A stretch of 64,000 bases of DNA from Limnobacter sp. CACIAM 66H1 (lineage in GTDB: Bacteria > Pseudomonadota > Gammaproteobacteria > Burkholderiales > Burkholderiaceae_B), in NCBI RefSeq assembly GCF_001601825.1, contig NZ_LUJK01000009.1:1-64000 (forward strand), written 5' to 3'. A program made the position numbers and the translations under genes. This document shows positions 1-64,000 of this stretch, piece by piece. Numbering within the stretch: the stretch's first letter is position 1; every line of letters starts with the position of its first letter. A model generated the notes under the pieces. That model did not search any database and was not told the origin of the DNA. It saw nothing but the letters and a program-made list of their open reading frames with translations.

Positions 1-287
1 GAGGACACACCCAAAATATCGGGCGACACCAGCGGGTTTCGAAACAGCAGCTGATAGGCCGTACCTGCTGCCGCCAATGCAGCGCCCACTAAAATGGCAC
101 CGAGCGTGCGGGGTAGCCGAATGTCTTGAACCACTTGCACTGCGATTGGTTCGCCGGTACCCCACAAGGCACGCAGGCTTTCAGGAATGCTCAAGGGGTA
201 GGCGCCCAGGGTAAGCGACAGTGCAGCAATGCCGATCAAAACGATCAGCAGCAAGGGCAGGCTGTAGGGAAGGACAGCTCGTGGCAT
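1..287 (-). CDS. FecCD-family ABC transporter permease, N-terminal part (cut by window edge)
   Basis: This is the beginning of an inner-membrane permease subunit that moves ferric siderophore or vitamin B12 across the cytoplasmic membrane with an ATPase and a binding protein. The translated 95 residues show a first hydrophobic helix (about 6-30), then the family signature [19 protein letters not shown] near 57-75 and [12 protein letters not shown] at 84-95, both typical of BtuC/FecD/FhuB. Complete members have about 320-350 residues, so roughly two thirds lie beyond base 1. The ATG at 287 has no strong Shine-Dalgarno sequence; a TATACT element sits about 30 bases upstream. The substrate cannot be told from this fragment. 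Confidence 0.85.
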
Positions 288-343
288 GTGGGGCGCGGCA
301 GTGAAATAGAGCCCGAGTATACCCCAGGCCTGCCGCGCCAATC

Positions 344-943
344 TCAGCTTTGAAGCATCTGCTGTATGACGCTTTTCAACACACGGGCAATGTCGTCAGC
401 CTTGATGTCCGGGTCGCGTATGGCCCGAATTTGGAGTCCATCAAACAAGGCCATCAGAATCGTGGATTTCGCAGCCAGATTAAACTCGCAGGGTGGCGAG
501 TCTTTCAAAGGCTGAATACCTTTGATCAAATGCGTCACCTTCTCTCGAATCACTGCGTCGGTGCCTTGAACCGTGGCGGCAATTTTCGGGTTTCGTGCAG
601 CCTCTGCCAAAATCTCCGTATCAAGTTCGCTTCGGTCAATGCGCCGCTGCACACCCTCATCCACCGTGCCCAGCATGGCTTTCAGAATGTCTTTCTCACC
701 TTGAATTTTTGCGATTCGCTCAAGCGCTTGGTCCAGGTCACGCTTGACCATGGCTTCAATAATCGCTTCCTTGCTTTCGAAGTAGTTGTAGATGTGCCCG
801 GCACTCATGCCAAAAGATTTCGCAATCTCGGACATGCTTGCACCGTGAAAGCCGCTTTTCCGAAAACACTCGGCGGCTGCATCCAGAATTTGCTGACGGC
901 GAAGTTCCGCTTTGCTGGTCACGGTTTTAGCCTCGTTGATCAT
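344..943 (-). CDS. TetR/AcrR-family repressor of the adjacent RND efflux operon
   Basis: A 199-residue one-component transcriptional regulator. The N-terminal helix-turn-helix region (about residues 15-60) has the classic TetR layout, with [40 protein letters not shown] and SKEAI; the rest is a helical ligand-binding domain. The ATG at 943 was chosen because a GGGGAGG sequence lies 8 bases before it; the longer reading frame to 1006 lies inside the upstream gene. It overlaps the end of the outer-membrane channel gene by 17 bases and is the last gene of the efflux operon, so it probably represses that operon through the palindrome at 6785-6798 and is induced by pump substrates. The regulatory link is inferred from position. 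Confidence 0.9.
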
Positions 944-2411
944 AGCTGCCTCCCCTCGATGGATAGTCGCTCGCCAGGTTAGCGTCACTCTCAGTCCAGC
1001 CACCACCCAGCGCCTTGTACAAGGTCACCAGGTTGGCAGTGCGCGCCAGTCGAACTGCGATCAGGTCTTGTTGTGCTGAATAAAGCGCCCTTTGCGAATC
1101 GAGCACATTCAAATAGCTGTCAATGCCACGTTTAAACCGGGCCTCGCTGAGTTTGTAGCTTTCCGAGGTGGCTTCCACCAAGGCATTTTGTGCATCCAGT
1201 TCTGCATCCAGTGTGCCCCGTGCAGCCAGGGCATCAGCCACTTCACGGAATGCGCCCTGTACTGTTTTTTCATATTCAGCCAATGCAATTTGCTGATCTG
1301 TTTTTGCGACCTCGAGGTTGGCACTATTGCGGCCAGCATCAAAAATCGGCAAGTTGATTCTGGGAATGAAGCTCCAGGTGCGCGAGCCGGATTCAAACAG
1401 GCCATCCAGCGAGGAGCTGGCAGTGCCTGCATCAGCGGTCAGGGTGATGCTGGGAAAAAATGCGGCACGGGCTGCGCCAATACGTGCATTGCTGGCTTGA
1501 AGCAGACGTTCGGCTGACTCCACATCCGGGCGACGTTGCAATACCTCGGAGGGAATGTCAGCGCGAAGTTCAACCATCGCTGCGGCACCCTCCAGGTTGC
1601 TGTCAGGCAGCAATTCTTTCGGAATGTTTTTGCCCACCAGCAGCTCGAGCGCATTGCGGTCTTGGGCCACAGCACGTGTAAACCGGGCCACATCGGCGCG
1701 GGACACTTCGACGCTGGTTTGAGCCTGGCGCAAATCAAGTTGAGAGGCCACACCCAAATCAAAACTGCGCTTGATTAAATCGTAGGCATCACGCTGGTTT
1801 TTCAGGGTGTCTTGCGCCAGTTCAAGCAAGGCTTGATCAGAGGCCAGGGTGAGGTAGCTGGAGGCCACCTCTGCGATCAAGCTGATTTGTGTGCTTTTGC
1901 GTGCTTCTTCGGTGGCCAGAAAACGCTGCAAGGCCTCTTCATTGAGGCTACGCACCCGGCCAAACAGATCGAGTTCATAGGCAGCAAAACCCACTGTTGC
2001 GCTGTACTGTTTCGGGGTGGCACCGCCAGAGCGACCGCCGCTTAAATCAGCGGGCAAGCGTTGACGATTGCCTTCACCGTCAGCAGAAATGGTGGGAAAC
2101 AAATCGCTGCGCTGCACTTGGTAGAGCGCACGTGCCCGCTCAATATTCAGCGCTGCAATTCTTAAATCCCGGTTTTCTTTCAAGGCCAGTTCCAGCAATT
2201 GCTTCAGGCGCTGGTCCACAAACAAATCTCGCCAGGCCAGGTCAATTGCCGCCTGCGCTGCAGGGCTGTCGGGCTGGTAGGCCTCACCCTCGGGCCAGTT
2301 GCTGGCCACCGGCGCGGCAGGTTGTTCATAACTTGGAGCCAGTGTGCCGCAACCGGCCAAGGCCAGCGCAAACACCACTGGTGTGAGTTTCCATGCGTGA
2401 ATCTTGTTCAT
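927..2411 (-). CDS. Outer-membrane efflux lipoprotein of RND system (OprM/NodT family)
   Basis: A TolC-like outer-membrane channel of 494 residues that completes a tripartite drug pump. It starts MNKIHAWKLTPVVFALALAGCG, giving a lipobox LAGC and a lipidated cysteine near residue 21. The protein then shows the two OEP repeats of this family, with LRIAALNIERARALYQVQRS and later LQRRPDVESAERLLQASNAR as hallmark stretches. The ATG at 2411 lies one base after the stop of the RND pump gene, so translation is probably coupled; a longer frame to 2612 only overlaps the pump gene. It is the third gene of the operon adaptor-pump-channel-TetR. Confidence 0.93.
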   Translation of the reverse strand: MNKIHAWKLTPVVFALALAGCGTLAPSYEQPAAPVASNWPEGEAYQPDSPAAQAAIDLAWRDLFVDQRLKQLLELALKENRDLRIAALNIERARALYQVQRSDLFPTISADGEGNRQRLPADLSGGRSGGATPKQYSATVGFAAYELDLFGRVRSLNEEALQRFLATEEARKSTQISLIAEVASSYLTLASDQALLELAQDTLKNQRDAYDLIKRSFDLGVASQLDLRQAQTSVEVSRADVARFTRAVAQDRNALELLVGKNIPKELLPDSNLEGAAAMVELRADIPSEVLQRRPDVESAERLLQASNARIGAARAAFFPSITLTADAGTASSSLDGLFESGSRTWSFIPRINLPIFDAGRNSANLEVAKTDQQIALAEYEKTVQGAFREVADALAARGTLDAELDAQNALVEATSESYKLSEARFKRGIDSYLNVLDSQRALYSAQQDLIAVRLARTANLVTLYKALGGGWTESDANLASDYPSRGGSYDQRG

Positions 2412-2412
2412 G

Positions 2413-5400
2413 TCATTCTCCCTGTGCAGTGGCGTTTTTCCCGGCCCGTTTTTTGCCAAACAAGCGGGTGACCACCACAAAGAACATGGGTACAAAGAAA
2501 ATGCCCAGCGCGGTTGCAGAAATGGTGCCGCCCAGTACGCCGGTACCAATTGCATTCTGGCTGCCTGAGCCGGCGCCGGTCGAGATGGCCAAGGGCACCA
2601 CACCCAAACCAAAGGCCAGCGAGGTCATGATGATGGGACGCAAACGCATGCGTACCGCATCCAGTGTGGCCTCCAGCAAATCGCGGCCCTGGTCGAATTG
2701 CTCCTTGGCAAATTCCACAATCAGGATTGCATTTTTGGCCGACAAGCCCACTGTGGTCAGCAAGGCCACCTGAAAGTACACGTCGTTGGCCAAGCCACGG
2801 CCACTGGCCGCAAGCAGTGCACCCACCACGCCCAGGGGCACAATCAGCATGACCGCGAAAGGAATGGACCAGCTTTCATACAAGGCTGCCAGACACAAAA
2901 ACACGATCAACAATGACAAGGCGTAGAGCAGTGGTGCCTGCGAACCCGACTGCCGTTCCTCGTAGGACAAACCGGTCCACTCAATGCCCATGCCCTCAGG
3001 CAGGTTTTCTGCAATCGCCTCCATGGCATCCATGGCGTCGCCTGAACTCATGCCGGGTGCAGCCTGCCCCTGAATTTCAACAGCGGGAAGGCCGTTGTAA
3101 CGCTCAAGGCGTGGAGAGGCCATGGACCACTCTGCTGACGAGAAGTTGGAGAAGGGCACCATTTCGCCGTCGCTGTTGCGTACGTAGAAGCGGTTCAGGT
3201 CTTCGGGCAACATGCGGAATGGCGCATCGGCCTGCATGTACACGCGCTTCACACGACCTCGGTCCAGAAAGTCATTGATGAAACTGCCACCCCAGGCCGA
3301 GGTGAGCGTGTCGCTGATTTCTGAAACCGTGACACCCAGTGCGCCAGCTTTGGCGTTGTCAATATCAAGCTGATATTGCGGAGTGTCGGCAGTCGCATTG
3401 GGGCGAACACCCGTCAATATCGGGTTTTTCGCGGCTTCGCCAATCATGCTGTTACGGGCCTGAATCAGCGCATCACGTCCCAAACCAGTGCGGTCTTGAA
3501 TGAACAGGTTAAAGCCGGAGGCATTGCCCAATTCCCGAATGGCTGGGGGTGCAAAGGCAAAAGCTTGTGCTTCTGGCCAGCTTGCGAATTCAGCCGAGGC
3601 ACGTTGAACAATGCCAGCCGCGGAGTTTTCTTTGCCGGGGCGTTCACTCCAGTCGCGCAGCCTCACAAAGCCAATGCCTGAGTTTTGACCCGTGCCCGAG
3701 AAACTGAAACCTGCCACGGTGAACAGGGACTTCACATTGTCACCTTCCTCATTGAGGAAGTAGTCCTCCATCTTGGCCAATACTTGCAAGGTTTGTTCTT
3801 GCGTGGCACCCGCCGGCAATTGCACCTGCGTGAAGAACACGCCTTGATCTTCATCGGGCAGGAATGAAGTGGGCAAGCGGGTGAACATGAAGGCGGTGAC
3901 AGCCAACAGGCCACCGTAAATAATCAGGTATCGCCCCGATTTGTGCAGCATGCGACCCACCGCGCTTTGGTAGCGCGCATTGCTTGAATCAAACTTGCGG
4001 TTGAACCAGCCGAAGAATCCTTTTTTCTCGTGGGTGTGACCCTTCTCAATGGGCTTGAGCATGGTGGCGCACAAGGCCGGTGTCAGCACCAGTGCAACAA
4101 TCACCGACAAGGCCATGGCTGACACAATGGTGATTGAAAACTGCTTGTAAATAACACCTGCCGAGCCCGGGAAAAATGCCATGGGCACAAATACCGCCGA
4201 CAGTACCAAACCAATACCCACCAAGGCACCGGTAATTTGGTCCATCGATTTTCGTGTGGCTTCCAAAGGCGACAAACCTTCCTCGGCCATCACACGTTCC
4301 ACGTTCTCAACCACCACAATGGCGTCGTCCACCAGCAGGCCAATGGCCAGTACCATGGCAAACATGGTCAGTGTGTTGATTGAAAAACCGAATGCAGAAA
4401 GCACTGCAAACGTACCCAGCAACACCACGGGCACGGCGATGGTTGGAATCAGCGTCGCTCGGAAATTTTGCAGGAACAGGTACATCACCAGGAACACGAG
4501 AATAATCGCCTCGATCAGGGTTTTGACCACGCCTTCAATCGAGATTTTTACAAATGGAGTTGTGTCGTAAGCCACATCCCATTCCATGCCTTCGGGAATC
4601 AAGGGAGTGATGCGCTCCATTTCGGCGATCACGCCCTCCGCGGTGTCCAGTGCGTTGGCACCCGAGGCCAGACGAATACCGATACCCGATGCATTACGTC
4701 CGTTCCAGCGGGGCAAAATATTGTAGTTCTCACTGCCGTAGTCAATTCGAGCCACGTCCTTCAGGCGCACAGTGGCACCGTCTCCGGCGGTTCTTAAAAT
4801 GATTTGCTCGAAGTCCTCCGGTGTTTCAAGCAAGGTTTGTGCGGTGATGGTTGCAGTCAGTGTTTGACCTTTCACAGCCGGTGCACCGCCCAGTTCACCT
4901 GCAGACACCTGTGCGTTCTGGGCCAGCACCGCATTGCGAATATCGCCAGGCGTCACCTTGAACTGATTCATTTTGTCCGGGTTCAACCAGATGCGCATGG
5001 CATAAGGGCTACCAAACACCTGTACCTCACCCACACCGTTCACGCGGCTCATGGTGTCTTGTACATTGGTGGTGATGAAGTCGGCCAGCTCAGTAGAAGT
5101 GTATGCACCATCCACGGCTGTGAAGGCGATCACCAGCAGGTAACCCGTTGAACTTTTGGTCACCTGAATACCCTGGCGTTGTACCGCATCGGGCAGCAAG
5201 GGCACGGCCAGGCTCAATTTGTTTTGAACTTGAACCTGAGCAATGTCAGGGTTGGTACCTGGTTCAAAAGTCAGCTCGATTCGCAGTCGACCAGTGGAGT
5301 CACTGGTGGACTTCATGTAGCGGAAACCATCCAGGCCGGTCATTCGTTGCTCAATTACCTGGGTGACCGAATCTTGCAGGGTTTCTGCGGAGGCACCGGG

Positions 5401-5547
5401 GTAGGTGGCTTGAATGGTAACGGCGGGCGGTGCAATGGCTGGATACTGCGCCACAGGCAAGTTGAAAATGGCCAACGCGCCGGCCAGCATGATCACTATC
5501 GCGATCACCCACGCAAAAATGGGGCGATCAATAAAAAATCGGGACAT
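2413..5547 (-). CDS. RND multidrug efflux pump, AcrB/MexB type (HAE1)
   Basis: Inner-membrane proton/drug antiporter of 1044 residues, the usual size for AcrB/MexB. The N-terminus [20 protein letters not shown] is the standard HAE1 start and is followed by [16 protein letters not shown]. The proton-relay pair is present in [16 protein letters not shown] (TM4) and the essential lysine in [16 protein letters not shown] (TM10). Twelve membrane helices and two large periplasmic loops are expected. GGAG precedes the ATG. It lies 24 bases after the adaptor gene and one base before the channel gene. By family, it should export hydrophobic drugs, dyes, detergents or solvents; the real substrate range is unknown. 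Confidence 0.95.
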
Positions 5548-5571
5548 GGTACTACTCCTGCCAGGCGTTAT

Positions 5572-6732
5572 TTACTTGTTCTCAGAGTCGGAAAGGATTT
5601 CCACTTCCTGACCGGGACGAACTTTCTGGATACCTTCGACAATCAGGCGATCACCTGCCTGAAGGCCTTCTGCAATCAACCATTGGTCGCCAATGGCCCT
5701 GGCTGTCTCTACGCTGCGCTTTTCAACTTTGTTGTCCTCGCCTATTACGAAGGCCGAAGGTGCACCGGTTGCATCGCGCATAATTCCCTTCTGCGGCACC
5801 AAAATGCCGTCTTCGCGCACACCTTCTTCAAGTGAAGCTCGAACATACATGCCGGGCAACAATTGCAGTTTAGGGTTGGGGAATACCGCACGCAGGGTTA
5901 CGGTGCCGGTGTTTTGGTCCACGGTTACATCACTGAACTGCAGCTTGCCTTCCTGCGCGTAGCTGGACCCATCTTCAAGTTTCAATGTGACTTTTGCCGC
6001 GTCCTTTCCTGCGCTTTTCAGAACACCACTTTCCAGGTCGCGCTTGAGTTGAAGCAGTTCACTGGTCGATTGAGTGAGGTCCACATAGATGGGGTCCAGT
6101 TGTTGAATGGTGGTCAGCGGGCTGGCTTGACCCTGCTGCACCAATGCGCCCGGTGTAATGCTCGAGCGGCCAATTCGACCGCTGATGGGTGCAGTCACTT
6201 TCGTGTAGTTCAGGTTGATTTGTGCCGATTGCACCGCAGCTTTGCCTGAAGCTACATCCGCTTCGGCCTGTTTCAAGGCGGCATAGGCATCATCACGTTC
6301 TTGCTGGCTCACGGCATTGAGCTTGGCCAGTTCCTGGAAGCGATCATTCCGGATTTTTGCGCTGGTGAGGTTGGCTTCCGCCTTTTCGAGCATGGCTTTG
6401 GCGCTGGCATATTCGGCCTGGTAGGTGGAAGCATCAATTTGATACAGGGAGGTGCCTGCTTTTACGTCGCCACCCTCCTGAAACTGGCGTGCCTTGATAA
6501 TGCCATTGACTTGGGGGCGCACCTCGGCAATGAGGTAAGGGCTGGTTCGGCCAGGCAATTCGGTGTAGAGCGACACTGGCTTTGCGGCCACCTCAAACAC
6601 CCGAACTTTGGGCAAAGCGGGGGCAGCTGCTGCATTTGCACCGCCTTCTTGACTGCCGCAACCGGCCAGGGTCAACGTGCCAACAGTCAACAAGGCGCTG
6701 GTGCCCAGCGCCATTTTTCTTTTATTAATCAT
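5572..6732 (-). CDS. RND efflux periplasmic adaptor lipoprotein (AcrA/MexA type)
   Basis: Membrane-fusion protein of 386 residues that links the pump to the outer-membrane channel. The signal MINKRKMALGTSALLTVGTL ends in a lipobox LAGC, with the lipidated cysteine near residue 25. The biotinyl-lipoyl-like half (VRPQVNGIIKARQFQEGGDV) is followed by a helical hairpin (about 100-170), the second lipoyl half (YTKVTAPISGRIGRS) and beta-barrel segments, as in AcrA. A GAGGT motif lies before the ATG at 6732. It is the first gene of the operon and lies just downstream of the 6785-6798 palindrome. Confidence 0.94.
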   Translation of the reverse strand: MINKRKMALGTSALLTVGTLTLAGCGSQEGGANAAAAPALPKVRVFEVAAKPVSLYTELPGRTSPYLIAEVRPQVNGIIKARQFQEGGDVKAGTSLYQIDASTYQAEYASAKAMLEKAEANLTSAKIRNDRFQELAKLNAVSQQERDDAYAALKQAEADVASGKAAVQSAQINLNYTKVTAPISGRIGRSSITPGALVQQGQASPLTTIQQLDPIYVDLTQSTSELLQLKRDLESGVLKSAGKDAAKVTLKLEDGSSYAQEGKLQFSDVTVDQNTGTVTLRAVFPNPKLQLLPGMYVRASLEEGVREDGILVPQKGIMRDATGAPSAFVIGEDNKVEKRSVETARAIGDQWLIAEGLQAGDRLIVEGIQKVRPGQEVEILSDSENK

Positions 6733-6784
6733 GGTACTACCTCGAAATAAGCAATGCGGGAACAGTAAGTAGACTAGAATGCTG

Positions 6785-6824
6785 AATGAACGTTCATTTT
6801 TTCATTGAAAAAATTGGGTGTCAA
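6785..6824 (-). promoter_or_regulatory. TetR-type operator overlapping the efflux operon promoter
   Basis: Bases 6785-6798 form a perfect 14-base palindrome AATGAACGTTCATT. On the minus strand a TTGACA hexamer (6819-6824) is followed after 17 bases by AAAAAT (6796-6801), a poor but possible -10 element, so the palindrome would cover the -10 and the start region. It lies about 55 bases before the adaptor ATG. Size and placement fit an AcrR/TtgR-like repressor site, and the operon's own TetR gene is the likely ligand. No binding has been shown. Confidence 0.6.
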
Positions 6825-6918
6825 TTTGGGGTTTACCACTGGGCAGGAATGGGATTTGCTGAAGAGACCGCTTAGGCTTCTAATGTGATCAATTGGTTTT
6901 ATATCAAGGGGAAAAGAT

Positions 6919-8223
6919 TTGGACCTTTCATCAATCGTGATTGTCGGTGGTGGTGCAGGCGGCTTGGAGTTGGCCTGTAAACTCGGGCGCAAGCTGGGGC
7001 CTGACCGCGTGACGCTGATCGACGCCAAGATGTACCACATCTGGAAACCCTCCCTGCATGAAGTGGCGGCGGGCACGCTGGACATTCATCAGGAAGGTTT
7101 GTCTTATCCCATGTTGGCCCACAACAATGGTTTTAACTTTGTACTGGGTGCCATGGAGGGGCTGGATGCCCACAGCAAACAGCTTGAAATTGCTGCGGTT
7201 CGTGACGACGTGGGCGATGAGGTGTTGCCCAGGCGCGTGTTGCAGTTTGGAACGCTTGTGATTTCCGTGGGCAGTCAATCCAATTATTTTGGTGTGAAAG
7301 GTGCGCAAGACTTCACCATTTCGCTGGACGGGCCGCAACAGGCCGAGAGCTTCCGCTTGAAAATGCTCAAGCATTTGGCCACGCTTGATTTGCGCAAGAA
7401 ACTGGATCCATCGGCGAGCCTGGACATAGTCATTATTGGCGCCGGTGCCACCGGTGTTGAGCTGGCCGCGGAGTTGCGGGAAGCCAGCCACGTTCACAGC
7501 CGTTATGGTTTCAGCCGTATAAACGCAGCCAGCGATGTGACCATCACCATTCTGGAAGGAGCTCCCAGCATTCTGCCTGTGCTGCCAGAAAGTGTGTCGA
7601 GCGCGGCCTTGCGTTTGCTCGAGCAGCGCCACATTACGGTAGTCAACAATTGCAGGGTGGTGGAAATTTCACCCAAGCAAGTGGAGGACGCCAGTGGCAA
7701 CCGCTACAAGGCCGATTTGTGCGTGTGGGCCGCGGGCATTAAGGCACCTGCCTGGCTCGCCAATCTGGGTTTGCCCGTGAACCGCAACAATCAGCTGGAA
7801 GTGGAGGGCGATTTGCGGGTGAAGGGTCAGCAGCACATTTTTTCGTTGGGTGATTGTGCAGCCTGTGTGCAACCTGATGGCAGTATGGTTCCGCCCCGCG
7901 CACAGTCTGCGCACCAGCAGGCTGATTACATTTACAAAACCATCATGAACGCCGAACGCGGCAAGCCAGCGTCGAGCAAGCCTTATTTGTACAAGGACCA
8001 TGGCTCTTTGGTGTCTCTGGGTTCTCGCAGCTCTGTGGGCAGTTTGATGGGCGGATTATTCAAAGCGAGCAGCATGTTTGTGGAAGGTTTTTTTGCACGC
8101 AGCATGTACGCGAGTTTGCACTTGATGCACCACTATGCCGTGCTGGGCGGCATGAAAACTTTTTTACTCGCCATGGCGCGTTTTCTGCTCAAACGCGCCA
8201 CACCCTTGGTGAAGCTGCACTAA
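6919..8223 (+). CDS. ndh: Type II NADH:quinone oxidoreductase (NDH-2)
   Basis: A single-subunit, non-proton-pumping FAD enzyme that oxidises NADH and reduces quinone at the inner face of the cytoplasmic membrane; 434 residues. It shows an FAD-binding GGGAGG motif at 10-15, the NDH-2 stretch MYHIWKPSLHEVAAGTLD, an NADH-binding GAGATGVELAAEL near 175, and the FAD-contacting HIFSLGDCAAC near 310. The start is a TTG, supported by AAGGGGA 8 bases upstream; no better ATG precedes the first FAD strand. It is divergent from the efflux operon, with 186 bases between them. The C-terminal basic and hydrophobic tail fits membrane association. Confidence 0.88.
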   Translation: MDLSSIVIVGGGAGGLELACKLGRKLGPDRVTLIDAKMYHIWKPSLHEVAAGTLDIHQEGLSYPMLAHNNGFNFVLGAMEGLDAHSKQLEIAAVRDDVGDEVLPRRVLQFGTLVISVGSQSNYFGVKGAQDFTISLDGPQQAESFRLKMLKHLATLDLRKKLDPSASLDIVIIGAGATGVELAAELREASHVHSRYGFSRINAASDVTITILEGAPSILPVLPESVSSAALRLLEQRHITVVNNCRVVEISPKQVEDASGNRYKADLCVWAAGIKAPAWLANLGLPVNRNNQLEVEGDLRVKGQQHIFSLGDCAACVQPDGSMVPPRAQSAHQQADYIYKTIMNAERGKPASSKPYLYKDHGSLVSLGSRSSVGSLMGGLFKASSMFVEGFFARSMYASLHLMHHYAVLGGMKTFLLAMARFLLKRATPLVKLH

Positions 8224-8246
8224 ACCTGTTTCGGCGGGTTTGCGGG

Positions 8247-8978
8247 TCAGTAGGCGCGTAGATCGTCCACAGCAAGCCTGCCGAAATTCGGACTCAACAG
8301 GTACTGCACCAAGCGTTCACCGCTTGACTCTGGGCTGCTGAGAGAATTGCTGTTTTTTAACTGGATGAATCGTTGTTTGTTGGGGAAAAGCGATTCGTCG
8401 GTTTCCCGAATTTGTGTTTGCATGGCGGTGTCAATCACCCCGGGTGCCAGGCTGCAAATGGCAACATTCGGAAGTTGGTCTTCTTGCACAGCCCGTGCGT
8501 GCATGTCGAGCGCGGCCTTGGTGGCGCAATACACGCTCCAGCCCGGGTAAGCACTTTGAGCTGCGCCACTGGAGACATGCAGTATTCGAAGTTGTTGGTT
8601 GCCCTGAACTTCTCGGGCCAGCAGGGCGCTCAGGGCCAAAGGCACTGTAATATTGAGCTGAACACTGCGGGAAATGTCGCCATTGGCTTGGGCATTCAGT
8701 GGCCCAATCGGTGACACCAAGCCCGCGTTGTTAATCAAAAGCAATTGTGTTGCGCTTGCAATGAATTTCCGCAATTGAGTGCTGCTTTCAAGTTGTTCAA
8801 GCGCTGACGGTTGTGTCAAATCCAGGCTGATTTGCTGAAGATCTTCGTTGTATTGCTGTTGAAGTTCAGTGTTTTGTGATCGGGAAATGCCCAATACAGC
8901 ATGTCCCCGTTTCAACAAGGCCCGAGCGATGCCCAGGCCCAGCCCTTTGCTATGCCCCGTCAAAATTGCCTTGATCAT
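8247..8978 (-). CDS. Short-chain dehydrogenase/reductase (SDR) family oxidoreductase
   Basis: A 243-residue NAD(P)-dependent SDR. The N-terminus MIKAILTGHSKGLGLGIARA carries the TGxxxGxG cofactor motif. Catalytic residues appear as the Ser of HVSSGAAQSA and YCATK (YxxxK), with NNAG in the middle (LLINNAGLVSPIG). The ATG at 8978 shares an ATGA overlap with the stop of the upstream SemiSWEET gene, so the start is well fixed. Its closest style is the sepiapterin-reductase-like/YbbO group, but the substrate is not evident. It is the last gene of a four-gene overlapping operon. Confidence 0.9.
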   Translation of the reverse strand: MIKAILTGHSKGLGLGIARALLKRGHAVLGISRSQNTELQQQYNEDLQQISLDLTQPSALEQLESSTQLRKFIASATQLLLINNAGLVSPIGPLNAQANGDISRSVQLNITVPLALSALLAREVQGNQQLRILHVSSGAAQSAYPGWSVYCATKAALDMHARAVQEDQLPNVAICSLAPGVIDTAMQTQIRETDESLFPNKQRFIQLKNSNSLSSPESSGERLVQYLLSPNFGRLAVDDLRAY

Positions 8979-9238
8979 GATTTTTGATTCAGTTTCAAAT
9001 ACAAAATGGAGCTGGCGAGCAACAATGTGACTGCATTGGCCACCACAACAGGCCATTGCTGCACCAGTAGGCCGTAAACCAGCCACAACAGCACACCCAA
9101 ACAAAAACACGCGTACATACCCAGTGAGATGCTTCGCGTGTCACGGGTTTTCCAGCAATACACCACTTGTGGAATAAAGGCGAAAGTGGTGAGCGCTGCG
9201 GCCACAAAGCCCAAGGCTTGGGCCCAATCAAGCTGCAT
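8975..9238 (-). CDS. SemiSWEET / PQ-loop family small membrane transporter
   Basis: An 87-residue protein with three predicted membrane helices (about 8-26, 36-56, 62-82). The sequence FIPQVVYCWKTRDTRSIS holds the PQ-loop motif (Pro-Gln) typical of bacterial SemiSWEET sugar transporters, which act as dimers of three-helix units. Its start codon overlaps the upstream stop in TGATG, and its end overlaps the SDR start in ATGA, so all these genes are probably translated together. The transported compound is unknown; sugars are the family default. Confidence 0.88.
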   Translation of the reverse strand: MQLDWAQALGFVAAALTTFAFIPQVVYCWKTRDTRSISLGMYACFCLGVLLWLVYGLLVQQWPVVVANAVTLLLASSILYLKLNQKS

Positions 9239-10191
9239 CAGTCGGCCTGTATTTTCTGGGCTGTTTCTTTGTAAGCCGCAAGGCGCCCGCCGCCGATGGC
9301 AATTGCTTTGTTGATTGCCGCACGGGCTTCATTTTTGCGATCCAGTTTGATCAAGGTCTCGGCCAGGTTATTCCAGGCGTCGGCCATGTCCGGGTATACA
9401 CCGACGGCCTTGCGGTAATGTTGCTCGGCCTCTACGTAACTTTTTGCGCCGTAGGCCAGGTTCCCCAAACCGAAATGAAACCAGGGCTCGGTCGGCCATG
9501 TTTTTGCACCTTGCTGGTAAGCCTGGCCAGCCTTTTCGGTGTTGGAGCGCTCAAGCGCAACCGCCGAATTCAAATAGCCTTGGGCATTGACATAGCTGGG
9601 AGGCTCGACCGTGGTTTTAATCACAGTGAAGCCCCAGTTTTGTGAGCGTTCCCAAAGCTTCAGAAAAGTGGCCACGGGAATCAACTCACGTTCCTTCGGG
9701 CCGGAGCGCAAGATCATGCTGTTGCTGCCAGGCTCGTAGCCCACCACCACGGCGTAGTGCCATTGCGGTGCAATCGGCAAGGAAAGATTCAGCAAAACCA
9801 CCACGGGTGCGCCAGCATTGAGGGCCTCAAACAGGGCGGGTAGCTTGGGTTCTATTTGGTAACTGAGGTAGCCCAAGCGGCGTGGCGCAGCCAGCATTTC
9901 AAGTTGCAGGCTGCCTTGGCGGCCAGGCAGATAAACCAGTTCAGCCAGTTTGTTCGGATCGGTGTTTTCACCGGCATGGTTGAGCACCATGGCCAGGGTG
10001 GACGGACCACAATAAAACTCCTCTTGTGCAAAAAAAGGCACATTTTTGAGTTCAACCGGGGCTTGAGTCTGGACGGTGTTTTGAAGATCTTGTGGAACTG
10101 TTGGCAAAACTGAACAGGAAGCCAACAGCCCTACAAGTACTGCTGAGCCCGCCATGCGGGCCCAGGCGGTACTAGGAAAACGTAATTTCAT
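9238..10191 (-). CDS. PA2778-family C39-like cysteine peptidase lipoprotein with TPR repeats
   Basis: A 317-residue lipoprotein: the signal segment ends in LLASC with the lipid cysteine at 26. The first domain is C39-like, with catalytic Cys61 in FYCGPSTLAMVL and a His at 145 in QWHYAVVVGY. The C-terminal half (about 210-310) contains tetratricopeptide-type helices (YVEAEQHYRKAVGVYPDMAD, WNNLAETLIKLDRKNEARA). This arrangement matches the family named after Pseudomonas PA2778, whose role is not settled. It overlaps the upstream PA2779-like gene by 4 bases, and the two genes are usually found together. The protein should act on the periplasmic side. Confidence 0.88.
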   Translation of the reverse strand: MKLRFPSTAWARMAGSAVLVGLLASCSVLPTVPQDLQNTVQTQAPVELKNVPFFAQEEFYCGPSTLAMVLNHAGENTDPNKLAELVYLPGRQGSLQLEMLAAPRRLGYLSYQIEPKLPALFEALNAGAPVVVLLNLSLPIAPQWHYAVVVGYEPGSNSMILRSGPKERELIPVATFLKLWERSQNWGFTVIKTTVEPPSYVNAQGYLNSAVALERSNTEKAGQAYQQGAKTWPTEPWFHFGLGNLAYGAKSYVEAEQHYRKAVGVYPDMADAWNNLAETLIKLDRKNEARAAINKAIAIGGGRLAAYKETAQKIQAD

Positions 10192-10571
10192 CGAACGGAA
10201 CGGGTAAACGGAAATACCTTGGTCAGGCCAAGAATGTCGGTTACCAACAAAATAATGAAGACAGTAAATAGTACACCAACAATACCGGCGCCTGCGGGCG
10301 CATTCTCAATGTGGGCGGCCAGCTTCTGTGCTTCTTCTTCGGTCATTGAATCCACACGGGCCTTGGCAACTTCAGGGCTGACGCCGTGAGCTTGCAGGGC
10401 CTTGGCAATGTCTTCACGGTCAAAGAATTGTTTGAGTTCGGAACGGTCTTGCTGATGCATGGCAACCGCTTCTTCGGTGCTCACGATTGCTGCGTGGGCT
10501 GGTGCCACAATAAAGCTGCTTGAAAAGCTCAACAAAACTGCCATTGCTGTTGCGCGCATAGTTTTAGTCAT
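10188..10571 (-). CDS. PA2779-family membrane-anchored protein
   Basis: A 127-residue exported protein with a signal peptide (about 1-27, ending AHA) and one C-terminal hydrophobic helix (about 96-115, VGVLFTVFIILLVTDILG). Between them is a charged segment with EAVAMHQQDRSELKQFF. This is the layout of the PA2779 family, always next to a PA2778-type peptidase; it could be a substrate, an activator or a partner. GGAG lies 7 bases before the ATG. It is the first gene of the operon and its stop overlaps the peptidase start by four bases. Molecular function is unknown. Confidence 0.85.
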   Translation of the reverse strand: MTKTMRATAMAVLLSFSSSFIVAPAHAAIVSTEEAVAMHQQDRSELKQFFDREDIAKALQAHGVSPEVAKARVDSMTEEEAQKLAAHIENAPAGAGIVGVLFTVFIILLVTDILGLTKVFPFTRSVR

Positions 10572-10704
10572 TTTATAACTCCATCATTCTTGTGTGTGGG
10601 AAAGACCATCATAGGGTTAAACAAGCTTTACTGCTCATTTATTCCGAGTCAACCAAACGAAGGCCGTTGCGTTTTAGTTGACATCACAGCAAGGAGGATT
10701 TGTG

Positions 10705-11277
10705 ATGAAAACTCGATTGTTCAGGATTTTTTCGGCCAGCTTTGCTGTTTTGACTGGTCTTCTGATGGCACCCCTACAGGCTCAGGCCGTTAACATCTCC
10801 ATCGGCGTTGGCGGGGAGGTGCTTCCTGGCGTATATGGCTCTGTCAATATCGACAACGGGCGCTACCCAACGCTGGTCTATGCAGAACCGCTGATCGTGA
10901 CTCGCCCCTCGCGAATTCTTTCGCCAATTTACCTGCACGTGCCACCGGGGCATCTGAAAAAATGGGGTCGCTATTGCGGTCGTTATGATGCATGTTCACG
11001 GCCGGTGTATTTCGTGAAGTCTCGCGATTACTACGACTTCAGCCCACGTTACATTGAGCAGCGCTATATTTATCGTGACCGTGTGACCTATGTAAACCGT
11101 GGAGGTTATGACCGCCGCGACTACTATGATCGCAGGGACTACGATCGCCGCGACTATGATCGCCGTGATTACCGTGAGTATCGCCGTGACCACGATCACC
11201 GTGGACATGGAAAACACTGGAAACACGATGATCGGGGCCATGGACATGGCAAACATGGTCGAGGTCGAGACGACTAA
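10705..11277 (+). CDS. Secreted protein with Arg-Asp-Tyr repeats and a His/Gly-rich tail
   Basis: A 190-residue exported protein of unknown function. AAGGAGG lies 7 bases before the ATG at 10705. Residues 1-28 form a signal peptide ending QAQA. The middle (about 30-125) resembles small exported proteins of proteobacteria with the stretch VPPGHLKKWGRYCGRY. From about 135 the sequence is built of RRDYYD/RRDYD repeats, followed by a basic tail rich in His, Gly and Lys (HGHGKHGRGRDD). A strong intrinsic terminator follows at 11311. The tail could bind metal or acidic polymers, but that is only a guess from composition. Confidence 0.8.
   Translation: MKTRLFRIFSASFAVLTGLLMAPLQAQAVNISIGVGGEVLPGVYGSVNIDNGRYPTLVYAEPLIVTRPSRILSPIYLHVPPGHLKKWGRYCGRYDACSRPVYFVKSRDYYDFSPRYIEQRYIYRDRVTYVNRGGYDRRDYYDRRDYDRRDYDRRDYREYRRDHDHRGHGKHWKHDDRGHGHGKHGRGRDD
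11107..11185 (+). repeat. Short imperfect in-frame tandem repeats encoding RRDY units
   Basis: Units of about 15-18 bases such as gatcgccgcgactat recur four to five times and encode Asp-Arg-Arg-Asp-Tyr blocks. Unit number could vary between strains. Confidence 0.7.
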
Positions 11278-11310
11278 GTTGTAAAAAATCAGTTTTAGTT
11301 TGAATTCACA

Positions 11311-11343
11311 AAGCCGGCTGGTTCAGCCGGCTTTTGTTTTTTT
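11311..11343 (+). terminator. Rho-independent terminator of the RRDY-repeat gene
   Basis: A 10-base stem AAGCCGGCTG / CAGCCGGCTT with a 3-base loop is followed directly by TTTTG and a run of T. It lies 34 bases after the stop codon and faces the next gene in the same direction, isolating it. Confidence 0.93.
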
Positions 11344-11611
11344 ACCAAGACAGGGTAATCATTTGTAAGTAAAAATCTGACATAATGTAAGCCAATGAGT
11401 TATCGATCAATTGTTTGATTGAATTTGGGTTTGATATCGCGATAAGCTTTATCTAATTGAAATGTAAGTGAAATATTTTTCTTTTACCCAAATAAGAGGG
11501 TAAAATTCATCCTATTCATCCCTATTATTTTCAGTGTCGAATGGCAAAGTGATTAGGTAATGTTTTGATTAACACTTTTTGACTAACCCATTCGGCAAAG
11601 ACGATCCCACC
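11344..11611. other. AT-rich intergenic region before the TadE-like gene
   Basis: This 268-base stretch has no convincing coding frame. It is markedly AT-rich compared with its neighbours and presumably holds the promoter of the tadE/tadG pair. I see several A/T-rich hexamers but no clear -35/-10 pair at 17-base spacing. Confidence 0.5.
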
Positions 11612-12049
11612 ATGAAAATTCGGTCCAAATTACGTCAGCAAGGTGCGCTCATGATCGAGTTGGTGCTGACACTGCCCATATTGCTGGCTGTGATTTTCGC
11701 GATCGTTGAATACTCTGTGTTGTTGGGTGCGATGTTGATCATGAACAACACCACCAGCGAGGCGGCCCGCCAAGCCACGGTCTACCGCAGCGGTTTTGCT
11801 GTCAGCGATTATGAAGTCCTTGCACAAGACGCGCTGGAAGACATGTTGCCCAGCTATGTAGGTTCTTTCCGGGACAGCGTTGTGCCTTCCGTGAATTCTT
11901 TTGCTTGCGGCGATTCAACCTGCCTGCGGGTGCGTCTCGATTACCCCAATTACAGCAGCAACCCGCTGGTCGGGAATTCCTTCTTCATTCCTTTGCCCGA
12001 GAATTTGTCAGCAGAGTCCACAACACGTGTGGAGCCCAATGATGGTTAA
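11612..12049 (+). CDS. TadE-like pilus/pseudopilin assembly protein
   Basis: A 145-residue membrane-anchored protein. A short basic N-terminus (KIRSKLRQQ) is followed by GALMIELVLTLPILLAVIFA, the TadE-type motif of a glutamate in a single hydrophobic helix, similar to a type IV prepilin. The rest is a periplasmic domain with two cysteines (SFACGDSTC). The ATG at 11612 places the conserved helix near the N-terminus as usual; the Shine-Dalgarno sequence is weak. It overlaps the TadG-like gene by 8 bases. The tad secretion ATPase and pilin genes are not in this window, so this is a separate minor-pilin pair. Confidence 0.82.
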   Translation: MKIRSKLRQQGALMIELVLTLPILLAVIFAIVEYSVLLGAMLIMNNTTSEAARQATVYRSGFAVSDYEVLAQDALEDMLPSYVGSFRDSVVPSVNSFACGDSTCLRVRLDYPNYSSNPLVGNSFFIPLPENLSAESTTRVEPNDG

Positions 12050-13670
12050 TCGACGTTCTCGGCGCTCGCAACGCGGTGCTTATTCCCTATTGACCGTGTT
12101 CGTACTCATCATGAGTGTTGGCGCACTTGGCGTGTTGGCTGTGGGCCACATGGCCTGGGAGAAAACCCGCTTGCAAGGGGTCGCCGATCTGGTTGCCCTG
12201 ACCGCTGCCCGCCAAATGGCCAACGGACCTGAATTCGCCGAGGCGCAGGCCATCGCACAGGCCAATGGTCTGAGCGAAGACGATGATTTGACCATCGAGT
12301 GCATCATCGATAATGCACCTACCAATGATTGCGACAACTCCATTACCAGCCGGGTCACGATTGTTCGTCCGGTCAATGGTTTGCTGGCTTTCTTGCCAAA
12401 CCGTGATGTGTCGGTACTGGCCGAAGCAACCGTGGCACCCACAGTGGTGGGGTCGGTGTCCAGCGGCCTGGTCAGTGTGGACACCAACCAGTCTGCCTTG
12501 TTGAATGGCCTGTTGACCGCTTTGGGTGGTGGTGCGATCAATTTGACGGTGGCCCAGTGGGGCGGTTTGCTCGGCAGTGACATCCGTGTGGATTTATTGG
12601 CCTTGGCTACAGAATTGGGTGTGGCCAATGTCAATGACTTGTTGTCGTTGAACGTGTCGGCATTGGGCTTGCTGCAAGACGCCTTGTTGGTAGGCAATGC
12701 CGATGCAGCCGACAAAATGGAAGTTGAAGGTATTCTGAGTGCCTTGAGTGGACCATTGAATAACGTCAATGTGACCGTTGGGGATTTGTTGGCGCTCGAT
12801 TTGTCTGGCCGAACCAACACCACCCTGGATGTCAATCTGGGTCAGCTTGCGCAGGTCACTGTGTTGAACGCGGTGGAAGGAGTGGGTTATGTATTGCCTA
12901 TTTCATCGGGTTTGCTGAATCTGGATGTCGGCGTGAATATTCTGGAAGCGCCACAGGTGTTTGTGGGCCGAAAAATGCCCTACAAAGACCCCATCGCCAC
13001 GGGTCGAACAGCGCAGGTTGCACTGGATGTGCGAGTGCGCCAGCCTTTGAATCTTAATCTGGCACTTGTTAATTTAAGTGCGCTCGATCTTGGGCTTCAA
13101 CTGCGGGTAGCAGGTGGATTGGCCGAGGTAAATGAGTTGACCTGTCGTTACCCCCGTTCAACCAACAACATGGTAATGACCGTGGTACCTGCTGTAGCAG
13201 AAGTGTGCATTTCGGACAGCGCGGGCAATTTGAACACCACTGTGGGGTCACTCGAGTGCGGAGCACCTGCCGATATCCTGAATGTGAATTTTCTGGGCTT
13301 GGTGAATGCCGGCGTTACTTTGGCAGCCGAGACCAGTTTGCGCTCCGACCCTGTTCAACACAGCTTCGATGGCATGGCGCCTTTCAGCGAAACCATTGAA
13401 CTGAGTGTGGGGGAAACGCTGGGCAATTTGCTGCAAAACACGGAATTGGACCTTGGTATTGAACTGCCACTGGTTGGCCCGTTGATTAACGGCGTTGTGA
13501 ACGGTTTGGTAAACCTGTTGCTCAATGCACTTGAACCCGTGTTAAGTCCCATTCTGGGACTGGTAGGCAATATCCTTGATGGTTTGTTGCAGGTGTTGGG
13601 CGTGGATCTGAACACGGTGACAGTCAATGTGGATTCCATGGACTGTCAAAGTGTGGTGTTGACGCGTTGA
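12042..13670 (+). CDS. TadG-like pilus assembly / surface protein
   Basis: A 542-residue protein. A basic start (NRRSRRSQRGAYSLL) and one hydrophobic helix (about 15-38) precede TRLQGVADLVALTAARQMAN, the putative Flp pilus-assembly TadG/TadE-like N-terminal signature. The long remainder is rich in Leu, Val, Asn and Gly, with repeated segments such as LNGVVNGLVNLLLNALEPVL near the C-terminus. Two adjacent ATG codons (12039 and 12042) are possible; the second sits 7 bases after GGAG and is preferred. It overlaps the TadE-like gene. Role: probably an outer or periplasmic part of a Tad-type system. The C-terminal part has no recognised domain. Confidence 0.78.
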   Translation: MVNRRSRRSQRGAYSLLTVFVLIMSVGALGVLAVGHMAWEKTRLQGVADLVALTAARQMANGPEFAEAQAIAQANGLSEDDDLTIECIIDNAPTNDCDNSITSRVTIVRPVNGLLAFLPNRDVSVLAEATVAPTVVGSVSSGLVSVDTNQSALLNGLLTALGGGAINLTVAQWGGLLGSDIRVDLLALATELGVANVNDLLSLNVSALGLLQDALLVGNADAADKMEVEGILSALSGPLNNVNVTVGDLLALDLSGRTNTTLDVNLGQLAQVTVLNAVEGVGYVLPISSGLLNLDVGVNILEAPQVFVGRKMPYKDPIATGRTAQVALDVRVRQPLNLNLALVNLSALDLGLQLRVAGGLAEVNELTCRYPRSTNNMVMTVVPAVAEVCISDSAGNLNTTVGSLECGAPADILNVNFLGLVNAGVTLAAETSLRSDPVQHSFDGMAPFSETIELSVGETLGNLLQNTELDLGIELPLVGPLINGVVNGLVNLLLNALEPVLSPILGLVGNILDGLLQVLGVDLNTVTVNVDSMDCQSVVLTR

Positions 13671-13678
13671 AATCAATG

Positions 13679-14569
13679 TCAGTCCACAGGAACGGCTTCG
13701 TTTTTTTGCAGGCCGTACACAGCCGCCAAGGCTGTACCAGCCAACACCACCAAGCCACCAATCAAGGTGTGCCAACCCACTGTTTCACCTAGAAACAGGT
13801 TTCCCCACAGCACGCCGAATACCGGGGTTAAAAAAGTGACGGTAAGTGCTGAGGTGGGGCCAATGTCCATGACCAGCCTGAAATACAGCAGGTAAGCAAC
13901 ACCACTGCACAACACACCCACACCCAGAATGGCCAGCCAGCTGCTCATTGCGGGCATTTGCTCAGGCAGGTTGAACGGCACAAATGGCATCAAAATAAAT
14001 GAACCCATCAACAGGCAGCCAAATGCATTGGTGAGCGGGTCAATGTCACTGCCCAGGTATTTAGCCATGTTGGTGGCAATCCCATAGCAAGCCGCAGCGG
14101 CCAGTGCCGCAGCAACCCCCAGTCCAGTCCCTTCCGTGTTGAGGGTCGCTGCATCAAAACCCACGATTATGGCAACACCCAGTAAACCCAACACAAGCCC
14201 GAGCAAGGCCATGGGCGAGGGTACTGCGCGAGTCCAAACCAGGGCGACCAGTGCAGCCCAAATTGGAGCCGTGGCATTGATGATCACCAGCACCGACGCG
14301 GTGACCGTGAACGAGGCGTAGGCCACCAAAGTGAAAGGCAAGGCAGAGGCAAATACGGCAATCACCGCAATTAACTTCCAGCGCTTTCCAACCTGGGTTT
14401 GCTTGCGGGTGAGTGCAAAAAGTCCGCCCAGAAACAGTGCGCCGAACACCACCCGAAGCGCTGCCATCAAAGTAGGTGCCATGTCGGCGGCTGCAATTTT
14501 GTAAAACACAAACGACGAGCCCCAGATCATGGACAGCAACAACAATCGCAGTGCACTGGCTTGACTCAT
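13679..14569 (-). CDS. EamA/DMT-family transporter
   Basis: A 296-residue inner-membrane protein with ten predicted helices in two EamA repeats. The start (LLLLSMIWGSSFVFYKIA) and the mid-protein second repeat are characteristic of drug/metabolite exporters such as RhaT/YdcZ/RarD relatives. It converges on the TadG-like gene with an 8-base gap and is divergent from the second RND operon. Substrate unknown; amino acids and metabolites are common for the family. Confidence 0.9.
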   Translation of the reverse strand: MSQASALRLLLLSMIWGSSFVFYKIAAADMAPTLMAALRVVFGALFLGGLFALTRKQTQVGKRWKLIAVIAVFASALPFTLVAYASFTVTASVLVIINATAPIWAALVALVWTRAVPSPMALLGLVLGLLGVAIIVGFDAATLNTEGTGLGVAAALAAAACYGIATNMAKYLGSDIDPLTNAFGCLLMGSFILMPFVPFNLPEQMPAMSSWLAILGVGVLCSGVAYLLYFRLVMDIGPTSALTVTFLTPVFGVLWGNLFLGETVGWHTLIGGLVVLAGTALAAVYGLQKNEAVPVD

Positions 14570-14635
14570 GGTTTTCAGCAGGTGGTGAGTGAATGCGCAA
14601 GTATGCTTAAATTAGCGATCCCTTTGCAGGGATTC

Positions 14636-14648
14636 GAGAATAATTCTC
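14636..14648. promoter_or_regulatory. Palindrome between the DMT gene and the RND pump gene
   Basis: GAGAATAATTCTC is a perfect inverted repeat with one central base. It is 67 bases from the DMT start and 75 bases from the RND start. It is a candidate operator for the divergent pair. No regulator gene is adjacent, so the cognate protein is unknown. Confidence 0.35.
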
Positions 14649-14722
14649 AAATATTTTGAACATTTTCGAGCAACGGCGCTCAAAGTGGGCTGTGCAAAGA
14701 GGCAGCAGTTAAAGGACTAACA

Positions 14723-17700
14723 ATGTGGTTGGTGAAGTACGCATTGCGAAGACCCTACTCAATGGGCGCGTTGGCAATTCTCGTGTTCATTCTGGGCTTG
14801 TCATCCTTACGGCAATTGCCGGTTGATATTCTTCCTGAAGTAAAAACTCCGGTGGTGAATGTGGTGTGGACCTATCAGGGTCTGAATGCCCGTGAAATGG
14901 CCACCAAGATTACCTCGTTCTCTGAGCTCGCCTTGTTGAACAACGTGGACAACGTGAAGGAAATTTCCTCCGAAACGTTTAATGGTGTGGGCCTGGTTCG
15001 GATCGTGTTTCAGGACAATGTGGAAATTGATGTGGCCTTGTCCCAGGTCGGTGCAATTTCGCAAACCATTTTGCGTCGCATGCCTGCGGGGACCAGTCCT
15101 CCCATCGTGGTGCGCAATTCATTGTCCAGTCGCCCAATTCTCAGCATGGTGGTGTCTTCTGACACGCTCAGCCAAAGCCAATTGGCCGATTACGCACGAA
15201 TTCAATTGCGCGGGCAGGTGCAAAGCATTGGCGGCATGCGCCTGACTTTGCCCTATGGCGGTGCCACTCGACAAATCATGATTGATTTGAAACCCGATGC
15301 GCTCCCGGCATTTGGACTCTCTGCAGCCGATGTTGCCGAGGCTGTGAACCAGCAAAACCTCACCCTGCCTTCAGGCAATGTGCGTGAGGGTACGCGCGAC
15401 ATGCAAATTTCCGTTGATGCAAGTCCGGAAAGCGCTGAGGTGTTTGCCAACCTGCCCATCAGTGCCAGGGATGGCAGAATCATCAAGCTTCGTGATGTGG
15501 CCGATGTGCGCGATGGTGGTGCCATTCAAACCAACCTGACCCGTGTGGACGGCAGCAGCGCCGTGTTGGTGTCGATGATCAAAATTGGCGATGCCTCCAC
15601 CACCGACATCATCAAGAAAGTGAAAGAGCGACTGCCAGAAATTCAAGCTGCGGCGCCCGCGGGTGCAAAAATTACTCCGATTTTTGATCAGTCCGTGTTT
15701 GTACAAAGTGCGGTAGACATCATCGCCAAGGAAATTCTGATTGTGGGTTTCCTCGTGGGCCTGGTGGTGTTCATTTTCCTGGGGTCGATTAAATCCAGTC
15801 TTATTGTTCTGGTATCGATTCCACTTTCACTGTTGGTCGCGGTGATTGCAGTCAAACTGACAGGGCATACCCTTAACCTGATGAGCCTGGCCGGTCTTGC
15901 CCTTGCGGTGGGTATTCTGGTGGACAACGCCATGGTTGAAATTGAAAACATCAACCGCAACATCGGTTTGGGGCTGAGTGCACCGCAGGCCGCCTTGGCG
16001 GGGGCCAAACAAGTGGCGTTCCCTGAATTCGTGTCCACCCTGTCCACCTGCATTGTGTTCACGCCCATTTTCTTGCTGGAGGGCATTGCGGGTTATGTGT
16101 TCCAGCCATTGGCCATCACAGTGATTGCTGCGTTGGCGGCGTCGTACTTCTTTTCGAGAACTGTGGTGCCTACCCTTGCTGCACTAAATCTCGGCAAGAA
16201 TGACAAACACTACAAGGGTTTTCACACGCTTGAAGCCTCCATTGACCGTTTGGGTGACGGCATTGCCAACCGACTGCCTGCCCTGCGCGCCAAGTGGCCC
16301 GTGGTGGCGTTGGTGGTGGTGTTGATTGTGGCCAGCGCAGGCACTTTGCTGGCCATCAGCCCGCAACAGTATTTCCCGCGCACCGATGCAGGCTTGTTGA
16401 AGCTGTACGTGCGCGGCCCGGCAGGCACGCGTGTGGAGGAAACCGCCAACAAGTTTGCACAGGTGCAAACCACCATTCGTGAGTTGATTCCTGCGGATGA
16501 AGTCAAGCAGATTGTGGAATTGATTGGGCAGCCCGACCCCGTGAACATGTCGTGGGTCGACACCATGACGATTGGCGGTTTCGATGGTGAAATGCTGATC
16601 GAGTTAAATCCCAGGAAGGCGAGTACTTTTGAGTATCAAACCCTGCTGCGCGAGGAGCTGACTCAACGTTACCCTGATTTCAAGTTTCTGTTTTTACCCG
16701 CCGACATCACCAATCAAACACTCTCCGGCCTTACCCCAACGTCGACTGAAATCCGGGTGATTGGCCGTGATGTGCCTGGCAATATGGGTATTGCCCAAGA
16801 GTTGCTCAAGAAACTGGATGGCTCCAGTGACATCAGCGATTTGATGTTGCGGCAGGTGGGCAATTTGCCAGAGTACATGGTGTCGATTGACCGCGACCGT
16901 GCCCTTGCCTTGGGGGTAACTTCGGCGGATGCTCTTCAAACTTTGTTGGGTGTACTGGGCACAGGTGGCACCGTGGCACCCAGTTATTGGTCGGATCCGC
17001 GCGCGGGTATTTCTTATGTGGTGCAGGTGCAGGCTCCGTTGCAAACCATTGGCTCAGCAGAAGATTTGTTGCGTTTGCCTATTACAACGCCGAGCGGAGA
17101 AAGCATTCAACTGGGTGCAATCGCTACGATCACTCCGCGCACTGTACCGGCTACCGTGGTGCGTTCCACCCTGCAACCGGTGGTCAGCGTACTGGCGAAT
17201 GCGCCGGGCGACAATTTAAAGGTGCTTGCAGCGCAATCTCAAGAGGCGGTGGCAGATTTGCAGTCGCGTTTGAAGCCTGGCAACAAAATTGAGATCAATG
17301 GGCAGGCCACCGCGATGACCGAAGCCTTCAGGGAACTGGCGATTGGTTTGCTGGGTGCCTTGGCCTTGATTGTGCTGGTGATGGTGTTCAACTTTCAATC
17401 GTGGGTTTTGCCTTTTGTGGCCTTGAGCAGTTTGCCGGTGGCGCTCTCGGGTGCGGTGGCTGCCTTGTATGTCACCGGAACACCGATCAGTGTTCCTGCG
17501 CTTATGGGTTTGATCATGACCATGGGCATCACCACGGCCAACAGCGTGTTGCTGACGTCTTTTGCCCGAGACGCGTGGGTTCAGGGCATGGGTGCCTGGG
17601 AGGCTGCGTTGCAAACTGTGCGTCAGCGAATTCGCCCAATTCTGATGACCGCGTTGACCATGATCGTGGGTTTGATCCCGATGGCCACAGCGTTGGGGCA

Positions 17701-17845
17701 GGGCGCTGAACAAAACGCGCCATTGGCCCGCGCCGTGATTGGCGGATTGATGACAGGCTCGGTGGCCACCTTGATTTTGGTGCCTTTGATTTTCACATTT
17801 GCGATGAAAAACGCAGTACCCGGCAAACCGCTGGTTGAGGAGTAA
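14723..17845 (+). CDS. RND-family efflux permease with altered proton-relay residues
   Basis: A 1040-residue pump with the RND fold, starting MWLVKYALRRPYSMGALAIL and the stretch LRQLPVDILPEVKTPVVNVV. Compared with AcrB/MexB, the TM4 motif reads GILVDNAMVEIENINR, so the second aspartate is Asn, and TM10 reads MGITTANSVLLTSFARD, lacking the usual lysine. This suggests a distinct RND branch with a different energy-coupling network. AAAGGAC lies before the ATG. The adaptor follows after only 3 bases, an order (pump first) opposite to the other two RND operons, and there is no outer-membrane channel gene, so it probably borrows one. Substrate unknown. Confidence 0.9.
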   Translation: MWLVKYALRRPYSMGALAILVFILGLSSLRQLPVDILPEVKTPVVNVVWTYQGLNAREMATKITSFSELALLNNVDNVKEISSETFNGVGLVRIVFQDNVEIDVALSQVGAISQTILRRMPAGTSPPIVVRNSLSSRPILSMVVSSDTLSQSQLADYARIQLRGQVQSIGGMRLTLPYGGATRQIMIDLKPDALPAFGLSAADVAEAVNQQNLTLPSGNVREGTRDMQISVDASPESAEVFANLPISARDGRIIKLRDVADVRDGGAIQTNLTRVDGSSAVLVSMIKIGDASTTDIIKKVKERLPEIQAAAPAGAKITPIFDQSVFVQSAVDIIAKEILIVGFLVGLVVFIFLGSIKSSLIVLVSIPLSLLVAVIAVKLTGHTLNLMSLAGLALAVGILVDNAMVEIENINRNIGLGLSAPQAALAGAKQVAFPEFVSTLSTCIVFTPIFLLEGIAGYVFQPLAITVIAALAASYFFSRTVVPTLAALNLGKNDKHYKGFHTLEASIDRLGDGIANRLPALRAKWPVVALVVVLIVASAGTLLAISPQQYFPRTDAGLLKLYVRGPAGTRVEETANKFAQVQTTIRELIPADEVKQIVELIGQPDPVNMSWVDTMTIGGFDGEMLIELNPRKASTFEYQTLLREELTQRYPDFKFLFLPADITNQTLSGLTPTSTEIRVIGRDVPGNMGIAQELLKKLDGSSDISDLMLRQVGNLPEYMVSIDRDRALALGVTSADALQTLLGVLGTGGTVAPSYWSDPRAGISYVVQVQAPLQTIGSAEDLLRLPITTPSGESIQLGAIATITPRTVPATVVRSTLQPVVSVLANAPGDNLKVLAAQSQEAVADLQSRLKPGNKIEINGQATAMTEAFRELAIGLLGALALIVLVMVFNFQSWVLPFVALSSLPVALSGAVAALYVTGTPISVPALMGLIMTMGITTANSVLLTSFARDAWVQGMGAWEAALQTVRQRIRPILMTALTMIVGLIPMATALGQGAEQNAPLARAVIGGLMTGSVATLILVPLIFTFAMKNAVPGKPLVEE

Positions 17846-17848
17846 ACC

Positions 17849-18982
17849 GTGAATACACCACTTGTGAGCAAGAAGTTTCTATTCGGATCTGCTGTGGCCG
17901 TGCTGATTGCTGGCGGTGCAGGTTTCGCCTATTGGGGGCAGGATGCCAAAGCCAATTTAAAACCGGCCCAAAATCAGGCAAACCTGCCCGTGGTAAATGT
18001 GGTGCAACCTGCGTTGTCGCAGGCCAGCAGTGAAATTCAATTCGCAGCGAGGCTGGCACCTTCGCGCGAGGCCAGCCTGTTTGCCCGCAGTTCAGGGTTT
18101 GTCGAAGCACGGTATGCTGACATTGGTACACGAGTCAAAGCAGGCGAGGTACTTGCACGTATTTCTGCACCCGAATTGGAAGCATCACTGAATTCTGCGC
18201 GGGCTGCATTGAAACAACGCGAAGCAGAATTGCTGGTAGCCACGCGCAATCGGGAACGCGTAGAGCCATTGGGCACTGCAGGTGCGGTGTCGGCCCAGCA
18301 AGTCGATGAGTTGATGGGCATTGAAGAAGTGGCCAAGGCCAATTTGAGTGCTGCAAAAGCAGAGGTGGCCCGCCTGCAAAGTGAAGTGGCTTACCTCACT
18401 TTGAAGGCGCCCTTTGATGGCGTAATTACTGAACGCAATATTGACCGGGGCGACCGTGTCAGCCCGAATGACACCCGAATGCTTTACCGAATCATCAACA
18501 GTGATGTGATTCGTGTGCAGGTCGATGTGCCGCAACCCCAGTTGTTTCGCATTGAGCAGGCCAGCAAAGCCAGCCTGAGTATTGCCGAGCGCCCGGGACA
18601 AATGGTTGCCGTCAATTTCAAGCGTTCGTCCCAGGAATTGCGCGCGGATACTGGCACAGTACGAATTGAGTATGAGTTTGACAACCGTGAACTGGCCTTG
18701 CCTGCAGGGTTGAATGCCAACTTGAAAATTGAATCAAACGGCAAAGGCAACAGCGTCACCGTGCCTGCCAACACCATTGTGTATCGGGATGGTGGTGCTA
18801 CTTTGGTGGTGTTGAATGCCGACAATCAGGTTGAGTTCAGAAAAATTACCTTGGGTAAAAATTTCCCGACCACGGTAGAGGTAGTTCAGGGCGTGAATAT
18901 TGAGGACCGCGTGGTGGTGAACCCCAACGCTTTATTGAAGCCAGGCCAGCAGGTGGAAGTGGCGAAGCCTGCAGCAAGCTGA
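17849..18982 (+). CDS. RND efflux periplasmic adaptor subunit
   Basis: A 377-residue membrane-fusion protein. It starts with GTG, preceded by GAGGAG within the end of the pump gene. One N-terminal hydrophobic helix (about 10-30) acts as signal-anchor and there is no lipobox. It has lipoyl-like halves (ASLFARSSGFVEARYADIGT and LTLKAPFDGVITERNIDRGD), an alpha-hairpin between them, and a beta-barrel part ending with NPNALLKPGQQVEV. It pairs with the RND pump before it. Confidence 0.9.
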   Translation: MNTPLVSKKFLFGSAVAVLIAGGAGFAYWGQDAKANLKPAQNQANLPVVNVVQPALSQASSEIQFAARLAPSREASLFARSSGFVEARYADIGTRVKAGEVLARISAPELEASLNSARAALKQREAELLVATRNRERVEPLGTAGAVSAQQVDELMGIEEVAKANLSAAKAEVARLQSEVAYLTLKAPFDGVITERNIDRGDRVSPNDTRMLYRIINSDVIRVQVDVPQPQLFRIEQASKASLSIAERPGQMVAVNFKRSSQELRADTGTVRIEYEFDNRELALPAGLNANLKIESNGKGNSVTVPANTIVYRDGGATLVVLNADNQVEFRKITLGKNFPTTVEVVQGVNIEDRVVVNPNALLKPGQQVEVAKPAAS

Positions 18983-19004
18983 AAGCCTCGGCCCAGTCCA
19001 TTCG

Positions 19005-20930
19005 CTAGTGCGCTTCGTCCTCCATGCGCTTGCGAAATTCAATGGTGTCGCCATCGGCCAGCAGTTGTGTAATTTTCAATGGTGCACCGGCAGCATCCAG
19101 AGTCAGCAAACCGATTCCACTGCCGTTGACCAAGCGCTCACCACGACTGCCATGGTCGGGTTTGCGCGGCACAATGCGCATTTTTCGGCGTTTGGTGAAC
19201 CAGTTCAAAGGTGACCAAGGTGCGTACAGCCATCGATTCAAGCGATCGAGAATGTCGAGCAGTTTGCGCGGAAATTCATTTCTGAAACCGCTGCTGGTAA
19301 TTTGCCAGATATTGGGGCTGTTTTTCTTGCTGCGAAGTTCCACTTCATAAGCGAATGAATAGTGCACATCGCCAGAAAGAATCACAAAATTTTGGGGTGT
19401 TTTACCGTGCCGGAACAAATTCAGTAGCGTATTCGCGGCGCCTCGGTGAGCCATCCAGTTTTCCGCATCGACCATCAAGGGTTTGCCAAACCAGGTAAAC
19501 ACTTTTTGGATGGTTTCAATCAATTTGACACCGAACATTGGGGCAGGTGAGACCAGCAACACAGCATCATGGCCAAGCAGCCTTTGCTGCAACTCTGACA
19601 ATGACTCCCAATCCATCAGCCCCGAGGGGTGAGCCGGGTTGAATTCCGACCGCCAGCGGTTGGTTCGCGTGTCAATCACCATCAAAGCAGGTTTGGTGTC
19701 CCACTTGTATTGCCAGCCGCGAAAGGCAATCAACTCGGAAATCAGATCTTCATGCGCTTCCTCGCCGGGCAATTGCAGCGCCTCATCGCAGCGCTTCATC
19801 ATGTCATCGGAAAAGTTTTCTGGCGCATTGCCCCAGGCCTGGCACACCAGGTAAGCCACCAGCGCATTGCCGATGATGCGACGGGAGAATGGCTCACCGT
19901 AAGCAGTTTCTTCCCACTCGGCACTCAGGTTCCAGTCGTCGGTGATGTCATGGTCGTCGAACATCATGGCCACTGGTATGTGGGCCATCAAGCGGTGCAC
20001 ACAGTCCAGTTCCGCGACAAATTCTTCCATCGCTTCCAGTTGTGCTTCATAGCGTTCTGCAAATTCAGTGGGCACTTCTGGTGGGATGGTCATGTCGGTG
20101 TAGCGCCAGGGAATGGGAGACCACACCAACAAATACATGGCCATGACTTCGGACAGGGAGATCAAATGGTTTCGGGCACTGTCAGTGGTGAACACGGGTT
20201 TTTTCACACCCGTGAACAGCACGGTGCGAATGTCTTTGTTGGCTTTGGTTTTTGGCAACAGTTGATCGCGCGTGTAATAGTGCGGCTGGTCGCGGTGCAG
20301 GGTATGGCTGCTGTGCAGTTGGGTGCCCGGCAAAGGCTCGGCTGGCGAATTCAATTCATCCAATAAGCGGTGTATGGCCACCAGCATGGGGCCCGCTACG
20401 TCGTCGGTGTAAATTTGATCGCCACCCATCATCAGCAGTGCTGGCCATTCAGTGGGTGTGGCGGCCAGTTCCAGCAAGTGTTGGTCTGCCCGAACCAGCC
20501 CATCGCCGGCTGAGCTACCCTCTTTGCGGGCGTAATGCGGCTTGCGGCAAGAACCGTGTAATACGCTGCGAACCTGGCTTTGAATGACAAACCCCAGCGT
20601 ACTTCTGCCCGGGTAAAGCAAGTGTGGTGCTTCCTGGGTCAGGTTGATCCATTCGCCATCTGCCCCATGTTTGTAGCTGAGTTCATAACCCACCCAGGTG
20701 TCGGCCGGCAGAGGCATGTTCAAAGGCAGGTCAATCAGGTGGATGTAATAGTGCTCGGCCACTTTCAATGCACGGCAATGCCCACGAATTTCATGCACCT
20801 GCGAGTCATGTTTGTCCGGAAACAGGGCAAGCCGCCATTGCACGGGCTGCGATGTTGCCAACCACAAAGTGATTCGCTCGCTTTGCATGCGACGCAACAC
20901 GGGGCCAGCCAGAAGGGTGTTGATGCTCAT
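19005..20930 (-). CDS. PhoD-like metallophosphatase
   Basis: A 641-residue protein of the PhoD-like phosphatase family (alkaline phosphatase D superfamily). Metal-site motifs are visible: GGDQIYTDD, MMFDDHDITDDWN and LSGDVHYSFAYEV, plus VIDTRTNR. There is no clear signal peptide, so it may act inside the cell, unlike classical secreted PhoD. The ATG at 20930 is the first good start; the longer frame would begin with TTG in the spacer. It is larger than most family members because of N- and C-terminal extensions. Substrate is not known; phosphodiesters or phosphomonoesters are likely. It lies 84 bases after the helical exported gene on the same strand. Confidence 0.85.
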   Translation of the reverse strand: MSINTLLAGPVLRRMQSERITLWLATSQPVQWRLALFPDKHDSQVHEIRGHCRALKVAEHYYIHLIDLPLNMPLPADTWVGYELSYKHGADGEWINLTQEAPHLLYPGRSTLGFVIQSQVRSVLHGSCRKPHYARKEGSSAGDGLVRADQHLLELAATPTEWPALLMMGGDQIYTDDVAGPMLVAIHRLLDELNSPAEPLPGTQLHSSHTLHRDQPHYYTRDQLLPKTKANKDIRTVLFTGVKKPVFTTDSARNHLISLSEVMAMYLLVWSPIPWRYTDMTIPPEVPTEFAERYEAQLEAMEEFVAELDCVHRLMAHIPVAMMFDDHDITDDWNLSAEWEETAYGEPFSRRIIGNALVAYLVCQAWGNAPENFSDDMMKRCDEALQLPGEEAHEDLISELIAFRGWQYKWDTKPALMVIDTRTNRWRSEFNPAHPSGLMDWESLSELQQRLLGHDAVLLVSPAPMFGVKLIETIQKVFTWFGKPLMVDAENWMAHRGAANTLLNLFRHGKTPQNFVILSGDVHYSFAYEVELRSKKNSPNIWQITSSGFRNEFPRKLLDILDRLNRWLYAPWSPLNWFTKRRKMRIVPRKPDHGSRGERLVNGSGIGLLTLDAAGAPLKITQLLADGDTIEFRKRMEDEAH

Positions 20931-21014
20931 ACTGCGATTGGGGTGAGGTGTGAGAACAATGCACAAACCCTATCAACGTTTAGCTAGTAATTTGGTGGAC
21001 AGCCCACACATGGG

Positions 21015-21593
21015 TTACCCCTTGCAAGCCTCCAAGGCGGCAGTTTTGCTGCCTGCTTTTTGAATGCAGGTTTTCAGGCTGTCCAGATTGGGCAGGGTTT
21101 TGCAGTGGGGCACATCGACCAGCGGCTGTGTGCTGTTAAAGCCGCAAGCGTAATACGACGTCACCGGATTCACCGGTTTGTTGATCACCTTGTTGCACAC
21201 CGGTTTCAGGTTGTTGTTGACCCAGTTGTCGTAAGTAGCTGACTCTTTCTCAAACTCAGCTTTGTCTGCATTCAACTGGTCAGCCTGAAGGTTAAAGGTG
21301 TTCACCGCTTCATTGAAATTCGCAACTGCCTTTTGATCGGGCTTGCCCGCATCCAGTTTGGCTTTCTGGTTTTGCAAGGCAACGCGCCGCTCGCTTAAGA
21401 GTTTCTCGCTGCCACGCAGGTCGCTGGCCCGTTGCTCCAGTGTGTTGAACCGCTTCAGGCCCTGCTGTTCGAGTTGTAAACAGGCCCGCAAGTCGCTTTC
21501 ATTTGCCTGTTCCGGGGCTGGAGTTTGAGCTTGCAAGGCGGGGCAGGCCAAGAGCATCAGTAATGTGCCGATTTTGGCTTTGGACATAGGCAT
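21015..21593 (-). CDS. Exported helical protein of unknown function
   Basis: A 192-residue protein with a signal peptide (about 1-23, ending LQAQ) followed by long charged helices between about 35 and 135 (LKRFNTLEQRASDLRGSEKL, FNEAVNTFNLQADQLNADKA), which are likely coiled coil. A C-terminal part with several cysteines (VCNKV, YYACGF, PHCKT, KTCIQ, LEACKG) follows and may form disulphides in the periplasm. The ATG at 21593 is preceded by GGATGG at a suitable distance. Not recognised as a named family. It may share a transcript with the PhoD-like gene. Confidence 0.75.
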   Translation of the reverse strand: MPMSKAKIGTLLMLLACPALQAQTPAPEQANESDLRACLQLEQQGLKRFNTLEQRASDLRGSEKLLSERRVALQNQKAKLDAGKPDQKAVANFNEAVNTFNLQADQLNADKAEFEKESATYDNWVNNNLKPVCNKVINKPVNPVTSYYACGFNSTQPLVDVPHCKTLPNLDSLKTCIQKAGSKTAALEACKG

Positions 21594-21678
21594 GTTGACC
21601 ATCCATGTGAACCGCAAGGCCCTGATCGTAGCAGATCAATCAACAAATTAAATCGCTGTATCAATTGATTAAATAAGT

Positions 21679-21697
21679 AAGAATAATTATCATTACT
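21679..21697. promoter_or_regulatory. Fur box upstream of the DUF3649 gene
   Basis: The stretch containing AATAATTATCATTA matches the 19-base Fur consensus (GATAATGATAATCATTATC) at about 14 positions when read on the minus strand. It ends 15 bases before the first ATG of an iron-uptake type gene set, so iron-dependent repression is likely. Confidence 0.65.
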
Positions 21698-21712
21698 GTT
21701 CATTAAAAAAAT

Positions 21713-22027
21713 ATGAGCGTTTCAGCAATGAATAAGGTCGGCAGTCTCAACTACTGGGTTGTGAATCGGGTGTTGTCAGCGCTACTGGGCGGCTATGCAT
21801 TCACGTGGGGTTTTTCATCCTTGGGCATCGCCGGCCTTGCCGCGCTCGGTGTTGATTTTCATGAGGCCGAAACCGGTATTTTGATGCTTGCATTTCTGGT
21901 GTTTCTGGGCGTTTTTCTGTGGGCTTTTGCCAGCAGCAGTGTGGCCCGTGTGTGGGCTGTGTTGGCAGGGGGTGGGGTGTTGATGACCCTGTCGGCCTGG
22001 TGGATTCAGCAAAGCATGTTGTCTTGA
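21713..22027 (+). CDS. DUF3649-type small membrane protein of an iron-uptake cluster
   Basis: A 104-residue protein with three predicted membrane helices. Its N-terminal portion (NYWVVNRVLSALLGGYAFTW) is typical of the DUF3649 family, which sits beside PepSY membrane proteins, DUF3325 proteins and TonB-dependent siderophore receptors. A role with the PepSY protein in siderophore-iron release or reduction is assumed from this constant linkage. A Fur box lies just before it. The Shine-Dalgarno sequence is weak at the first ATG. Confidence 0.8.
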   Translation: MSVSAMNKVGSLNYWVVNRVLSALLGGYAFTWGFSSLGIAGLAALGVDFHEAETGILMLAFLVFLGVFLWAFASSSVARVWAVLAGGGVLMTLSAWWIQQSMLS

Positions 22028-22039
22028 AGGGGAAGTTTG

Positions 22040-23759
22040 GTGTTCAGTAATTTTCGATTGTCCATGACCTGGGTTCACACCTGGTTCGGTTTGGTGTTGG
22101 GCTTTGTGTTAATGGTCTGTTTTTTCTTTGGATCGTTGTCGGTGTTTGACCGGGAGATTGATCGCTGGGCCATTCCTGAAACCCGGTTCGATGCGCAGCC
22201 CATGCCGTCCTTCGACAAAGTGCTTCTGCCTGCTTTGCAACAGCTGGAGCCCGATGAGGTGGACTACGCCACCAACATGCCCAGGCTGCACGACCCAGCC
22301 AAAGGCGAGATGACACCTCGCACTGAACTGCCTGTCGATGAATACTGGGCTTATGTGACCCACCGCGACCCTGTGTTGGCGGCCGGTGTGGGTTATGGTG
22401 TGCCATTGGCGAAGAACCCGGAAGACCACAACCACATTCACAAGAACGTGACGCTGGACCCCCGAACTGGCGAAGTGTTGCCAGACGACAAGTTGAAAAT
22501 TGGCAGTCACTGGTTTTATCCCATGCACTACAGTTTGCAGCTGAAGTGGAAAAACCTGGGCATCTGGATTGTTGGCCTTGCCGCATTGATGATGCTTGCG
22601 GCCTTGGTGACGGGTGTCATCATGCACCGAAAGGTGTTCCGCGAGTTTTTCACCTTCCGCCCCTGGAAGCGAACACAACGTGCCAGCCTGGATTTGCACA
22701 ACCTGACTGGTGTGGTGGCTTTGCCATTCCATTTCTTTTTTTGCATTCACGGGTTTGGTTATTTTTGCCAGTTTTTATTTTTTGCCGGTGACCAGCACTC
22801 TGCTTGACCCCCTGCACAAGCAACATGAAATTCACGAGGCGGCCGCCACCGGTTTGCCGCATGAGGCAGCGGGTGTGCCAGGCACCATGAGCAGTGTGGA
22901 TGCCATGGTGGAAGAGGCCAAACGCCGTTGGGCAGCTCGCGACATGGCGGGTGAAGTTGGTTTTCTGGTGATGCACCACGTAGGCGATGCCAACAGTTAT
23001 GTGAGCATTTACCGCGCTGGCAGTGACCGCGTGGCCTTGGTGGGCGAGGGCATTCATTTTAAAACCAGCACGGGTGAAGTGCTCAGCGAAGACCCGCCAC
23101 GCACGCCGGTATCTGAGGTGAATGAGTTCCTGACGGGCTTGCATTTGCAGCACTTTGAGCACTGGTTCTTGCGTTGGCTGTATGTCTTGGGTGGCTTGCT
23201 CGGTGCCGTGTGTATTGCGACTGGTTTTATTTTCTTCGTTGAAAAACGAAAATCCCAACATGCAAAAAGCGGCAGCAATGGTAGCCGTGTGGTCGATTCA
23301 TTGGCCGTTACTACAGTGACCGGCATGGTGATGGCCGCAGTCGGTATGCTGGTCATCAATCGAATTTTGCCAGCGGACCTGTTGGGCAAGGCCGATTGGG
23401 AAAAAGCTGCATTCTGGACTGTGTGGGGCCTTAGCTTTGTTCATGCTTACGTTCGCAGTGCGCCTGTTGCACATGGTTTGTTCAACCCGGCCTGGCGTGA
23501 GCAATGCTGGGGAGTAGTAGCACTCAGTATTTCAGCGGTTCTGTTGAACTGGGCCACCACTGGCGACCATTTGATCAAAACAGTGTTCACTGACACGTAT
23601 TGGCCTGTCGCAGGCGTTGATTTGAGCCTGATGGCGTGTGCCGTGATGAGCGGCTGGGCGGCATTGAAACTTGCACGCCGAGAGCGTGGTGCGGATGTGC
23701 CGGTTGGTAAAACTGAAAAACAATCTGGATCTGACACGGGTGAGGTGGCCCATGCCTGA
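22040..23759 (+). pseudogene. PepSY-associated transmembrane protein, frameshifted at a T7 run
   Basis: Two reading frames together make one PepSY-associated TM-helix protein of about 570 residues, a family linked to ferric-siderophore reduction at the inner membrane. The first frame (22040-22807) begins GTG after AAGGGG and contains SMTWVHTWFGLVLGFVLMV and HWFYPMHYSLQLKWKNLGIW. It continues correctly to LHNLTGVVALPFHFFF, then runs out. The second frame picks up at FAFTGLVIFASFYFLP and runs to 23759. The join lies in the T7 run at 22736-22742; six T would restore one open frame. Either the gene is inactive, the run slips during expression, or the base is a sequence error. The downstream DUF3325 gene overlaps its end, so the operon is otherwise intact. 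Confidence 0.85.
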
Positions 23760-24060
23760 GGCATTTTATTTAACTGCCGCCGCTTTGCTCAGCCTGGTGG
23801 GCATGGCGTGGTTGGCCTTGTCCATGGATGTGCATTGGGCACAGGTGAAGCAGATTCCCTTGGCCGATAGCCAACCACCTCGAACGGTGTTGAAACTGTT
23901 GGGTTATCTTGCCCTTGTTGTGTCACTGGTGGTGTGCCTTGTTGCAGATCGACCTTCGATTGCGGCACTGGTGTGGATCATGTTGATGGTTGGGTCTGCT
24001 GTGGCGGTGGCGTTTATACTCGCACATCGACCCCGACTGCTGAAGGCGTTTTGTTTTTGA
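23752..24060 (+). CDS. DUF3325-type small membrane protein
   Basis: A 102-residue protein with three predicted membrane helices and the N-terminus MPEAFYLTAAALLSLVGMAW. This matches the small DUF3325 proteins that follow PepSY-TM genes in siderophore-iron clusters. The ATG at 23752 overlaps the preceding stop by 8 bases, with GAGGTGG upstream. It converges on the dioxygenase gene with a 3-base gap. Function is unknown beyond its linkage to iron uptake. Confidence 0.78.
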   Translation: MPEAFYLTAAALLSLVGMAWLALSMDVHWAQVKQIPLADSQPPRTVLKLLGYLALVVSLVVCLVADRPSIAALVWIMLMVGSAVAVAFILAHRPRLLKAFCF

Positions 24061-24063
24061 TCC

Positions 24064-24744
24064 TTAACACTCAGTCCATTTTCTCAACAGATTGTTGTAC
24101 AAACCTGTAAGCCGAACCAGCTCCGGGTGACCCTCGCCATATTGCGTTCGCAATTTGATGAGGGATTCATCCATTTGAAACAGCAGGCGCCTGCATTCCA
24201 GATCTTTCACCATGCTTTGCATGAACATGTAGCAGGCCAATCGCTCACCCCGGGTCACAGGGTTCACTTGGTGCATGGAGCCCGACGGGTAAACCACCAG
24301 GCTGCCCGCGGGCAATTTAACGTTTTGCATGCCATAGGTGTCTTCAATGACCAGCTCACCACCCTCGTAATCCTCGGGATTGGATAAAAACAGCGTGGCA
24401 GAAATGTCGGTGCGCAACGCGCTGCCGTCGGGTAGATAACGCACAGTGCTGTCGGTGTGCAAGCCATAGTGATTCGTTTCACCGGCGTAGCGATTGAAGT
24501 TGGGTGGCAGTATTTTGTAGGGCAGGGCAGCCGAAATTAATCGGCTGCTTCTGTTTAACGCGCGCATCACCAGCACACGCAGGTCTCTCAACACTTCGCT
24601 CCCTTCCGGAATTTGAAGATTGTTTTTGGCAAGGCGGGCCTGTGTGCCCGCACTTTGACCGGTCGCCCAGTCAGCTTGCTTGAGCATCTTGTGGATGCTC
24701 GCAAGCTCCTCGGTACTGAGAATATTGTCGATGGTGACCAGCAT
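24064..24744 (-). CDS. piuC: Fe(II)/2-oxoglutarate-dependent dioxygenase, PiuC/YbiX family
   Basis: A 226-residue hydroxylase-fold protein. Iron ligands are visible in YGLHTDSTVRY (HxD) and SMHQVNPVTRGERLACYMF (distal His plus the Arg that binds 2-oxoglutarate). The start MLVTIDNILSTEELASIHKM is the usual PiuC/YbiX start. Members are Fur-regulated and sit next to catecholate siderophore receptors; the physiological substrate is not established. It lies 15 bases downstream of the TonB receptor gene and is probably cotranscribed from the Fur-box promoter at about 27000. Confidence 0.9.
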   Translation of the reverse strand: MLVTIDNILSTEELASIHKMLKQADWATGQSAGTQARLAKNNLQIPEGSEVLRDLRVLVMRALNRSSRLISAALPYKILPPNFNRYAGETNHYGLHTDSTVRYLPDGSALRTDISATLFLSNPEDYEGGELVIEDTYGMQNVKLPAGSLVVYPSGSMHQVNPVTRGERLACYMFMQSMVKDLECRRLLFQMDESLIKLRTQYGEGHPELVRLTGLYNNLLRKWTEC

Positions 24745-24759
24745 GTGTGTGTCGTTTAA

Positions 24760-26964
24760 TTAAAAGTCGTATCTTAAAGTGGCGATCAACTGACGACCTT
24801 CTCCGGGAATGCCTTGTCCGCCGCCTTCAGCCAGTTGAGAGATGTATCGTTCGTCGAACACATTGTACAAGTTCACACGAACCTGAACGTCTTTGGTGAA
24901 TTTGTAGGTGGTGTACAAGTCAACCACGGTGTAGCTTGGAATGCTCACCTTCACGTTACCGGTGGTGTTGGGTTGAACACCACTGGTTTGTTCATCCACA
25001 TACTGCAAGCCACCGCCCAAAGTGAATTTGGGTGTGATGTCGTAGGTAGTGAAAACATTGAATGAGTGCTTCGGTGTGCCGCCCAATTCTTGCCCGACAG
25101 AGAAGGGTGAGGTGGGTGCACTGGTCACTTCAGATTCAAGGAAGGTGTAGCCTGAGTAAAGTTTCCATGCCTTGGTCACTTGACCTGCAACGAGTACTTC
25201 GAAACCATCAATGTAATATTCCACGTTCGGCGTGGTGACTCCGCCCGCCGCTGGCGCGGGCAGACGACCTTCATCAGTCTCAGTCCGGAATACAGCAGCG
25301 TTGATATCCAGCCCCGCACCAATGGTCATTTTGCTGCCCAGTTCGTACGCCTGAATCTTCTCGGTAGGAGTATCGAATGTGTTGCCAGCCACCCGATCAT
25401 TCATACTTCCGCCGGCCAGTTGAATTTGGTTGCGGTCGAAGTTACCGGAAATGTTGAAGGCTGTGCCGTAAGAGGCATACAAGGCGTGGTTGGGTGTTAG
25501 CTTGTGCACCAGGCCCAAACTATAGCTCGTCTCCGTGTCTTCGCGCATGAAGCTGCGGTTTTCGGCTTGTTGTGGTGTGAGGCCTGCGGCAGTGGAATTT
25601 TGGCGATCTTCTTCATTCGCAAAGGCCTTTACCTTGTCGTAACGAATGCCTGCGTTCAGCTCCCATTTTTCGTTGAACTTCATGGTGTCAAGCAGGTACA
25701 GGCCCATTTCTTCGGTTTCGAACCGATGAATGCCACCGTAGGCCAGTGTGCCTGTGAACTCGCGTTCGGCGGGGTTAAACAGGCTGGTGACAGGGCCGTT
25801 GGTGTCCAGGCGTCGTCGGTTTTCATATTCATAAAAACCAAAGTCGAAACCTGCCACCATGTCGTGTTGGATACTGCCGGTATTCAAGCTGAACAAAAGG
25901 TCTGTCTGATTCCTGAAGCTGGTGTCGACCTGATCACGAGGCTTCAAATTACCCACAGCAAAGCCTGATGCAGGGTTGTTGTTGCCAGCGCCCGTTCCGT
26001 TGTCCACAAATCTTGGGGACGATGTAATCGAGTCGTTGCCGACTTGTGCAAAGCGTGTTTGGTTGCGAATCACTTGTCCGCTGGCCAGTGCATGTTGAAC
26101 TGCCAGGCCAATCTGGTTCACTTCAATGTCTTTGTAGTCATTGGTGTGGCCGTAGAAGTTGTCAAAGTTGATGCCATCCGGCAGGCGACCTGTGCCGCCA
26201 TTTCGGCGGTCAAAAGGCAAACCTGCATCGGGAATGTCATTGGTTTTGATGTGTAGTACATCGGCTGTAATCGATGTGGGTTTGTTCAAGCCCCATGTGT
26301 AGGCGGCATAAACACCGTAGCGGTCTTCTTCTGCCGTGTTTCGGCCGGGCAAGTCTGCACTGTGTTTCATCAAGTTGATGCGCAAAGCTTCGTCATCGTC
26401 CAACACACGATTCATGTCCAGTGTGGTTCGGAAATAGCTGTCGGTCCCCACGCTGACTTCTGCGCGATTGAAATCAACACCCAAAGGTTGTTTGGTCACA
26501 AAGTTGATGGTGCCGCCCGCAGAGCCGCGACCCGAGAACGCAGAGTTCGGACCTTTGACCACTTCCAGCTGTTCGATGAAAAACGGATCGCGGAAGTAGT
26601 TGCCAATGTCGCGCATGCCGTTGACATTGATGTCATCACGGGCATTGAAACCGCGAATTTTAAGTTGATCACCACCCGGTGGGTTGCCTTCACCAGCCTG
26701 AAGGCTGATGCCCGGTATGTTACGCAGCGCCTCGTTGAGCGAAGTGACGTTTTGTTCTTCAAGCAGATCTTGCGGCAATACGGTGATGATGCGTGGAGTT
26801 TCTTGTAATGGGCGCGTGTACTTGATGCTGTCCATTTGTTCGCCTCGGAAGTCGATGACATCCACATCAGGCAAAGTTTGGGGGTTTTCTTGGGCATGTG
26901 CGTTGGCGAGGCTGCTTAAAGCCAGCGCCACGGCAAGTGCGATGGGTTTGGGAGAGTGCTGCAT
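24760..26964 (-). CDS. TonB-dependent siderophore receptor (catecholate type, Fiu/PiuA-like)
   Basis: A 734-residue outer-membrane receptor. Residues 1-24 are a signal peptide (ending NAHA). The plug domain (about 45-190) has LQETPRIITVLPQDLLEEQN, LRNIPGISLQAGEG, IRGFNARDDINVNGMRD and VVKGPNSAFSGRGSAGGTIN. The remainder is a 22-strand barrel ending in LIATLRYDF with a terminal Phe. GAGACG precedes the ATG, and a Fur box lies about 30 bases upstream. Together with the PiuC-like dioxygenase it forms the conserved iron pair. The ligand is probably a catecholate or monomeric catechol-iron complex. Confidence 0.93.
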   Translation of the reverse strand: MQHSPKPIALAVALALSSLANAHAQENPQTLPDVDVIDFRGEQMDSIKYTRPLQETPRIITVLPQDLLEEQNVTSLNEALRNIPGISLQAGEGNPPGGDQLKIRGFNARDDINVNGMRDIGNYFRDPFFIEQLEVVKGPNSAFSGRGSAGGTINFVTKQPLGVDFNRAEVSVGTDSYFRTTLDMNRVLDDDEALRINLMKHSADLPGRNTAEEDRYGVYAAYTWGLNKPTSITADVLHIKTNDIPDAGLPFDRRNGGTGRLPDGINFDNFYGHTNDYKDIEVNQIGLAVQHALASGQVIRNQTRFAQVGNDSITSSPRFVDNGTGAGNNNPASGFAVGNLKPRDQVDTSFRNQTDLLFSLNTGSIQHDMVAGFDFGFYEYENRRRLDTNGPVTSLFNPAEREFTGTLAYGGIHRFETEEMGLYLLDTMKFNEKWELNAGIRYDKVKAFANEEDRQNSTAAGLTPQQAENRSFMREDTETSYSLGLVHKLTPNHALYASYGTAFNISGNFDRNQIQLAGGSMNDRVAGNTFDTPTEKIQAYELGSKMTIGAGLDINAAVFRTETDEGRLPAPAAGGVTTPNVEYYIDGFEVLVAGQVTKAWKLYSGYTFLESEVTSAPTSPFSVGQELGGTPKHSFNVFTTYDITPKFTLGGGLQYVDEQTSGVQPNTTGNVKVSIPSYTVVDLYTTYKFTKDVQVRVNLYNVFDERYISQLAEGGGQGIPGEGRQLIATLRYDF

Positions 26965-26989
26965 AGTCGTCTCAAAAAATAATATGAAG

Positions 26990-27011
26990 ACGAATGATAA
27001 TCGATATCATT
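26990..27011 (-). promoter_or_regulatory. Fur box upstream of the TonB receptor
   Basis: AATGATAATCGATATCATT (26993-27011) is nearly a perfect inverted repeat and matches the Fur consensus at about 14 of 19 positions. It lies about 26-47 bases before the receptor ATG, where bound Fur would block initiation when iron is sufficient. Confidence 0.78.
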
Positions 27012-27074
27012 AATGTCATGAAATATTTTTTGTAACACTGTCTTTTTTGTCGCAAAGTCGGGCTGTTGAAAACA

Positions 27075-27105
27075 AAAAACCCCGGTGGGTTACACCGGGG
27101 TTTTT
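27075..27105 (-). terminator. Intrinsic terminator after ahpF
   Basis: A 13-base stem (AAAAACCCCGGTG with CACCGGGGTTTTT) and a 5-base loop end in a T run when read on the minus strand. It begins about 23 bases after the ahpF stop. The symmetrical A/T flanks could let it work in both directions. Confidence 0.9.
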
Positions 27106-27128
27106 GTTAGGTTTGGCCTTGAGCCGTT

Positions 27129-28124
27129 TTACTGTCTGATCAAGTGATCAAACGCGGCTAGCGACGCATTCGCACCTTCGCCCATGGCGATGATGATCTG
27201 CTTGTAAGGTGCTGTTGTGCAGTCGCCTGCGGCAAACACGCCTTCCATGCTGGTGTGGCCCTTGTGGTCCACTACGATTTCACCATGCTTGCTCAATTCA
27301 AGTGTGCCTTTCAGCCAGTCGGTGTTGGGCAGCAAACCGATTTGAACAAAAATGCCTTCCAGTTCAACCTGTTTCACTTCGTCCGTTGCTCGGTCTTTGT
27401 AGGTCAGGCCGTAGACCTTGGTGCCATCACCGTTTACCTCAGTGGTCAGCGCATTCAAGATCACTTTCACATTCGGCAGGCTGTACAGTTTTTTCTGCAA
27501 TACCGCGTCGGCTTTCAGCTTGGTGTCGAATTCAAACAGGGTGACTTCTTTCACAATGCCGGCCAGGTCAATGGCAGCTTCTACACCGCTGTTGCCGCCG
27601 CCAATTACTGCAACACGCTTGCCTTTGTACAGCGGGCCATCGCAGTGCGGGCAGTAGGCCACACCTTTGTTTCGGTACTCGGCTTCGCCTGGCACATTCA
27701 TTTCGCGCCAGCGTGCGCCGGTGCTCAAAATGATGCTTTTGCTGGTCAGCTTGGCACCGTTTTCCAGTTCAACTTCAACCTTGCCGTCGCTCAGTTTCTG
27801 CAGGCCTTTGGCGCGTTGCAGGTTCATCACGTCGATGTCGTATTCCTTCACGTGTTGTTCCAGTGCAGCCACCAGCTTGGGGCCTTCTGTTTCTTTCACG
27901 GAAATGAAGTTTTCAATGCCCAGTGTGTCCAGAACCTGGCCACCGAAGCGCTCGGTGACGATGCCGGTTCTCACGCCTTTACGCGCAGCATAAATCGCAG
28001 CGGCTGCGCCGGCGGGGCCACCGCCCACAATCAGCACATCAAACTCGCCTTTGGCATTCAGTTTGGCTGCGTCCTTTTCAGCAGCGCCAGTGTCCAGCTT
28101 GGCGACAATTTCTTCCAGTGTCAT
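27129..28124 (-). CDS. ahpF: AhpF C-terminal half: thioredoxin-reductase-like flavoprotein
   Basis: A 331-residue FAD/NADPH domain pair equal to residues from about 205 onward of normal AhpF. It begins [14 protein letters not shown], which in other species is an internal linker sequence. FAD-binding GGGPAG is at 34-39, the redox pair Cys158/Cys161 is in YCPHC, NADPH-binding GGGNSG is at 175-180, and [15 protein letters not shown] is near the end. Its ATG overlaps the stop of the N-terminal half in ATGA, so both halves can be made by coupled translation. In normal AhpF this domain passes electrons from NADH to the N-terminal thioredoxin-like domain, which then reduces AhpC. Here that would need the halves to associate. 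Confidence 0.93.
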
Positions 28125-28699
28125 TCGGCCGGAGCCAAAGCTTTCGTTGCTATCCCCTGTGTGCCTTGAAACACGGTGGGGACTGCCATGACCTTGCGCT
28201 GTTCAACAAGTGGCTGGAACATGCCGCCATCGATCATGGTGTGGCTAAATGCCGGGTTCAATGCTGCAATGGTGTTGAAGGCTTGTACAACGTCAGGACA
28301 GTTGTGGCAGCTCAATGAAATCACGGTTTCAAAGTGACCACCATGGGCGGGTGCCTGCAAGCCTTTGATTTGTTCGATCACATCTGCTTCCACTTTGGGT
28401 GGGTGGCCGCCTACATGAAGCAGGCCGAGCAGCAGCGAGGTGAATTCATGTCCCATGGGCAAACCGGCAAAACGCACGCGGCCTTCCTCACCTTGCTTGG
28501 CAATTGAGAATGAGGGGCGCAGGTTGTAGTTGCCGTCCAGGCGCACAGACACTTTGTCTGAGCACTCCGCGATTTCTTGCACCAGCTGTTCCATATCGCG
28601 TGCCTTTTCGCTGTTGTCCAGCGAGGCCACCAATTCAATGGGGTGGCGCAGCATTTGCAGATAGGTCTTCAGTTGTTGTTTGATGTTTGCGTCGAGCAT
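28121..28699 (-). CDS. ahpF: AhpF N-terminal half: tandem thioredoxin-fold domain
   Basis: A 192-residue protein corresponding to the AhpF N-terminal domain that carries electrons to AhpC. The CxxC redox centre is Cys131/Cys134 in [15 protein letters not shown]; other family stretches are [20 protein letters not shown] and [10 protein letters not shown]. It is colinear with normal AhpF through MAVPTVF, after which a 14-base insertion (28149-28162) shifts the frame and gives an unrelated end ([11 protein letters not shown]) before a TGA. Frame restoration would read [15 protein letters not shown], as expected for an intact gene. The gene lies about 96 bases downstream of ahpC. Whether the halves work together is unknown. 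Confidence 0.92.
28149..28162 (-). other. 14-base insertion that splits ahpF
   Basis: Read on the minus strand, ACACAGGGGATAGC lies between CAAGGC and AACGAAAGC. Without it the frame reads [17 protein letters not shown], the normal AhpF linker length. The insertion is bordered by a GCA direct repeat, consistent with replication slippage or repair. It is too long for a usual base-calling error. Confidence 0.75.
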
Positions 28700-28742
28700 G
28701 GGGTACTCCGGGGATGTTCGTCAGATGTGTGTGAACAAGGGG

Positions 28743-28797
28743 CCGCTCCCTTGTGGGGAGCGGTTTACTGCTAAAAATTCAAAGGTAATTTGAATTT
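28743..28797 (-). terminator. Two stem-loops between ahpC and ahpF (possible attenuator)
   Basis: First in the direction of transcription, AAATTCAAA / TTTGAATTT (28775-28797) forms a 9-base AT stem starting within the ahpC stop codon and followed by TTTTTAG. Second, CCGCTCCC / GGGAGCGG (28743-28763) forms an 8-base GC stem. Together they could end part of the transcripts or protect the ahpC mRNA, giving more AhpC than AhpF, as is common for this pair. Confidence 0.55.
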
Positions 28798-29359
28798 AGA
28801 TTTTGCCAACCAGGTCCAGTGAAGGAGTCAAAGCGGCATCGCCTTCCTTCCACTTGGCAGGGCAAGCCTGGCCAGGATTCTTGGCGATGTACTGTGCGGC
28901 TTGAATCTTGCGCTTCAGTTCAGATGCGTCACGGCCAATTCCAAGGTCGTGCACTTCCATCACTTTGATCACGCCCTGTGGGTCGAGTACAAAAGTACCG
29001 CGCAGTGCCAAACCTTCTTCTTCAATCATCACGCCGAAGTTGCGTGTGATTTGACCGGTGGGGTCGCCAATCATTGGGAAGCGGATTTTGCCGATGGTTT
29101 CGGTGGCGTCGGCCCAAGCTTTGTGTGTGAAGTGGGTGTCGGTTGATACAGAGAACACTTCAACGCCCATGGCCTTCAGTTCTTCGTACTGGTCAGCCAG
29201 GTCGCCCAATTCGGTGGGGCATACGAAGGTGAAGTCAGCTGGGTAGAAGAAGAACACAGACCACTTGCCCAACACGTCGGCTTCGGTCAGGTTGATTTCT
29301 TTGCCGTTCCAGTAAGCAGTGGCTTTGAATGGCTTGATTGTGGTGTTGATCAGAGACAT
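28796..29359 (-). CDS. ahpC: Alkyl hydroperoxide reductase subunit C (typical 2-Cys peroxiredoxin)
   Basis: A 187-residue cytosolic peroxidase, the same length as E. coli AhpC. The peroxidatic Cys47 is in [10 protein letters not shown] and the resolving Cys166 in GQACPAKW. The C-terminal tail is the YF-type sensitive form region seen in AhpC1-type enzymes. It reduces hydrogen peroxide, organic hydroperoxides and peroxynitrite with electrons from AhpF. GGAGGACTTCAA-type spacing precedes the ATG at 29359. A good promoter lies at 29410-29438, with an OxyR-like region just upstream. Confidence 0.97.
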
Positions 29360-29409
29360 TTGAAGTCCTCCAAAAAGTTAATGAACAGTCAGTAAATTAA
29401 TTCCATGCC

Positions 29410-29438
29410 ATTGTATCGAATAAATTGTGCGATTGCAA
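29410..29438 (-). promoter_or_regulatory. Sigma-70 promoter of ahpC
   Basis: On the minus strand TTGCAA (29433-29438) and TACAAT (29410-29415) are separated by exactly 17 bases, with the -10 about 50 bases before the ahpC ATG. Confidence 0.75.
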
Positions 29439-29448
29439 AAGTTTATTG

Positions 29449-29477
29449 GATAAGATTATCAATGAAAAATGACTATC
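29449..29477 (-). promoter_or_regulatory. Possible OxyR-binding region upstream of the ahpC promoter
   Basis: GATAAGATTATC (29449-29460), a palindrome of GATAA/TTATC, and GACTATC (29471-29477) lie directly upstream of the -35 element. The elements resemble OxyR half-sites, but their spacing does not match the ATAG-N7-CTAT ladder well. Position and gene function argue for OxyR; the sequence match alone is weak. Confidence 0.35.
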
Positions 29478-29694
29478 AAGTCAATTGCTTGCTTGAATCG
29501 ACTCTAACTCTCTAATCCAAAAGGGAAAAGGGTTTTGAGGGGTTTTTTGAAGAATGATGGATGAGAATTGTTTTGAAAAAAGACTCTAAAAAAATGCTGA
29601 TTGACGAATTTCTGATGATTTTCTTGAGTGTGGTGGTGCACTGCAAAACAAACCCCGACTGTGATCGTAAACGTGTCGTCCACCACCCTAAGCA
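29478..29694. other. Intergenic stretch without a gene
   Basis: Between the ahpC control region and the TetR stop codon I see no frame with coding character. The region is A/T-rich with T- and A-runs near 29535-29600. It contains no clear terminator for the TetR gene. Confidence 0.5.
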
Positions 29695-30294
29695 TTATTT
29701 TTGATGTTGAATCAACCCCGCCCAAAGCAGATTGAACATGGTGTTCACCACCGTGGCTTTGGGCAAGTGGGGTTGAGTCAGCCACCACTTGGCCAGTTGT
29801 TCTCCTGCGCCCGACAGGGCGTGGGCGGTGGCCACAATTTCTTCTTCCGACACAATGCCTTTTAAATCGCCCAGTAGAAGGGCTATGCGGTTTACCGTGT
29901 CAAAGCGCAATTGCCCTGCGGCTTGTGCGGCTGGGCCAGCTACAGCAGCACCACTGTCGTAGAGAAATCGAAACGCATCTCGCTCAACTTCCACAAATGA
30001 AAAATAACCCTCAATACCGCCGCGCAAGCGACCCTGAAGGCCTTCACCTGTAAGGGCGCGCTCAATAATGTAACTATTCAGCACTTCTCGTGCTTTTTTC
30101 AGGCAGGCCAGATAAATGCCATCTTTGTTGCCGAACAATTTGTACACCACGGGCCGGGTCACGCCAGCCGCTCTCGCGATGTCTTCCATGGCTGTGCCTT
30201 GGTAACCCCTTTCCACAAACATCCGCTGCGCAACTTCGAGCAGTTGACGTTCTCTGTCCTCAGGTTTCATGCGGGTTTGCACTGGTTTTAACAT
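29695..30294 (-). CDS. TetR-family regulator divergent from two lipoprotein hydrolase genes
   Basis: A 199-residue TetR protein. Its DNA-binding domain shows RERQLLEVAQRMFVERGYQG, MEDIARAAGVTRPVVYKLFG and NKDGIYLACL (about 14-62). The C-terminal part is helical, with AHALSGAGEQLAKWWL near 165. A second ATG at residue 9 is possible; the first has a GAG six bases upstream. It is divergent from the 30421 gene with 126 bases between them, where an AGTTAC/GTAACT palindrome sits. Control of the hydrolase pair is inferred from this arrangement. Confidence 0.9.
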   Translation of the reverse strand: MLKPVQTRMKPEDRERQLLEVAQRMFVERGYQGTAMEDIARAAGVTRPVVYKLFGNKDGIYLACLKKAREVLNSYIIERALTGEGLQGRLRGGIEGYFSFVEVERDAFRFLYDSGAAVAGPAAQAAGQLRFDTVNRIALLLGDLKGIVSEEEIVATAHALSGAGEQLAKWWLTQPHLPKATVVNTMFNLLWAGLIQHQK

Positions 30295-30362
30295 TGTTAA
30301 CTCGTTGAATTTACTATGGAAAAACTACACTAGACGTATTACAACTTCATAAATTAATCTCT

Positions 30363-30380
30363 AGTTACAGTAATGTAACT
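30363..30380. promoter_or_regulatory. Candidate TetR operator before the hydrolase pair
   Basis: AGTTAC and GTAACT are separated by six bases (AGTAAT), forming an 18-base inverted repeat about 40 bases before the ATG at 30421. Its size and place fit a TetR dimer site. Confidence 0.5.
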
Positions 30381-30420
30381 TAAGGGTCGAACACAAGGCC
30401 CCACGTACAAAGAGAGAGAC

Positions 30421-32874
30421 ATGAGGACGACAAACCGGGTTGGGGCCATTGTATTGGCTTGGGCTTTGCTATTGGGTGGGTGCATGGGCGATTCAGCATC
30501 GCCGCAGGCTGACAACCCCACCATCACCAATCCCAATGAGGAGGAACCCGACACGCCGGTGGATCCGGAAGATCCAGACAACCCTGGCGATGGCGGGGGT
30601 GACGATGGTGGCGGGGGTGTTGAGCCTCCCTTGTTTCCTAAAGACCCTGTGGTACGAACTGAGCCAGCCGGCACCGGCGCTGCGCCAGCGGGTGCCGAGC
30701 GCTGTGATCCGCTGGACCCGGCCTACTGTCTGTTCCCATTTCCGAACAATTACTTCACAACCGCAGACACGCAAACCGACACCAAGATGCGGGTGAATTT
30801 GAATGCATTGGCCATGCCCAAGAACATTGCGGGCAAGCCCATCGATCCCACTGACTGGAATCGCAATGACGGGTTTTCTCCCGGTCAACCTATTCTGACG
30901 CGTGTACCCGGGCTTGATTTGCAAAAAACGGGTGCAGTGCCCATTACCAATATCGAAGCGAGTTTGCAGCGCAATCAGCCGATTGTGCTGATTGACACCT
31001 TGACTTTGAAGAAACAATTGATTTGGGCTGAACTGGACGCCAACATCACCCAGGGCCGTTTGAGCTTGCCCAACGCAGATCCTGGCCCCGCGTTGGTCAT
31101 TCGGGTGGCCAAAAATCTGGAACCGGGGCGACGTTACATCGTGGCCATGCGAAATCTGAAAAACAGTGCTGGCGACACCCTACAGCCCAACCCGGTATTC
31201 AAGGCGTACCGGGATGGCACACCGCTGGCGAACGCTGCGCAAAATGCCCGCAAACCGCTGATGGAAAATATTTTCAGCGTGCTGAACCTGGCGGGTGTTG
31301 AACGTGAAAATCTCTACCTTGCATGGGACTTCACTGTCGCATCAGAAAGGAACCTGACTGAACGCCTGATTCATGCGCGTGATGTGTCCATCGAAGCGAC
31401 AGCCTCGCAATCGCCCAACTTTACGATTGATGCAGTGATTGAGAATCCGGAGAACGGATCAGCCAGTGAAATTACCGCAAGACGAATTCGTGGTCACATT
31501 GATGTGCCATGTTTTCTCACCAGCCCGAATTGTTTGTCGGGTGGCACTTACAACTATCCGCTGGTGCCCACTGGCAGCCCGGCCACAGCCCTGCCGCAGC
31601 GAAACCCCCTGACGCCAAATGCCAGCGTGCCGTTCATTTGCTCCATTGCGCGCAAAAACCTGGACACGGGTGAACCTGCGCGCGCGTCCTTGTATGGTCA
31701 TGGTTTGCTGGGCTCTCGCGATGAAGGCAACACCTATGATTTGAATGTGCGCATGATGGCCGAGCGCCACAATTTCCTGTTCTGCATGGTGGATTGGGCC
31801 GGCTTGGCCACGGGCAATCAGCCTGATGATCCCGATGACAATCGCAAATACGATCCCTTCTGGGATGCGGCGGGCGGTGATTTGGCCAGTACGGTGTTGA
31901 TGTTGACGGACTTCAGCGGCTTCAATCGCCTCACCGATCGGTTGCAACAGGGCTTTTTGAACTTCACGATGTTGGGTCGGGCCATGATTTCCGAGAATGG
32001 ATTTTGTACTCACCCCGCTTTTCAGAAAGAGGGCAAATGCCTGATTAACCGCAGCGAATTGTTTTACGACGGCAATTCGCAAGGCGGCATCAATGGTGGA
32101 CCTGTCACAGCGATTTCGCCGGACATTCAAGCCGCAACGTTGGGTGTACCGGGCATGGCTTACTCCACCTTGTTGCAACGCTCCGTGGATTTTGCACCCT
32201 ACGCCCCAGCGTTTTACGAGGCTTATCCCGCTTCGCTGGATCAGCAATTCATTCTCTCGCTGATTCAGATGTTGTGGGATCGGGGTGAGAACAATGGTTA
32301 CGCCTGGAGTTTGGCCCCAGGTCGGGAGTTGCCTGGCACGCGACCCAACAAGCGTGTATTGCTGATCCCCGCATTTGCTGATCACCAGGTGTATATGAAC
32401 ACTGCGGAAATCATGGCGAGAACCATAGAGGCGCCATTGCAATGCCCCGCCGTGGTGGGTGGTCCTTCCGCTCAGCGCGGGCCTGCGGTGCTCAAGCAGG
32501 CCCACCCTGCTGTGCGTGCCGAACAGGAGCAGTTTCCGAATGTGTCTTTCGGGCGCAGGCACCCCGATGATCATCCGTATTTCGGTTTGCCATGCATCAA
32601 AAAGTATCCGCATGCAGGCAATGCGCTCACCGTGTGGGACAGCGGCCCCATGACGAATGCCGATGGTTCTGCGAATCCCAATGGCAGTGCGCCGCCGCCG
32701 CTGGACAACCGACCCATGACCACAGGTTATGGTGCCGATCCGCACGGTCACCCCCGCAACGAAGAAAAAAACATGGACATGAAGTCTGCGTTCTTGAAAA
32801 AGCAGGGTGCGTTGATTGATGTGTGCAATGGCATGCCATGCACGTCTCGCGGGTTCAACCCGTCGTTGAAGTAA
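30421..32874 (+). CDS. Secreted lipoprotein with alpha/beta-hydrolase (esterase-like) domain
   Basis: An 817-residue protein. The signal peptide ends in LLLGGC (lipid Cys at 21) and is followed by an acidic, Pro/Gly-rich linker (about 22-75), suggesting tethering to the outer membrane with an exposed enzyme. The nucleophile elbow is GNSQGG at 551-556 (Ser553). LYGHGLLGSRDEGNTYDLN near 420 is a likely oxyanion-hole region, and FADHQVYM near 655 could supply acid or His residues. Several cysteines occur in pairs. The overall layout resembles bacterial lipase-like lipoproteins with a long N-terminal beta region. RBS-like GAGAGA precedes the ATG. Substrate is unknown; its pairing with a ceramidase-like gene suggests lipids. 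Confidence 0.78.
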   Translation: MRTTNRVGAIVLAWALLLGGCMGDSASPQADNPTITNPNEEEPDTPVDPEDPDNPGDGGGDDGGGGVEPPLFPKDPVVRTEPAGTGAAPAGAERCDPLDPAYCLFPFPNNYFTTADTQTDTKMRVNLNALAMPKNIAGKPIDPTDWNRNDGFSPGQPILTRVPGLDLQKTGAVPITNIEASLQRNQPIVLIDTLTLKKQLIWAELDANITQGRLSLPNADPGPALVIRVAKNLEPGRRYIVAMRNLKNSAGDTLQPNPVFKAYRDGTPLANAAQNARKPLMENIFSVLNLAGVERENLYLAWDFTVASERNLTERLIHARDVSIEATASQSPNFTIDAVIENPENGSASEITARRIRGHIDVPCFLTSPNCLSGGTYNYPLVPTGSPATALPQRNPLTPNASVPFICSIARKNLDTGEPARASLYGHGLLGSRDEGNTYDLNVRMMAERHNFLFCMVDWAGLATGNQPDDPDDNRKYDPFWDAAGGDLASTVLMLTDFSGFNRLTDRLQQGFLNFTMLGRAMISENGFCTHPAFQKEGKCLINRSELFYDGNSQGGINGGPVTAISPDIQAATLGVPGMAYSTLLQRSVDFAPYAPAFYEAYPASLDQQFILSLIQMLWDRGENNGYAWSLAPGRELPGTRPNKRVLLIPAFADHQVYMNTAEIMARTIEAPLQCPAVVGGPSAQRGPAVLKQAHPAVRAEQEQFPNVSFGRRHPDDHPYFGLPCIKKYPHAGNALTVWDSGPMTNADGSANPNGSAPPPLDNRPMTTGYGADPHGHPRNEEKNMDMKSAFLKKQGALIDVCNGMPCTSRGFNPSLK

Positions 32875-32883
32875 GGGGCCGCA

Positions 32884-34491
32884 ATGATCAAAACAATTCG
32901 ATGGGTTGCCTTGTTTCAGTGCTTCTTGTTATCGGCCTGTTTGAATTCCGGCAACGATTCAGTGACTGCCTCGCGAACTGACACCAATGAAAACGACCCA
33001 CCTGTGATCGTGGATCCACCCCCTGGAAACGGTGGTGGCAATGGTGGCGGCAACGGTGGCGGTAATCCGAACTTGCTCGACACTTCCCAATTTCGTGCAG
33101 CTTCGGCCAAACGAAACATTGACCCGACTCCCGCACAAATTCAGGGTGTGGTCACCAGCAGCACGCCGGTGGTTGGCAAGCTGCAACAATTCAATCTGGG
33201 CGGGTATGGCGGGTTTGCATTCAACGGACCGCAAGACCTTGTGAACTTCGATATCGGCGGGCCACCCGCCAACGGAATCGGCGATGGCACTTTTGTGCGT
33301 GTGTTTGTGCTGGAGGGGCAGGCTGAGCCTGCGAACCGGGTGGTGTTTGTCACCATCGACGCGATAGGTGCGGGCAATGTGATTCAAAACAAACTGAAAG
33401 CCGCCGTAGCTCAGGCTGCCAGTGTCCCACCCAACAATGTATTGTTTGCACAAACCCATTCGCACTCCGGTGCCGATCTGCAGGGTTTGTGGGGTGGAGT
33501 ACCCGCCAGTTGGTTGAATTGTGAGAAGGCTGACCCTGCGCAGGCATGTGACCCGGCTTTGAAAGGTGGCCTGTACCAATTGGCCGCCGAAGCCACGGCT
33601 GAGGCTGTGGCCAACTTGAAGCCAGCCTATATTGATTTCGCGCAAACTGCACTGGAAGGCGAAGCGCGCTTGAACAACTTCCGGCGATGTGATCCGGATG
33701 ATTCCAGAATTCCCGACCCGACGCTTACTTTGCTGCAGGCCCGCACTGCCCGAGGTGAGGTGTTGGGCTCTGTGTTGAACTATGCCGCACACCCCACTGT
33801 ATTGAATTCCAGCAACCGCCTGGTGCACACCGACTGGGTGGGAGGAGCGCTGCGCTTGCTGGAGCGAAACTTCGATTCAACAGTGTTGTTCTACAACGGT
33901 GCGATTGCAGATGCATCGCCCCGTGCGCCCGCTGCGGAAGACCCCTATGAAAGGGCAAACGCCATGGGCGTGTCAGTGGCGCAAGCCGCGATGAATGCCT
34001 TGCCTGGTCGCAAAAAGGTAGAGGGTGGTTTGCTGGTGAATCATGCCACCGCATTTCTTCCGGTGACCAACCCGCTGTTCGTGGGGGCAGGCGGCCTGCG
34101 AAGTTTCAATGGCTATTACAACTTCACCCCGCTGGGCGAGGAACTTGCAGCCAATATTCCGGGGTTCGAGAACTTGCCGCAGGTGGCTTTGTATGCGGAA
34201 ACGCCGGTCAGCCGAATTCAATTGGGGCAGGGCGAGGGCAAGGTGCTGGAGCTGGTCACCATTCCTGGCGAAGGCTCCAAAGGCATGGCTGACTCCATTC
34301 GTGCGCGAAGCGAAAACCCCATGATGTTGCTGGGCCTGACCCACAATTCATTGGGATATATCTTGACGGAAAATGAGTTTGGCAACGGCTTGTTTGAATG
34401 CCAATCGTTTTATGAGGAGACTGTGTCGCTGGGGCCTTTTACAACCCCAGCGTTGAATTTGCAGGCTTACGATCCGCTGTTTGCGCAATAA
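32884..34491 (+). CDS. Neutral/alkaline ceramidase-like lipoprotein
   Basis: A 535-residue protein with a signal peptide and lipobox LSAC (Cys19), a Gly/Asn-rich linker (about 48-63), and a domain of the neutral/alkaline non-lysosomal ceramidase family. Zinc-site candidates are THSHSG at 191-196 and AAHP with His303; NGAIADASPR near 338-347 aligns with the G-D-x-S-P region of the family. Such enzymes cleave N-acyl bonds of ceramide, but bacterial homologues may use other N-acyl lipids. It is shorter than Pseudomonas ceramidase (about 670 residues) and lacks a clear C-terminal beta-sandwich. It follows the esterase gene by 9 bases and is in the same unit. Confidence 0.82.
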   Translation: MIKTIRWVALFQCFLLSACLNSGNDSVTASRTDTNENDPPVIVDPPPGNGGGNGGGNGGGNPNLLDTSQFRAASAKRNIDPTPAQIQGVVTSSTPVVGKLQQFNLGGYGGFAFNGPQDLVNFDIGGPPANGIGDGTFVRVFVLEGQAEPANRVVFVTIDAIGAGNVIQNKLKAAVAQAASVPPNNVLFAQTHSHSGADLQGLWGGVPASWLNCEKADPAQACDPALKGGLYQLAAEATAEAVANLKPAYIDFAQTALEGEARLNNFRRCDPDDSRIPDPTLTLLQARTARGEVLGSVLNYAAHPTVLNSSNRLVHTDWVGGALRLLERNFDSTVLFYNGAIADASPRAPAAEDPYERANAMGVSVAQAAMNALPGRKKVEGGLLVNHATAFLPVTNPLFVGAGGLRSFNGYYNFTPLGEELAANIPGFENLPQVALYAETPVSRIQLGQGEGKVLELVTIPGEGSKGMADSIRARSENPMMLLGLTHNSLGYILTENEFGNGLFECQSFYEETVSLGPFTTPALNLQAYDPLFAQ

Positions 34492-34504
34492 GCCTCATCA
34501 AGGT

Positions 34505-34789
34505 TTAGAACTTGGACTTGGCCTTGTCAAAGGCCTCTTTGATGCTGTCCCAAGCGCTGTTCGCACCTTCTTTCAAGCTGTCGAAGGCTTCAGCGCTGGC
34601 GCCCTTGAGCTCTTCCAGTTTTGAGCGGCCCTGCGCCAGCTTGGCTTCCAGTGCATCGATTGATTCGTTCAACTCTTTTTTGGCGTCAGCAGATTTACCG
34701 TCGGCTTTGGCCTTGAGTTTGTCCAGGTCTGCTTTCCATTCGTCCAGTTGGGCGTTCAGCTTGGCCTTGTAGTGTTCGAGGTCTGCCAT
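34505..34789 (-). CDS. Small charged coiled-coil protein
   Basis: A 94-residue soluble protein that is almost wholly helical: KAKLNAQLDEWKADLDKLKA and repeated Leu/Ala/Lys/Glu heptads. It has no signal peptide and no cysteine, and its last 30 residues (FDSLKEGANSAWDSIKEAFD) form an amphipathic 11-residue pattern like that of apolipoproteins or LEA-like proteins. GGAG precedes the ATG. Similar small proteins are common in Burkholderiales and their function is unknown. It converges on the ceramidase-like gene. Confidence 0.8.
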   Translation of the reverse strand: MADLEHYKAKLNAQLDEWKADLDKLKAKADGKSADAKKELNESIDALEAKLAQGRSKLEELKGASAEAFDSLKEGANSAWDSIKEAFDKAKSKF

Positions 34790-34970
34790 GTGTGTACTCC
34801 TTCATGTTGAATTACTCGAGGTGTCAGGGTAACGTCACTTTGTGACCCGACGTTGACCAAAACCCAGAGTCATTCCTCTAAAACACGTTTCCGTCACTGG
34901 AAAATGCTTATGATGTTGCTATCTGCAAATAGCGCACATTTTTGCCGGGCAGTTTTTGGCGGTCCTCACC

Positions 34971-35873
34971 ATGTCTTTGTTTGAAACCACAGAAGTTCTG
35001 GTTTTCTTCAACGTGCTGTTGCAGCAGTTGGGCGCACCTGTGCCTGCCGTGCCCACCATGATCTTGTCAGCCAGTTTGTCAGGGCAGTGGTCGGGTATTT
35101 TCTTGCTGGCAGTGATTGCAACTTCTGCGTCCTTGATTGCTGACTGGATTTGGTACATCGCGGGTCGTTACTACGGCTACCGGGTCCTCTCCATACTGTG
35201 TAAATTGTCCATTAACCCTGAATCGTGTGTCAGCCAAACTGAATCCCGTTTTCGCGTGTGGGGTCCTTGGTCACTGGTGGTCGCCAAGTTCATTCCCGGG
35301 TTTTCCACGGTGGCGCCTCCCATTGCAGGCGCTGTGAAAATGTCCATTCTCAAGTTCACGATTGCCTCGGCTGTGGGCGCGTTTTTGTGGGCCATGGCTG
35401 CCCTGTTGGCTGGCTGGTTGTTTCAGGATCAGGTCAATGCAGTGTTTGCAGCTTTGCAGGACAATCTTTTCATTGTGGGTGTGGTGGCCGCACTGATTTG
35501 CGCGTTCTGGCTGATGTGGAAGTTGGCCCGCCGCGATGCATTTCAGGCGCGCTTGAAAATGCCCAAAGTGCCCGCCGATGAAGTGCTGGCTTTGGTCAAA
35601 ACCGGTCATTCCAATCTACGGCTCGTCGATCTGCGGCCCGCCATAGTTCAGGAAGCCGAGCCATTGGCAGGCTGGTTACCCGCCAACGCCGAAAGCGCTT
35701 TGGCCGCAGCCCGCGCCTGGCCCAAAACTGACTTGATCGTGACCATGTGTGCTTGTCCTGATGATGTCAGTGCCGCCCATGTGGCTGGCCTTTTGCGCAA
35801 ACAGGGTTACAGGCAGGCCAAAGCGCTGGAAGGTGGTTACGAGGCCTGGTTGGCCATCAAGCAATCCGATTAA
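34971..35873 (+). CDS. DedA-family membrane protein fused to a rhodanese-like domain
   Basis: A 300-residue fusion. Residues 1-190 form a DedA (SNARE-associated) membrane domain with the signature RFRVWGPWSLVVAKFIPGFS followed by TVAPPIAGAVKMS and a final helix near 170-185. Residues about 200-300 form a rhodanese-like domain with a candidate active Cys in TMCACPDDVSA and the end motif LEGGYEAWL. DedA proteins are implicated in undecaprenyl-phosphate and lipid flipping and in membrane homeostasis; the fused domain may bind or transfer sulphur or act as a sensor. The ATG at 34971 is used; an upstream TTG (34956) has no support. Confidence 0.88.
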   Translation: MSLFETTEVLVFFNVLLQQLGAPVPAVPTMILSASLSGQWSGIFLLAVIATSASLIADWIWYIAGRYYGYRVLSILCKLSINPESCVSQTESRFRVWGPWSLVVAKFIPGFSTVAPPIAGAVKMSILKFTIASAVGAFLWAMAALLAGWLFQDQVNAVFAALQDNLFIVGVVAALICAFWLMWKLARRDAFQARLKMPKVPADEVLALVKTGHSNLRLVDLRPAIVQEAEPLAGWLPANAESALAAARAWPKTDLIVTMCACPDDVSAAHVAGLLRKQGYRQAKALEGGYEAWLAIKQSD

Positions 35874-36024
35874 TCGCAAGAATGAAGCGCTATCTGGCCA
35901 CTGGCGCAACAATCCTCATCGAACTTAAATCGATTTACTGTAACCTTTGTGAATTGTTTAGCGTAATAAGTCTTGTTGTTTTCTTTTATATCCCAATTCT
36001 TCAATTTCATTACGGAACTTGACC

Positions 36025-36891
36025 ATGCGTTTGTTGACCAAAGCCCTGATCGGTGCTTTCAGTTTTGCCCTGGTTTCTACTCCAGTTGTTGCCCAAGAAG
36101 TGATTCAGTTTGGTGTGGGCTTGTACCAGCCTGACAAAGACAAAAACGACGCCACCTATACCCCTTTGGCCCAATACCTTGAAAAGAAACTGGGCAAACC
36201 CGTCAAGCTGCGCACGGTGAGCACCTGGGAAGGGTTGGCCAAATCGCTGGCCAATGGAGAGACCGACATTGCCCTGATGGGCCCTTGGGGTTATGTGTTG
36301 GCCAACAATGAAGCCAAAGCCCAAGCGGTGGCCACCATTGAATATGAAGGTAAACCGGAATACTTTGGCATCATGGTGACCAACCCGAAAAGCGGCATTA
36401 AAAGCATGGCCGATTTGAAAGGCAAAACCTTTGCATTTGGCGACAAAGGTTCAACGTCTGGCTATCTCATTCCCTTCCATTATTTTCAGAAGCAGGGCAT
36501 TAACCCCGACACGTATTTCTCGAAAGTAATCAACACCAGCCATCAGGCCATTCAAACCCAGGTAACCCAAGGTGCAATTGATGCGGGCGCAGATTACAAC
36601 CGCAACCGCGACGCCATGATTGCCGATGGTTTGATCAAGGCAGAAGATTCCAAAATCATCTGGACTTCGGACCCTTTGCCCAACGATGCATTTGCGGTCA
36701 GTGCAAAATTGTTTGAAGACAAAGCCTTTGTGGCCAAATTGCAGGAGGCCCTGCTGGGCATTGGCGCGGAACTGAAAAACCAGCCCAACCTGCTGCCACC
36801 GCGCTACACCGGGTTTGCCAAGAAAGACAACAGCTACTACAAACCCATTCGTGATGCAGGCCTGGCCACCGGCCGCTTGCAACCCAAGTAA
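36025..36891 (+). CDS. phnD: Phosphonate/phosphite ABC transporter binding protein
   Basis: A 288-residue periplasmic protein with a signal peptide (about 1-23, ending VVAQ). The PhnD/PtxB fold is recognised by FGVGLYQPDKDKNDATYTPL, LANGETDIALMGPWGYVLAN and FAFGDKGSTSGYLIP. GGAA lies 7 bases before the ATG; the TTG two codons earlier is less likely. It is the first gene of phnD-phnE-phnC plus a metallophosphoesterase-like gene. No C-P lyase, phosphonatase or phosphite dehydrogenase is visible in the window, so the ligand (phosphonate, phosphite or phosphate ester) is open. Confidence 0.92.
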   Translation: MRLLTKALIGAFSFALVSTPVVAQEVIQFGVGLYQPDKDKNDATYTPLAQYLEKKLGKPVKLRTVSTWEGLAKSLANGETDIALMGPWGYVLANNEAKAQAVATIEYEGKPEYFGIMVTNPKSGIKSMADLKGKTFAFGDKGSTSGYLIPFHYFQKQGINPDTYFSKVINTSHQAIQTQVTQGAIDAGADYNRNRDAMIADGLIKAEDSKIIWTSDPLPNDAFAVSAKLFEDKAFVAKLQEALLGIGAELKNQPNLLPPRYTGFAKKDNSYYKPIRDAGLATGRLQPK

Positions 36892-36909
36892 GGAATTGAC
36901 CGCCACATC

Positions 36910-37792
36910 ATGAATTGGATGCAGTTCAAGCTTCACTTGCGAGGCCGGCTCGGGTTTTTCGGGCTGGTTTTTTTGTATGCGCTCATTGTGTTGGCCTGTA
37001 TTTACAGTCTGGCCACGGCCGGTGATTTGTCCATGGGCCGCAACCCGGTGGCCAATTTCATTAAAACAGCCACGGAGTTCGCACGCCCCAGTTTTGTCGA
37101 CGTGTGGTTGGGCGACCCCGCATACGAATACAAAAGCGACGATGGCACCGTGCTGCGCACTGAGAATCGACAGGAAGTCGAAAAACAGTGGTTGGTGCAA
37201 TTGGGTTTTGCCACCTGGACCACCTTCAAAATCGCCACTCTGGGGTCTTTGTTGGGGGGCCATTCTGGCATTGCCTTTTGGAGTACTTAGCGCCCGGAAC
37301 ATCAAGGCGCCTCGTGTGGTCACAGCATTCTCGCGTTTGGTGCTGGACACCTCACGCTCCATTCACACTCTGGTGTTTGGTTTGGTGCTGGTGGGCATTG
37401 TGGGGCTAGGTCCCACAGCAGGTATTCTGGCCATCGCATTTCACAGCCTGGGCACGTATGGCAAGTTGTTTGCCGAATCCATTGAAACACTGGACATGGC
37501 CTCGATCGAAGCAGTCCGGGGCGTAGGTGCCAGTCCTTCACAAACTTTCTTCTGGTCGGTGTGGCCTAGCGTGTTGCCACAATGGGTCAGCAGTCACTTG
37601 TACTTGTGGGAGTACAACATTCGCGACTCCACCATTCTCGGAATTATTGGTGCGGGTGGTTTGGGCCTGCTGATTTCTGAGGCAGTGTCCCTGTTTCAAT
37701 GGGGGCGCTTGTCCAGCATTTTGATTGTGGTGGTGTTGATGGTGACCGCCTTCGATGCCATCAGTCGCAGAATCCGGACGGCCTTGCTATGA
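36910..37792 (+). pseudogene. phnE: Phosphonate ABC transporter permease, frameshifted at a G6 run
   Basis: Together the two frames give a PhnE-type inner-membrane permease of about 294 residues. The first frame (36910-37290) has an N-terminal helix (LGFFGLVFLYALIVLACIYS), a periplasmic segment, and WTTFKIATLGSLLG. The second frame continues with AILALPFGVLSARN, the EAA-loop region (SIEAVRGVGASPSQTFFWSV), NIRDSTILGIIGAGGLGLL and the end at 37792. The join is in a run of six G at 37254-37259; five would restore the frame. Transport would fail if the base is real. The ATG of phnC overlaps the stop in ATGA, so the rest of the operon is intact. Confidence 0.88.
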
Positions 37793-38526
37793 GCACCCCC
37801 ATGATCGACATTCAAAACCTGGAAATGGTGATTGCCGGGCGACGCATTCTGAAAGTGGATTCGCTTCACATTGCACGTGGCGAAAAGGTGGCCATTCTTG
37901 GGCGCAACGGTGCAGGCAAATCGACCCTGTTGCGTTGTTTGAACGGCTTTGTAAAACCCACTGCCGGGCACATCGTGGTCAACCGCCACACCGTGTTTCC
38001 GCTTCGTCGTGAGCGTGATTTGCGCCCTGTGCGAGCCGAGGTGGGGCAGGTCTTGCAAGGCCTGCATTTGGTTGCGCGCTTAAGCGCCATGGAAAATGTG
38101 TTGGTGGGTGGTTTGGCACGCATGCCGCGCTTGCGCAGTTGGGCGCGAATTTTCACGAATGAAGAAACCCAGCGTGCGCAAGCTGCATTGAAAGCAGTCG
38201 GTATGGCCCATCTGGCAGAAAAGCGGGCCGACAAACTGTCGGGTGGTGAACGACAGAAGGTGGCGATTGCCCGCATGCTGGTGCAACAACCTGAACTGGT
38301 GCTGGCCGATGAGCCCACAGCGGCGCTTGACCCTACAGCGGCAGATGAAGTGTGTGAACTCTTGGTCAAGGCCACAGAGAATTCCACCTTGATTACTGTG
38401 GTTCACAATGTGAGCCTGGTCCCCCTTCTTAGCCAACGGGTCATCGGCCTGAAAGCGGGCGAGGTGGTCCTTGATTGTGCAAGCCATGAATTAACCCAGG
38501 CCCACCTTGATGATTTGTACGAGTGA
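37789..38526 (+). CDS. phnC: Phosphonate ABC transporter ATP-binding protein
   Basis: A 245-residue ABC ATPase with Walker A GRNGAGKST, signature LSGGERQKVAIAR, Walker B LVLADEPTAALDP and switch His in VVHNV. It is of the PhnC type by context and by the stretch VGQVLQGLHLVARLSAMENV. The ATG at 37789 overlaps the phnE stop (ATGA). It energises uptake of the PhnD ligand through PhnE. Confidence 0.93.
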   Translation: MSTPMIDIQNLEMVIAGRRILKVDSLHIARGEKVAILGRNGAGKSTLLRCLNGFVKPTAGHIVVNRHTVFPLRRERDLRPVRAEVGQVLQGLHLVARLSAMENVLVGGLARMPRLRSWARIFTNEETQRAQAALKAVGMAHLAEKRADKLSGGERQKVAIARMLVQQPELVLADEPTAALDPTAADEVCELLVKATENSTLITVVHNVSLVPLLSQRVIGLKAGEVVLDCASHELTQAHLDDLYE

Positions 38527-38529
38527 AAC

Positions 38530-39441
38530 ATGATTGAGAAGGCAGGGCGCAGTTGCCCGATTCGATACCAGTACGGTGCGGCCAAAATTGCACAGGTCCC
38601 CGCTACACAATGCGATGTGTTGTATGTGGTCGGTGGTTTGTATGGCAACCCATTTGCGCTGGATTCGATTGAAAAACTGGCCTCGAGAGAATCGGGCAAT
38701 GTTCGCATTTGTTTCAATGGCGACTTTAACTGGTTCAACAAATCGCTTGAAGACTTTGTTCACATTAACCAGCGTGTGTTGAATCACGATTGCATTCTGG
38801 GCAACGTGGAAGCTGAACTTGGCGAACCTTTGGATGTGGCTGATTGCGGCTGTGCCTATCCCGAAAATGTGGATCAAGGCGTGGTGGACCGGTCGAACTT
38901 CATTCATACCGAGCTGAAGCGGTGCGCACAACAACAACCCGAGTTGCTGAGCAAGTTGTTGGCCAAACCTTTCTTTGCACGGTACAGCGTGGATGAATTG
39001 AAGGTGGCTGTGGTGCACGGCGATGGCGATTCACTGGCCGGTTGGCGTTTTGACCCTGCTCACTTGAAGCAAACGGATGAAGCTTTGTGGCGTGCCGCTT
39101 TGTTTGAAAAAGCACAGGTGAACGTATTTGCCAGCAGCCACACTTGCAGTGCCGGGTTTCACCCGGAGCCACTGCCCAATGGGCAAACCGGATTGATCAG
39201 CAACAACGGTGCAGCCGGAATGCCCAGCGCGCAGATGGACGGGCTCTTCACTCGAATTTCAATGACGTCTTTGAACAACCCCGCTTTGGTGTTTCAATCC
39301 ACGCAGTTGAACGGCGTGTGGATTGAGCAGGTGCGTGTTCAATTTGATCAAACTGCATGGCAGCAGCATTTTTTAAGGCATTGGCCCGAGGGTACTGCTG
39401 CGCATACTTCGTATTTCAAACGAATCAGCGAAGGTATTTAA
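38530..39441 (+). CDS. Metallophosphoesterase-like protein with degenerate metal motifs
   Basis: A 303-residue cytosolic protein following phnC after 3 bases. It resembles calcineurin-like phosphoesterases in order of motifs, but key ligands are changed: GGLYGN at 35-40 in place of DxHGN, NGDFNW at 63-68 keeps GD but not the usual second Asp, GNVEAE at 91-96 stands for GNHE, HGDGDS at 163-168 stands for the HG block, and SSHT at 202-205 for GHTH. It could be a phosphoesterase with a modified site for organophosphate released after import, or a non-catalytic relative. It overlaps the gamma-glutamyltransferase stop by 4 bases on the other strand. Confidence 0.72.
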   Translation: MIEKAGRSCPIRYQYGAAKIAQVPATQCDVLYVVGGLYGNPFALDSIEKLASRESGNVRICFNGDFNWFNKSLEDFVHINQRVLNHDCILGNVEAELGEPLDVADCGCAYPENVDQGVVDRSNFIHTELKRCAQQQPELLSKLLAKPFFARYSVDELKVAVVHGDGDSLAGWRFDPAHLKQTDEALWRAALFEKAQVNVFASSHTCSAGFHPEPLPNGQTGLISNNGAAGMPSAQMDGLFTRISMTSLNNPALVFQSTQLNGVWIEQVRVQFDQTAWQQHFLRHWPEGTAAHTSYFKRISEGI

Positions 39442-41030
39442 ACACAGGCCACTGAACCATCCGAACGTGGGTCAGCCGCCCCTTCCATCATGCCGTTGGG
39501 GTGACGTACCACCGCACCCGCATGCCCCATGGTGTCGCTAAAAGCTTCTGGCAGTACCTCCAGTACATGGCCTGCGTCGCGCAGTTGTGCAACCAGATTG
39601 TCATCAAACCGGTTTTCCAGTTTCAAGGTGGTGCTTTGCTCTCCCCAGGTGCGGCCCAACAGCCAGCGCGGTGCGGTTACCGCAGTTTGCAAAGGCTGAT
39701 TGAACAAGGCATAGCGGCTAAACACTGCAGCTTGAGTTTGAGGTTGACCCTCGCCACCCATGGTCCCGTAAACCATGCTGCGACCATCTTTGAAACGCGC
39801 CATGGCCGGGTTCAGAGTGTGGAAAGGTTTGCGGCCTGGCTCCAACCTGTGCAGCGCGTCCTCTTTCAATGAAAAACTGATGCCACGGTTTTGCCACATC
39901 ACCCCGGTTGATGGGCACACCACGCCCGAACCGAATTCCCAGAACACGCTTTGAATAAAGCTGGCGGTGCGGCCTTCGCTGTCAATGCAACCCATCCAGA
40001 TGGTGTCGCCCTGCCAGGGGTCTTGGGGCCAAGGCAGGGCTTGTTGCATGTCAATTTTCTTCGCACGTTCGGCCAATGCTTCACGGGTCAGAAAATCGCT
40101 GGGGTTCACAGTCATGTAGGCGGGGTCAGTGCAATAGCGGTCGCGCACCAGAAAGGCCTGCTTGGTACTTTCCACCATGCCATGCAGGTACTCAAATCCT
40201 TCAGCCTGCTTGATACCCAGCGTGTCGAACATGCCCAGAATCATGAGTGATGCCATGCCTTGAGTGGGCGGTGTCATGTTGTAAATCGTGCTGTTATTCA
40301 GCTCGGTTTGCAGTGGGGTCACAAACTGCGCATGGTGACTGTTCAAATCAGCCAAGCTGATCGGGCTGCCCACGCGGGCCAAATCCTCGGCCATGGCTTG
40401 CGCCAGCTCGCCACGATAAAAATCGTCAAGGCCAGCCTTACCCATGCGTGCAAGGGTGTCGCCCAAAGCAGTTTGCTTGAGTACGCTGCCTTCAACCGGT
40501 ACCTGACCATCCATCAAAAAATGTTCGGCAAAGCCAGGGGCAGTGGACAGCTCATCGAACTTCACGCGGGTTAAACGTTCCTGACTGCTGCTCACAGCCA
40601 CACCATTTCGCGCGTGGATGACGGCGTCGCTGAGCAGGCGGTTCAAAGGCAATTTGCCGCCCCATTGTGTGGCCACCTCCCGGGCTTTGATCCAGCCACC
40701 GACTGTTCCCGCTGCAGTGAGCGCAGCCAATGGCCCGCGGTTGGGAATGCTGTCGAACCCTTGATCCGTGTAAAAAGCCCGCGTGGCTTTTGTTGCCGCC
40801 TTGCCGCAGGCATCAATTCCCAAGGGGGCTTTGCCAGGTTCGCTGAGCAGCCAGAAACCGTCACCACCAATCGAGTTCATGTGCGGGTACACCACTGCAA
40901 TTGTCGCTGCAGCAGCGATCATGGCCTCCGCGGCGTTGCCGCCTTCTTTCAACACATCCCGGCCAGCCTGTGCAGCCAAATGGTGGGGCGCAACGAACAC
41001 GCCACCCAGTGCGCGTTTGGTATGAATCAT
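39438..41030 (-). CDS. Gamma-glutamyltransferase-family Ntn hydrolase, cytosolic type
   Basis: A 530-residue protein of the GGT family. The autoprocessing Thr is probably Thr343 in WQGDTIWMGCIDSEG. Other motifs are AAAATIAVVYPHMNSIGGDG and GTMGGEGQPQTQA near the end. There is no signal peptide, unlike classical GGT, so it fits the YwrD/HpxW group; HpxW is an oxamate amidohydrolase, so amide hydrolysis is as likely as glutathione cleavage. It begins at the ATG at 41030 and has no co-oriented partner. The divergent neighbour is a GNAT-nitrilase, again an amide-type enzyme. Confidence 0.88.
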   Translation of the reverse strand: MIHTKRALGGVFVAPHHLAAQAGRDVLKEGGNAAEAMIAAAATIAVVYPHMNSIGGDGFWLLSEPGKAPLGIDACGKAATKATRAFYTDQGFDSIPNRGPLAALTAAGTVGGWIKAREVATQWGGKLPLNRLLSDAVIHARNGVAVSSSQERLTRVKFDELSTAPGFAEHFLMDGQVPVEGSVLKQTALGDTLARMGKAGLDDFYRGELAQAMAEDLARVGSPISLADLNSHHAQFVTPLQTELNNSTIYNMTPPTQGMASLMILGMFDTLGIKQAEGFEYLHGMVESTKQAFLVRDRYCTDPAYMTVNPSDFLTREALAERAKKIDMQQALPWPQDPWQGDTIWMGCIDSEGRTASFIQSVFWEFGSGVVCPSTGVMWQNRGISFSLKEDALHRLEPGRKPFHTLNPAMARFKDGRSMVYGTMGGEGQPQTQAAVFSRYALFNQPLQTAVTAPRWLLGRTWGEQSTTLKLENRFDDNLVAQLRDAGHVLEVLPEAFSDTMGHAGAVVRHPNGMMEGAADPRSDGSVACV

Positions 41031-41198
41031 CTTCAGAAATTATTCGTCGTAAATCGATGTTTAATTGTCTTGAATTATTTTTTAACTCGCCATTCAGTAA
41101 AACCCGATTTATTGAGCCCGGACTGATCAAAAATTCATCAATTTTCTAAATATGTTCTAATAGGGAGGTTCAAAAAGTAAACGAATGGAGCGGTGACC

Positions 41199-42758
41199 AT
41201 GTCGACAGAAATAGAAAATACCGAGTATGAACACACCGAACACAAGTTGAGCTTGCGCAATTTACAGACCTCTGATTACCCCGATATCAAGCGAATTATG
41301 GAGGTGGTCTACCACAGCGCTGGCGGTGCTTTGCCAGAAGCCAAATTTCGTTCAATTCTAAAAACATTTCCGGAAGGGCAAATTTGCATTGAAGACGATG
41401 GCAAGGTGATTGCCGCGGCCTTTGCAGTGGTGGTCGACTATGACAAGTTTGGCGACAAACACACTTACATGGAGATCACCGGCAACATTTACGCCACCAC
41501 GCATGACCCCAAGGGTGACGTGTTATACGGCATTGATGTGTTTGCGGATCCTGAATACCGCAACATGCGTTTGGGTCGCCGCCTGTACGAGGCGCGCAAG
41601 GAATTGTGCCAAAACCTCAACCTTCGCGCCATCATGGCGGGCGGGCGAATTCCCGGTTACAAAGCGCACATGAAAGACATGTCGCCGCAGCAGTACATTG
41701 CCGCAGTGAAACGCAAAGACATTTACGACCCGATTCTTACTTTTCAGCTCAGCAACGACTTTGAAGTGAAGCAGGTGCTGAAAGGCTATTTACCGGAAGA
41801 CAAAGAATCGCAGGGCTATGCCACCTTGCTGGAGTGGTTCAACATCTACTATGAACCCGAAAAGCCCATGCTGTTTGGCGCACCCAAAACCACCGCACGC
41901 CTGGGTTGTGTGCAGTGGCAAATGCGTGAATTCCACAGCGTGGAAGACGTGGTGAAACAGGCCGAGTACTTCATCAACGCGCTTTCAGATTACCGTTGTG
42001 ATGTCGCCCTGTTCCCCGAATTTTTCAATGCACCCCTGATGGGTTTGGCGGGCAATGGCAATTCCTTGGAGGCGATTCGTCACCTCGCCACTTACACCGA
42101 TCAAATTCGCGACGAGATGAGTCGCATGGCGGTGAGCTACAACATCAATGTGGTGGCCGGTTCCATGCCGGTGATGGAAGATGGTGCCTTGTACAACGTG
42201 GCCTATTTGTGCCGCCGAGATGGCACTGTGGAGGCGCAATACAAAATTCACCCCACTCCGCATGAAAAACGTGAGTGGATGATGGAGGGTGGCAGCAACC
42301 TGAGTGTGTTTGACACCGACTTTGGCAAGATCGGAATCCTGATTTGTTACGACTCCGAGTTTCCTGAGTTGTCGCGTGTGCTGGCCGACAAAGACATGCA
42401 AATTTTGTTGGTTCCTTTCTGGACAGACACCAAAAACGGATACCTGCGCGTGCGCCGTTGCGCCCAGGCCCGTGCCATTGAAAATGAGTGCTATGTGGCC
42501 ATTTCAGGCAGTTTTGGTAACTTGCCCAAGGTGGACAATGTCGACATTCAGTACGGGCAAACTGCGGTGTTCTCACCCTCTGATTTCGCATTTCCACACG
42601 ACGCCATCATGGCGGAAACCACACCCAACACCGAGATGACCCTGATTGTGGATGTGGACCTGGACAAGCTTCAAATTCTGAAAAACGAAGGTTCGGTTCG
42701 CAATTACCTCGATCGCCGCCGCGACTTGTACAAAGTGGTGTGGTTAGGCGACGAGTGA
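41199..42758 (+). CDS. Fused GNAT acetyltransferase / carbon-nitrogen hydrolase
   Basis: A 519-residue two-domain protein. Residues about 15-225 are GNAT-like, with the acetyl-CoA region near DPEYRNMRLGRRLYEARK. Residues about 230-510 form a nitrilase-superfamily domain with the triad Glu274 (LFPEFF), Lys349 (AQYKIHPTPHEK) and Cys383 (LICYDSEFPE). This domain pair is a known bacterial fusion of unsettled substrate. The ATG at 41199 has GGAG 8 bases upstream; an in-frame GTG at 41193 is too near it. The end overlaps the MocR gene by 15 bases, convergent. Confidence 0.92.
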   Translation: MSTEIENTEYEHTEHKLSLRNLQTSDYPDIKRIMEVVYHSAGGALPEAKFRSILKTFPEGQICIEDDGKVIAAAFAVVVDYDKFGDKHTYMEITGNIYATTHDPKGDVLYGIDVFADPEYRNMRLGRRLYEARKELCQNLNLRAIMAGGRIPGYKAHMKDMSPQQYIAAVKRKDIYDPILTFQLSNDFEVKQVLKGYLPEDKESQGYATLLEWFNIYYEPEKPMLFGAPKTTARLGCVQWQMREFHSVEDVVKQAEYFINALSDYRCDVALFPEFFNAPLMGLAGNGNSLEAIRHLATYTDQIRDEMSRMAVSYNINVVAGSMPVMEDGALYNVAYLCRRDGTVEAQYKIHPTPHEKREWMMEGGSNLSVFDTDFGKIGILICYDSEFPELSRVLADKDMQILLVPFWTDTKNGYLRVRRCAQARAIENECYVAISGSFGNLPKVDNVDIQYGQTAVFSPSDFAFPHDAIMAETTPNTEMTLIVDVDLDKLQILKNEGSVRNYLDRRRDLYKVVWLGDE

Positions 42759-44186
42759 GGCGTCAAAGAGGGCTCCCAACTTTGCAATCGCCACTGCGGT
42801 GTCGTCTGTCACCGGGTGGCCACAGTTCAGCCGTAAACAGTTTTTGTACAGGCCGCTGGCAGAGAATACGCTGCCTGGCATGTAGGCCACTTTTCGGGCA
42901 ATCGCCTTGTTGAACAAGGCTGCAGTGTCGACATCGCCTAGCAGTTCAACCCATAACACGAAACCACCTTTGGGTTCTGAAATTCGGGTGCCCTGCGGAA
43001 AATGTTTCAGTACCAAACTGCCCATGGCTCGCACCTGCGTTTCAAACTGCTGGCGCAGGGTGCGCAAGTGCCGCTCAAAAGATCCTTTCTCCAGATAATG
43101 CGCAACAGCCACCTGTGTGATCGGGTTGGTGGAGCCACTTAAAATTCGCTTTTTCGACAACACCCGTGCGGCGTACTTGCCGCCTGCCACATAGCCGATT
43201 CGTAGCGACGGGCTCAGTGATTTCGAAAATGAACCACACATGAGAACCCGGTCGCTCTGCTTGCCGGCTTTCAATGGCCGTGGTCGAAAACGCTCGAAGT
43301 ACAGGTCGGCATACACATTGTCTTCTACAATCGGAAAATCATATTTCTCGGCCAACTCCAGCAGTTTTTTTCGGTTGGCATCGGGCATGACAGAACCCAT
43401 GGGGTTGCTGGCCGTGGGGCACACAATACAGGCCGCGATTCGGGTTTGCTTCACTGCAATTTCCAGTGCTTCAAGCGACATGCCATTTTCCGGACTGCTC
43501 GGAATTTCCAGTGCGCGCAAGCCCAGTGATTCAATCATTTGCAGCAGCAAGTAATAACCGGGCGACTCAACTGCCACAATGTCGTTGTGTTTGGCCACGC
43601 TTTGCAAGGCGAGGCTGAGCGCTTCAGTACACCCATCGGTGATCACCAACTCATCGCGTTTCAATTTCATGCCCATCAACTCAAAGCGCTGTTGCAGTTG
43701 CTGCACCAGTTCAGGTTGATTGGGTTCAACGTGGCTACCCAAGGTGAGCAGGTCAGGGCGGGTACGGTTCACAGTGGCGTAGCTTCTACGCAAGGTGGCA
43801 ATTGGCAGCAATTCATGGGCTGGGAATGCAACGCCCAGTGGTGCCACACCTTCGCGGGTGGAGCTTCTGAGCAGCATGGCGATTTGATTGGCCACCTCCA
43901 GGTTCACCGGTGGCTCCAGCACGATTGAATCAGGCGCCTGCGTACAGGCCGCAGCACTGGGCAGGGTGCGGGCTTGCACGTAATAACCTGACTTGGCCAC
44001 AGGTTGCACATAGCCCCGGTCTTCCAGCAGGTTCAATGCTTTTTGTACTGTGTCGATGGAGTAATGCCATTGCTCTGAGAGCTTCCGGATCGACGGCAGT
44101 TTGTACCCCGCTGCAAAGTGATTGTTCTCAATCAAGGCCTGCAGGTTCAACGCCAGTGTTTCGTATTTGCAAGAGGAGCTGTCCAT
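42744..44186 (-). CDS. MocR-type (GntR-aminotransferase) transcriptional regulator
   Basis: A 480-residue regulator. Residues 8-75 form a GntR winged helix (YKLPSIRKLSEQWHYSIDTV, LEDRGYVQPVAKSGYYVQA). Residues 100-480 have the class I aminotransferase fold with the PLP Lys322 in CGSFSKSLSPSLRIGY, plus SNPMG and the EDNVYADLYFE block. Such proteins sense an amino compound through PLP. It shares an operon with the MFS gene (3-base gap, MFS first) and lies near three CTGTACTG-type sites at 45381-45445, probably its operators, controlling its own operon and the LysE gene. Confidence 0.92.
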   Translation of the reverse strand: MDSSSCKYETLALNLQALIENNHFAAGYKLPSIRKLSEQWHYSIDTVQKALNLLEDRGYVQPVAKSGYYVQARTLPSAAACTQAPDSIVLEPPVNLEVANQIAMLLRSSTREGVAPLGVAFPAHELLPIATLRRSYATVNRTRPDLLTLGSHVEPNQPELVQQLQQRFELMGMKLKRDELVITDGCTEALSLALQSVAKHNDIVAVESPGYYLLLQMIESLGLRALEIPSSPENGMSLEALEIAVKQTRIAACIVCPTASNPMGSVMPDANRKKLLELAEKYDFPIVEDNVYADLYFERFRPRPLKAGKQSDRVLMCGSFSKSLSPSLRIGYVAGGKYAARVLSKKRILSGSTNPITQVAVAHYLEKGSFERHLRTLRQQFETQVRAMGSLVLKHFPQGTRISEPKGGFVLWVELLGDVDTAALFNKAIARKVAYMPGSVFSASGLYKNCLRLNCGHPVTDDTAVAIAKLGALFDASLVA

Positions 44187-44189
44187 GGT

Positions 44190-45347
44190 TCAAGCCTCGG
44201 TTTGCTTTTTCAGTTGCCACACCATGAACATGCCAGCCACCATCAAGGCCGCCGCCAGGTACAGCGAGCCGCGATAGGTGCCCGTGCGTTCAGCGATCAA
44301 ACCGGCCAAGGCGGGCGCCGCAATTTGCGACACGCCATAACTGAGTGTCATGCGTGCCATGGCCTTGCTGGGGTTGGCGGGGAATTGCCTGCCTGCAATG
44401 CTCAAGGTCAGGTTCACAATGCCGGCGAATGTACCGCCAAACAGCACAGCGCTGACCATGTTGGCCCAGTATCCGTCGATCAGGGCTGCCATCACAATCG
44501 AGATGATTTGCAGCAGGTAAGCCAATACAAGGGCTTCAAACACGCCGGTGACGCGCGCCACGCGGTCCCATATGAACGAGGAGGGAATTGCAGCCAAACC
44601 AACCACCACCCACACCCAGGGGCCTTTGCCCTGAAGTTCGGGCAAGGTTTCAGCAATGGCCACAATAAAGGTGGCGCTGATCACATAGCCAAAACCGGCA
44701 CAGAAGTAGGCGCCCAGCATCAATCGCATCCATTTCGCACTGGGCGGTGGTACATCAGCCACCTGTGCTTCAGTGCTGCCTGCTTTGGCGGGCTTTGGCA
44801 TCCATATCCAGGCTGGTACGAAGAAAAGAATTCCCACCACCCCCAGCACCCACCATTGTTGGTTCCAGGCCAGGTGGTCGACCATGGCCATGACCGCAAG
44901 GCCAGACAACACCAGGCCCATGCCCGCGCCGGCGAAATGCAAGCCCAGTTCGGTTTTCAGGTTCTGGCGGGCCAGCCAGTTCATGATCAAGCCTGAAGCA
45001 ATCAACATACCTGCCGTGCTGGACACACCCGAAATAAAGCGCAGAAAGACCCACAGGTTCGTGTCGGTGGTCAGTCCCATGCCGATGGTGCTGAATACCG
45101 CCACAATCAGGCCAAAACGGTACAGCAAGTATTTGTAATTCAGGTTGCTCAGTGTGGACGCCAGCAAGGCACCGCTGATGTAGCCGATGTAATTGACCGT
45201 GGCCAGCCAGCCACCATCAAAGGCGCTTAAGCCAGCCTGCTCGCGCATGATGGGCAGCAAGGGGGTGTAAGAAAAGCGGGCCAAACCCACGGTCAGGACG
45301 AGTGAACACATACCTGCGGCAATGACTTGCCAACGTTCCAGTTTCAT
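44190..45347 (-). CDS. MFS transporter, YbfB/YjiJ-like
   Basis: A 385-residue membrane protein with twelve predicted helices. The N-terminus (AAGMCSLVLTVGLARFSYTP) and the following LLPIMREQAGLSAFDGGWLA match YbfB/YjiJ-type MFS proteins. The ATG at 45347 follows GGGTGG at 5 bases; upstream GTG and TTG codons are less likely. It is the first gene of an operon with the MocR regulator and is divergent from the LysE exporter. Probably it exports or imports an amino-acid-like compound sensed by MocR. Confidence 0.9.
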   Translation of the reverse strand: MKLERWQVIAAGMCSLVLTVGLARFSYTPLLPIMREQAGLSAFDGGWLATVNYIGYISGALLASTLSNLNYKYLLYRFGLIVAVFSTIGMGLTTDTNLWVFLRFISGVSSTAGMLIASGLIMNWLARQNLKTELGLHFAGAGMGLVLSGLAVMAMVDHLAWNQQWWVLGVVGILFFVPAWIWMPKPAKAGSTEAQVADVPPPSAKWMRLMLGAYFCAGFGYVISATFIVAIAETLPELQGKGPWVWVVVGLAAIPSSFIWDRVARVTGVFEALVLAYLLQIISIVMAALIDGYWANMVSAVLFGGTFAGIVNLTLSIAGRQFPANPSKAMARMTLSYGVSQIAAPALAGLIAERTGTYRGSLYLAAALMVAGMFMVWQLKKQTEA

Positions 45348-45380
45348 GGGGGCCACCCGCACAGAAGTCAATGGTCAGAA

Positions 45381-45445
45381 GCAGTACAGATTTTTTACCG
45401 CGTATTCTGTACTGCACATTATTTCATTATCCTGAATCTGTACTG
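45381..45445. promoter_or_regulatory. Three-site operator for the MocR regulator
   Basis: GCAGTACAG (45381-45389) and CTGTACTGC (45407-45415) make a perfect 9-base inverted repeat. A third copy CTGTACTG lies at 45438-45445, exactly 31 bases after the second in the same direction, about three helical turns. The region lies between the MFS/MocR operon and the LysE gene. MocR proteins often need direct repeats about three turns apart, so this is a strong candidate site. Confidence 0.65.
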
Positions 45446-45503
45446 AAAATGCAAAAATTCTTACAGTGAGTGTTCCATTTTTACTCCATGAAAGGAGTTC
45501 GCC

Positions 45504-46106
45504 ATGCAGCACTTTCAAGCCATCGCTTTGTTTGCGTTTTTAAGCATCATCACGCCCGGACCCAACAACCTGATGATCATGACCAGCAGCATGAATTTTG
45601 GTGTGCGAAAAAGCCTGCCGCATTTCTTCGGCATCATTGTGGGCTTTCCGCTGATGCTGGTGGCCATGGGGCTTGGTTTGAATGCTGTGTTTGAAAGCCT
45701 GCCCTGGTTTCACAATGCACTGTTGGTGTTCAGCTTGCTGATGATGGTGTATTTGGCGTGGCGAATTGCCAGCTTTTCACCTTCCGAGGATGCGCTGAAA
45801 CCTGGTTCCAGGCCCTTGAGCTTTGTCAACGCCGTGCTGTTTCAATGGGTCAATCCCAAAGCCTGGTTCATGGCGACTGCCGCCGTGGCCCTGTTTCCCG
45901 CCCGCTCGAATACGCCTGTGCTGGATGTGTTGATGGTGGCCGTGATCATGGCCAGTGTGGGCCTGTTGTGTGTGGGCGTGTGGCTGGTGTTGGGTGCGCG
46001 CTTGCGGGCTTTTATCAACAGCCCGCTGCGCTTGAAGTGGTTCAACGGAACCATGGCTGCCAGCCTGGTGCTGTTTTTCGCGTACAGCACCGCACAGGCC
46101 GTTTGA
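45504..46106 (+). CDS. LysE-family amino-acid exporter
   Basis: A 200-residue inner-membrane protein with about six helices. The LysE/RhtB signature SIITPGPNNLMIMTSSMNFG is near residues 14-33, followed by HFFGIIVGFPLMLVAMGLGL. GGAG precedes the ATG. It is divergent from the MFS/MocR operon and shares the three-site operator. The exported compound is unknown, perhaps an amino acid that the MocR protein senses. Confidence 0.92.
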   Translation: MQHFQAIALFAFLSIITPGPNNLMIMTSSMNFGVRKSLPHFFGIIVGFPLMLVAMGLGLNAVFESLPWFHNALLVFSLLMMVYLAWRIASFSPSEDALKPGSRPLSFVNAVLFQWVNPKAWFMATAAVALFPARSNTPVLDVLMVAVIMASVGLLCVGVWLVLGARLRAFINSPLRLKWFNGTMAASLVLFFAYSTAQAV

Positions 46107-46110
46107 TCGA

Positions 46111-47265
46111 TCAAGGCAAGGACAGTCGCCAGATATTCCAGGTGGTGGTGCCAAACTGGCGCGTGAAACTGCCCTTGTTGTAGGGCAAGCCATACCGGGC
46201 TGCCAAGGCCTGCACCCGTGGTGACATTTCTGCGTAGCGGTTGGCAGGAATGTCCGGGAACAGGTGATGTTCAATTTGGTGGCTCAGGTTGCCCGACAAA
46301 ATATGGAACAGTTTGCCGCCTTGAATGTTACAGCTGCCCAGCAGTTGGCGCACATACCAGGCTGCGCGGGTTTCGCCTTCCACTTCTTCCTTGGTGAAGT
46401 GGTGCACACCTGCCGGGAAGTGGCCGCAGAAAATAATCACATTTGACCAAATATTGCGAATGCCGTTGGCAATCAAATTGGCCACAACGGTGAAGCCCAT
46501 GGCCACCAAGGCAATGTGCACAATGTCAAAGCCGAAGAACACCGTGAACGGCACGGTGACCGCGGCGCCCAGCAAAGGCCAGCACACATAATCCTTTAAC
46601 AGCTGGTGGCGCACCTTCCAGCCAATGCGTTTCAGCATGGGGATCACCTCCTTCCAGCTTTTCTGGCCAGCCATGAGTTTGTCTGCTTCCAGATCGTGCA
46701 GGGCCACACCCCACTGAAACAGCATCATCAACACAAAATTGATGACCGGGTTGAACAGGTACTTGGCATGCCAGCGTTGGTCGTCGGTAACCCGCAGCAC
46801 ACCGTAGCCAATGTCGGGGTCTTTGCCGTGCACATTGGTCCAGGTGTGATGCACTACGTTGTGGCTGTGTTTCCATTGGTCAGAAGGGCAGACGTTGTCC
46901 CATTCCCAGGTGTTGGATTGAATATTGGGATCGCGCATCCAGTCGAACTGGGCGTGCATGATGTTGTGCCCCAGCTCCATGTTCTCAATGCTTTTCGATA
47001 CCCCCAACATGATCGCGCCCAGTAGCAGCACGGCCCAGAACTGTGGCCAGCCGGTGAATGGCCATTCGCTCATCGGCAATAGGAAAAAGCTGAGAAACAC
47101 CACAATACGCCCGGCCAGCATCAGGCTGCGCTGCCATTTGATGACGGAGAGGATGTAAGCGCGGTCCTTGCTACCCAGCGAGTCAGCAATTTCATTGCGT
47201 ATGGCGTCCATTTCGCGACCGAATTCCTCAATGTCGCTGGCGCTCAAATGTTTTGGCATGCCCAT
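46111..47265 (-). CDS. Membrane fatty-acid desaturase (acyl-CoA/acyl-lipid type)
   Basis: A 384-residue integral-membrane di-iron desaturase. The three His boxes are GHNIMH, HNVVHH and HQIEHH, and the mid-sequence has SDQWKHSHNVVHHTWTNVHG. The ATG at 47265 has GGAG 7 bases upstream and was chosen over an ATG two codons later; the longer frame (to 47334) has no support. It lies 26 bases after the ferredoxin-reductase gene, which should supply its electrons. Family members put double bonds into acyl chains (often delta-9) to adjust membrane fluidity; position specificity here is unknown. Confidence 0.93.
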   Translation of the reverse strand: MGMPKHLSASDIEEFGREMDAIRNEIADSLGSKDRAYILSVIKWQRSLMLAGRIVVFLSFFLLPMSEWPFTGWPQFWAVLLLGAIMLGVSKSIENMELGHNIMHAQFDWMRDPNIQSNTWEWDNVCPSDQWKHSHNVVHHTWTNVHGKDPDIGYGVLRVTDDQRWHAKYLFNPVINFVLMMLFQWGVALHDLEADKLMAGQKSWKEVIPMLKRIGWKVRHQLLKDYVCWPLLGAAVTVPFTVFFGFDIVHIALVAMGFTVVANLIANGIRNIWSNVIIFCGHFPAGVHHFTKEEVEGETRAAWYVRQLLGSCNIQGGKLFHILSGNLSHQIEHHLFPDIPANRYAEMSPRVQALAARYGLPYNKGSFTRQFGTTTWNIWRLSLP

Positions 47266-47291
47266 GTTGTGTCTCCTGCTTCCCGAGTTGC

Positions 47292-48437
47292 TTACACTTC
47301 GATTTCTGCGTCGCCCACCGCGGCGCACACGCAAATCTGAATCACCTGGCCGGTTTCATTGATCAGTGCATTGGTCCGCAAATCGCGCACGCAGCCGCTG
47401 GCCAGTTTCACATCGCAACCGTGGCAAATCCCCATTCGGCAACCGTGTTCCGGATTCAAGCCCGAATCTTCGGCCAGGCGAAGCAGGTTGGTTTCACCGT
47501 CTGAGTTGGCGCTCACTTTGCTGTTCAAAAACTTCACCACGCCGGTTTTCACCTCGGTGGGAACGCCAGCCAGTTGAGCGCGGAACCGCTCCGTGTGCAC
47601 CTGTCGGCGAAGCCCTTCGGCTTCATACAGTTGCTCGATTGAATCGAGCATGGCTTGCGGGCCGCAGGCATACACATCACGTTTTCGCCAGTCGGGGCAC
47701 AGTTGCTCCAGTTGCTCTTTGGAAAAGTGGGGGCGTTTGCCGGTTATGTCTTCAGGCTTCTGGCCAGGTTCCCGGGTGTGCACCAGGTTCAGTTTGTACA
47801 GCTTTTGCTTGTCCGCAATTCCTTTCAGTTCACGCCCAAAAATCACATCGTAAGTGTGGGGCGCGTAGTGAATGTGCACGGTGTTGGGCATTCGCTCTTG
47901 CAGCACCAGGCTTCTCAACATGCTCATGATCGGTGTAATGCCGCTGCCCGCAGTAATAAACAGGGGCAGCACAGGCTGTGCGTCGGGCAGGTAAAAGTCG
48001 CCTTGTGGCACACCAATCGGCACGTAATCGCCCACTTTCAGCTTGCGCACCAGGTGGTGCGACATGCGGCCATTGTCGATGGCTTTCACCGTGATGGTGA
48101 AGCAGCCATCATTGCGTTCCGGGGCTGAACTGATTGAATAGGTGCGCGTGAAATGTTGCCCGCCAATGGGCACGCCAATGCGCAAGTGCTGACCAGGGCG
48201 GTGGCTTCGCCAGTTCAGGCCAGGGCGCAAGGTGATAGTGCGCGAGTCCGATGTTTCATCCCACACCGCTTCAACCCGCGCTTGCAGGGCATGAGTACTC
48301 CACAGCGGGTTGACCAGTTCGATGTAGTGGGAGGTTCGAAGGGGAAATGCAAAGGCATCGGAGACTTTCGTCACGAGGCCAGCTACACGTTTGATCAATG
48401 AGTTGTTGAACTGCGCGGATCCTGCCTCAGACTGCAT
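47292..48437 (-). CDS. Ferredoxin-NAD(P)H reductase with C-terminal 2Fe-2S domain
   Basis: A 381-residue electron-transfer protein. The FAD region is TRTYSISSAPE, the NAD(P) region has ITAGSGITPIMSMLRSL and ACGPQAMLDSIEQLYE, and the C-terminal plant-type 2Fe-2S domain has CRMGICHGC and a distant C (VCAAVG). AGGAG precedes the ATG at 48437. It sits directly before the desaturase gene, matching the known desaturase-reductase pairs (as DesB/DesC in pseudomonads), so it should feed electrons to the desaturase. Confidence 0.93.
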   Translation of the reverse strand: MQSEAGSAQFNNSLIKRVAGLVTKVSDAFAFPLRTSHYIELVNPLWSTHALQARVEAVWDETSDSRTITLRPGLNWRSHRPGQHLRIGVPIGGQHFTRTYSISSAPERNDGCFTITVKAIDNGRMSHHLVRKLKVGDYVPIGVPQGDFYLPDAQPVLPLFITAGSGITPIMSMLRSLVLQERMPNTVHIHYAPHTYDVIFGRELKGIADKQKLYKLNLVHTREPGQKPEDITGKRPHFSKEQLEQLCPDWRKRDVYACGPQAMLDSIEQLYEAEGLRRQVHTERFRAQLAGVPTEVKTGVVKFLNSKVSANSDGETNLLRLAEDSGLNPEHGCRMGICHGCDVKLASGCVRDLRTNALINETGQVIQICVCAAVGDAEIEV

Positions 48438-48529
48438 TGTGTCTCCTCGTTTTTGTATTGTAAAACGAGTGTGCACTGAAACACATTTGAAGTCATTCCG
48501 CACTGCACCAGCGGTCGGTGATTTACTGA

Positions 48530-48551
48530 CAGCGCCTAAAGACGGGCGCTG
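48530..48551 (-). terminator. Stem-loop after the HMG-CoA reductase gene
   Basis: CAGCGCC and GGCGCTG make a 7-base GC-rich stem with an 8-base loop, 13 bases after the stop codon on the minus strand. No T run follows, so it may be a weak terminator or RNA-end structure. Confidence 0.4.
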
Positions 48552-48563
48552 ACTTGCATCGGC

Positions 48564-49733
48564 TTAACGGTTCCTTCCGTAGGCGTCGTGGGAGGAAACC
48601 CATTCATCCGCCAGAATGGCGGACAGCAAAGACAAATCTCCGGCCAGTACCGTGGCGCCCACAATCTCAGCCAGTTTGCGAGCTTTGCCAGCCCCCTCGC
48701 AGCCCAGCATTTTCAGGCACTCGGCCTGCGTGGCCAGGCCCGTTCCACCGCCTTTGGTGGCGCAGATCACCGAGGGCAATGTGACAGAGAAGTACAAATC
48801 CCCATCGGCTGTAATGTCCATGAACACCATGCCTGTGTGGCTTTCCACTACATTGGCTTCATCTTGCCCTGTGGCAATAAACAGGGCGGCAATGCCATTG
48901 GCCGAGTGGGGGCCACTGTAGGCACTGCCTGCCAGCTGCGCGCCTATGGCACTACGTTGGCGTTGCTTGAAAATTGTTTCCGGCGTGGTGCGGGCAAGCC
49001 GTTGCAGTACCTCGCGCTTGATGGTGGCTTCCGCAATCACACGCTTGCCCCGGCTGTGCAGCAGGTTCATGTGCGAATGTTTTTTGTCGGTTTCTATGGC
49101 ACCACTCAATGCGAAATAGCTGATGGCCTCCGGGCTGTTTTTCAGCACCCATTGGCAGGCTGCGTGCGTGGCTTTGCCGCACATGTTCTGGCCGGCTGCA
49201 TCACCTGTGGTGTAGTTAAAGCGCGTGTACACCATGCGCGCCACTTGCCAGGTTTGAATGTGCTCCAGTTTGCCAAAGCTGGTGGTTTTTTCTGCTTCGG
49301 CTTTGACCGTGGCCAGGTTTTCATTGATCCATTGCAAAAACCTTTTGGCCGCGCGGGCATCCTCGAATTCAAAAAGTGGTGCACGTTGCATGTATTCCTC
49401 GGCCACCGTCACCTTTACGCCGCCCGATTCGCTCACCATTCGCATGCCCCGGCTATAACTGGCCACCAGTGTGCCTTCGGTCGTGGCCAGTGGCACGTAA
49501 AACCAGCCTTGGGCATGTTCACCATGAATCAACACTGGTCCTGCCACACCCACCGGCATTTGCACCACACCAATGAAGTTCTCAGTGTTGCTTTTCAAAC
49601 TTTCAGGGGGCAGGGAATAGGTGCCAGTGTGGTGCAAGCTAGCTCCGGTTTGTTGTGTTAAAAATTCGCGGCGCGCTTTGGCAGCATCTTCCGAATAGTT
49701 GTCGTCAAAACGTGGAATGGGTGTGCGGGTCAT
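48564..49733 (-). CDS. Class I-type HMG-CoA reductase (catalytic domain only)
   Basis: A 389-residue cytosolic reductase that should make mevalonate from HMG-CoA with NADPH. Class I signatures are ENFIGVVQMPVGVAGP at 51-66, TTEGTLVASYSRG at 84-96 (catalytic Glu86), GDAAGQNM, TDKKHSHMNL (Lys217), GQDEANVVES (Asp291) and KGGGTGLATQ, with the C-terminal His382 in SSHDAYGRNR. There is no membrane anchor. Betaproteobacteria make isoprenoids by the MEP route, so this is unusual. It follows a coiled-coil gene by 20 bases and precedes the desaturase pair by 126 bases. It might supply mevalonate for a special product or act in catabolism. Confidence 0.93.
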   Translation of the reverse strand: MTRTPIPRFDDNYSEDAAKARREFLTQQTGASLHHTGTYSLPPESLKSNTENFIGVVQMPVGVAGPVLIHGEHAQGWFYVPLATTEGTLVASYSRGMRMVSESGGVKVTVAEEYMQRAPLFEFEDARAAKRFLQWINENLATVKAEAEKTTSFGKLEHIQTWQVARMVYTRFNYTTGDAAGQNMCGKATHAACQWVLKNSPEAISYFALSGAIETDKKHSHMNLLHSRGKRVIAEATIKREVLQRLARTTPETIFKQRQRSAIGAQLAGSAYSGPHSANGIAALFIATGQDEANVVESHTGMVFMDITADGDLYFSVTLPSVICATKGGGTGLATQAECLKMLGCEGAGKARKLAEIVGATVLAGDLSLLSAILADEWVSSHDAYGRNR

Positions 49734-49753
49734 CAGCGGGCTCGTCTTTCTGT

Positions 49754-50170
49754 TTATTTGCGCTTGGGTTTGGTGCCACGGGTGACCGCAGCAATCGACT
49801 CTTCGTAGCCGCTCACCAGCTTGCCAATGTTTTCCAGCTTGGCCTTCAGCACATTGAGTTCCATTTGGGTGCGGTCCAGTTGCATGGTCAGGTGGGCGTT
49901 GTCTTTCTCCAGCCCGACCATGGTTTTGTGCAGCTCGCGGTTTTCCTGCTCCAGTTCTTTGTTGGCTTGATACATTTTCAACAAGTTGGCTTGCAAGCCT
50001 TTGACCTTGTCCTGAACACCATCTACTGTTTGCTTGATACCGGTTTCAAATTGATTCACCTGGTCAACCACTGCGTTGATCAAGTGTCCTGCAGGCAGGC
50101 TGGATGCCCTTTTCTGTGCCGCGCTTTTCAGTTTGCGCAATGCGTTACCACCTTTCTCTGCCACGCCCAT
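49754..50170 (-). CDS. Coiled-coil protein upstream of HMG-CoA reductase
   Basis: A 138-residue soluble protein. After a basic N-terminus (KLKSAAQKRASSLPAGHLI) it forms one long coiled coil (about 30-120) with NLLKMYQANKELEQENRELH and LEKDNAHLTMQLDRTQMELN, and a basic tail (TRGTKPKRK). GGAG lies 7 bases before the ATG at 50170. Not recognised as a named family. It is in the same orientation as the reductase and probably cotranscribed; a scaffolding or regulatory role is possible but not supported by any motif. Confidence 0.78.
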   Translation of the reverse strand: MGVAEKGGNALRKLKSAAQKRASSLPAGHLINAVVDQVNQFETGIKQTVDGVQDKVKGLQANLLKMYQANKELEQENRELHKTMVGLEKDNAHLTMQLDRTQMELNVLKAKLENIGKLVSGYEESIAAVTRGTKPKRK

Positions 50171-50308
50171 GCTTGTCTCCTGATTGTTGTTTTTGGAATT
50201 ACAAGCAAAGAGTAGCAAGTTTCCAAACGCCAGTGGCGCTTAATCTAAAGATTCTCCGCCATTCAGCGTATTGCAGCTGGGTTGATAAGGTCCTCTAAAC
50301 CGCGTGTC

Positions 50309-50325
50309 AATCTGAATTCCAGATT
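50309..50325. promoter_or_regulatory. Inverted repeat in the 50170-50391 intergenic region
   Basis: AATCTG-AATTC-CAGATT is a perfect 6-base inverted repeat. It lies in the shared upstream region of the coiled-coil/HMG-CoA reductase operon and the TetR gene and may be an additional operator or a promoter element. Confidence 0.3.
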
Positions 50326-50334
50326 GCTGATTAA

Positions 50335-50370
50335 TCAATCGTTTGATATATTTTTAAATCAATCGATTGA
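50335..50370. promoter_or_regulatory. Tandem TetR operators before the third RND operon
   Basis: TCAATCGATTGA (50359-50370) is a perfect 12-base palindrome. A near copy TCAATCGTTTGA lies at 50335-50346, 24 bases upstream. Both precede the TetR ATG by 21-56 bases, consistent with autoregulation of the TetR-adaptor-pump-nitroreductase operon by two bound dimers. Confidence 0.6.
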
Positions 50371-50390
50371 ATTAATTCTGGATTTTTCCC

Positions 50391-51038
50391 ATGCTTCAAG
50401 ACAAGCAGCAGTCCGCACGGCAAAAGCTGGTGCAGGCCGCACTGATCACCTTCGCTGAAAAAGGCTATGAGGGCGCTTCTACGCGCGAAATCGCCGACAA
50501 GGCGGGTGCCAATATATCCTCTATTCGCTATTACTTCGGCGACAAGGCTGGTCTTTACAGGGCCGCTTATACCGAGCCCCTGTGCGGCACGCCGTTTGAG
50601 CAGGGCATTCCTGATTTGAACAGCACCGATGTGGACAAGGCGCTGAAGCAATTGTTCCGGGATTTTCTGGAGCCTTTGAAGCACGGTGAAACATTTCGTT
50701 TGGTGATGAAATTGCACTTTCGCGAAATGATTGAACCCACCGGTGCCTGGGAACATGAAATAGACGCGGAAATCAAGCCACAGCACATGGCCTTGGTCAA
50801 CATGCTGACCGCCTATTTTGGTTTGACCAAACCCGACCTGGACATTCAACGCCTGGCCTTCGCCATGATGGGCATGGCGGTTAATTTTTATGTGGCTCAA
50901 GATGTGGTCGATGTGATTTGCCCCAAATTGATGGGCAACGCCAAAGCCATTGATACCTTGAGTGATCGCTTGGCCGGTTATGCCAAGGCCATGCTGGAAA
51001 GTGAAAGCAAACGACGCAAACAGGATTGCAGCAAATGA
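50391..51038 (+). CDS. TetR-family regulator (CecR/YbiH-like) of an RND operon
   Basis: A 215-residue regulator. The helix-turn-helix part shows ARQKLVQAALITFAEKGYEG, STREIADKAGANISSIRYYF and DKAGLYRAAY. The C-terminal part (PTGAWEHEIDAEIKPQHMAL) matches the DUF1956-type ligand domain seen in CecR/YbiH regulators next to MFP/efflux genes. It starts at 50391 behind the tandem palindromes, and its stop overlaps the adaptor start in ATGA. It is the first gene of the operon. Confidence 0.92.
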   Translation: MLQDKQQSARQKLVQAALITFAEKGYEGASTREIADKAGANISSIRYYFGDKAGLYRAAYTEPLCGTPFEQGIPDLNSTDVDKALKQLFRDFLEPLKHGETFRLVMKLHFREMIEPTGAWEHEIDAEIKPQHMALVNMLTAYFGLTKPDLDIQRLAFAMMGMAVNFYVAQDVVDVICPKLMGNAKAIDTLSDRLAGYAKAMLESESKRRKQDCSK

Positions 51039-52147
51039 ACATTTCAATGGTTTTAAGCAAATACCCCGTCGCCATGCTCGCGGCAACCTTGCTGCTGGGA
51101 GCTTGTTCACCCAGCGCCGAGCAAGCCGAGCCTGAAGTGGCAGGCGACACACAAGCGCCCGGCAAAGCCAGTTTGTCGGTTCAGTTGGCTGTGATTGAAC
51201 AGAAAACGATTCCGCTGAAACTGTCGGTGAATGGCAGCGTGGCGGCCTGGCAAGAGGCCGTGATCGGTTCCCAGTTGAACGGTGTACGCATTGATGCCTT
51301 GCGGGCTGAAGTGGGCGATGTGGTCAAGAAAGGTCAAACGCTGGCCGTATTCGATCAACAAACGGTGAATGCCGATTTGGCACAGGCCAAAGCGGGAGTG
51401 GCCGAGGCGCAAGCCCTGTTTGAACAAGCCAGGTTGAATGCCGACATGATTCGCAACATCACCGACCAAGGGGCGGTCAGTGCACAGGAGCGCAATCAGG
51501 TCATCGCCGCAGAGAAGTCTGCACAGGCCCGTTTGTTGTCAGCCAAGGCGCTTCAAACCCAACAGGAAATTCGTTTGCGCAACACCACGGTCACTGCCCT
51601 GGACGATGGCGTGATCAGCGCGCGCACGGCCACCTTGGGTTCAGTGCCAGCCCCGGGGCAAGAGCTGTTTCGCTTGGTGCGTCAGCAGCGCCTGGAGTGG
51701 CAGGCGGAGGTCACGGATTCTGAGTTGACTCGCATCAAGGAGGGCATGGCAGTGCAGGTGCTCCATGAAGCAGAGCCCATCAAGGGGATTGTTCGTACCA
51801 TCAGCCCGGTCATCAATTCACAATCAAGAAATGGCATGGTGTATGTCGATTTGCCCGGAGCGTATTCCAAGGGCTTGAAGCCTGGCATGTACTTGCGCGG
51901 TGAGTTTGATTTGGGTGAACAAACGGCCACGGTGATTCCGCAAACCGCGGTGATTGAACGTGACGGGTTTACCTACGCCTTTACGCTGGATGAAAAAACC
52001 AGTCAGGTTCAACGCGTGAAGCTGGAGGTGAACCGGGCCCAGGGCGAATTCATTGAAGTGCTCAATGGTTTGAAGCCTGGTGACAAGGTGGTGAGAAGCG
52101 GTGTGGCCTTCCTGGCCCATGGTGATTTCGTGAAGGTGGTTCAGTGA
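51035..52147 (+). CDS. RND efflux adaptor lipoprotein
   Basis: A 370-residue membrane-fusion protein. The signal ends with LLLGAC, with the lipid Cys near 24. It shows lipoyl halves (GSQLNGVRIDALRAEVGDVV and LRNTTVTALDDGVISARTA), a helical hairpin between them, and the beta-barrel part (GMVYVDLPG). It overlaps the TetR stop in ATGA and its own stop overlaps the pump start in GTGA. It links the pump to an outer-membrane channel that is not encoded here. Confidence 0.93.
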   Translation: MNISMVLSKYPVAMLAATLLLGACSPSAEQAEPEVAGDTQAPGKASLSVQLAVIEQKTIPLKLSVNGSVAAWQEAVIGSQLNGVRIDALRAEVGDVVKKGQTLAVFDQQTVNADLAQAKAGVAEAQALFEQARLNADMIRNITDQGAVSAQERNQVIAAEKSAQARLLSAKALQTQQEIRLRNTTVTALDDGVISARTATLGSVPAPGQELFRLVRQQRLEWQAEVTDSELTRIKEGMAVQVLHEAEPIKGIVRTISPVINSQSRNGMVYVDLPGAYSKGLKPGMYLRGEFDLGEQTATVIPQTAVIERDGFTYAFTLDEKTSQVQRVKLEVNRAQGEFIEVLNGLKPGDKVVRSGVAFLAHGDFVKVVQ

Positions 52148-55100
52148 ACGTCTCAACCTGGTCAATCAAGAACCCGATTCCTGCGGTGATGCTGTTTTTC
52201 CTGCTCACGGTGGCAGGGCTCTTCAGCTTTTCAAGCATGAAGATCCAGCAGTTTCCGGACATCGAGTTGCCCACGGTGCTGGTGACTGCCAGCCTGCCGG
52301 GTGCATCGCCTGCGCAGCTTGAAAATGATGTAGCGCGCAAAATTGAAAACTCGCTGGCCACACTGCAACAACTCAAACACATCTACACCAAGATTCAGGA
52401 CGGCATCGTTAGTATCACCGTTGAATTCAACCTGGAAAAAGACACCCAGGAAGCGGTGGACGATGTGCGTTCTGCGGTGTCCCGTGTGCGTGCAGACTTG
52501 CCCACTGATCTGCGCGACCCGGTGATCAACAAACTGGAGCTGAGCGGTGCCCCGGTGCTGGCTTACACCATTGCATCCACAGCTTTTGATGAAGAAGGTT
52601 TGTCCTGGTATGTGGACGACACCATCACCAAAACCCTGTTGAACGTGAAAGGTGTGGGCGCTGTAAACCGGGTGGGCGGTGTAACACGCCAGGTGGTGGT
52701 TGAATTAGACCCGTTGAAGATGCAGGCCCTGGGTGTGAGTGCGCTGGACGTGTCGCGCCAGTTGCGCAACACCCAGCTGGAGGCCGCGGGTGGTCGCGCA
52801 GACTTGGGCGTTGGCGAGCAACCATTGCGTACCATCGCCACCGTGGAGAATGCCAATCAGTTAAAGGAAATCTCCATCTCCTTGAGCAATGGTCGCCGGG
52901 TCAAGCTGACTGAAATTGCCACGATCAAAGACACGATTGCAGACCGGCGTTCGGCGGCTTTACTGAATGGTCAGGACGTGGTGGGTTTTGAGATCACGCG
53001 AAGCAAGGGTGCCAGTGAAGTGGAAGTGGGGCAGGGGGTGGCCAAGGCGCTGGCTGATCTGCAGGCTCAGCGGCCCGACCTCACCATTGTGGAGGCGTTC
53101 AACTTCGTGGAGCCTGTGAAAGAGGATTTCGACAGCTCCATGAAAATGCTCTACGAGGGAGCATTTCTGGCCGTGGTGGTGGTGTGGTTTTTCCTGCGCG
53201 ACTGGCGCGCCACCTTTGTGTCTGCAGTGGCTTTGCCCTTGTCGATCATTCCGGCTTTTGCCGGCATGTATTACCTGGGCTTCAGTCTGAATGTGGTGTC
53301 ACTTCTGGCCATGTCGCTGGTGGTGGGTATATTGGTGGACGATGCCATCGTGGAGGTTGAAAACATCGTTCGACACTCCAGAATGGGCAAGAACCCGATT
53401 GATGCTGCACGCGAAGCCGCCGATGAAATCGGTCTGGCAGTGATTGCCACCACATTTACCTTGATTGCCGTGTTCCTGCCCACCGCATTCATGAGCGGCG
53501 TGGCTGGCAAGTTTTTCGTTCAATTTGGCTGGACAGCCTCACTGGCTGTGTTCGCCTCACTGGTGGTGGCGCGCATGCTGACGCCCATGATGGCAGCTTA
53601 CATGCTCAAGCCAGCGGGTCACGAAAGCGAGAAAAACGAGCCCGGGAAAATGATGGTCCGCTACCTGGACTGGGTACGCTGGGCGCTGGCTCACAGGTGG
53701 ATTACCTGTATTGCGGCGGGTGCTTTTTTCGTGGGCTCCATCATGTTGATCCCACTGTTGCCCACCGGTTTTATTCCGCCCGATGATCTGTCACAAACCC
53801 AGGTTTATCTGGAACTGCAACCGGGCAGCACGTACGAGCAAACTCGTGAGGCTGCGGAAAAAGCCCGTGAGCTGGTCAGTGAAGTGGAATACGTTCGCAG
53901 TGTGTACACCACCATTGGCGGTGGTTCTGCGGGAACGGATCCATTCATGATGAGCGGTCAGGCCGAGGTGCGCAAAGCCACGCTCACGGTGCTGCTCGAT
54001 CCGCGCGGTGAACGCGCCGTACGCAAGCAAGTGACCGAAACACAAATGCGTGAGGCGCTCAGCAACCTGCCCGGTGTGCGTTACAAAGTGGGGCTGGGTG
54101 CGTCTGGCGAGAAGTATGTGTTGGTGCTGTCAGGCGATGATGGTGACGCGTTGTCCAAGGCCGCCGCGGAAGTGGAGCGTGATCTTCGCACCATTCCCGG
54201 TTTGGGCTCCATTGCATCCAGTGCAGCTTTGGTTCGTCCCGAAGTCTGGATCAAGCCCGATTTTGCCAAGGCGGCCGATTTGGGCGTCAGCACCGCAGCC
54301 ATGGGCGAAACCCTGCGTGTCGCCACGGTCGGTGATTATGACGCGGCCTTGCCCAAACTGAATTTGTCTCAACGCCAGGTGCCGATCGTGGTTCGTCTGG
54401 ACGAGGCAGCGCGTGCCGACCTCAGCGTGCTTGAGCGCCTTGCAGTGCCTCCAGCAAGCCAGGAGTGCCCCAGTGTGCCTTTGAACCAGGTCGCCACTTT
54501 GGGCATCAACGCGGGCCCCTCGGTGATTGATCGTTACGATCGTGCCCGCAACGTGAACTTTGAAATTGAATTGCAGGGTCAACCGTTGGGTGATGTGGCT
54601 GCAGCGGTTCAGCAACTGCCCAGCATCAAAAAACCTGCCACCTGGTGTGGCTCAACGCAATATCGGTGATGCCGAGGTGATGGAAGAACTGTTCGCCAGT
54701 TTCGGTTTGGCCATGCTCACAGGTGTGTTGTGCATTTTTGTGGTGCTGGTGTTGTTGTTCAAGGATTTCCTGCAACCAGTCACCATTCTGGCCGCACTTC
54801 CGCTGAGTTTGGGGGGGGCATTCGTGGGTCTGTTGATTGCGGGTAAAAGCTTCTCCATGCCCTCACTGATCGGCTTGATCATGTTGATGGGCATTGCCAC
54901 CAAGAATTCGATTCTGTTGGTGGAGTACGCCATCATGGCGCGCAATGACAAAGGCATGAGCAGGCTGGATGCGGTGGTGGACGCCTGTCACAAGCGCGCC
55001 CGCCCCATCATCATGACTACGATTGCCATGGCGGCGGGCATGTTACCCATCGCCATTGGCACTGGCGATGCAGACACCAGCTTTCGCAGTCCAATGGCGA

Positions 55101-55255
55101 TTGCGGTCATCGGTGGTTTGATGACATCCACTTTCTTGAGCCTCTTGGTTATTCCCGTGGTGTATACCTTGATGGATGACTTTGAGCATGGCATGAAAAG
55201 TTTGTATCAAAAAATGGGTTCAACATTCAAGCAGTCTGGAGCACGCAACACATGA
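52144..55255 (+). pseudogene. RND efflux pump, frameshifted at an A6 run
   Basis: Two frames together encode an RND pump of about 1037 residues. The first (52144-54669, GTG start) runs MNVSTWSIKNPIPAVMLFFL through TM4 GILVDDAIVEVENIV and most of the second periplasmic loop, up to QQLPSIK. The second frame continues NLPPGVAQRNIGDAEVMEEL, TM10 MGIATKNSILLVEYA, and ends at 55255. The join is the run of six A at 54628-54633; five A give SIKNLPPGV, as expected. If the extra base is real the last four or five membrane helices are lost and the pump is dead. The nitroreductase gene starts within its stop codon (ATGA). Confidence 0.9.
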
Positions 55256-56031
55256 AAGCAGCCGCAAAGAAATTCAAGACCATTGAAGTGGATGGCAAGC
55301 AACGTTATTACGAACCGGCGCCGAAGGGAATCAGCGCCGCCAATTTCAAAAAAGTAGTGGAAAGCCGAAGGTCGGTTCGCAAGTTCACTGACAAACCCAT
55401 TCCCAAAGAGGTGTTAGACGAATGCCTGGACATGGCTTTGTTGGCCCCGTGTTCGTCAGGCTTGCAGCCGTGGGAGTTTTACGTTGTCAAAACGCCAGCG
55501 AAAAAAGCCAAGCTGGTGACCGCCTGTCTGGGCCAGTTGGCTGCAAAAACCGCGCAGGAATTGATTGTGTGCGTGGCGCGCGTAGACCGTGTCAGCGACT
55601 TTTCCAAGAAAATGATCAAAGACTGGCCCATGCCGGAAGTGCCCACACTGGTGCGCCGTTATTACCAGTTAATTCCTTACAATTATTCACCCGGCCCTTT
55701 GAACAGTTTTGCCATGGTGAAAAAAGCAGCATCCAATGTGGGTGGTTTGATTGCACCTTTGCCACGCGGCCCCTACACCCGCAGCGAGGTGGAATTGTGG
55801 GCGGCAAAAAGCGCGGCACTGGCTTGTGAAAACCTGGTGCTGGCATTTCGTGCGCACGGTTTTGATACCTGCATGATGGAAGGTTACGATGAAGCCCGTG
55901 TTCGCAAATTGTTGAAGCTCAGCGACGACGCGTTCCCCATCATGGTGATTGGCGCTGGCGAGCGCGCTGACGACGGCGTTTTCTGGCCTCAAATCCGATT
56001 TGAGCGGGAATTGTTCGTACACGAAGTGTAA
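55252..56031 (+). CDS. Nitroreductase-family flavoprotein
   Basis: A 259-residue FMN enzyme. The start of the core is VVESRRSVRKFTDKPIPKEV, with the family Arg-Arg-Ser-Val-Arg FMN contact; later motifs are LLAPCSSGLQPWEFYVV and MVIGAGERADDGVFWPQIRF. An insert with WPMPEVPTLVRRYY near 125-140 is longer than in NfsB. It overlaps the pump gene by 4 bases and ends the TetR-adaptor-pump operon, so it may process a toxic nitro or quinone compound that the pump exports. Confidence 0.9.
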   Translation: MKAAAKKFKTIEVDGKQRYYEPAPKGISAANFKKVVESRRSVRKFTDKPIPKEVLDECLDMALLAPCSSGLQPWEFYVVKTPAKKAKLVTACLGQLAAKTAQELIVCVARVDRVSDFSKKMIKDWPMPEVPTLVRRYYQLIPYNYSPGPLNSFAMVKKAASNVGGLIAPLPRGPYTRSEVELWAAKSAALACENLVLAFRAHGFDTCMMEGYDEARVRKLLKLSDDAFPIMVIGAGERADDGVFWPQIRFERELFVHEV

Positions 56032-56113
56032 TTGTTCTGCTGCGGTAAGCCCTTAATCCCGGTTTGCATCTGTCAAGGCCCGCCCCTCGGGCAGCAACAC
56101 GCAGGCTTCGGGT

Positions 56114-57292
56114 TTGTCTTGCAACAGCAATTCGAATGCGGCTGACGGTGCGCGGTGGATGTCAGCCTGGGGTGTTACCCATGTCACCGGCACGGCGCCT
56201 GTGGAAACAACAGTTCGAAACATTGCCCGTGTCACGGCCAGTGGCAATGCGGTGCGTATTCGTTTCATCAACCTGAGCGATCAGCCCATGCAAATTGGTG
56301 CCGCAAGCATTGGTATGCGTCAAGGCGCCACAGGCGCAAACCTGAAGTTGAACAGCAGCAAGGCAGTCACCTTCAACTGCGGCCAAACCAGCGCCACCAT
56401 TCCGCCCCAAACCGAATCGTTTTACAGCGATCCGATTGCGTTCAAAGTGAGCAATCAGGATGATCTTGCGGTTAGCCTGTATGTGAAGGGTGCAGACAAC
56501 CCGGGCGAGTACGGAGCCACCTGGATTGAATCCTACAAATTGCCCAATGGCTCAGGCAATCAAACCCTTGAGGATTCCGGGGCGGGTTACGGTTTGATCG
56601 ATGACACCCGTTTTTCCACGCCTCCCGGTTTGCCTATCATGTGCAATGGTTGCGCGGTGTACGCGCTTCGCGACATTGAGGTGCTCACCAGGGACGCAAA
56701 AGGAGCCATGGTGTTTTTGGGCAGTTCCAGCTTCCATGGTTACAACACCAGCCAGAATGGTTTCAAGCGCATCAGCGATTTGCTGTCGGTTCGAATGTTG
56801 AATGAGATTACACCGGGACAGCGCAACACCATTGTGAACCGGGGCATTGGCGGAGATACCTTGCAGAATGCCAGCGCGACGCGCCTACAACGGGATGTGT
56901 TCGACACCGTGGGTGTCAGTTCGGTGGTGGTCTGGGTCACCAATGATTTGTCCAGCCGAAGTGCCGATGAAATCATCGCCAATTACAAGGATGTCATTGC
57001 CCAAGCCCACGCACGCGGCATCAATGTGTTTTGCCCCACCTGGATTCCCGGTGCCCAATCGTTTCAGGCCAACTTGACCGGTGAACGCGCCAAATTGAAT
57101 GACTGGATATTGAACAGTGGCGAGTGTGATGGCGTGGCGGATTACAACGCAGAAGTGGAGGCCCCGGGCGGGCTTACATTCCTGCCACAGTACAACAGTG
57201 GCGATTTCATTCACTCCAACGATGCGGGGCACGCGCTATGGGCAGCGGCAACACCGTTGGGTGAATGGGTGGGCAAGGCCAAACCGCGTTGA
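56114..57292 (+). CDS. SGNH/GDSL-type hydrolase lacking a visible signal peptide
   Basis: A 392-residue frame with an SGNH hydrolase domain in the C-terminal half: block I FLGSSSFHGYNT (Ser nucleophile), block II GIGGDTLQNA (Gly), block III VVVWVTNDLSS (Asn), and block V SGDFIHSNDAGHAL (Asp/His). An N-terminal beta region begins WMSAWGVTHVTG, a typical mature start of secreted esterases. The only upstream start in frame is a TTG (56114) without ribosome site and no signal peptide; ATG 56159 is another option. The frame is open back to 56057, so the 5' end may be truncated or rearranged. Esterase or acetyl-esterase activity is likely by family. Confidence 0.8.
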   Translation: MSCNSNSNAADGARWMSAWGVTHVTGTAPVETTVRNIARVTASGNAVRIRFINLSDQPMQIGAASIGMRQGATGANLKLNSSKAVTFNCGQTSATIPPQTESFYSDPIAFKVSNQDDLAVSLYVKGADNPGEYGATWIESYKLPNGSGNQTLEDSGAGYGLIDDTRFSTPPGLPIMCNGCAVYALRDIEVLTRDAKGAMVFLGSSSFHGYNTSQNGFKRISDLLSVRMLNEITPGQRNTIVNRGIGGDTLQNASATRLQRDVFDTVGVSSVVVWVTNDLSSRSADEIIANYKDVIAQAHARGINVFCPTWIPGAQSFQANLTGERAKLNDWILNSGECDGVADYNAEVEAPGGLTFLPQYNSGDFIHSNDAGHALWAAATPLGEWVGKAKPR

Positions 57293-57295
57293 AAA

Positions 57296-58030
57296 TCATT
57301 CAACCAGATACTGCACCCTGGTGACCACTCGAATCTTCTTCATCACCGAGTTTTCGCCACCGTAATCGCCCAGTGGCGCTGAAATGGAAAACAATCCCTG
57401 GGTGGCTGTTTTCAAGGCACCCACTTTCACGCCTGAATCGGCTGCAAAAGTTTGTGCAGCCTCCTTGGCATTGTCGGTGGCGGCTTTCAGCATCCGGGGC
57501 TTGATGCTGTTCAAGTCAGTGAAGTAAAACTGAATAAAGCTCGACTCGACCAGAATGCCCTCGTTGAGGAACACATCGCTGTTCAGCGAGGCCTGTTCCA
57601 CCGCATCCACCTTGGCGGTCTCCAGCACGAAGCCACCTTGTGCACGCCAACGTTTGCCGGGTTCAACCGGCGCGCCATTTGGGTTTACGTTTTCAAAAAT
57701 GGTCACCGGTTGGCGGCGAATGTCGCTGGCCTCAAAGCCCATGCCCAGCACCAGGCTTTCCAGTTTCTCCAGCTGTTTCGTCCAGGTGGCACCCGCGGCT
57801 TGTGGTGTGTCTGCGAGCACTGAAAAAGACAGGTTCCAGCTTGCTTTGTCCGATTTCACAAGTTCTTCGGCCAGGCCTCGCACTTCGATGAACTGGTCGT
57901 ACTTTCTAAAATCCTTCACCGCAGAGGCCATTAAAAAACCGGCCACCATCACTCCCGCAGCCAATACCACAGAGCCCAGAAGGCCCATGCCACCTTGTTG
58001 TTTGTGTGAATACAGCGCGCGTTTCGACAT
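57296..58030 (-). CDS. SIMPL-domain protein
   Basis: A 244-residue protein with one N-terminal hydrophobic helix (about 14-36) and a SIMPL (DUF541) domain, seen in FIEVRGLAEELVKSDKASWN, RRQPVTIFENVN and ATDNAKEAAQTFAADSGVKV. Such proteins are exported and linked to oxidative or membrane stress, and to signalling by pelle-like kinases only in mammals. GGAG precedes the ATG. It converges on the SGNH gene with a 3-base gap and lies 42 bases after the OYE gene's stop. Confidence 0.87.
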   Translation of the reverse strand: MSKRALYSHKQQGGMGLLGSVVLAAGVMVAGFLMASAVKDFRKYDQFIEVRGLAEELVKSDKASWNLSFSVLADTPQAAGATWTKQLEKLESLVLGMGFEASDIRRQPVTIFENVNPNGAPVEPGKRWRAQGGFVLETAKVDAVEQASLNSDVFLNEGILVESSFIQFYFTDLNSIKPRMLKAATDNAKEAAQTFAADSGVKVGALKTATQGLFSISAPLGDYGGENSVMKKIRVVTRVQYLVE

Positions 58031-58072
58031 GGGATTCTCCTGAGTATCGGGCTTGACTGATGTTGTACAGCT

Positions 58073-59410
58073 TTAGCGTGAAGAACGTTTTACTTTAAAT
58101 GCCGTTGTCCATTCATTGAACAAATATTTGAAGAACGCGCCGATGATGCTCATGGACGGTTTGGCCTCAAGACCATCTGCCAATCGGAAGATCTGTTGGT
58201 AATACCAGGCCTGCGCGCCCAGCACATTAATCAACTTCAAGGGAAGCACCGGGCTGGCTGGTGAAAAAATTCCCTTGTCGGCCAACTTCAGCATGTTTTC
58301 AAAACTTGCGGCACGATCAATTTTTCCGTTCATCAATTGCTTGGGTGTGTCCGGGTGTGTGCACAGCGGGCGACCCAGTCCAATCACATCGCACACGCCA
58401 TCGCTCAATGCTTCTTCCATGGCTTCGCGGCTGCGAAAACCACCGGTTACCATCAAGGGCATGGTGGCCACTTCTCGAATGGCTCTTGCGTAGTTCAGAA
58501 AGTAAGCTTCGCGTTTTTTGGTGCTTTCCCGCTGGGCGGGTTGTTCGTCTTTCACAGAATCAGCCGCACCGGTGTGGCCCAGCAAACGCGGCTGCTCGTA
58601 GGTGCCCCCTGAAATTTCCAGCAGATCGATTTTCTCGTCATTCAGCCATTTCACCACCTGCAAACATTCCTCATTGGAAAAACCGCCTTTGCGGAAGTCA
58701 TCCGAATTCAGCTTGACTGCAACGGGAAACGCAGGCCCCACCGCTTTGCGAACGGCACGCACAGCCTCCAACAAAAAGCGGGCACGGTTTTCCAGGCTAC
58801 CGCCCCATTGGTCAGTGCGCTGGTTCGTCACTGGCGACAGGAAAGACGACAGCAAATAACCATGTGCCCCGTGTACCTGTACGCCCGTAAAACCGGCTTC
58901 TTTGGCGATGCGGGCCACGCGTGCAAAGCGTTGAATCAGGTCCAGGATTTCATCCTCGCGCAAAGCCCGGGGTGGAGCGTAGTTGCCCAGCAGTTCCAGC
59001 TGAACAGCAGAAGGGCCGACGGGTTGGGAGGTGACGTAGCGGGGCGACTGTCGCCCGGCATGTGAAATTTGCATCCACAGGTGGTTGCCATTGCTGGTAC
59101 CTGCTTTGGCCCAGGCGCGCAGGGCGTCCATGCCCTCGGGTTCGCCGTGTTCGGGGGCCGGGTCGATGGATACATTGCCAGGTCGCTCCAGAATGTTTCG
59201 GTCAATCAACACATTGCCCGTGATCAAAATGCCCGCACCACCCTCGGCCCAGCGCTTGTACAGCGTGGCGTGGCGGTGTGTGGCTTGCAGCTTCGAATTG
59301 GCCACACCTTCTGTCATGGCCGCTTTGCAAAGCCGGTTGGGAACGACCACGCCACAAGGCAGTGTGAAGGGTTGTTTTAATTCGGGTTGCTTCAGTTCAA
59401 TCGAATTCAT
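58073..59410 (-). CDS. NADH:flavin oxidoreductase, old yellow enzyme family
   Basis: A 445-residue FMN enzyme. The core is a TIM barrel with QISHAGRQSPRYVT, VQVHGAHGYLLSSFLSPVTN and NQRTDQWGGSLENRARFLLE, the last being the family signature. The active-site pair after HGAHG fits OYE/2,4-dienoyl-CoA reductase-like enzymes; no C-terminal FeS or second flavin domain is present. It follows a membrane protein gene by 4 bases and a TetR gene upstream. It may reduce an activated alkene; substrate unknown. Confidence 0.9.
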   Translation of the reverse strand: MNSIELKQPELKQPFTLPCGVVVPNRLCKAAMTEGVANSKLQATHRHATLYKRWAEGGAGILITGNVLIDRNILERPGNVSIDPAPEHGEPEGMDALRAWAKAGTSNGNHLWMQISHAGRQSPRYVTSQPVGPSAVQLELLGNYAPPRALREDEILDLIQRFARVARIAKEAGFTGVQVHGAHGYLLSSFLSPVTNQRTDQWGGSLENRARFLLEAVRAVRKAVGPAFPVAVKLNSDDFRKGGFSNEECLQVVKWLNDEKIDLLEISGGTYEQPRLLGHTGAADSVKDEQPAQRESTKKREAYFLNYARAIREVATMPLMVTGGFRSREAMEEALSDGVCDVIGLGRPLCTHPDTPKQLMNGKIDRAASFENMLKLADKGIFSPASPVLPLKLINVLGAQAWYYQQIFRLADGLEAKPSMSIIGAFFKYLFNEWTTAFKVKRSSR

Positions 59411-59413
59411 GGT

Positions 59414-60070
59414 TTAACCAATCCAGAGCAGTGAAAGTGACAGCGCACCCGCATAAAAAACAGCCAGGGCCAGTGCACCAGTAATTTGTTGAAAAGTGGA
59501 TTTGTTGCCCAGCACGTTCCACAGCCACAGTGCCCCCATGGCCAGCAACATTTCCGGAATCAGGGGGTAAAGCGCAAAGCCCTGCACCTGGAGCACCTCT
59601 TGTGCATGCCACAGGTTCATGGGGCGTGCAGCCCATTCCCAAATCAGGAACCCACCCAGCGAGAGTGCTGCCACCACCGGGTAGGGTTTTGAGGTAGCCA
59701 GTGCCAGCCAGCACACTTGCCACAACAACATGATCCACAAACCCATGAAATACACGGGCACCGCACCACCCAAGCGCACAATCCCGTGATCGGGAAAGGT
59801 CAATGTACCCATGCGTTCCACCAGCATCCAGTCGGCACAGGGCAGGGCAATCGAAAGTGGCAGCAGGAACTTCCACAAGCGGACCCATTCGCCGTGTCCC
59901 CTCAACACGCCAGCCAATGGAAGCGCAATGTTGTAGGCCACCGCAAACACCAGCAACGCAACGCCCAGGGTGTTGCCAGTGGTGTTCAAAGCAACCGGAA
60001 TGGCAACTGCAAAAAATGCGGCATGAAACACCAAGGCATCACGCACGCCTTTTGAATCGACACGGTTCAT
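59414..60070 (-). CDS. Membrane protein of unknown function
   Basis: A 218-residue protein with about six to seven hydrophobic helices (for example ALVFHAAFFAVAIPVALNTT, YFMGLWIMLLWQVCWLALAT and MLLAMGALWLWNVLG). No family is recognised with confidence. Its ATG overlaps the TetR stop in ATGA, and it is followed by the OYE gene after 3 bases, so it is in a TetR-controlled operon and probably acts with the OYE or its substrate. Confidence 0.78.
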   Translation of the reverse strand: MNRVDSKGVRDALVFHAAFFAVAIPVALNTTGNTLGVALLVFAVAYNIALPLAGVLRGHGEWVRLWKFLLPLSIALPCADWMLVERMGTLTFPDHGIVRLGGAVPVYFMGLWIMLLWQVCWLALATSKPYPVVAALSLGGFLIWEWAARPMNLWHAQEVLQVQGFALYPLIPEMLLAMGALWLWNVLGNKSTFQQITGALALAVFYAGALSLSLLWIG

Positions 60071-60699
60071 CGCGCGGCTCCCCGTATCAAGGCATTCAGA
60101 ATGTTGATGATCTCTTCGCTAAGCTCGGGAATGTCGGGCGGGTTCTCCAGCATCAGCCATTCGGCCAGCAACTCATTGATGCCGCCCACCAAGGCGACGC
60201 TCACCAAATGGTAGTTGCGTTTGGGCAGCTCGCCTTTGCTCACCAAATTGTTCAGATAAGCTTCAATCAAACCGGCCATGTCATGAATGGCCTCGCGGCG
60301 GCGAGCCTCCATCTGCGGGCTCACACCCACCACCTCAAGAACGCCCACTCGGGCATGTCGGCTGTCTTCCAGGTAGTGATGCACCATGGCGCTCACTGCC
60401 AGTGGTATTTGTTCCGACAAATTCAGCTTGGGCGCGGACATGGCTTTCAACACGCCTGCACGAAGATCTGCGATGATATTGTCGTATAGCGCGCGAAGTA
60501 TCGCCTCGCGGCTGTCAAACAACTGGTAGAAGTGGCGCGCTGTTACTTTGGCTTCGCTGCACAAGGCTTCAATTGTGGTGCGCGCGTAACCTTGCCGCGC
60601 AAACAGTTCAAGCGCTGCGGCCAGCAAACGTGCCTTTCGCTCCTCGGCGCGCTGTTCGGCGGCCACGCCTCCATAAGCCCTTGTGGGTGTTTTGCTCAT
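60067..60699 (-). CDS. TetR-family regulator of the OYE operon
   Basis: A 210-residue TetR protein. The helix-turn-helix region shows ERKARLLAAALELFARQGYA, TIEALCSEAKVTARHFYQLF and DSREAILRALY. The remainder is helical, with LVGGINELLAEWLM. It is the first gene of the operon with the membrane protein and OYE genes, divergent from the 60786 gene. The GACAAGA/TCTTGTC palindrome at 60715-60730 lies 15 bases upstream of its ATG and within the promoter of the divergent gene, so it is expected to control both directions. Confidence 0.92.
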   Translation of the reverse strand: MSKTPTRAYGGVAAEQRAEERKARLLAAALELFARQGYARTTIEALCSEAKVTARHFYQLFDSREAILRALYDNIIADLRAGVLKAMSAPKLNLSEQIPLAVSAMVHHYLEDSRHARVGVLEVVGVSPQMEARRREAIHDMAGLIEAYLNNLVSKGELPKRNYHLVSVALVGGINELLAEWLMLENPPDIPELSEEIINILNALIRGAAR

Positions 60700-60712
60700 T
60701 CAATGTTCACTT

Positions 60713-60741
60713 TTGACAAGATTTCTTGTCCAAATTATAGT
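60713..60741 (+). promoter_or_regulatory. Sigma-70 promoter with embedded TetR operator
   Basis: TTGACA (60713-60718), a 17-base spacer and TATAGT (60736-60741) make a nearly ideal promoter for the 60786 gene. The palindrome GACAAGA-TT-TCTTGTC (60715-60730) lies from inside the -35 through the spacer, so a bound repressor would directly block RNA polymerase. The TetR gene starts 15 bases away on the other strand. Confidence 0.82.
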
Positions 60742-60785
60742 GAGCTTGTTTCAGAAAGCGCAACCAAAGATTAGGGGCAGGGATC

Positions 60786-61841
60786 ATGTTCACTCGCATC
60801 AGTCACTTCGACGGCACCCGCGATGCTTTGCGGCCCATGCAACGCGTGGACAATGTGCGCGAGGCCGCCAAGGATTTTCGTCGCGACATGCTGGCCAAAC
60901 CCCAGGTGCTGTTCTACAAAACCTTCGAGTTGGTGCGCGTGCCATATCCCAGCAAATTTGCTTATCTGAATGCATTCGGTCTGCCCACACCCTTTGTGCA
61001 CCTGTGCAACCGCTTGTTTGTCATTCAGTTTTCCAGCAGTGAGGGTGTCAAAACACTGTTGGTCAGCCCATCCGATTGGGAACACCAGCGTGCCACCCCA
61101 TTTTTCGCGCACCTGGATGCCAAAGCCGGCCCCCTGGTGGGCGTGATGGAAGCGATGGTGCTGAAGAAAACCTCCACCGTGCTGAAGTGCCTGGCCAGCA
61201 TCGGGCTGCGGCCTGAAGATGTGGATTACATCACCTACGATCACCTTCACACGCAAAATGTGAGCCGCTGGCTTGGAGCCAATGGGCAAACGCCGATATT
61301 CCCGAACGCAAAGCTGTTGGTGATGCGGGAGGAATGGGAAAGTGCGCAGGCTTTAATTCCCTGGCAGAACCAGTGGTATTGCCCCCAAGGCACGCAAGGC
61401 ATTGCGCCTGAACGAATTGAATTGCTGGATGACAGTGTCTGGCTGGGTGACGGTGCGGTCGCTCTGGTACGCACCAAAGGTCACACTGAAGGGAATCACT
61501 CGATTGTGGCCCACACCGGGCAGGGTTTGTTGGTGACCAGTGAAAACGGGGTCAGCCTCGACGCCTATGAGCCCAGGCATTCCAGAATCAGCGGGCTTGC
61601 CGACTTTGCCAAAAGGACTGGCGCAGAAGTGATCATCAATGGCAACACGCAGGAATACGTGGTGGACCAATACATTTCCATGGTGCAGGAAAAAAGCATT
61701 GCCGGACCAAGCCCGGTGGATGATCGTTTTCCGAATGTGGTGCCGTCTTCCGAGGCACAGCCTTACTGGCTGTTCCCCGGCACTGCTCCCACCGCACGGT
61801 CGGGCAGTTTTGAGTTTGGACGGTTTGTGGTGCCTGCCTAA
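60786..61841 (+). CDS. Metallo-beta-lactamase-fold hydrolase-like protein
   Basis: A 351-residue protein with MBL-fold motif order but altered metal ligands. The first motif reads YDHLHTQN at 151-158 instead of HxHxDH, keeping His153 and His155 but with Gln157/Asn158. The second has GHTEGNHSIV with His233, as in GHTxG; the third, normally an Asp region, reads TSENGVSLDAY near 251-261. The fold's final His could not be placed. The promoter is strong and operator-linked (60713). By context with OYE and TetR it may act on a lactone, ester or related xenobiotic-type compound, but catalysis is uncertain. Confidence 0.78.
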   Translation: MFTRISHFDGTRDALRPMQRVDNVREAAKDFRRDMLAKPQVLFYKTFELVRVPYPSKFAYLNAFGLPTPFVHLCNRLFVIQFSSSEGVKTLLVSPSDWEHQRATPFFAHLDAKAGPLVGVMEAMVLKKTSTVLKCLASIGLRPEDVDYITYDHLHTQNVSRWLGANGQTPIFPNAKLLVMREEWESAQALIPWQNQWYCPQGTQGIAPERIELLDDSVWLGDGAVALVRTKGHTEGNHSIVAHTGQGLLVTSENGVSLDAYEPRHSRISGLADFAKRTGAEVIINGNTQEYVVDQYISMVQEKSIAGPSPVDDRFPNVVPSSEAQPYWLFPGTAPTARSGSFEFGRFVVPA

Positions 61842-62153
61842 TTACTTGATGTAGCTGCAGCAGTAATCCACGGGTGTTTTCACTTTCAACTGGAATTTGG
61901 CGTTGGCCGGTACTTCGAATGACTGGCCACCCGTAATGGCTTTCCAGCTTTCACCGGGCAAACACACATCCATATCACCCGCCAGAATTTCCATGATTTC
62001 TTTTTCTGCGGTACCAAATTCATAGTCGCCTGGCAGCATCACACCCAATGTTTTTTTCGTGCCATCGGCAAATAACACTGTGCGGCTGGTGACCTTGCCG
62101 TCGAAATAAATATTGGCGGCTTTTACCACGGTGACATTCTCGAATTGAGCCAT
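61842..62153 (-). CDS. ppnP: Pyrimidine/purine nucleoside phosphorylase PpnP
   Basis: A 103-residue cupin-like enzyme of the PpnP (YaiE/DUF1255) family, which splits nucleosides with phosphate. It shows the family stretches [40 protein letters not shown] and [17 protein letters not shown], close to the usual 94-residue length. The ATG at 62153 has GGGGAAA 6 bases upstream. It ends one base after the MBL-like gene, convergent. Confidence 0.92.
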
Positions 62154-62368
62154 TTGATTTCCCCTTGAATGCAAAAATTTTGGATGCTGAATGATGCCTT
62201 AATTTCATTCGATTGCGGCGTTCTGCACCGTGTATTTGCCATCTCGAATCCCCCCAATTTTGATCCCCCTAAATGGGTTCTTTCGTGGTTTTAAAACAAT
62301 TTTTACAAAAAACCCCTACATCTTGTCAGTAAAAACCTTACATATTCGGTATATTCGCTACCTAGTAA

Positions 62369-62392
62369 TGGTTAACCAAAATTAGTTAACCC
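62369..62392. promoter_or_regulatory. Palindromes before the retention-module gene
   Basis: TGGTTAACCA (62369-62378) is a perfect 10-base palindrome and TTAGTTAACCC follows at 62382-62392. They lie 33-56 bases before the ATG at 62425, in an AT-rich region with TATATT at 62350. They may be an operator or initiation region. No regulator is adjacent. Confidence 0.35.
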
Positions 62393-62424
62393 CCACTCAA
62401 TCGGAACATCAGCAAGGAATTCAC

Positions 62425-63705
62425 ATGTCGAACGAAATGGCCTCGGTGGGCATTTTGAAAACGCAGGCTGTGGGCGTGACCGTGCAGCGAATGGGTCAAA
62501 CCCTGACCCTGGAACCCGGTGACCCGGTATTTTGGGACGACACCATTGTGAACAACAGCCGCCAAATGGTGCAGGTGGAAATGCCCGCCTTGCATCCAGG
62601 TCACGGCGATGCCTTGCTTGAACTCGCACCGAATGCATCTGCCAGGCTGGATGCGCTGGAGTCCGATGTACCAGACTCGCCCGCCCGCACTGAAGTGACC
62701 GCGCTGAGCGAGGGTGTTGAGCTTTACGAAGTCAGTGATGCAGTCAATACCGCTGTGTTGGCGCCCCAAGACGGCGAATTCTCCGGACTGGTGGGCGCAG
62801 GCTTGCTGGCTGGCGGAGCATCGGCGGGTACCGCCGCCGGGGTGATTGGCGCTGGCGTGCTGGGTGCAGCGGTGCTGGACGGTGACGACGATGACGTGGT
62901 GGACGCTGGCAACCCCGTGACACCCACCGACCCAACCGATCCGACTGATCCGACTGATCCGACTGATCCGACTGATCCGACTGATCCGACTGATCCGACT
63001 GATCCGACTGATCCAACCGATCCGACTGATCCGCCAGTGAGTGCCACTGAGTTGACCGGGCTTGCCGGTTTGCTCGCCGATGTCGCCGACACGCTGGACA
63101 ATAGCCTCGGAGACATTCCCGGTCTGGGAATTCTCATTGATGGTTTGACCGATTTACTGGGCAGTGGTCAGGGTGATTTGATCCCTTTACCCGGCGGTTT
63201 GGCCGACGGTTTGGCTTTTCTTGGCGACGCCATCAAGGATGGTTTGGCCGACATTCCTGTGCTGGGCAACTTGGGCGGTTTGCTCGGTGGCGTGGTGGGT
63301 GGTACCACCACTACAGTGCTGACTGGTGATACTGGTGATACTGGTGTCGATGCGGTGTCGGGCCTGTTGAGTGATCTCACAGCCAGCTTGGGTGAGGCTT
63401 CGGATACCTTGCCAGGCCTTGAGCAGTTTTCAGGTTCGCTGGAAAGCATGGACACTTTGCCGGGCATGAACAGCACGGATTTGTCATTGGCCTCCACTGT
63501 AATTCCCGCCGATTTGTTCAACAGCATTGTGTCGCAAATCACGCAAATTGATCTTTCGCTGTTTGGCATGAACAGCCAGTTTGATGCTGCCTCAGCCGCG
63601 ATTTCTCCAACGGACTTCACCGATTTCTCGCAGTCCTCCTCTCCCATTAACTCCTCCGCAGCATTTGCAGAATCCATCGTGGTTCAAAACGCTGACTTTG
63701 CTTGA
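62425..63705 (+). CDS. Retention-module-type surface protein with TDP repeat linker
   Basis: A 426-residue acidic protein. Residues 1-110 form a small beta-type module (VTVQRMGQTLTLEPGDPVFW, LYEVSDAV), akin to the N-terminal retention modules of type I secreted adhesins. A hydrophobic Gly/Ala segment (about 116-150, GLVGAGLLAGGASAGTAAGV) is followed by an Asp-rich block and twelve Thr-Asp-Pro repeats (168-203). The C-terminus has Leu/Gly/Asp repeats (LLADVADTLDNSLGDIPGLG, LADGLAFLGDAIKDGLADIP). There are no cysteines and no signal peptide. It lies 15 bases before another module-type gene. It may be an outer-membrane-anchored accessory of a large adhesin, by position and style only. Confidence 0.7.
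   Translation: MSNEMASVGILKTQAVGVTVQRMGQTLTLEPGDPVFWDDTIVNNSRQMVQVEMPALHPGHGDALLELAPNASARLDALESDVPDSPARTEVTALSEGVELYEVSDAVNTAVLAPQDGEFSGLVGAGLLAGGASAGTAAGVIGAGVLGAAVLDGDDDDVVDAGNPVTPTDPTDPTDPTDPTDPTDPTDPTDPTDPTDPTDPTDPPVSATELTGLAGLLADVADTLDNSLGDIPGLGILIDGLTDLLGSGQGDLIPLPGGLADGLAFLGDAIKDGLADIPVLGNLGGLLGGVVGGTTTTVLTGDTGDTGVDAVSGLLSDLTASLGEASDTLPGLEQFSGSLESMDTLPGMNSTDLSLASTVIPADLFNSIVSQITQIDLSLFGMNSQFDAASAAISPTDFTDFSQSSSPINSSAAFAESIVVQNADFA
62926..63033 (+). repeat. 12 tandem 9-base repeats encoding Thr-Asp-Pro
   Basis: Twelve units of 9 bases, mostly actgatccg, encode (Thr-Asp-Pro)12 in frame. The first two and one late unit differ by one or two bases. Such arrays can change unit number without shifting the frame, giving linker length variation. 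Confidence 0.9.
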
Positions 63706-63720
63706 TTCAAGGAAAACACC

Positions 63721-64000
63721 ATGAACTTTGACAGCCCAGTAGTAGCCTCTGTGACCAATATCGACGGCGACGTGTTCGTGAAGCGAAACGGCATTGAAAC
63801 GCCTCTTCGCGAAGACATGGTGTTGCAAGCGGGTGACGTTTTGCGCTCCACCAGCAACTCCATTGCAGTGCTCAGCATTCCGGGCACACAGCAACAAATT
63901 CCGGCATTCCTCGAAATCTCCAATGGTGGTGTGGCCACACTGGGTTTTGACCCCGATGCAGGCCCCAATGGTCAGGTAGTGATTACATCCAATGCTGGCG
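63721..64000 (+). CDS. Retention-module/FecR-like N-terminus of a further surface protein (cut by window edge)
   Basis: The first 93 residues of a protein running off the window. They read ASVTNIDGDVFVKRNGIETP, LQAGDVLRSTSNSIAVLSIP and GVATLGFDPDAGPNGQVVIT, a FecR-like beta module similar to those at the N-termini of LapA-type giant adhesins, where it holds the protein in the outer-membrane channel. AAGGAAAAC precedes the ATG. It follows the 62425 gene by 15 bases and is probably cotranscribed. It could be a large repetitive adhesin; the length is unknown. Confidence 0.72.
   Translation, partial: MNFDSPVVASVTNIDGDVFVKRNGIETPLREDMVLQAGDVLRSTSNSIAVLSIPGTQQQIPAFLEISNGGVATLGFDPDAGPNGQVVITSNAG

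Follow-up and report, generated by a model that had tools for sequence, protein, structure and literature searches.

The 64,000-nucleotide stretch of Limnobacter sp. CACIAM 66H1 analysed here (the window) carries a real gene for a full-length class I-type HMG-CoA reductase, which is, as far as the profiles used here reach, an orphan reductase in an organism of the MEP pathway. It belongs to a distinct, mostly proteobacterial clade that is probably uncoupled from isoprenoid synthesis and serves something else. The best explanation, at a little short of an even chance, is that the enzyme is a mevalonate/HMG-CoA (or close analogue) oxidoreductase serving catabolism. The gene is located as follows.

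48564..49733, minus strand: class I-type HMG-CoA reductase, 389 aa, ATG start, open reading frame intact

The initial annotation had noted class I motifs and a complete set of catalytic residues in this protein, and profiles, fold and alignment all confirmed this. Pfam HMG-CoA_red (PF00368) matched at 412.6 bits (cut-off 27) over profile positions 2-368 of 368, all four catalytic residues (Glu86, Lys217, Asp291 and His382) are present, and residues 216-223 read DKKHSHMN. The NCBIfam class I, NADPH model TIGR00533 gave 369.3 bits, below its curated cut-off of 441.8, and the degradative class II model TIGR00532 gave 33.5 bits, below its curated cut-off of 259.95; the protein is thus class I in type, yet outside the curated NADPH model. 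The predicted structure (mean pLDDT 87.9, pTM 0.86) matched class I structures with Z scores of 40.4-45.1, the human and archaeal class I enzymes standing at 44-45, and class II structures with 27.8-31.2. In both sequence and fold the protein is nearer class I than class II. No other HMG-CoA reductase family match was found in its own genome.

The top match, by sequence as well as by Foldseek, was the class I enzyme of Methanothermococcus thermolithotrophicus (PDB 6hr7/6hr8; 45% identity, TM-score 0.88), which has DKKPAG where the window protein has DKKHSH and DAMGMN where it has DAAGQN. Archaea use mevalonate for isoprenoids. The catalytic domain of human HMG-CoA reductase (PDB 1dqa) shares the fold (Z 45.1 over 378 residues, 36% identity); unlike the human enzyme, the window protein has no membrane domain, and its host has no detectable mevalonate pathway. 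A class I-type HMG-CoA reductase in MEP bacteria is also known from Vibrio.

The pathway context of the host was assessed with profile searches of 20 clade-carrying genomes, including that of the window. DXR was found in all 20, and HMG-CoA synthase in none of them with either PF01154 (0/20) or PF08540 (0/20). As a positive control, PF08540 recovered the synthase in both control genomes of the same class. Both synthase profiles missed a Bacteroidota genome (G019) in which the mevalonate pathway is expected, given its three GHMP genes and the lack of a DXR match; the synthase negative is therefore good for Proteobacteria and not absolute. GHMP-family matches numbered one in 17/20 clade genomes and two in 3/20, and the one in the window's genome, where the match itself was read, is IspE, above cut-off. 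An HMG-CoA lyase gene of the same genome (430.5 bits, cut-off 246) immediately follows a gene for a biotin-dependent carboxylase, which we infer to be methylcrotonyl-CoA carboxylase. This gene order is the one expected for leucine catabolism, so that HMG-CoA can form from leucine without HMG-CoA synthase. The initial annotation had assumed an MEP host, had seen no other mevalonate-pathway genes in the window, and had taken a complete pathway elsewhere that relatives share as grounds for calling the gene ordinary. The search found DXR (IspC) and the lyase, no GHMP kinase other than IspE and no synthase; neither synthase nor mevalonate kinase, the pair that would mark a biosynthetic mevalonate pathway, was detected in this genome, and an ordinary mevalonate pathway is excluded within the reach of the profiles.

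The reductase is not a strain oddity; it is genus-wide. Relatives at 94-99% identity came from named Limnobacter records, and a scan of 200 genomes of the family detected a relative of at least 79% identity in 12, namely 10/10 genomes of the own genus and 2/2 of one other genus. In the rest of the family, 0/188 genomes had a close relative; 23 of them gave weak matches, and the seven that were read were of class II type. Relatives of at least 54% identity occurred in 9/369 genomes of the class, and relatives of at least 50% identity in 42/244 genomes of the order of Zhongshania, 7 of which carry two or three copies. In the Kordiimonas class, 1/385 genomes was positive, this being the centre genome itself, and a scan of named genomes added several Parvularculaceae carriers. 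In three genomes of one family (L093, L094 and L097), HMG-CoA reductase matches contain in-frame stops (a TGA plus a TAG in two of them, a single TGA in the third), which may mark pseudogenes, errors or recoding.

A tree of 115 rows, built with FastTree only and leaving out class II fragments and duplicate Limnobacter loci, separated the 87 clade rows from the others by a branch of support 100. The clade is patchy in Gamma- and Alphaproteobacteria, and one row (L037) carries the title of an actinobacterial bin. A set of 15 rows (FastTree support 99), made up of the window protein, other Limnobacter and close kin, was joined with Spongiibacteraceae in a 30-row group (FastTree support 99). This grouping, together with the lack of close relatives elsewhere in the family, fits a single transfer into the Limnobacter lineage. 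Acquisition by transfer, already proposed in the initial annotation, is thus suggested by the FastTree topology and the distribution within the family, and the donor was probably a gammaproteobacterium related to Spongiibacteraceae.

Residue conservation was counted in an alignment of the 87 clade rows with 28 outgroup rows (12 mevalonate-pathway, 16 other). Glu86, Lys217 and Asp291 are kept in 87/87 clade rows, His382 in 86/87, where the one miss is a gap, and Arg117 in 87/87. Around this core the clade has a signature of its own. DKKH at positions 216-219 occurs in 72/87 clade rows and in 0/28 outgroup rows, 40 clade rows have the full DKKHSHMN of the window, and Asp216 is replaced by Glu in 11. 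Gln116 (87/87), Met97 (84/87) and Ala325 (84/87) are kept in the clade, and position 327, Val or Ile in all 28 outgroup rows, is Tyr, Lys, His, Phe or Arg in 86/87 clade rows. Position 152, which we take to correspond to human Arg627 near the NADPH phosphate, is Ser in 59/87 clade rows and Arg in 14/87; it is Arg in 11/12 mevalonate-pathway rows and 10/16 other outgroup rows. Position 260, presumably equivalent to human Lys735, a binder of the HMG carboxylate, is Lys in 12/12 mevalonate-pathway rows and in 0/87 clade rows, a difference that says little since Lys is likewise missing from the other outgroup rows (0/16) and since the Arg found in 30 clade rows, the window included, lies beside an alignment gap.

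These changes are compatible with altered substrate or cofactor use and prove neither. They bear on a rival explanation, in which the clade has moved to another branched acyl-CoA, either reduced or formed from the alcohol, and is HMG-CoA reductase by descent only, with a new role in terpenoid, wax, aromatic or ester metabolism. DKKH, Gln116, Ala325, Met97, the residues other than Val or Ile at 327 and the Asp216-to-Glu exchange in 11 rows all favour it, as do the two or three copies in 7/42 carrier genomes of one order, whose neighbours differ. The retention of the four catalytic residues (one gap) and of Arg117 in 87/87 rows speaks against it, and the missing Lys at 260 is a weak argument, being missing from the 16 other outgroup rows as well. 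We consider this change of substrate unlikely on balance, though a live rival of the catabolic reading.

The immediate neighbours of the window gene offered another reading, and the layout given in the initial annotation, with a coiled-coil open reading frame upstream and a reductase and desaturase downstream, was confirmed:

49754..50170, minus strand: coiled-coil protein, ATG at 50170 after AGGAGA, no Pfam family above cut-off
47292..48437, minus strand: FAD/NAD/2Fe-2S reductase-like protein, probable desaturase electron donor, ATG at 48437
46111..47265, minus strand: fatty-acid desaturase family protein (PF00487), ATG at 47265
50391..51038, plus strand: TetR-family regulator with CecR C-terminal domain, divergent, with an RND efflux set after it

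The coiled-coil gene ends 20 bp before the reductase start. It had been described as private, together with a membrane- or lipid-related use drawn from it and the reductase-desaturase pair. In fact, the coiled-coil gene lies near the reductase in 8/95 fetched loci, all belonging to one Limnobacter group, which has 9 loci besides the window, and the donor-desaturase pair likewise in 8/95, all among the same 9. None of the three genes occurs in the 86 remaining fetched loci, including the Limnobacter-group loci L009-L013 (5/5); the only near-exceptions are two distant reductase-type matches of 24-29% identity (L162 and L191). A joint function of the reductase with the adjoining desaturase and electron donor in membrane-lipid remodelling would fit the close order of four same-strand genes in the window, which recurs in the loci of the one Limnobacter group with one gene missing in some. 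However, the set is absent from 5/5 other Limnobacter-group loci and from all fetched loci outside that group, donor and desaturase each have their own AGGAGA-type start site, and a promoter-like match near the gap was no commoner than expected by chance. Because the neighbours are common to one Limnobacter group alone, the data do not support a desaturase- or membrane-linked role, and we regard it as very improbable; donor and desaturase are neighbours and not conserved partners of the reductase.

The TetR regulator and the RND efflux set are probably unrelated to the reductase. Within this set, the pump gene at 52144-55255 (plus strand) is split into two overlapping frames of 841 aa and 231 aa, and its relative in locus L026 is a single frame of 1036 aa; the frameshift, close to where the first frame ends, is either true or a sequencing error.

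No gene partner conserved across the clade was found: most neighbours that recur do so within a genus or family, some seeming recurrences proved to be reverse-frame artefacts of mechanical ORF calling, and operons, where present, vary in content. At the Spongiibacteraceae-side loci, a Sodium:dicarboxylate-family symporter gene is next upstream in 9, a CoA-transferase family III gene lies downstream in 7 and an esterase gene in 5, and the operons of Zhongshania and its kin contain symporter, esterase and CoA-transferase. The operon of L154 holds an AMP ligase and a wax-ester synthase, L188 has a wax-ester synthase by similarity, and the L195 operon, also by similarity, combines a lipase family gene with a pair of acyl-CoA dehydrogenases. 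The wax-ester-synthase genes and the secretory-lipase family are neighbours that would also suit the change of substrate discussed above. In two operon-like runs (L158:8746-15795, by similarity, and L174:5662-12674), the clade reductase is found with an RPE65-family dioxygenase and an aldehyde dehydrogenase, alongside enoyl-CoA hydratase or acyl-CoA dehydrogenases. The RPE65-family genes matched lignostilbene and apo-carotenoid dioxygenase models about equally and remained under every NCBIfam cut-off, so terpenoid breakdown is not shown by them.

Beta-oxidation-type genes were present at 20/46 clade loci and at 5/40 other stretches of the same genome set, an enrichment biased upward because the query genes came mostly from HMG-CoA reductase loci. 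The control places were picked by hand at round coordinates, and the comparison left out 8 outgroup loci, 4 clade loci of at most 12 kb and the named loci L002-L038. By family, with counts uncorrected for the many families compared, clade and control loci had AMP-binding in 9/46 and 2/40, acyl-CoA dehydrogenase in 10/46 and 3/40, AraC in 9/46 and 1/40, enoyl-CoA hydratase in 5/46 and 2/40, thiolase in 3/46 and 2/40, lipase in 3/46 and 0/40, wax-ester synthase in 3/46 and 1/40, SDR in 9/46 and 10/40, and TonB in 6/46 and 7/40; single-family enrichments are at best marginal. Outside Limnobacter, the clade neighbours point weakly to acyl-CoA and ester breakdown.

Iron-type alcohol dehydrogenase genes lie within three genes of the reductase at four loci, two of the Limnobacter group (L011:11286-12500 and L012:8644-9885, on the opposite strand) and two on the Pseudomonadales side (L144:9629-10786 and L145:9247-10416); that of L012 was scanned, and the others were assigned by similarity.

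In the preferred reading, the enzyme would catalyse the conversion between HMG-CoA and mevalonate, or a closely similar 3-hydroxy-3-methyl compound, with oxidation as the more probable direction. Mevalonate obtained by scavenging, or a product of the degradation of a branched compound, would thereby be converted to HMG-CoA, and HMG-CoA lyase would cleave this to acetoacetate and acetyl-CoA. The overall scheme would resemble that of the Pseudomonas mevalonii class II enzyme, but on a class I scaffold. The window protein and the degradative class II enzyme have the superfamily fold in common (Z about 29), and mevalonate breakdown is a possible common role; they differ in having about 20% identity, and in the window's genome the HMG-CoA lyase lies on a different contig from the reductase. 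An MEP host in which HMG-CoA synthase was not found, a lyase in leucine-type gene order, the preserved family, fold and catalytic residues, the symporter, CoA-transferase and esterase neighbours and the excess of beta-oxidation genes all argue for catabolism. Against it stand the marginal single-family counts and upward bias of that excess, the lack of any adjoining catabolic partner in Limnobacter, and the 30/85 clade loci (a few being duplicates) that have no same-strand neighbour within 120 bp. The lyase, too, is not tied to the gene: it was found in 37/42 genomes with the reductase and in 27/38 genomes of the same drawn set (order of Zhongshania) without any reductase match, and G017, with three clade copies, gave no lyase match. 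We therefore rejected this non-discriminating co-occurrence as proof of catabolism.

The leucine route also opens the reverse possibility, that HMG-CoA derived from leucine, supplied without HMG-CoA synthase, is reduced to mevalonate, to be exported, used in signalling or turned into a special lipid or other product. Characterised class I HMG-CoA reductases act reductively, which speaks for this rival. So does the cofactor, reported in PMC13370337 to be NADPH only for characterised class I enzymes, a point that also counts against the catabolic reading. The Ruegeria pomeroyi enzyme prefers NADH and is compared with class II enzymes in PMC12292504. Mevalonate production is further favoured by an outgroup cluster in which reductase and kinase-like domain form one fused protein, with AMP-ligase genes close by, but this fusion falls outside the clade, and no mevalonate-using gene was recognised near the reductase in Limnobacter. 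We judge it quite unlikely, albeit likewise a live rival. The secondary-product role mentioned in the initial annotation is possible, without gene support in this analysis.

The outgroup fusions comprise four loci (L178:1685-4660, L179, L180 and L189) with HMG-CoA reductase inside frames of 808-991 aa. The C-terminal part of the L178 frame, the only one scanned, matched the APH and ecdysteroid-kinase-like families, and AMP-ligase-type genes lie near all four (one scanned). These fusions possibly represent a mevalonate-phosphate route outside isoprenoid synthesis.

A literature search that left most subscription journals outside its reach found no paper on the clade, nor any on Limnobacter and hydroxymethylglutaryl-CoA reductase. 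In their accessible parts, PMC13370337, PMC13001223 and PMC12292504 deal with class I enzymes in general terms and do not treat the clade.

More broadly, and with a probability we place somewhat below even, the clade may be a functionally new offshoot of the class I HMG-CoA reductase fold that MEP-using Proteobacteria recruited for the breakdown of terpenoids or other branched compounds. It would act on mevalonate or on another branched acyl-CoA/alcohol pair, and its cofactor use would have changed. Few enzymes have been studied as much as HMG-CoA reductase, which is usually read as a marker of the mevalonate pathway. If a conserved class I-type clade indeed resides in bacteria without the pathway, inferring the pathway from the gene would be misleading, and the clade would provide a naturally occurring class I enzyme with a role other than isoprenoid synthesis, in which the determinants of direction, cofactor and substrate could be traced.
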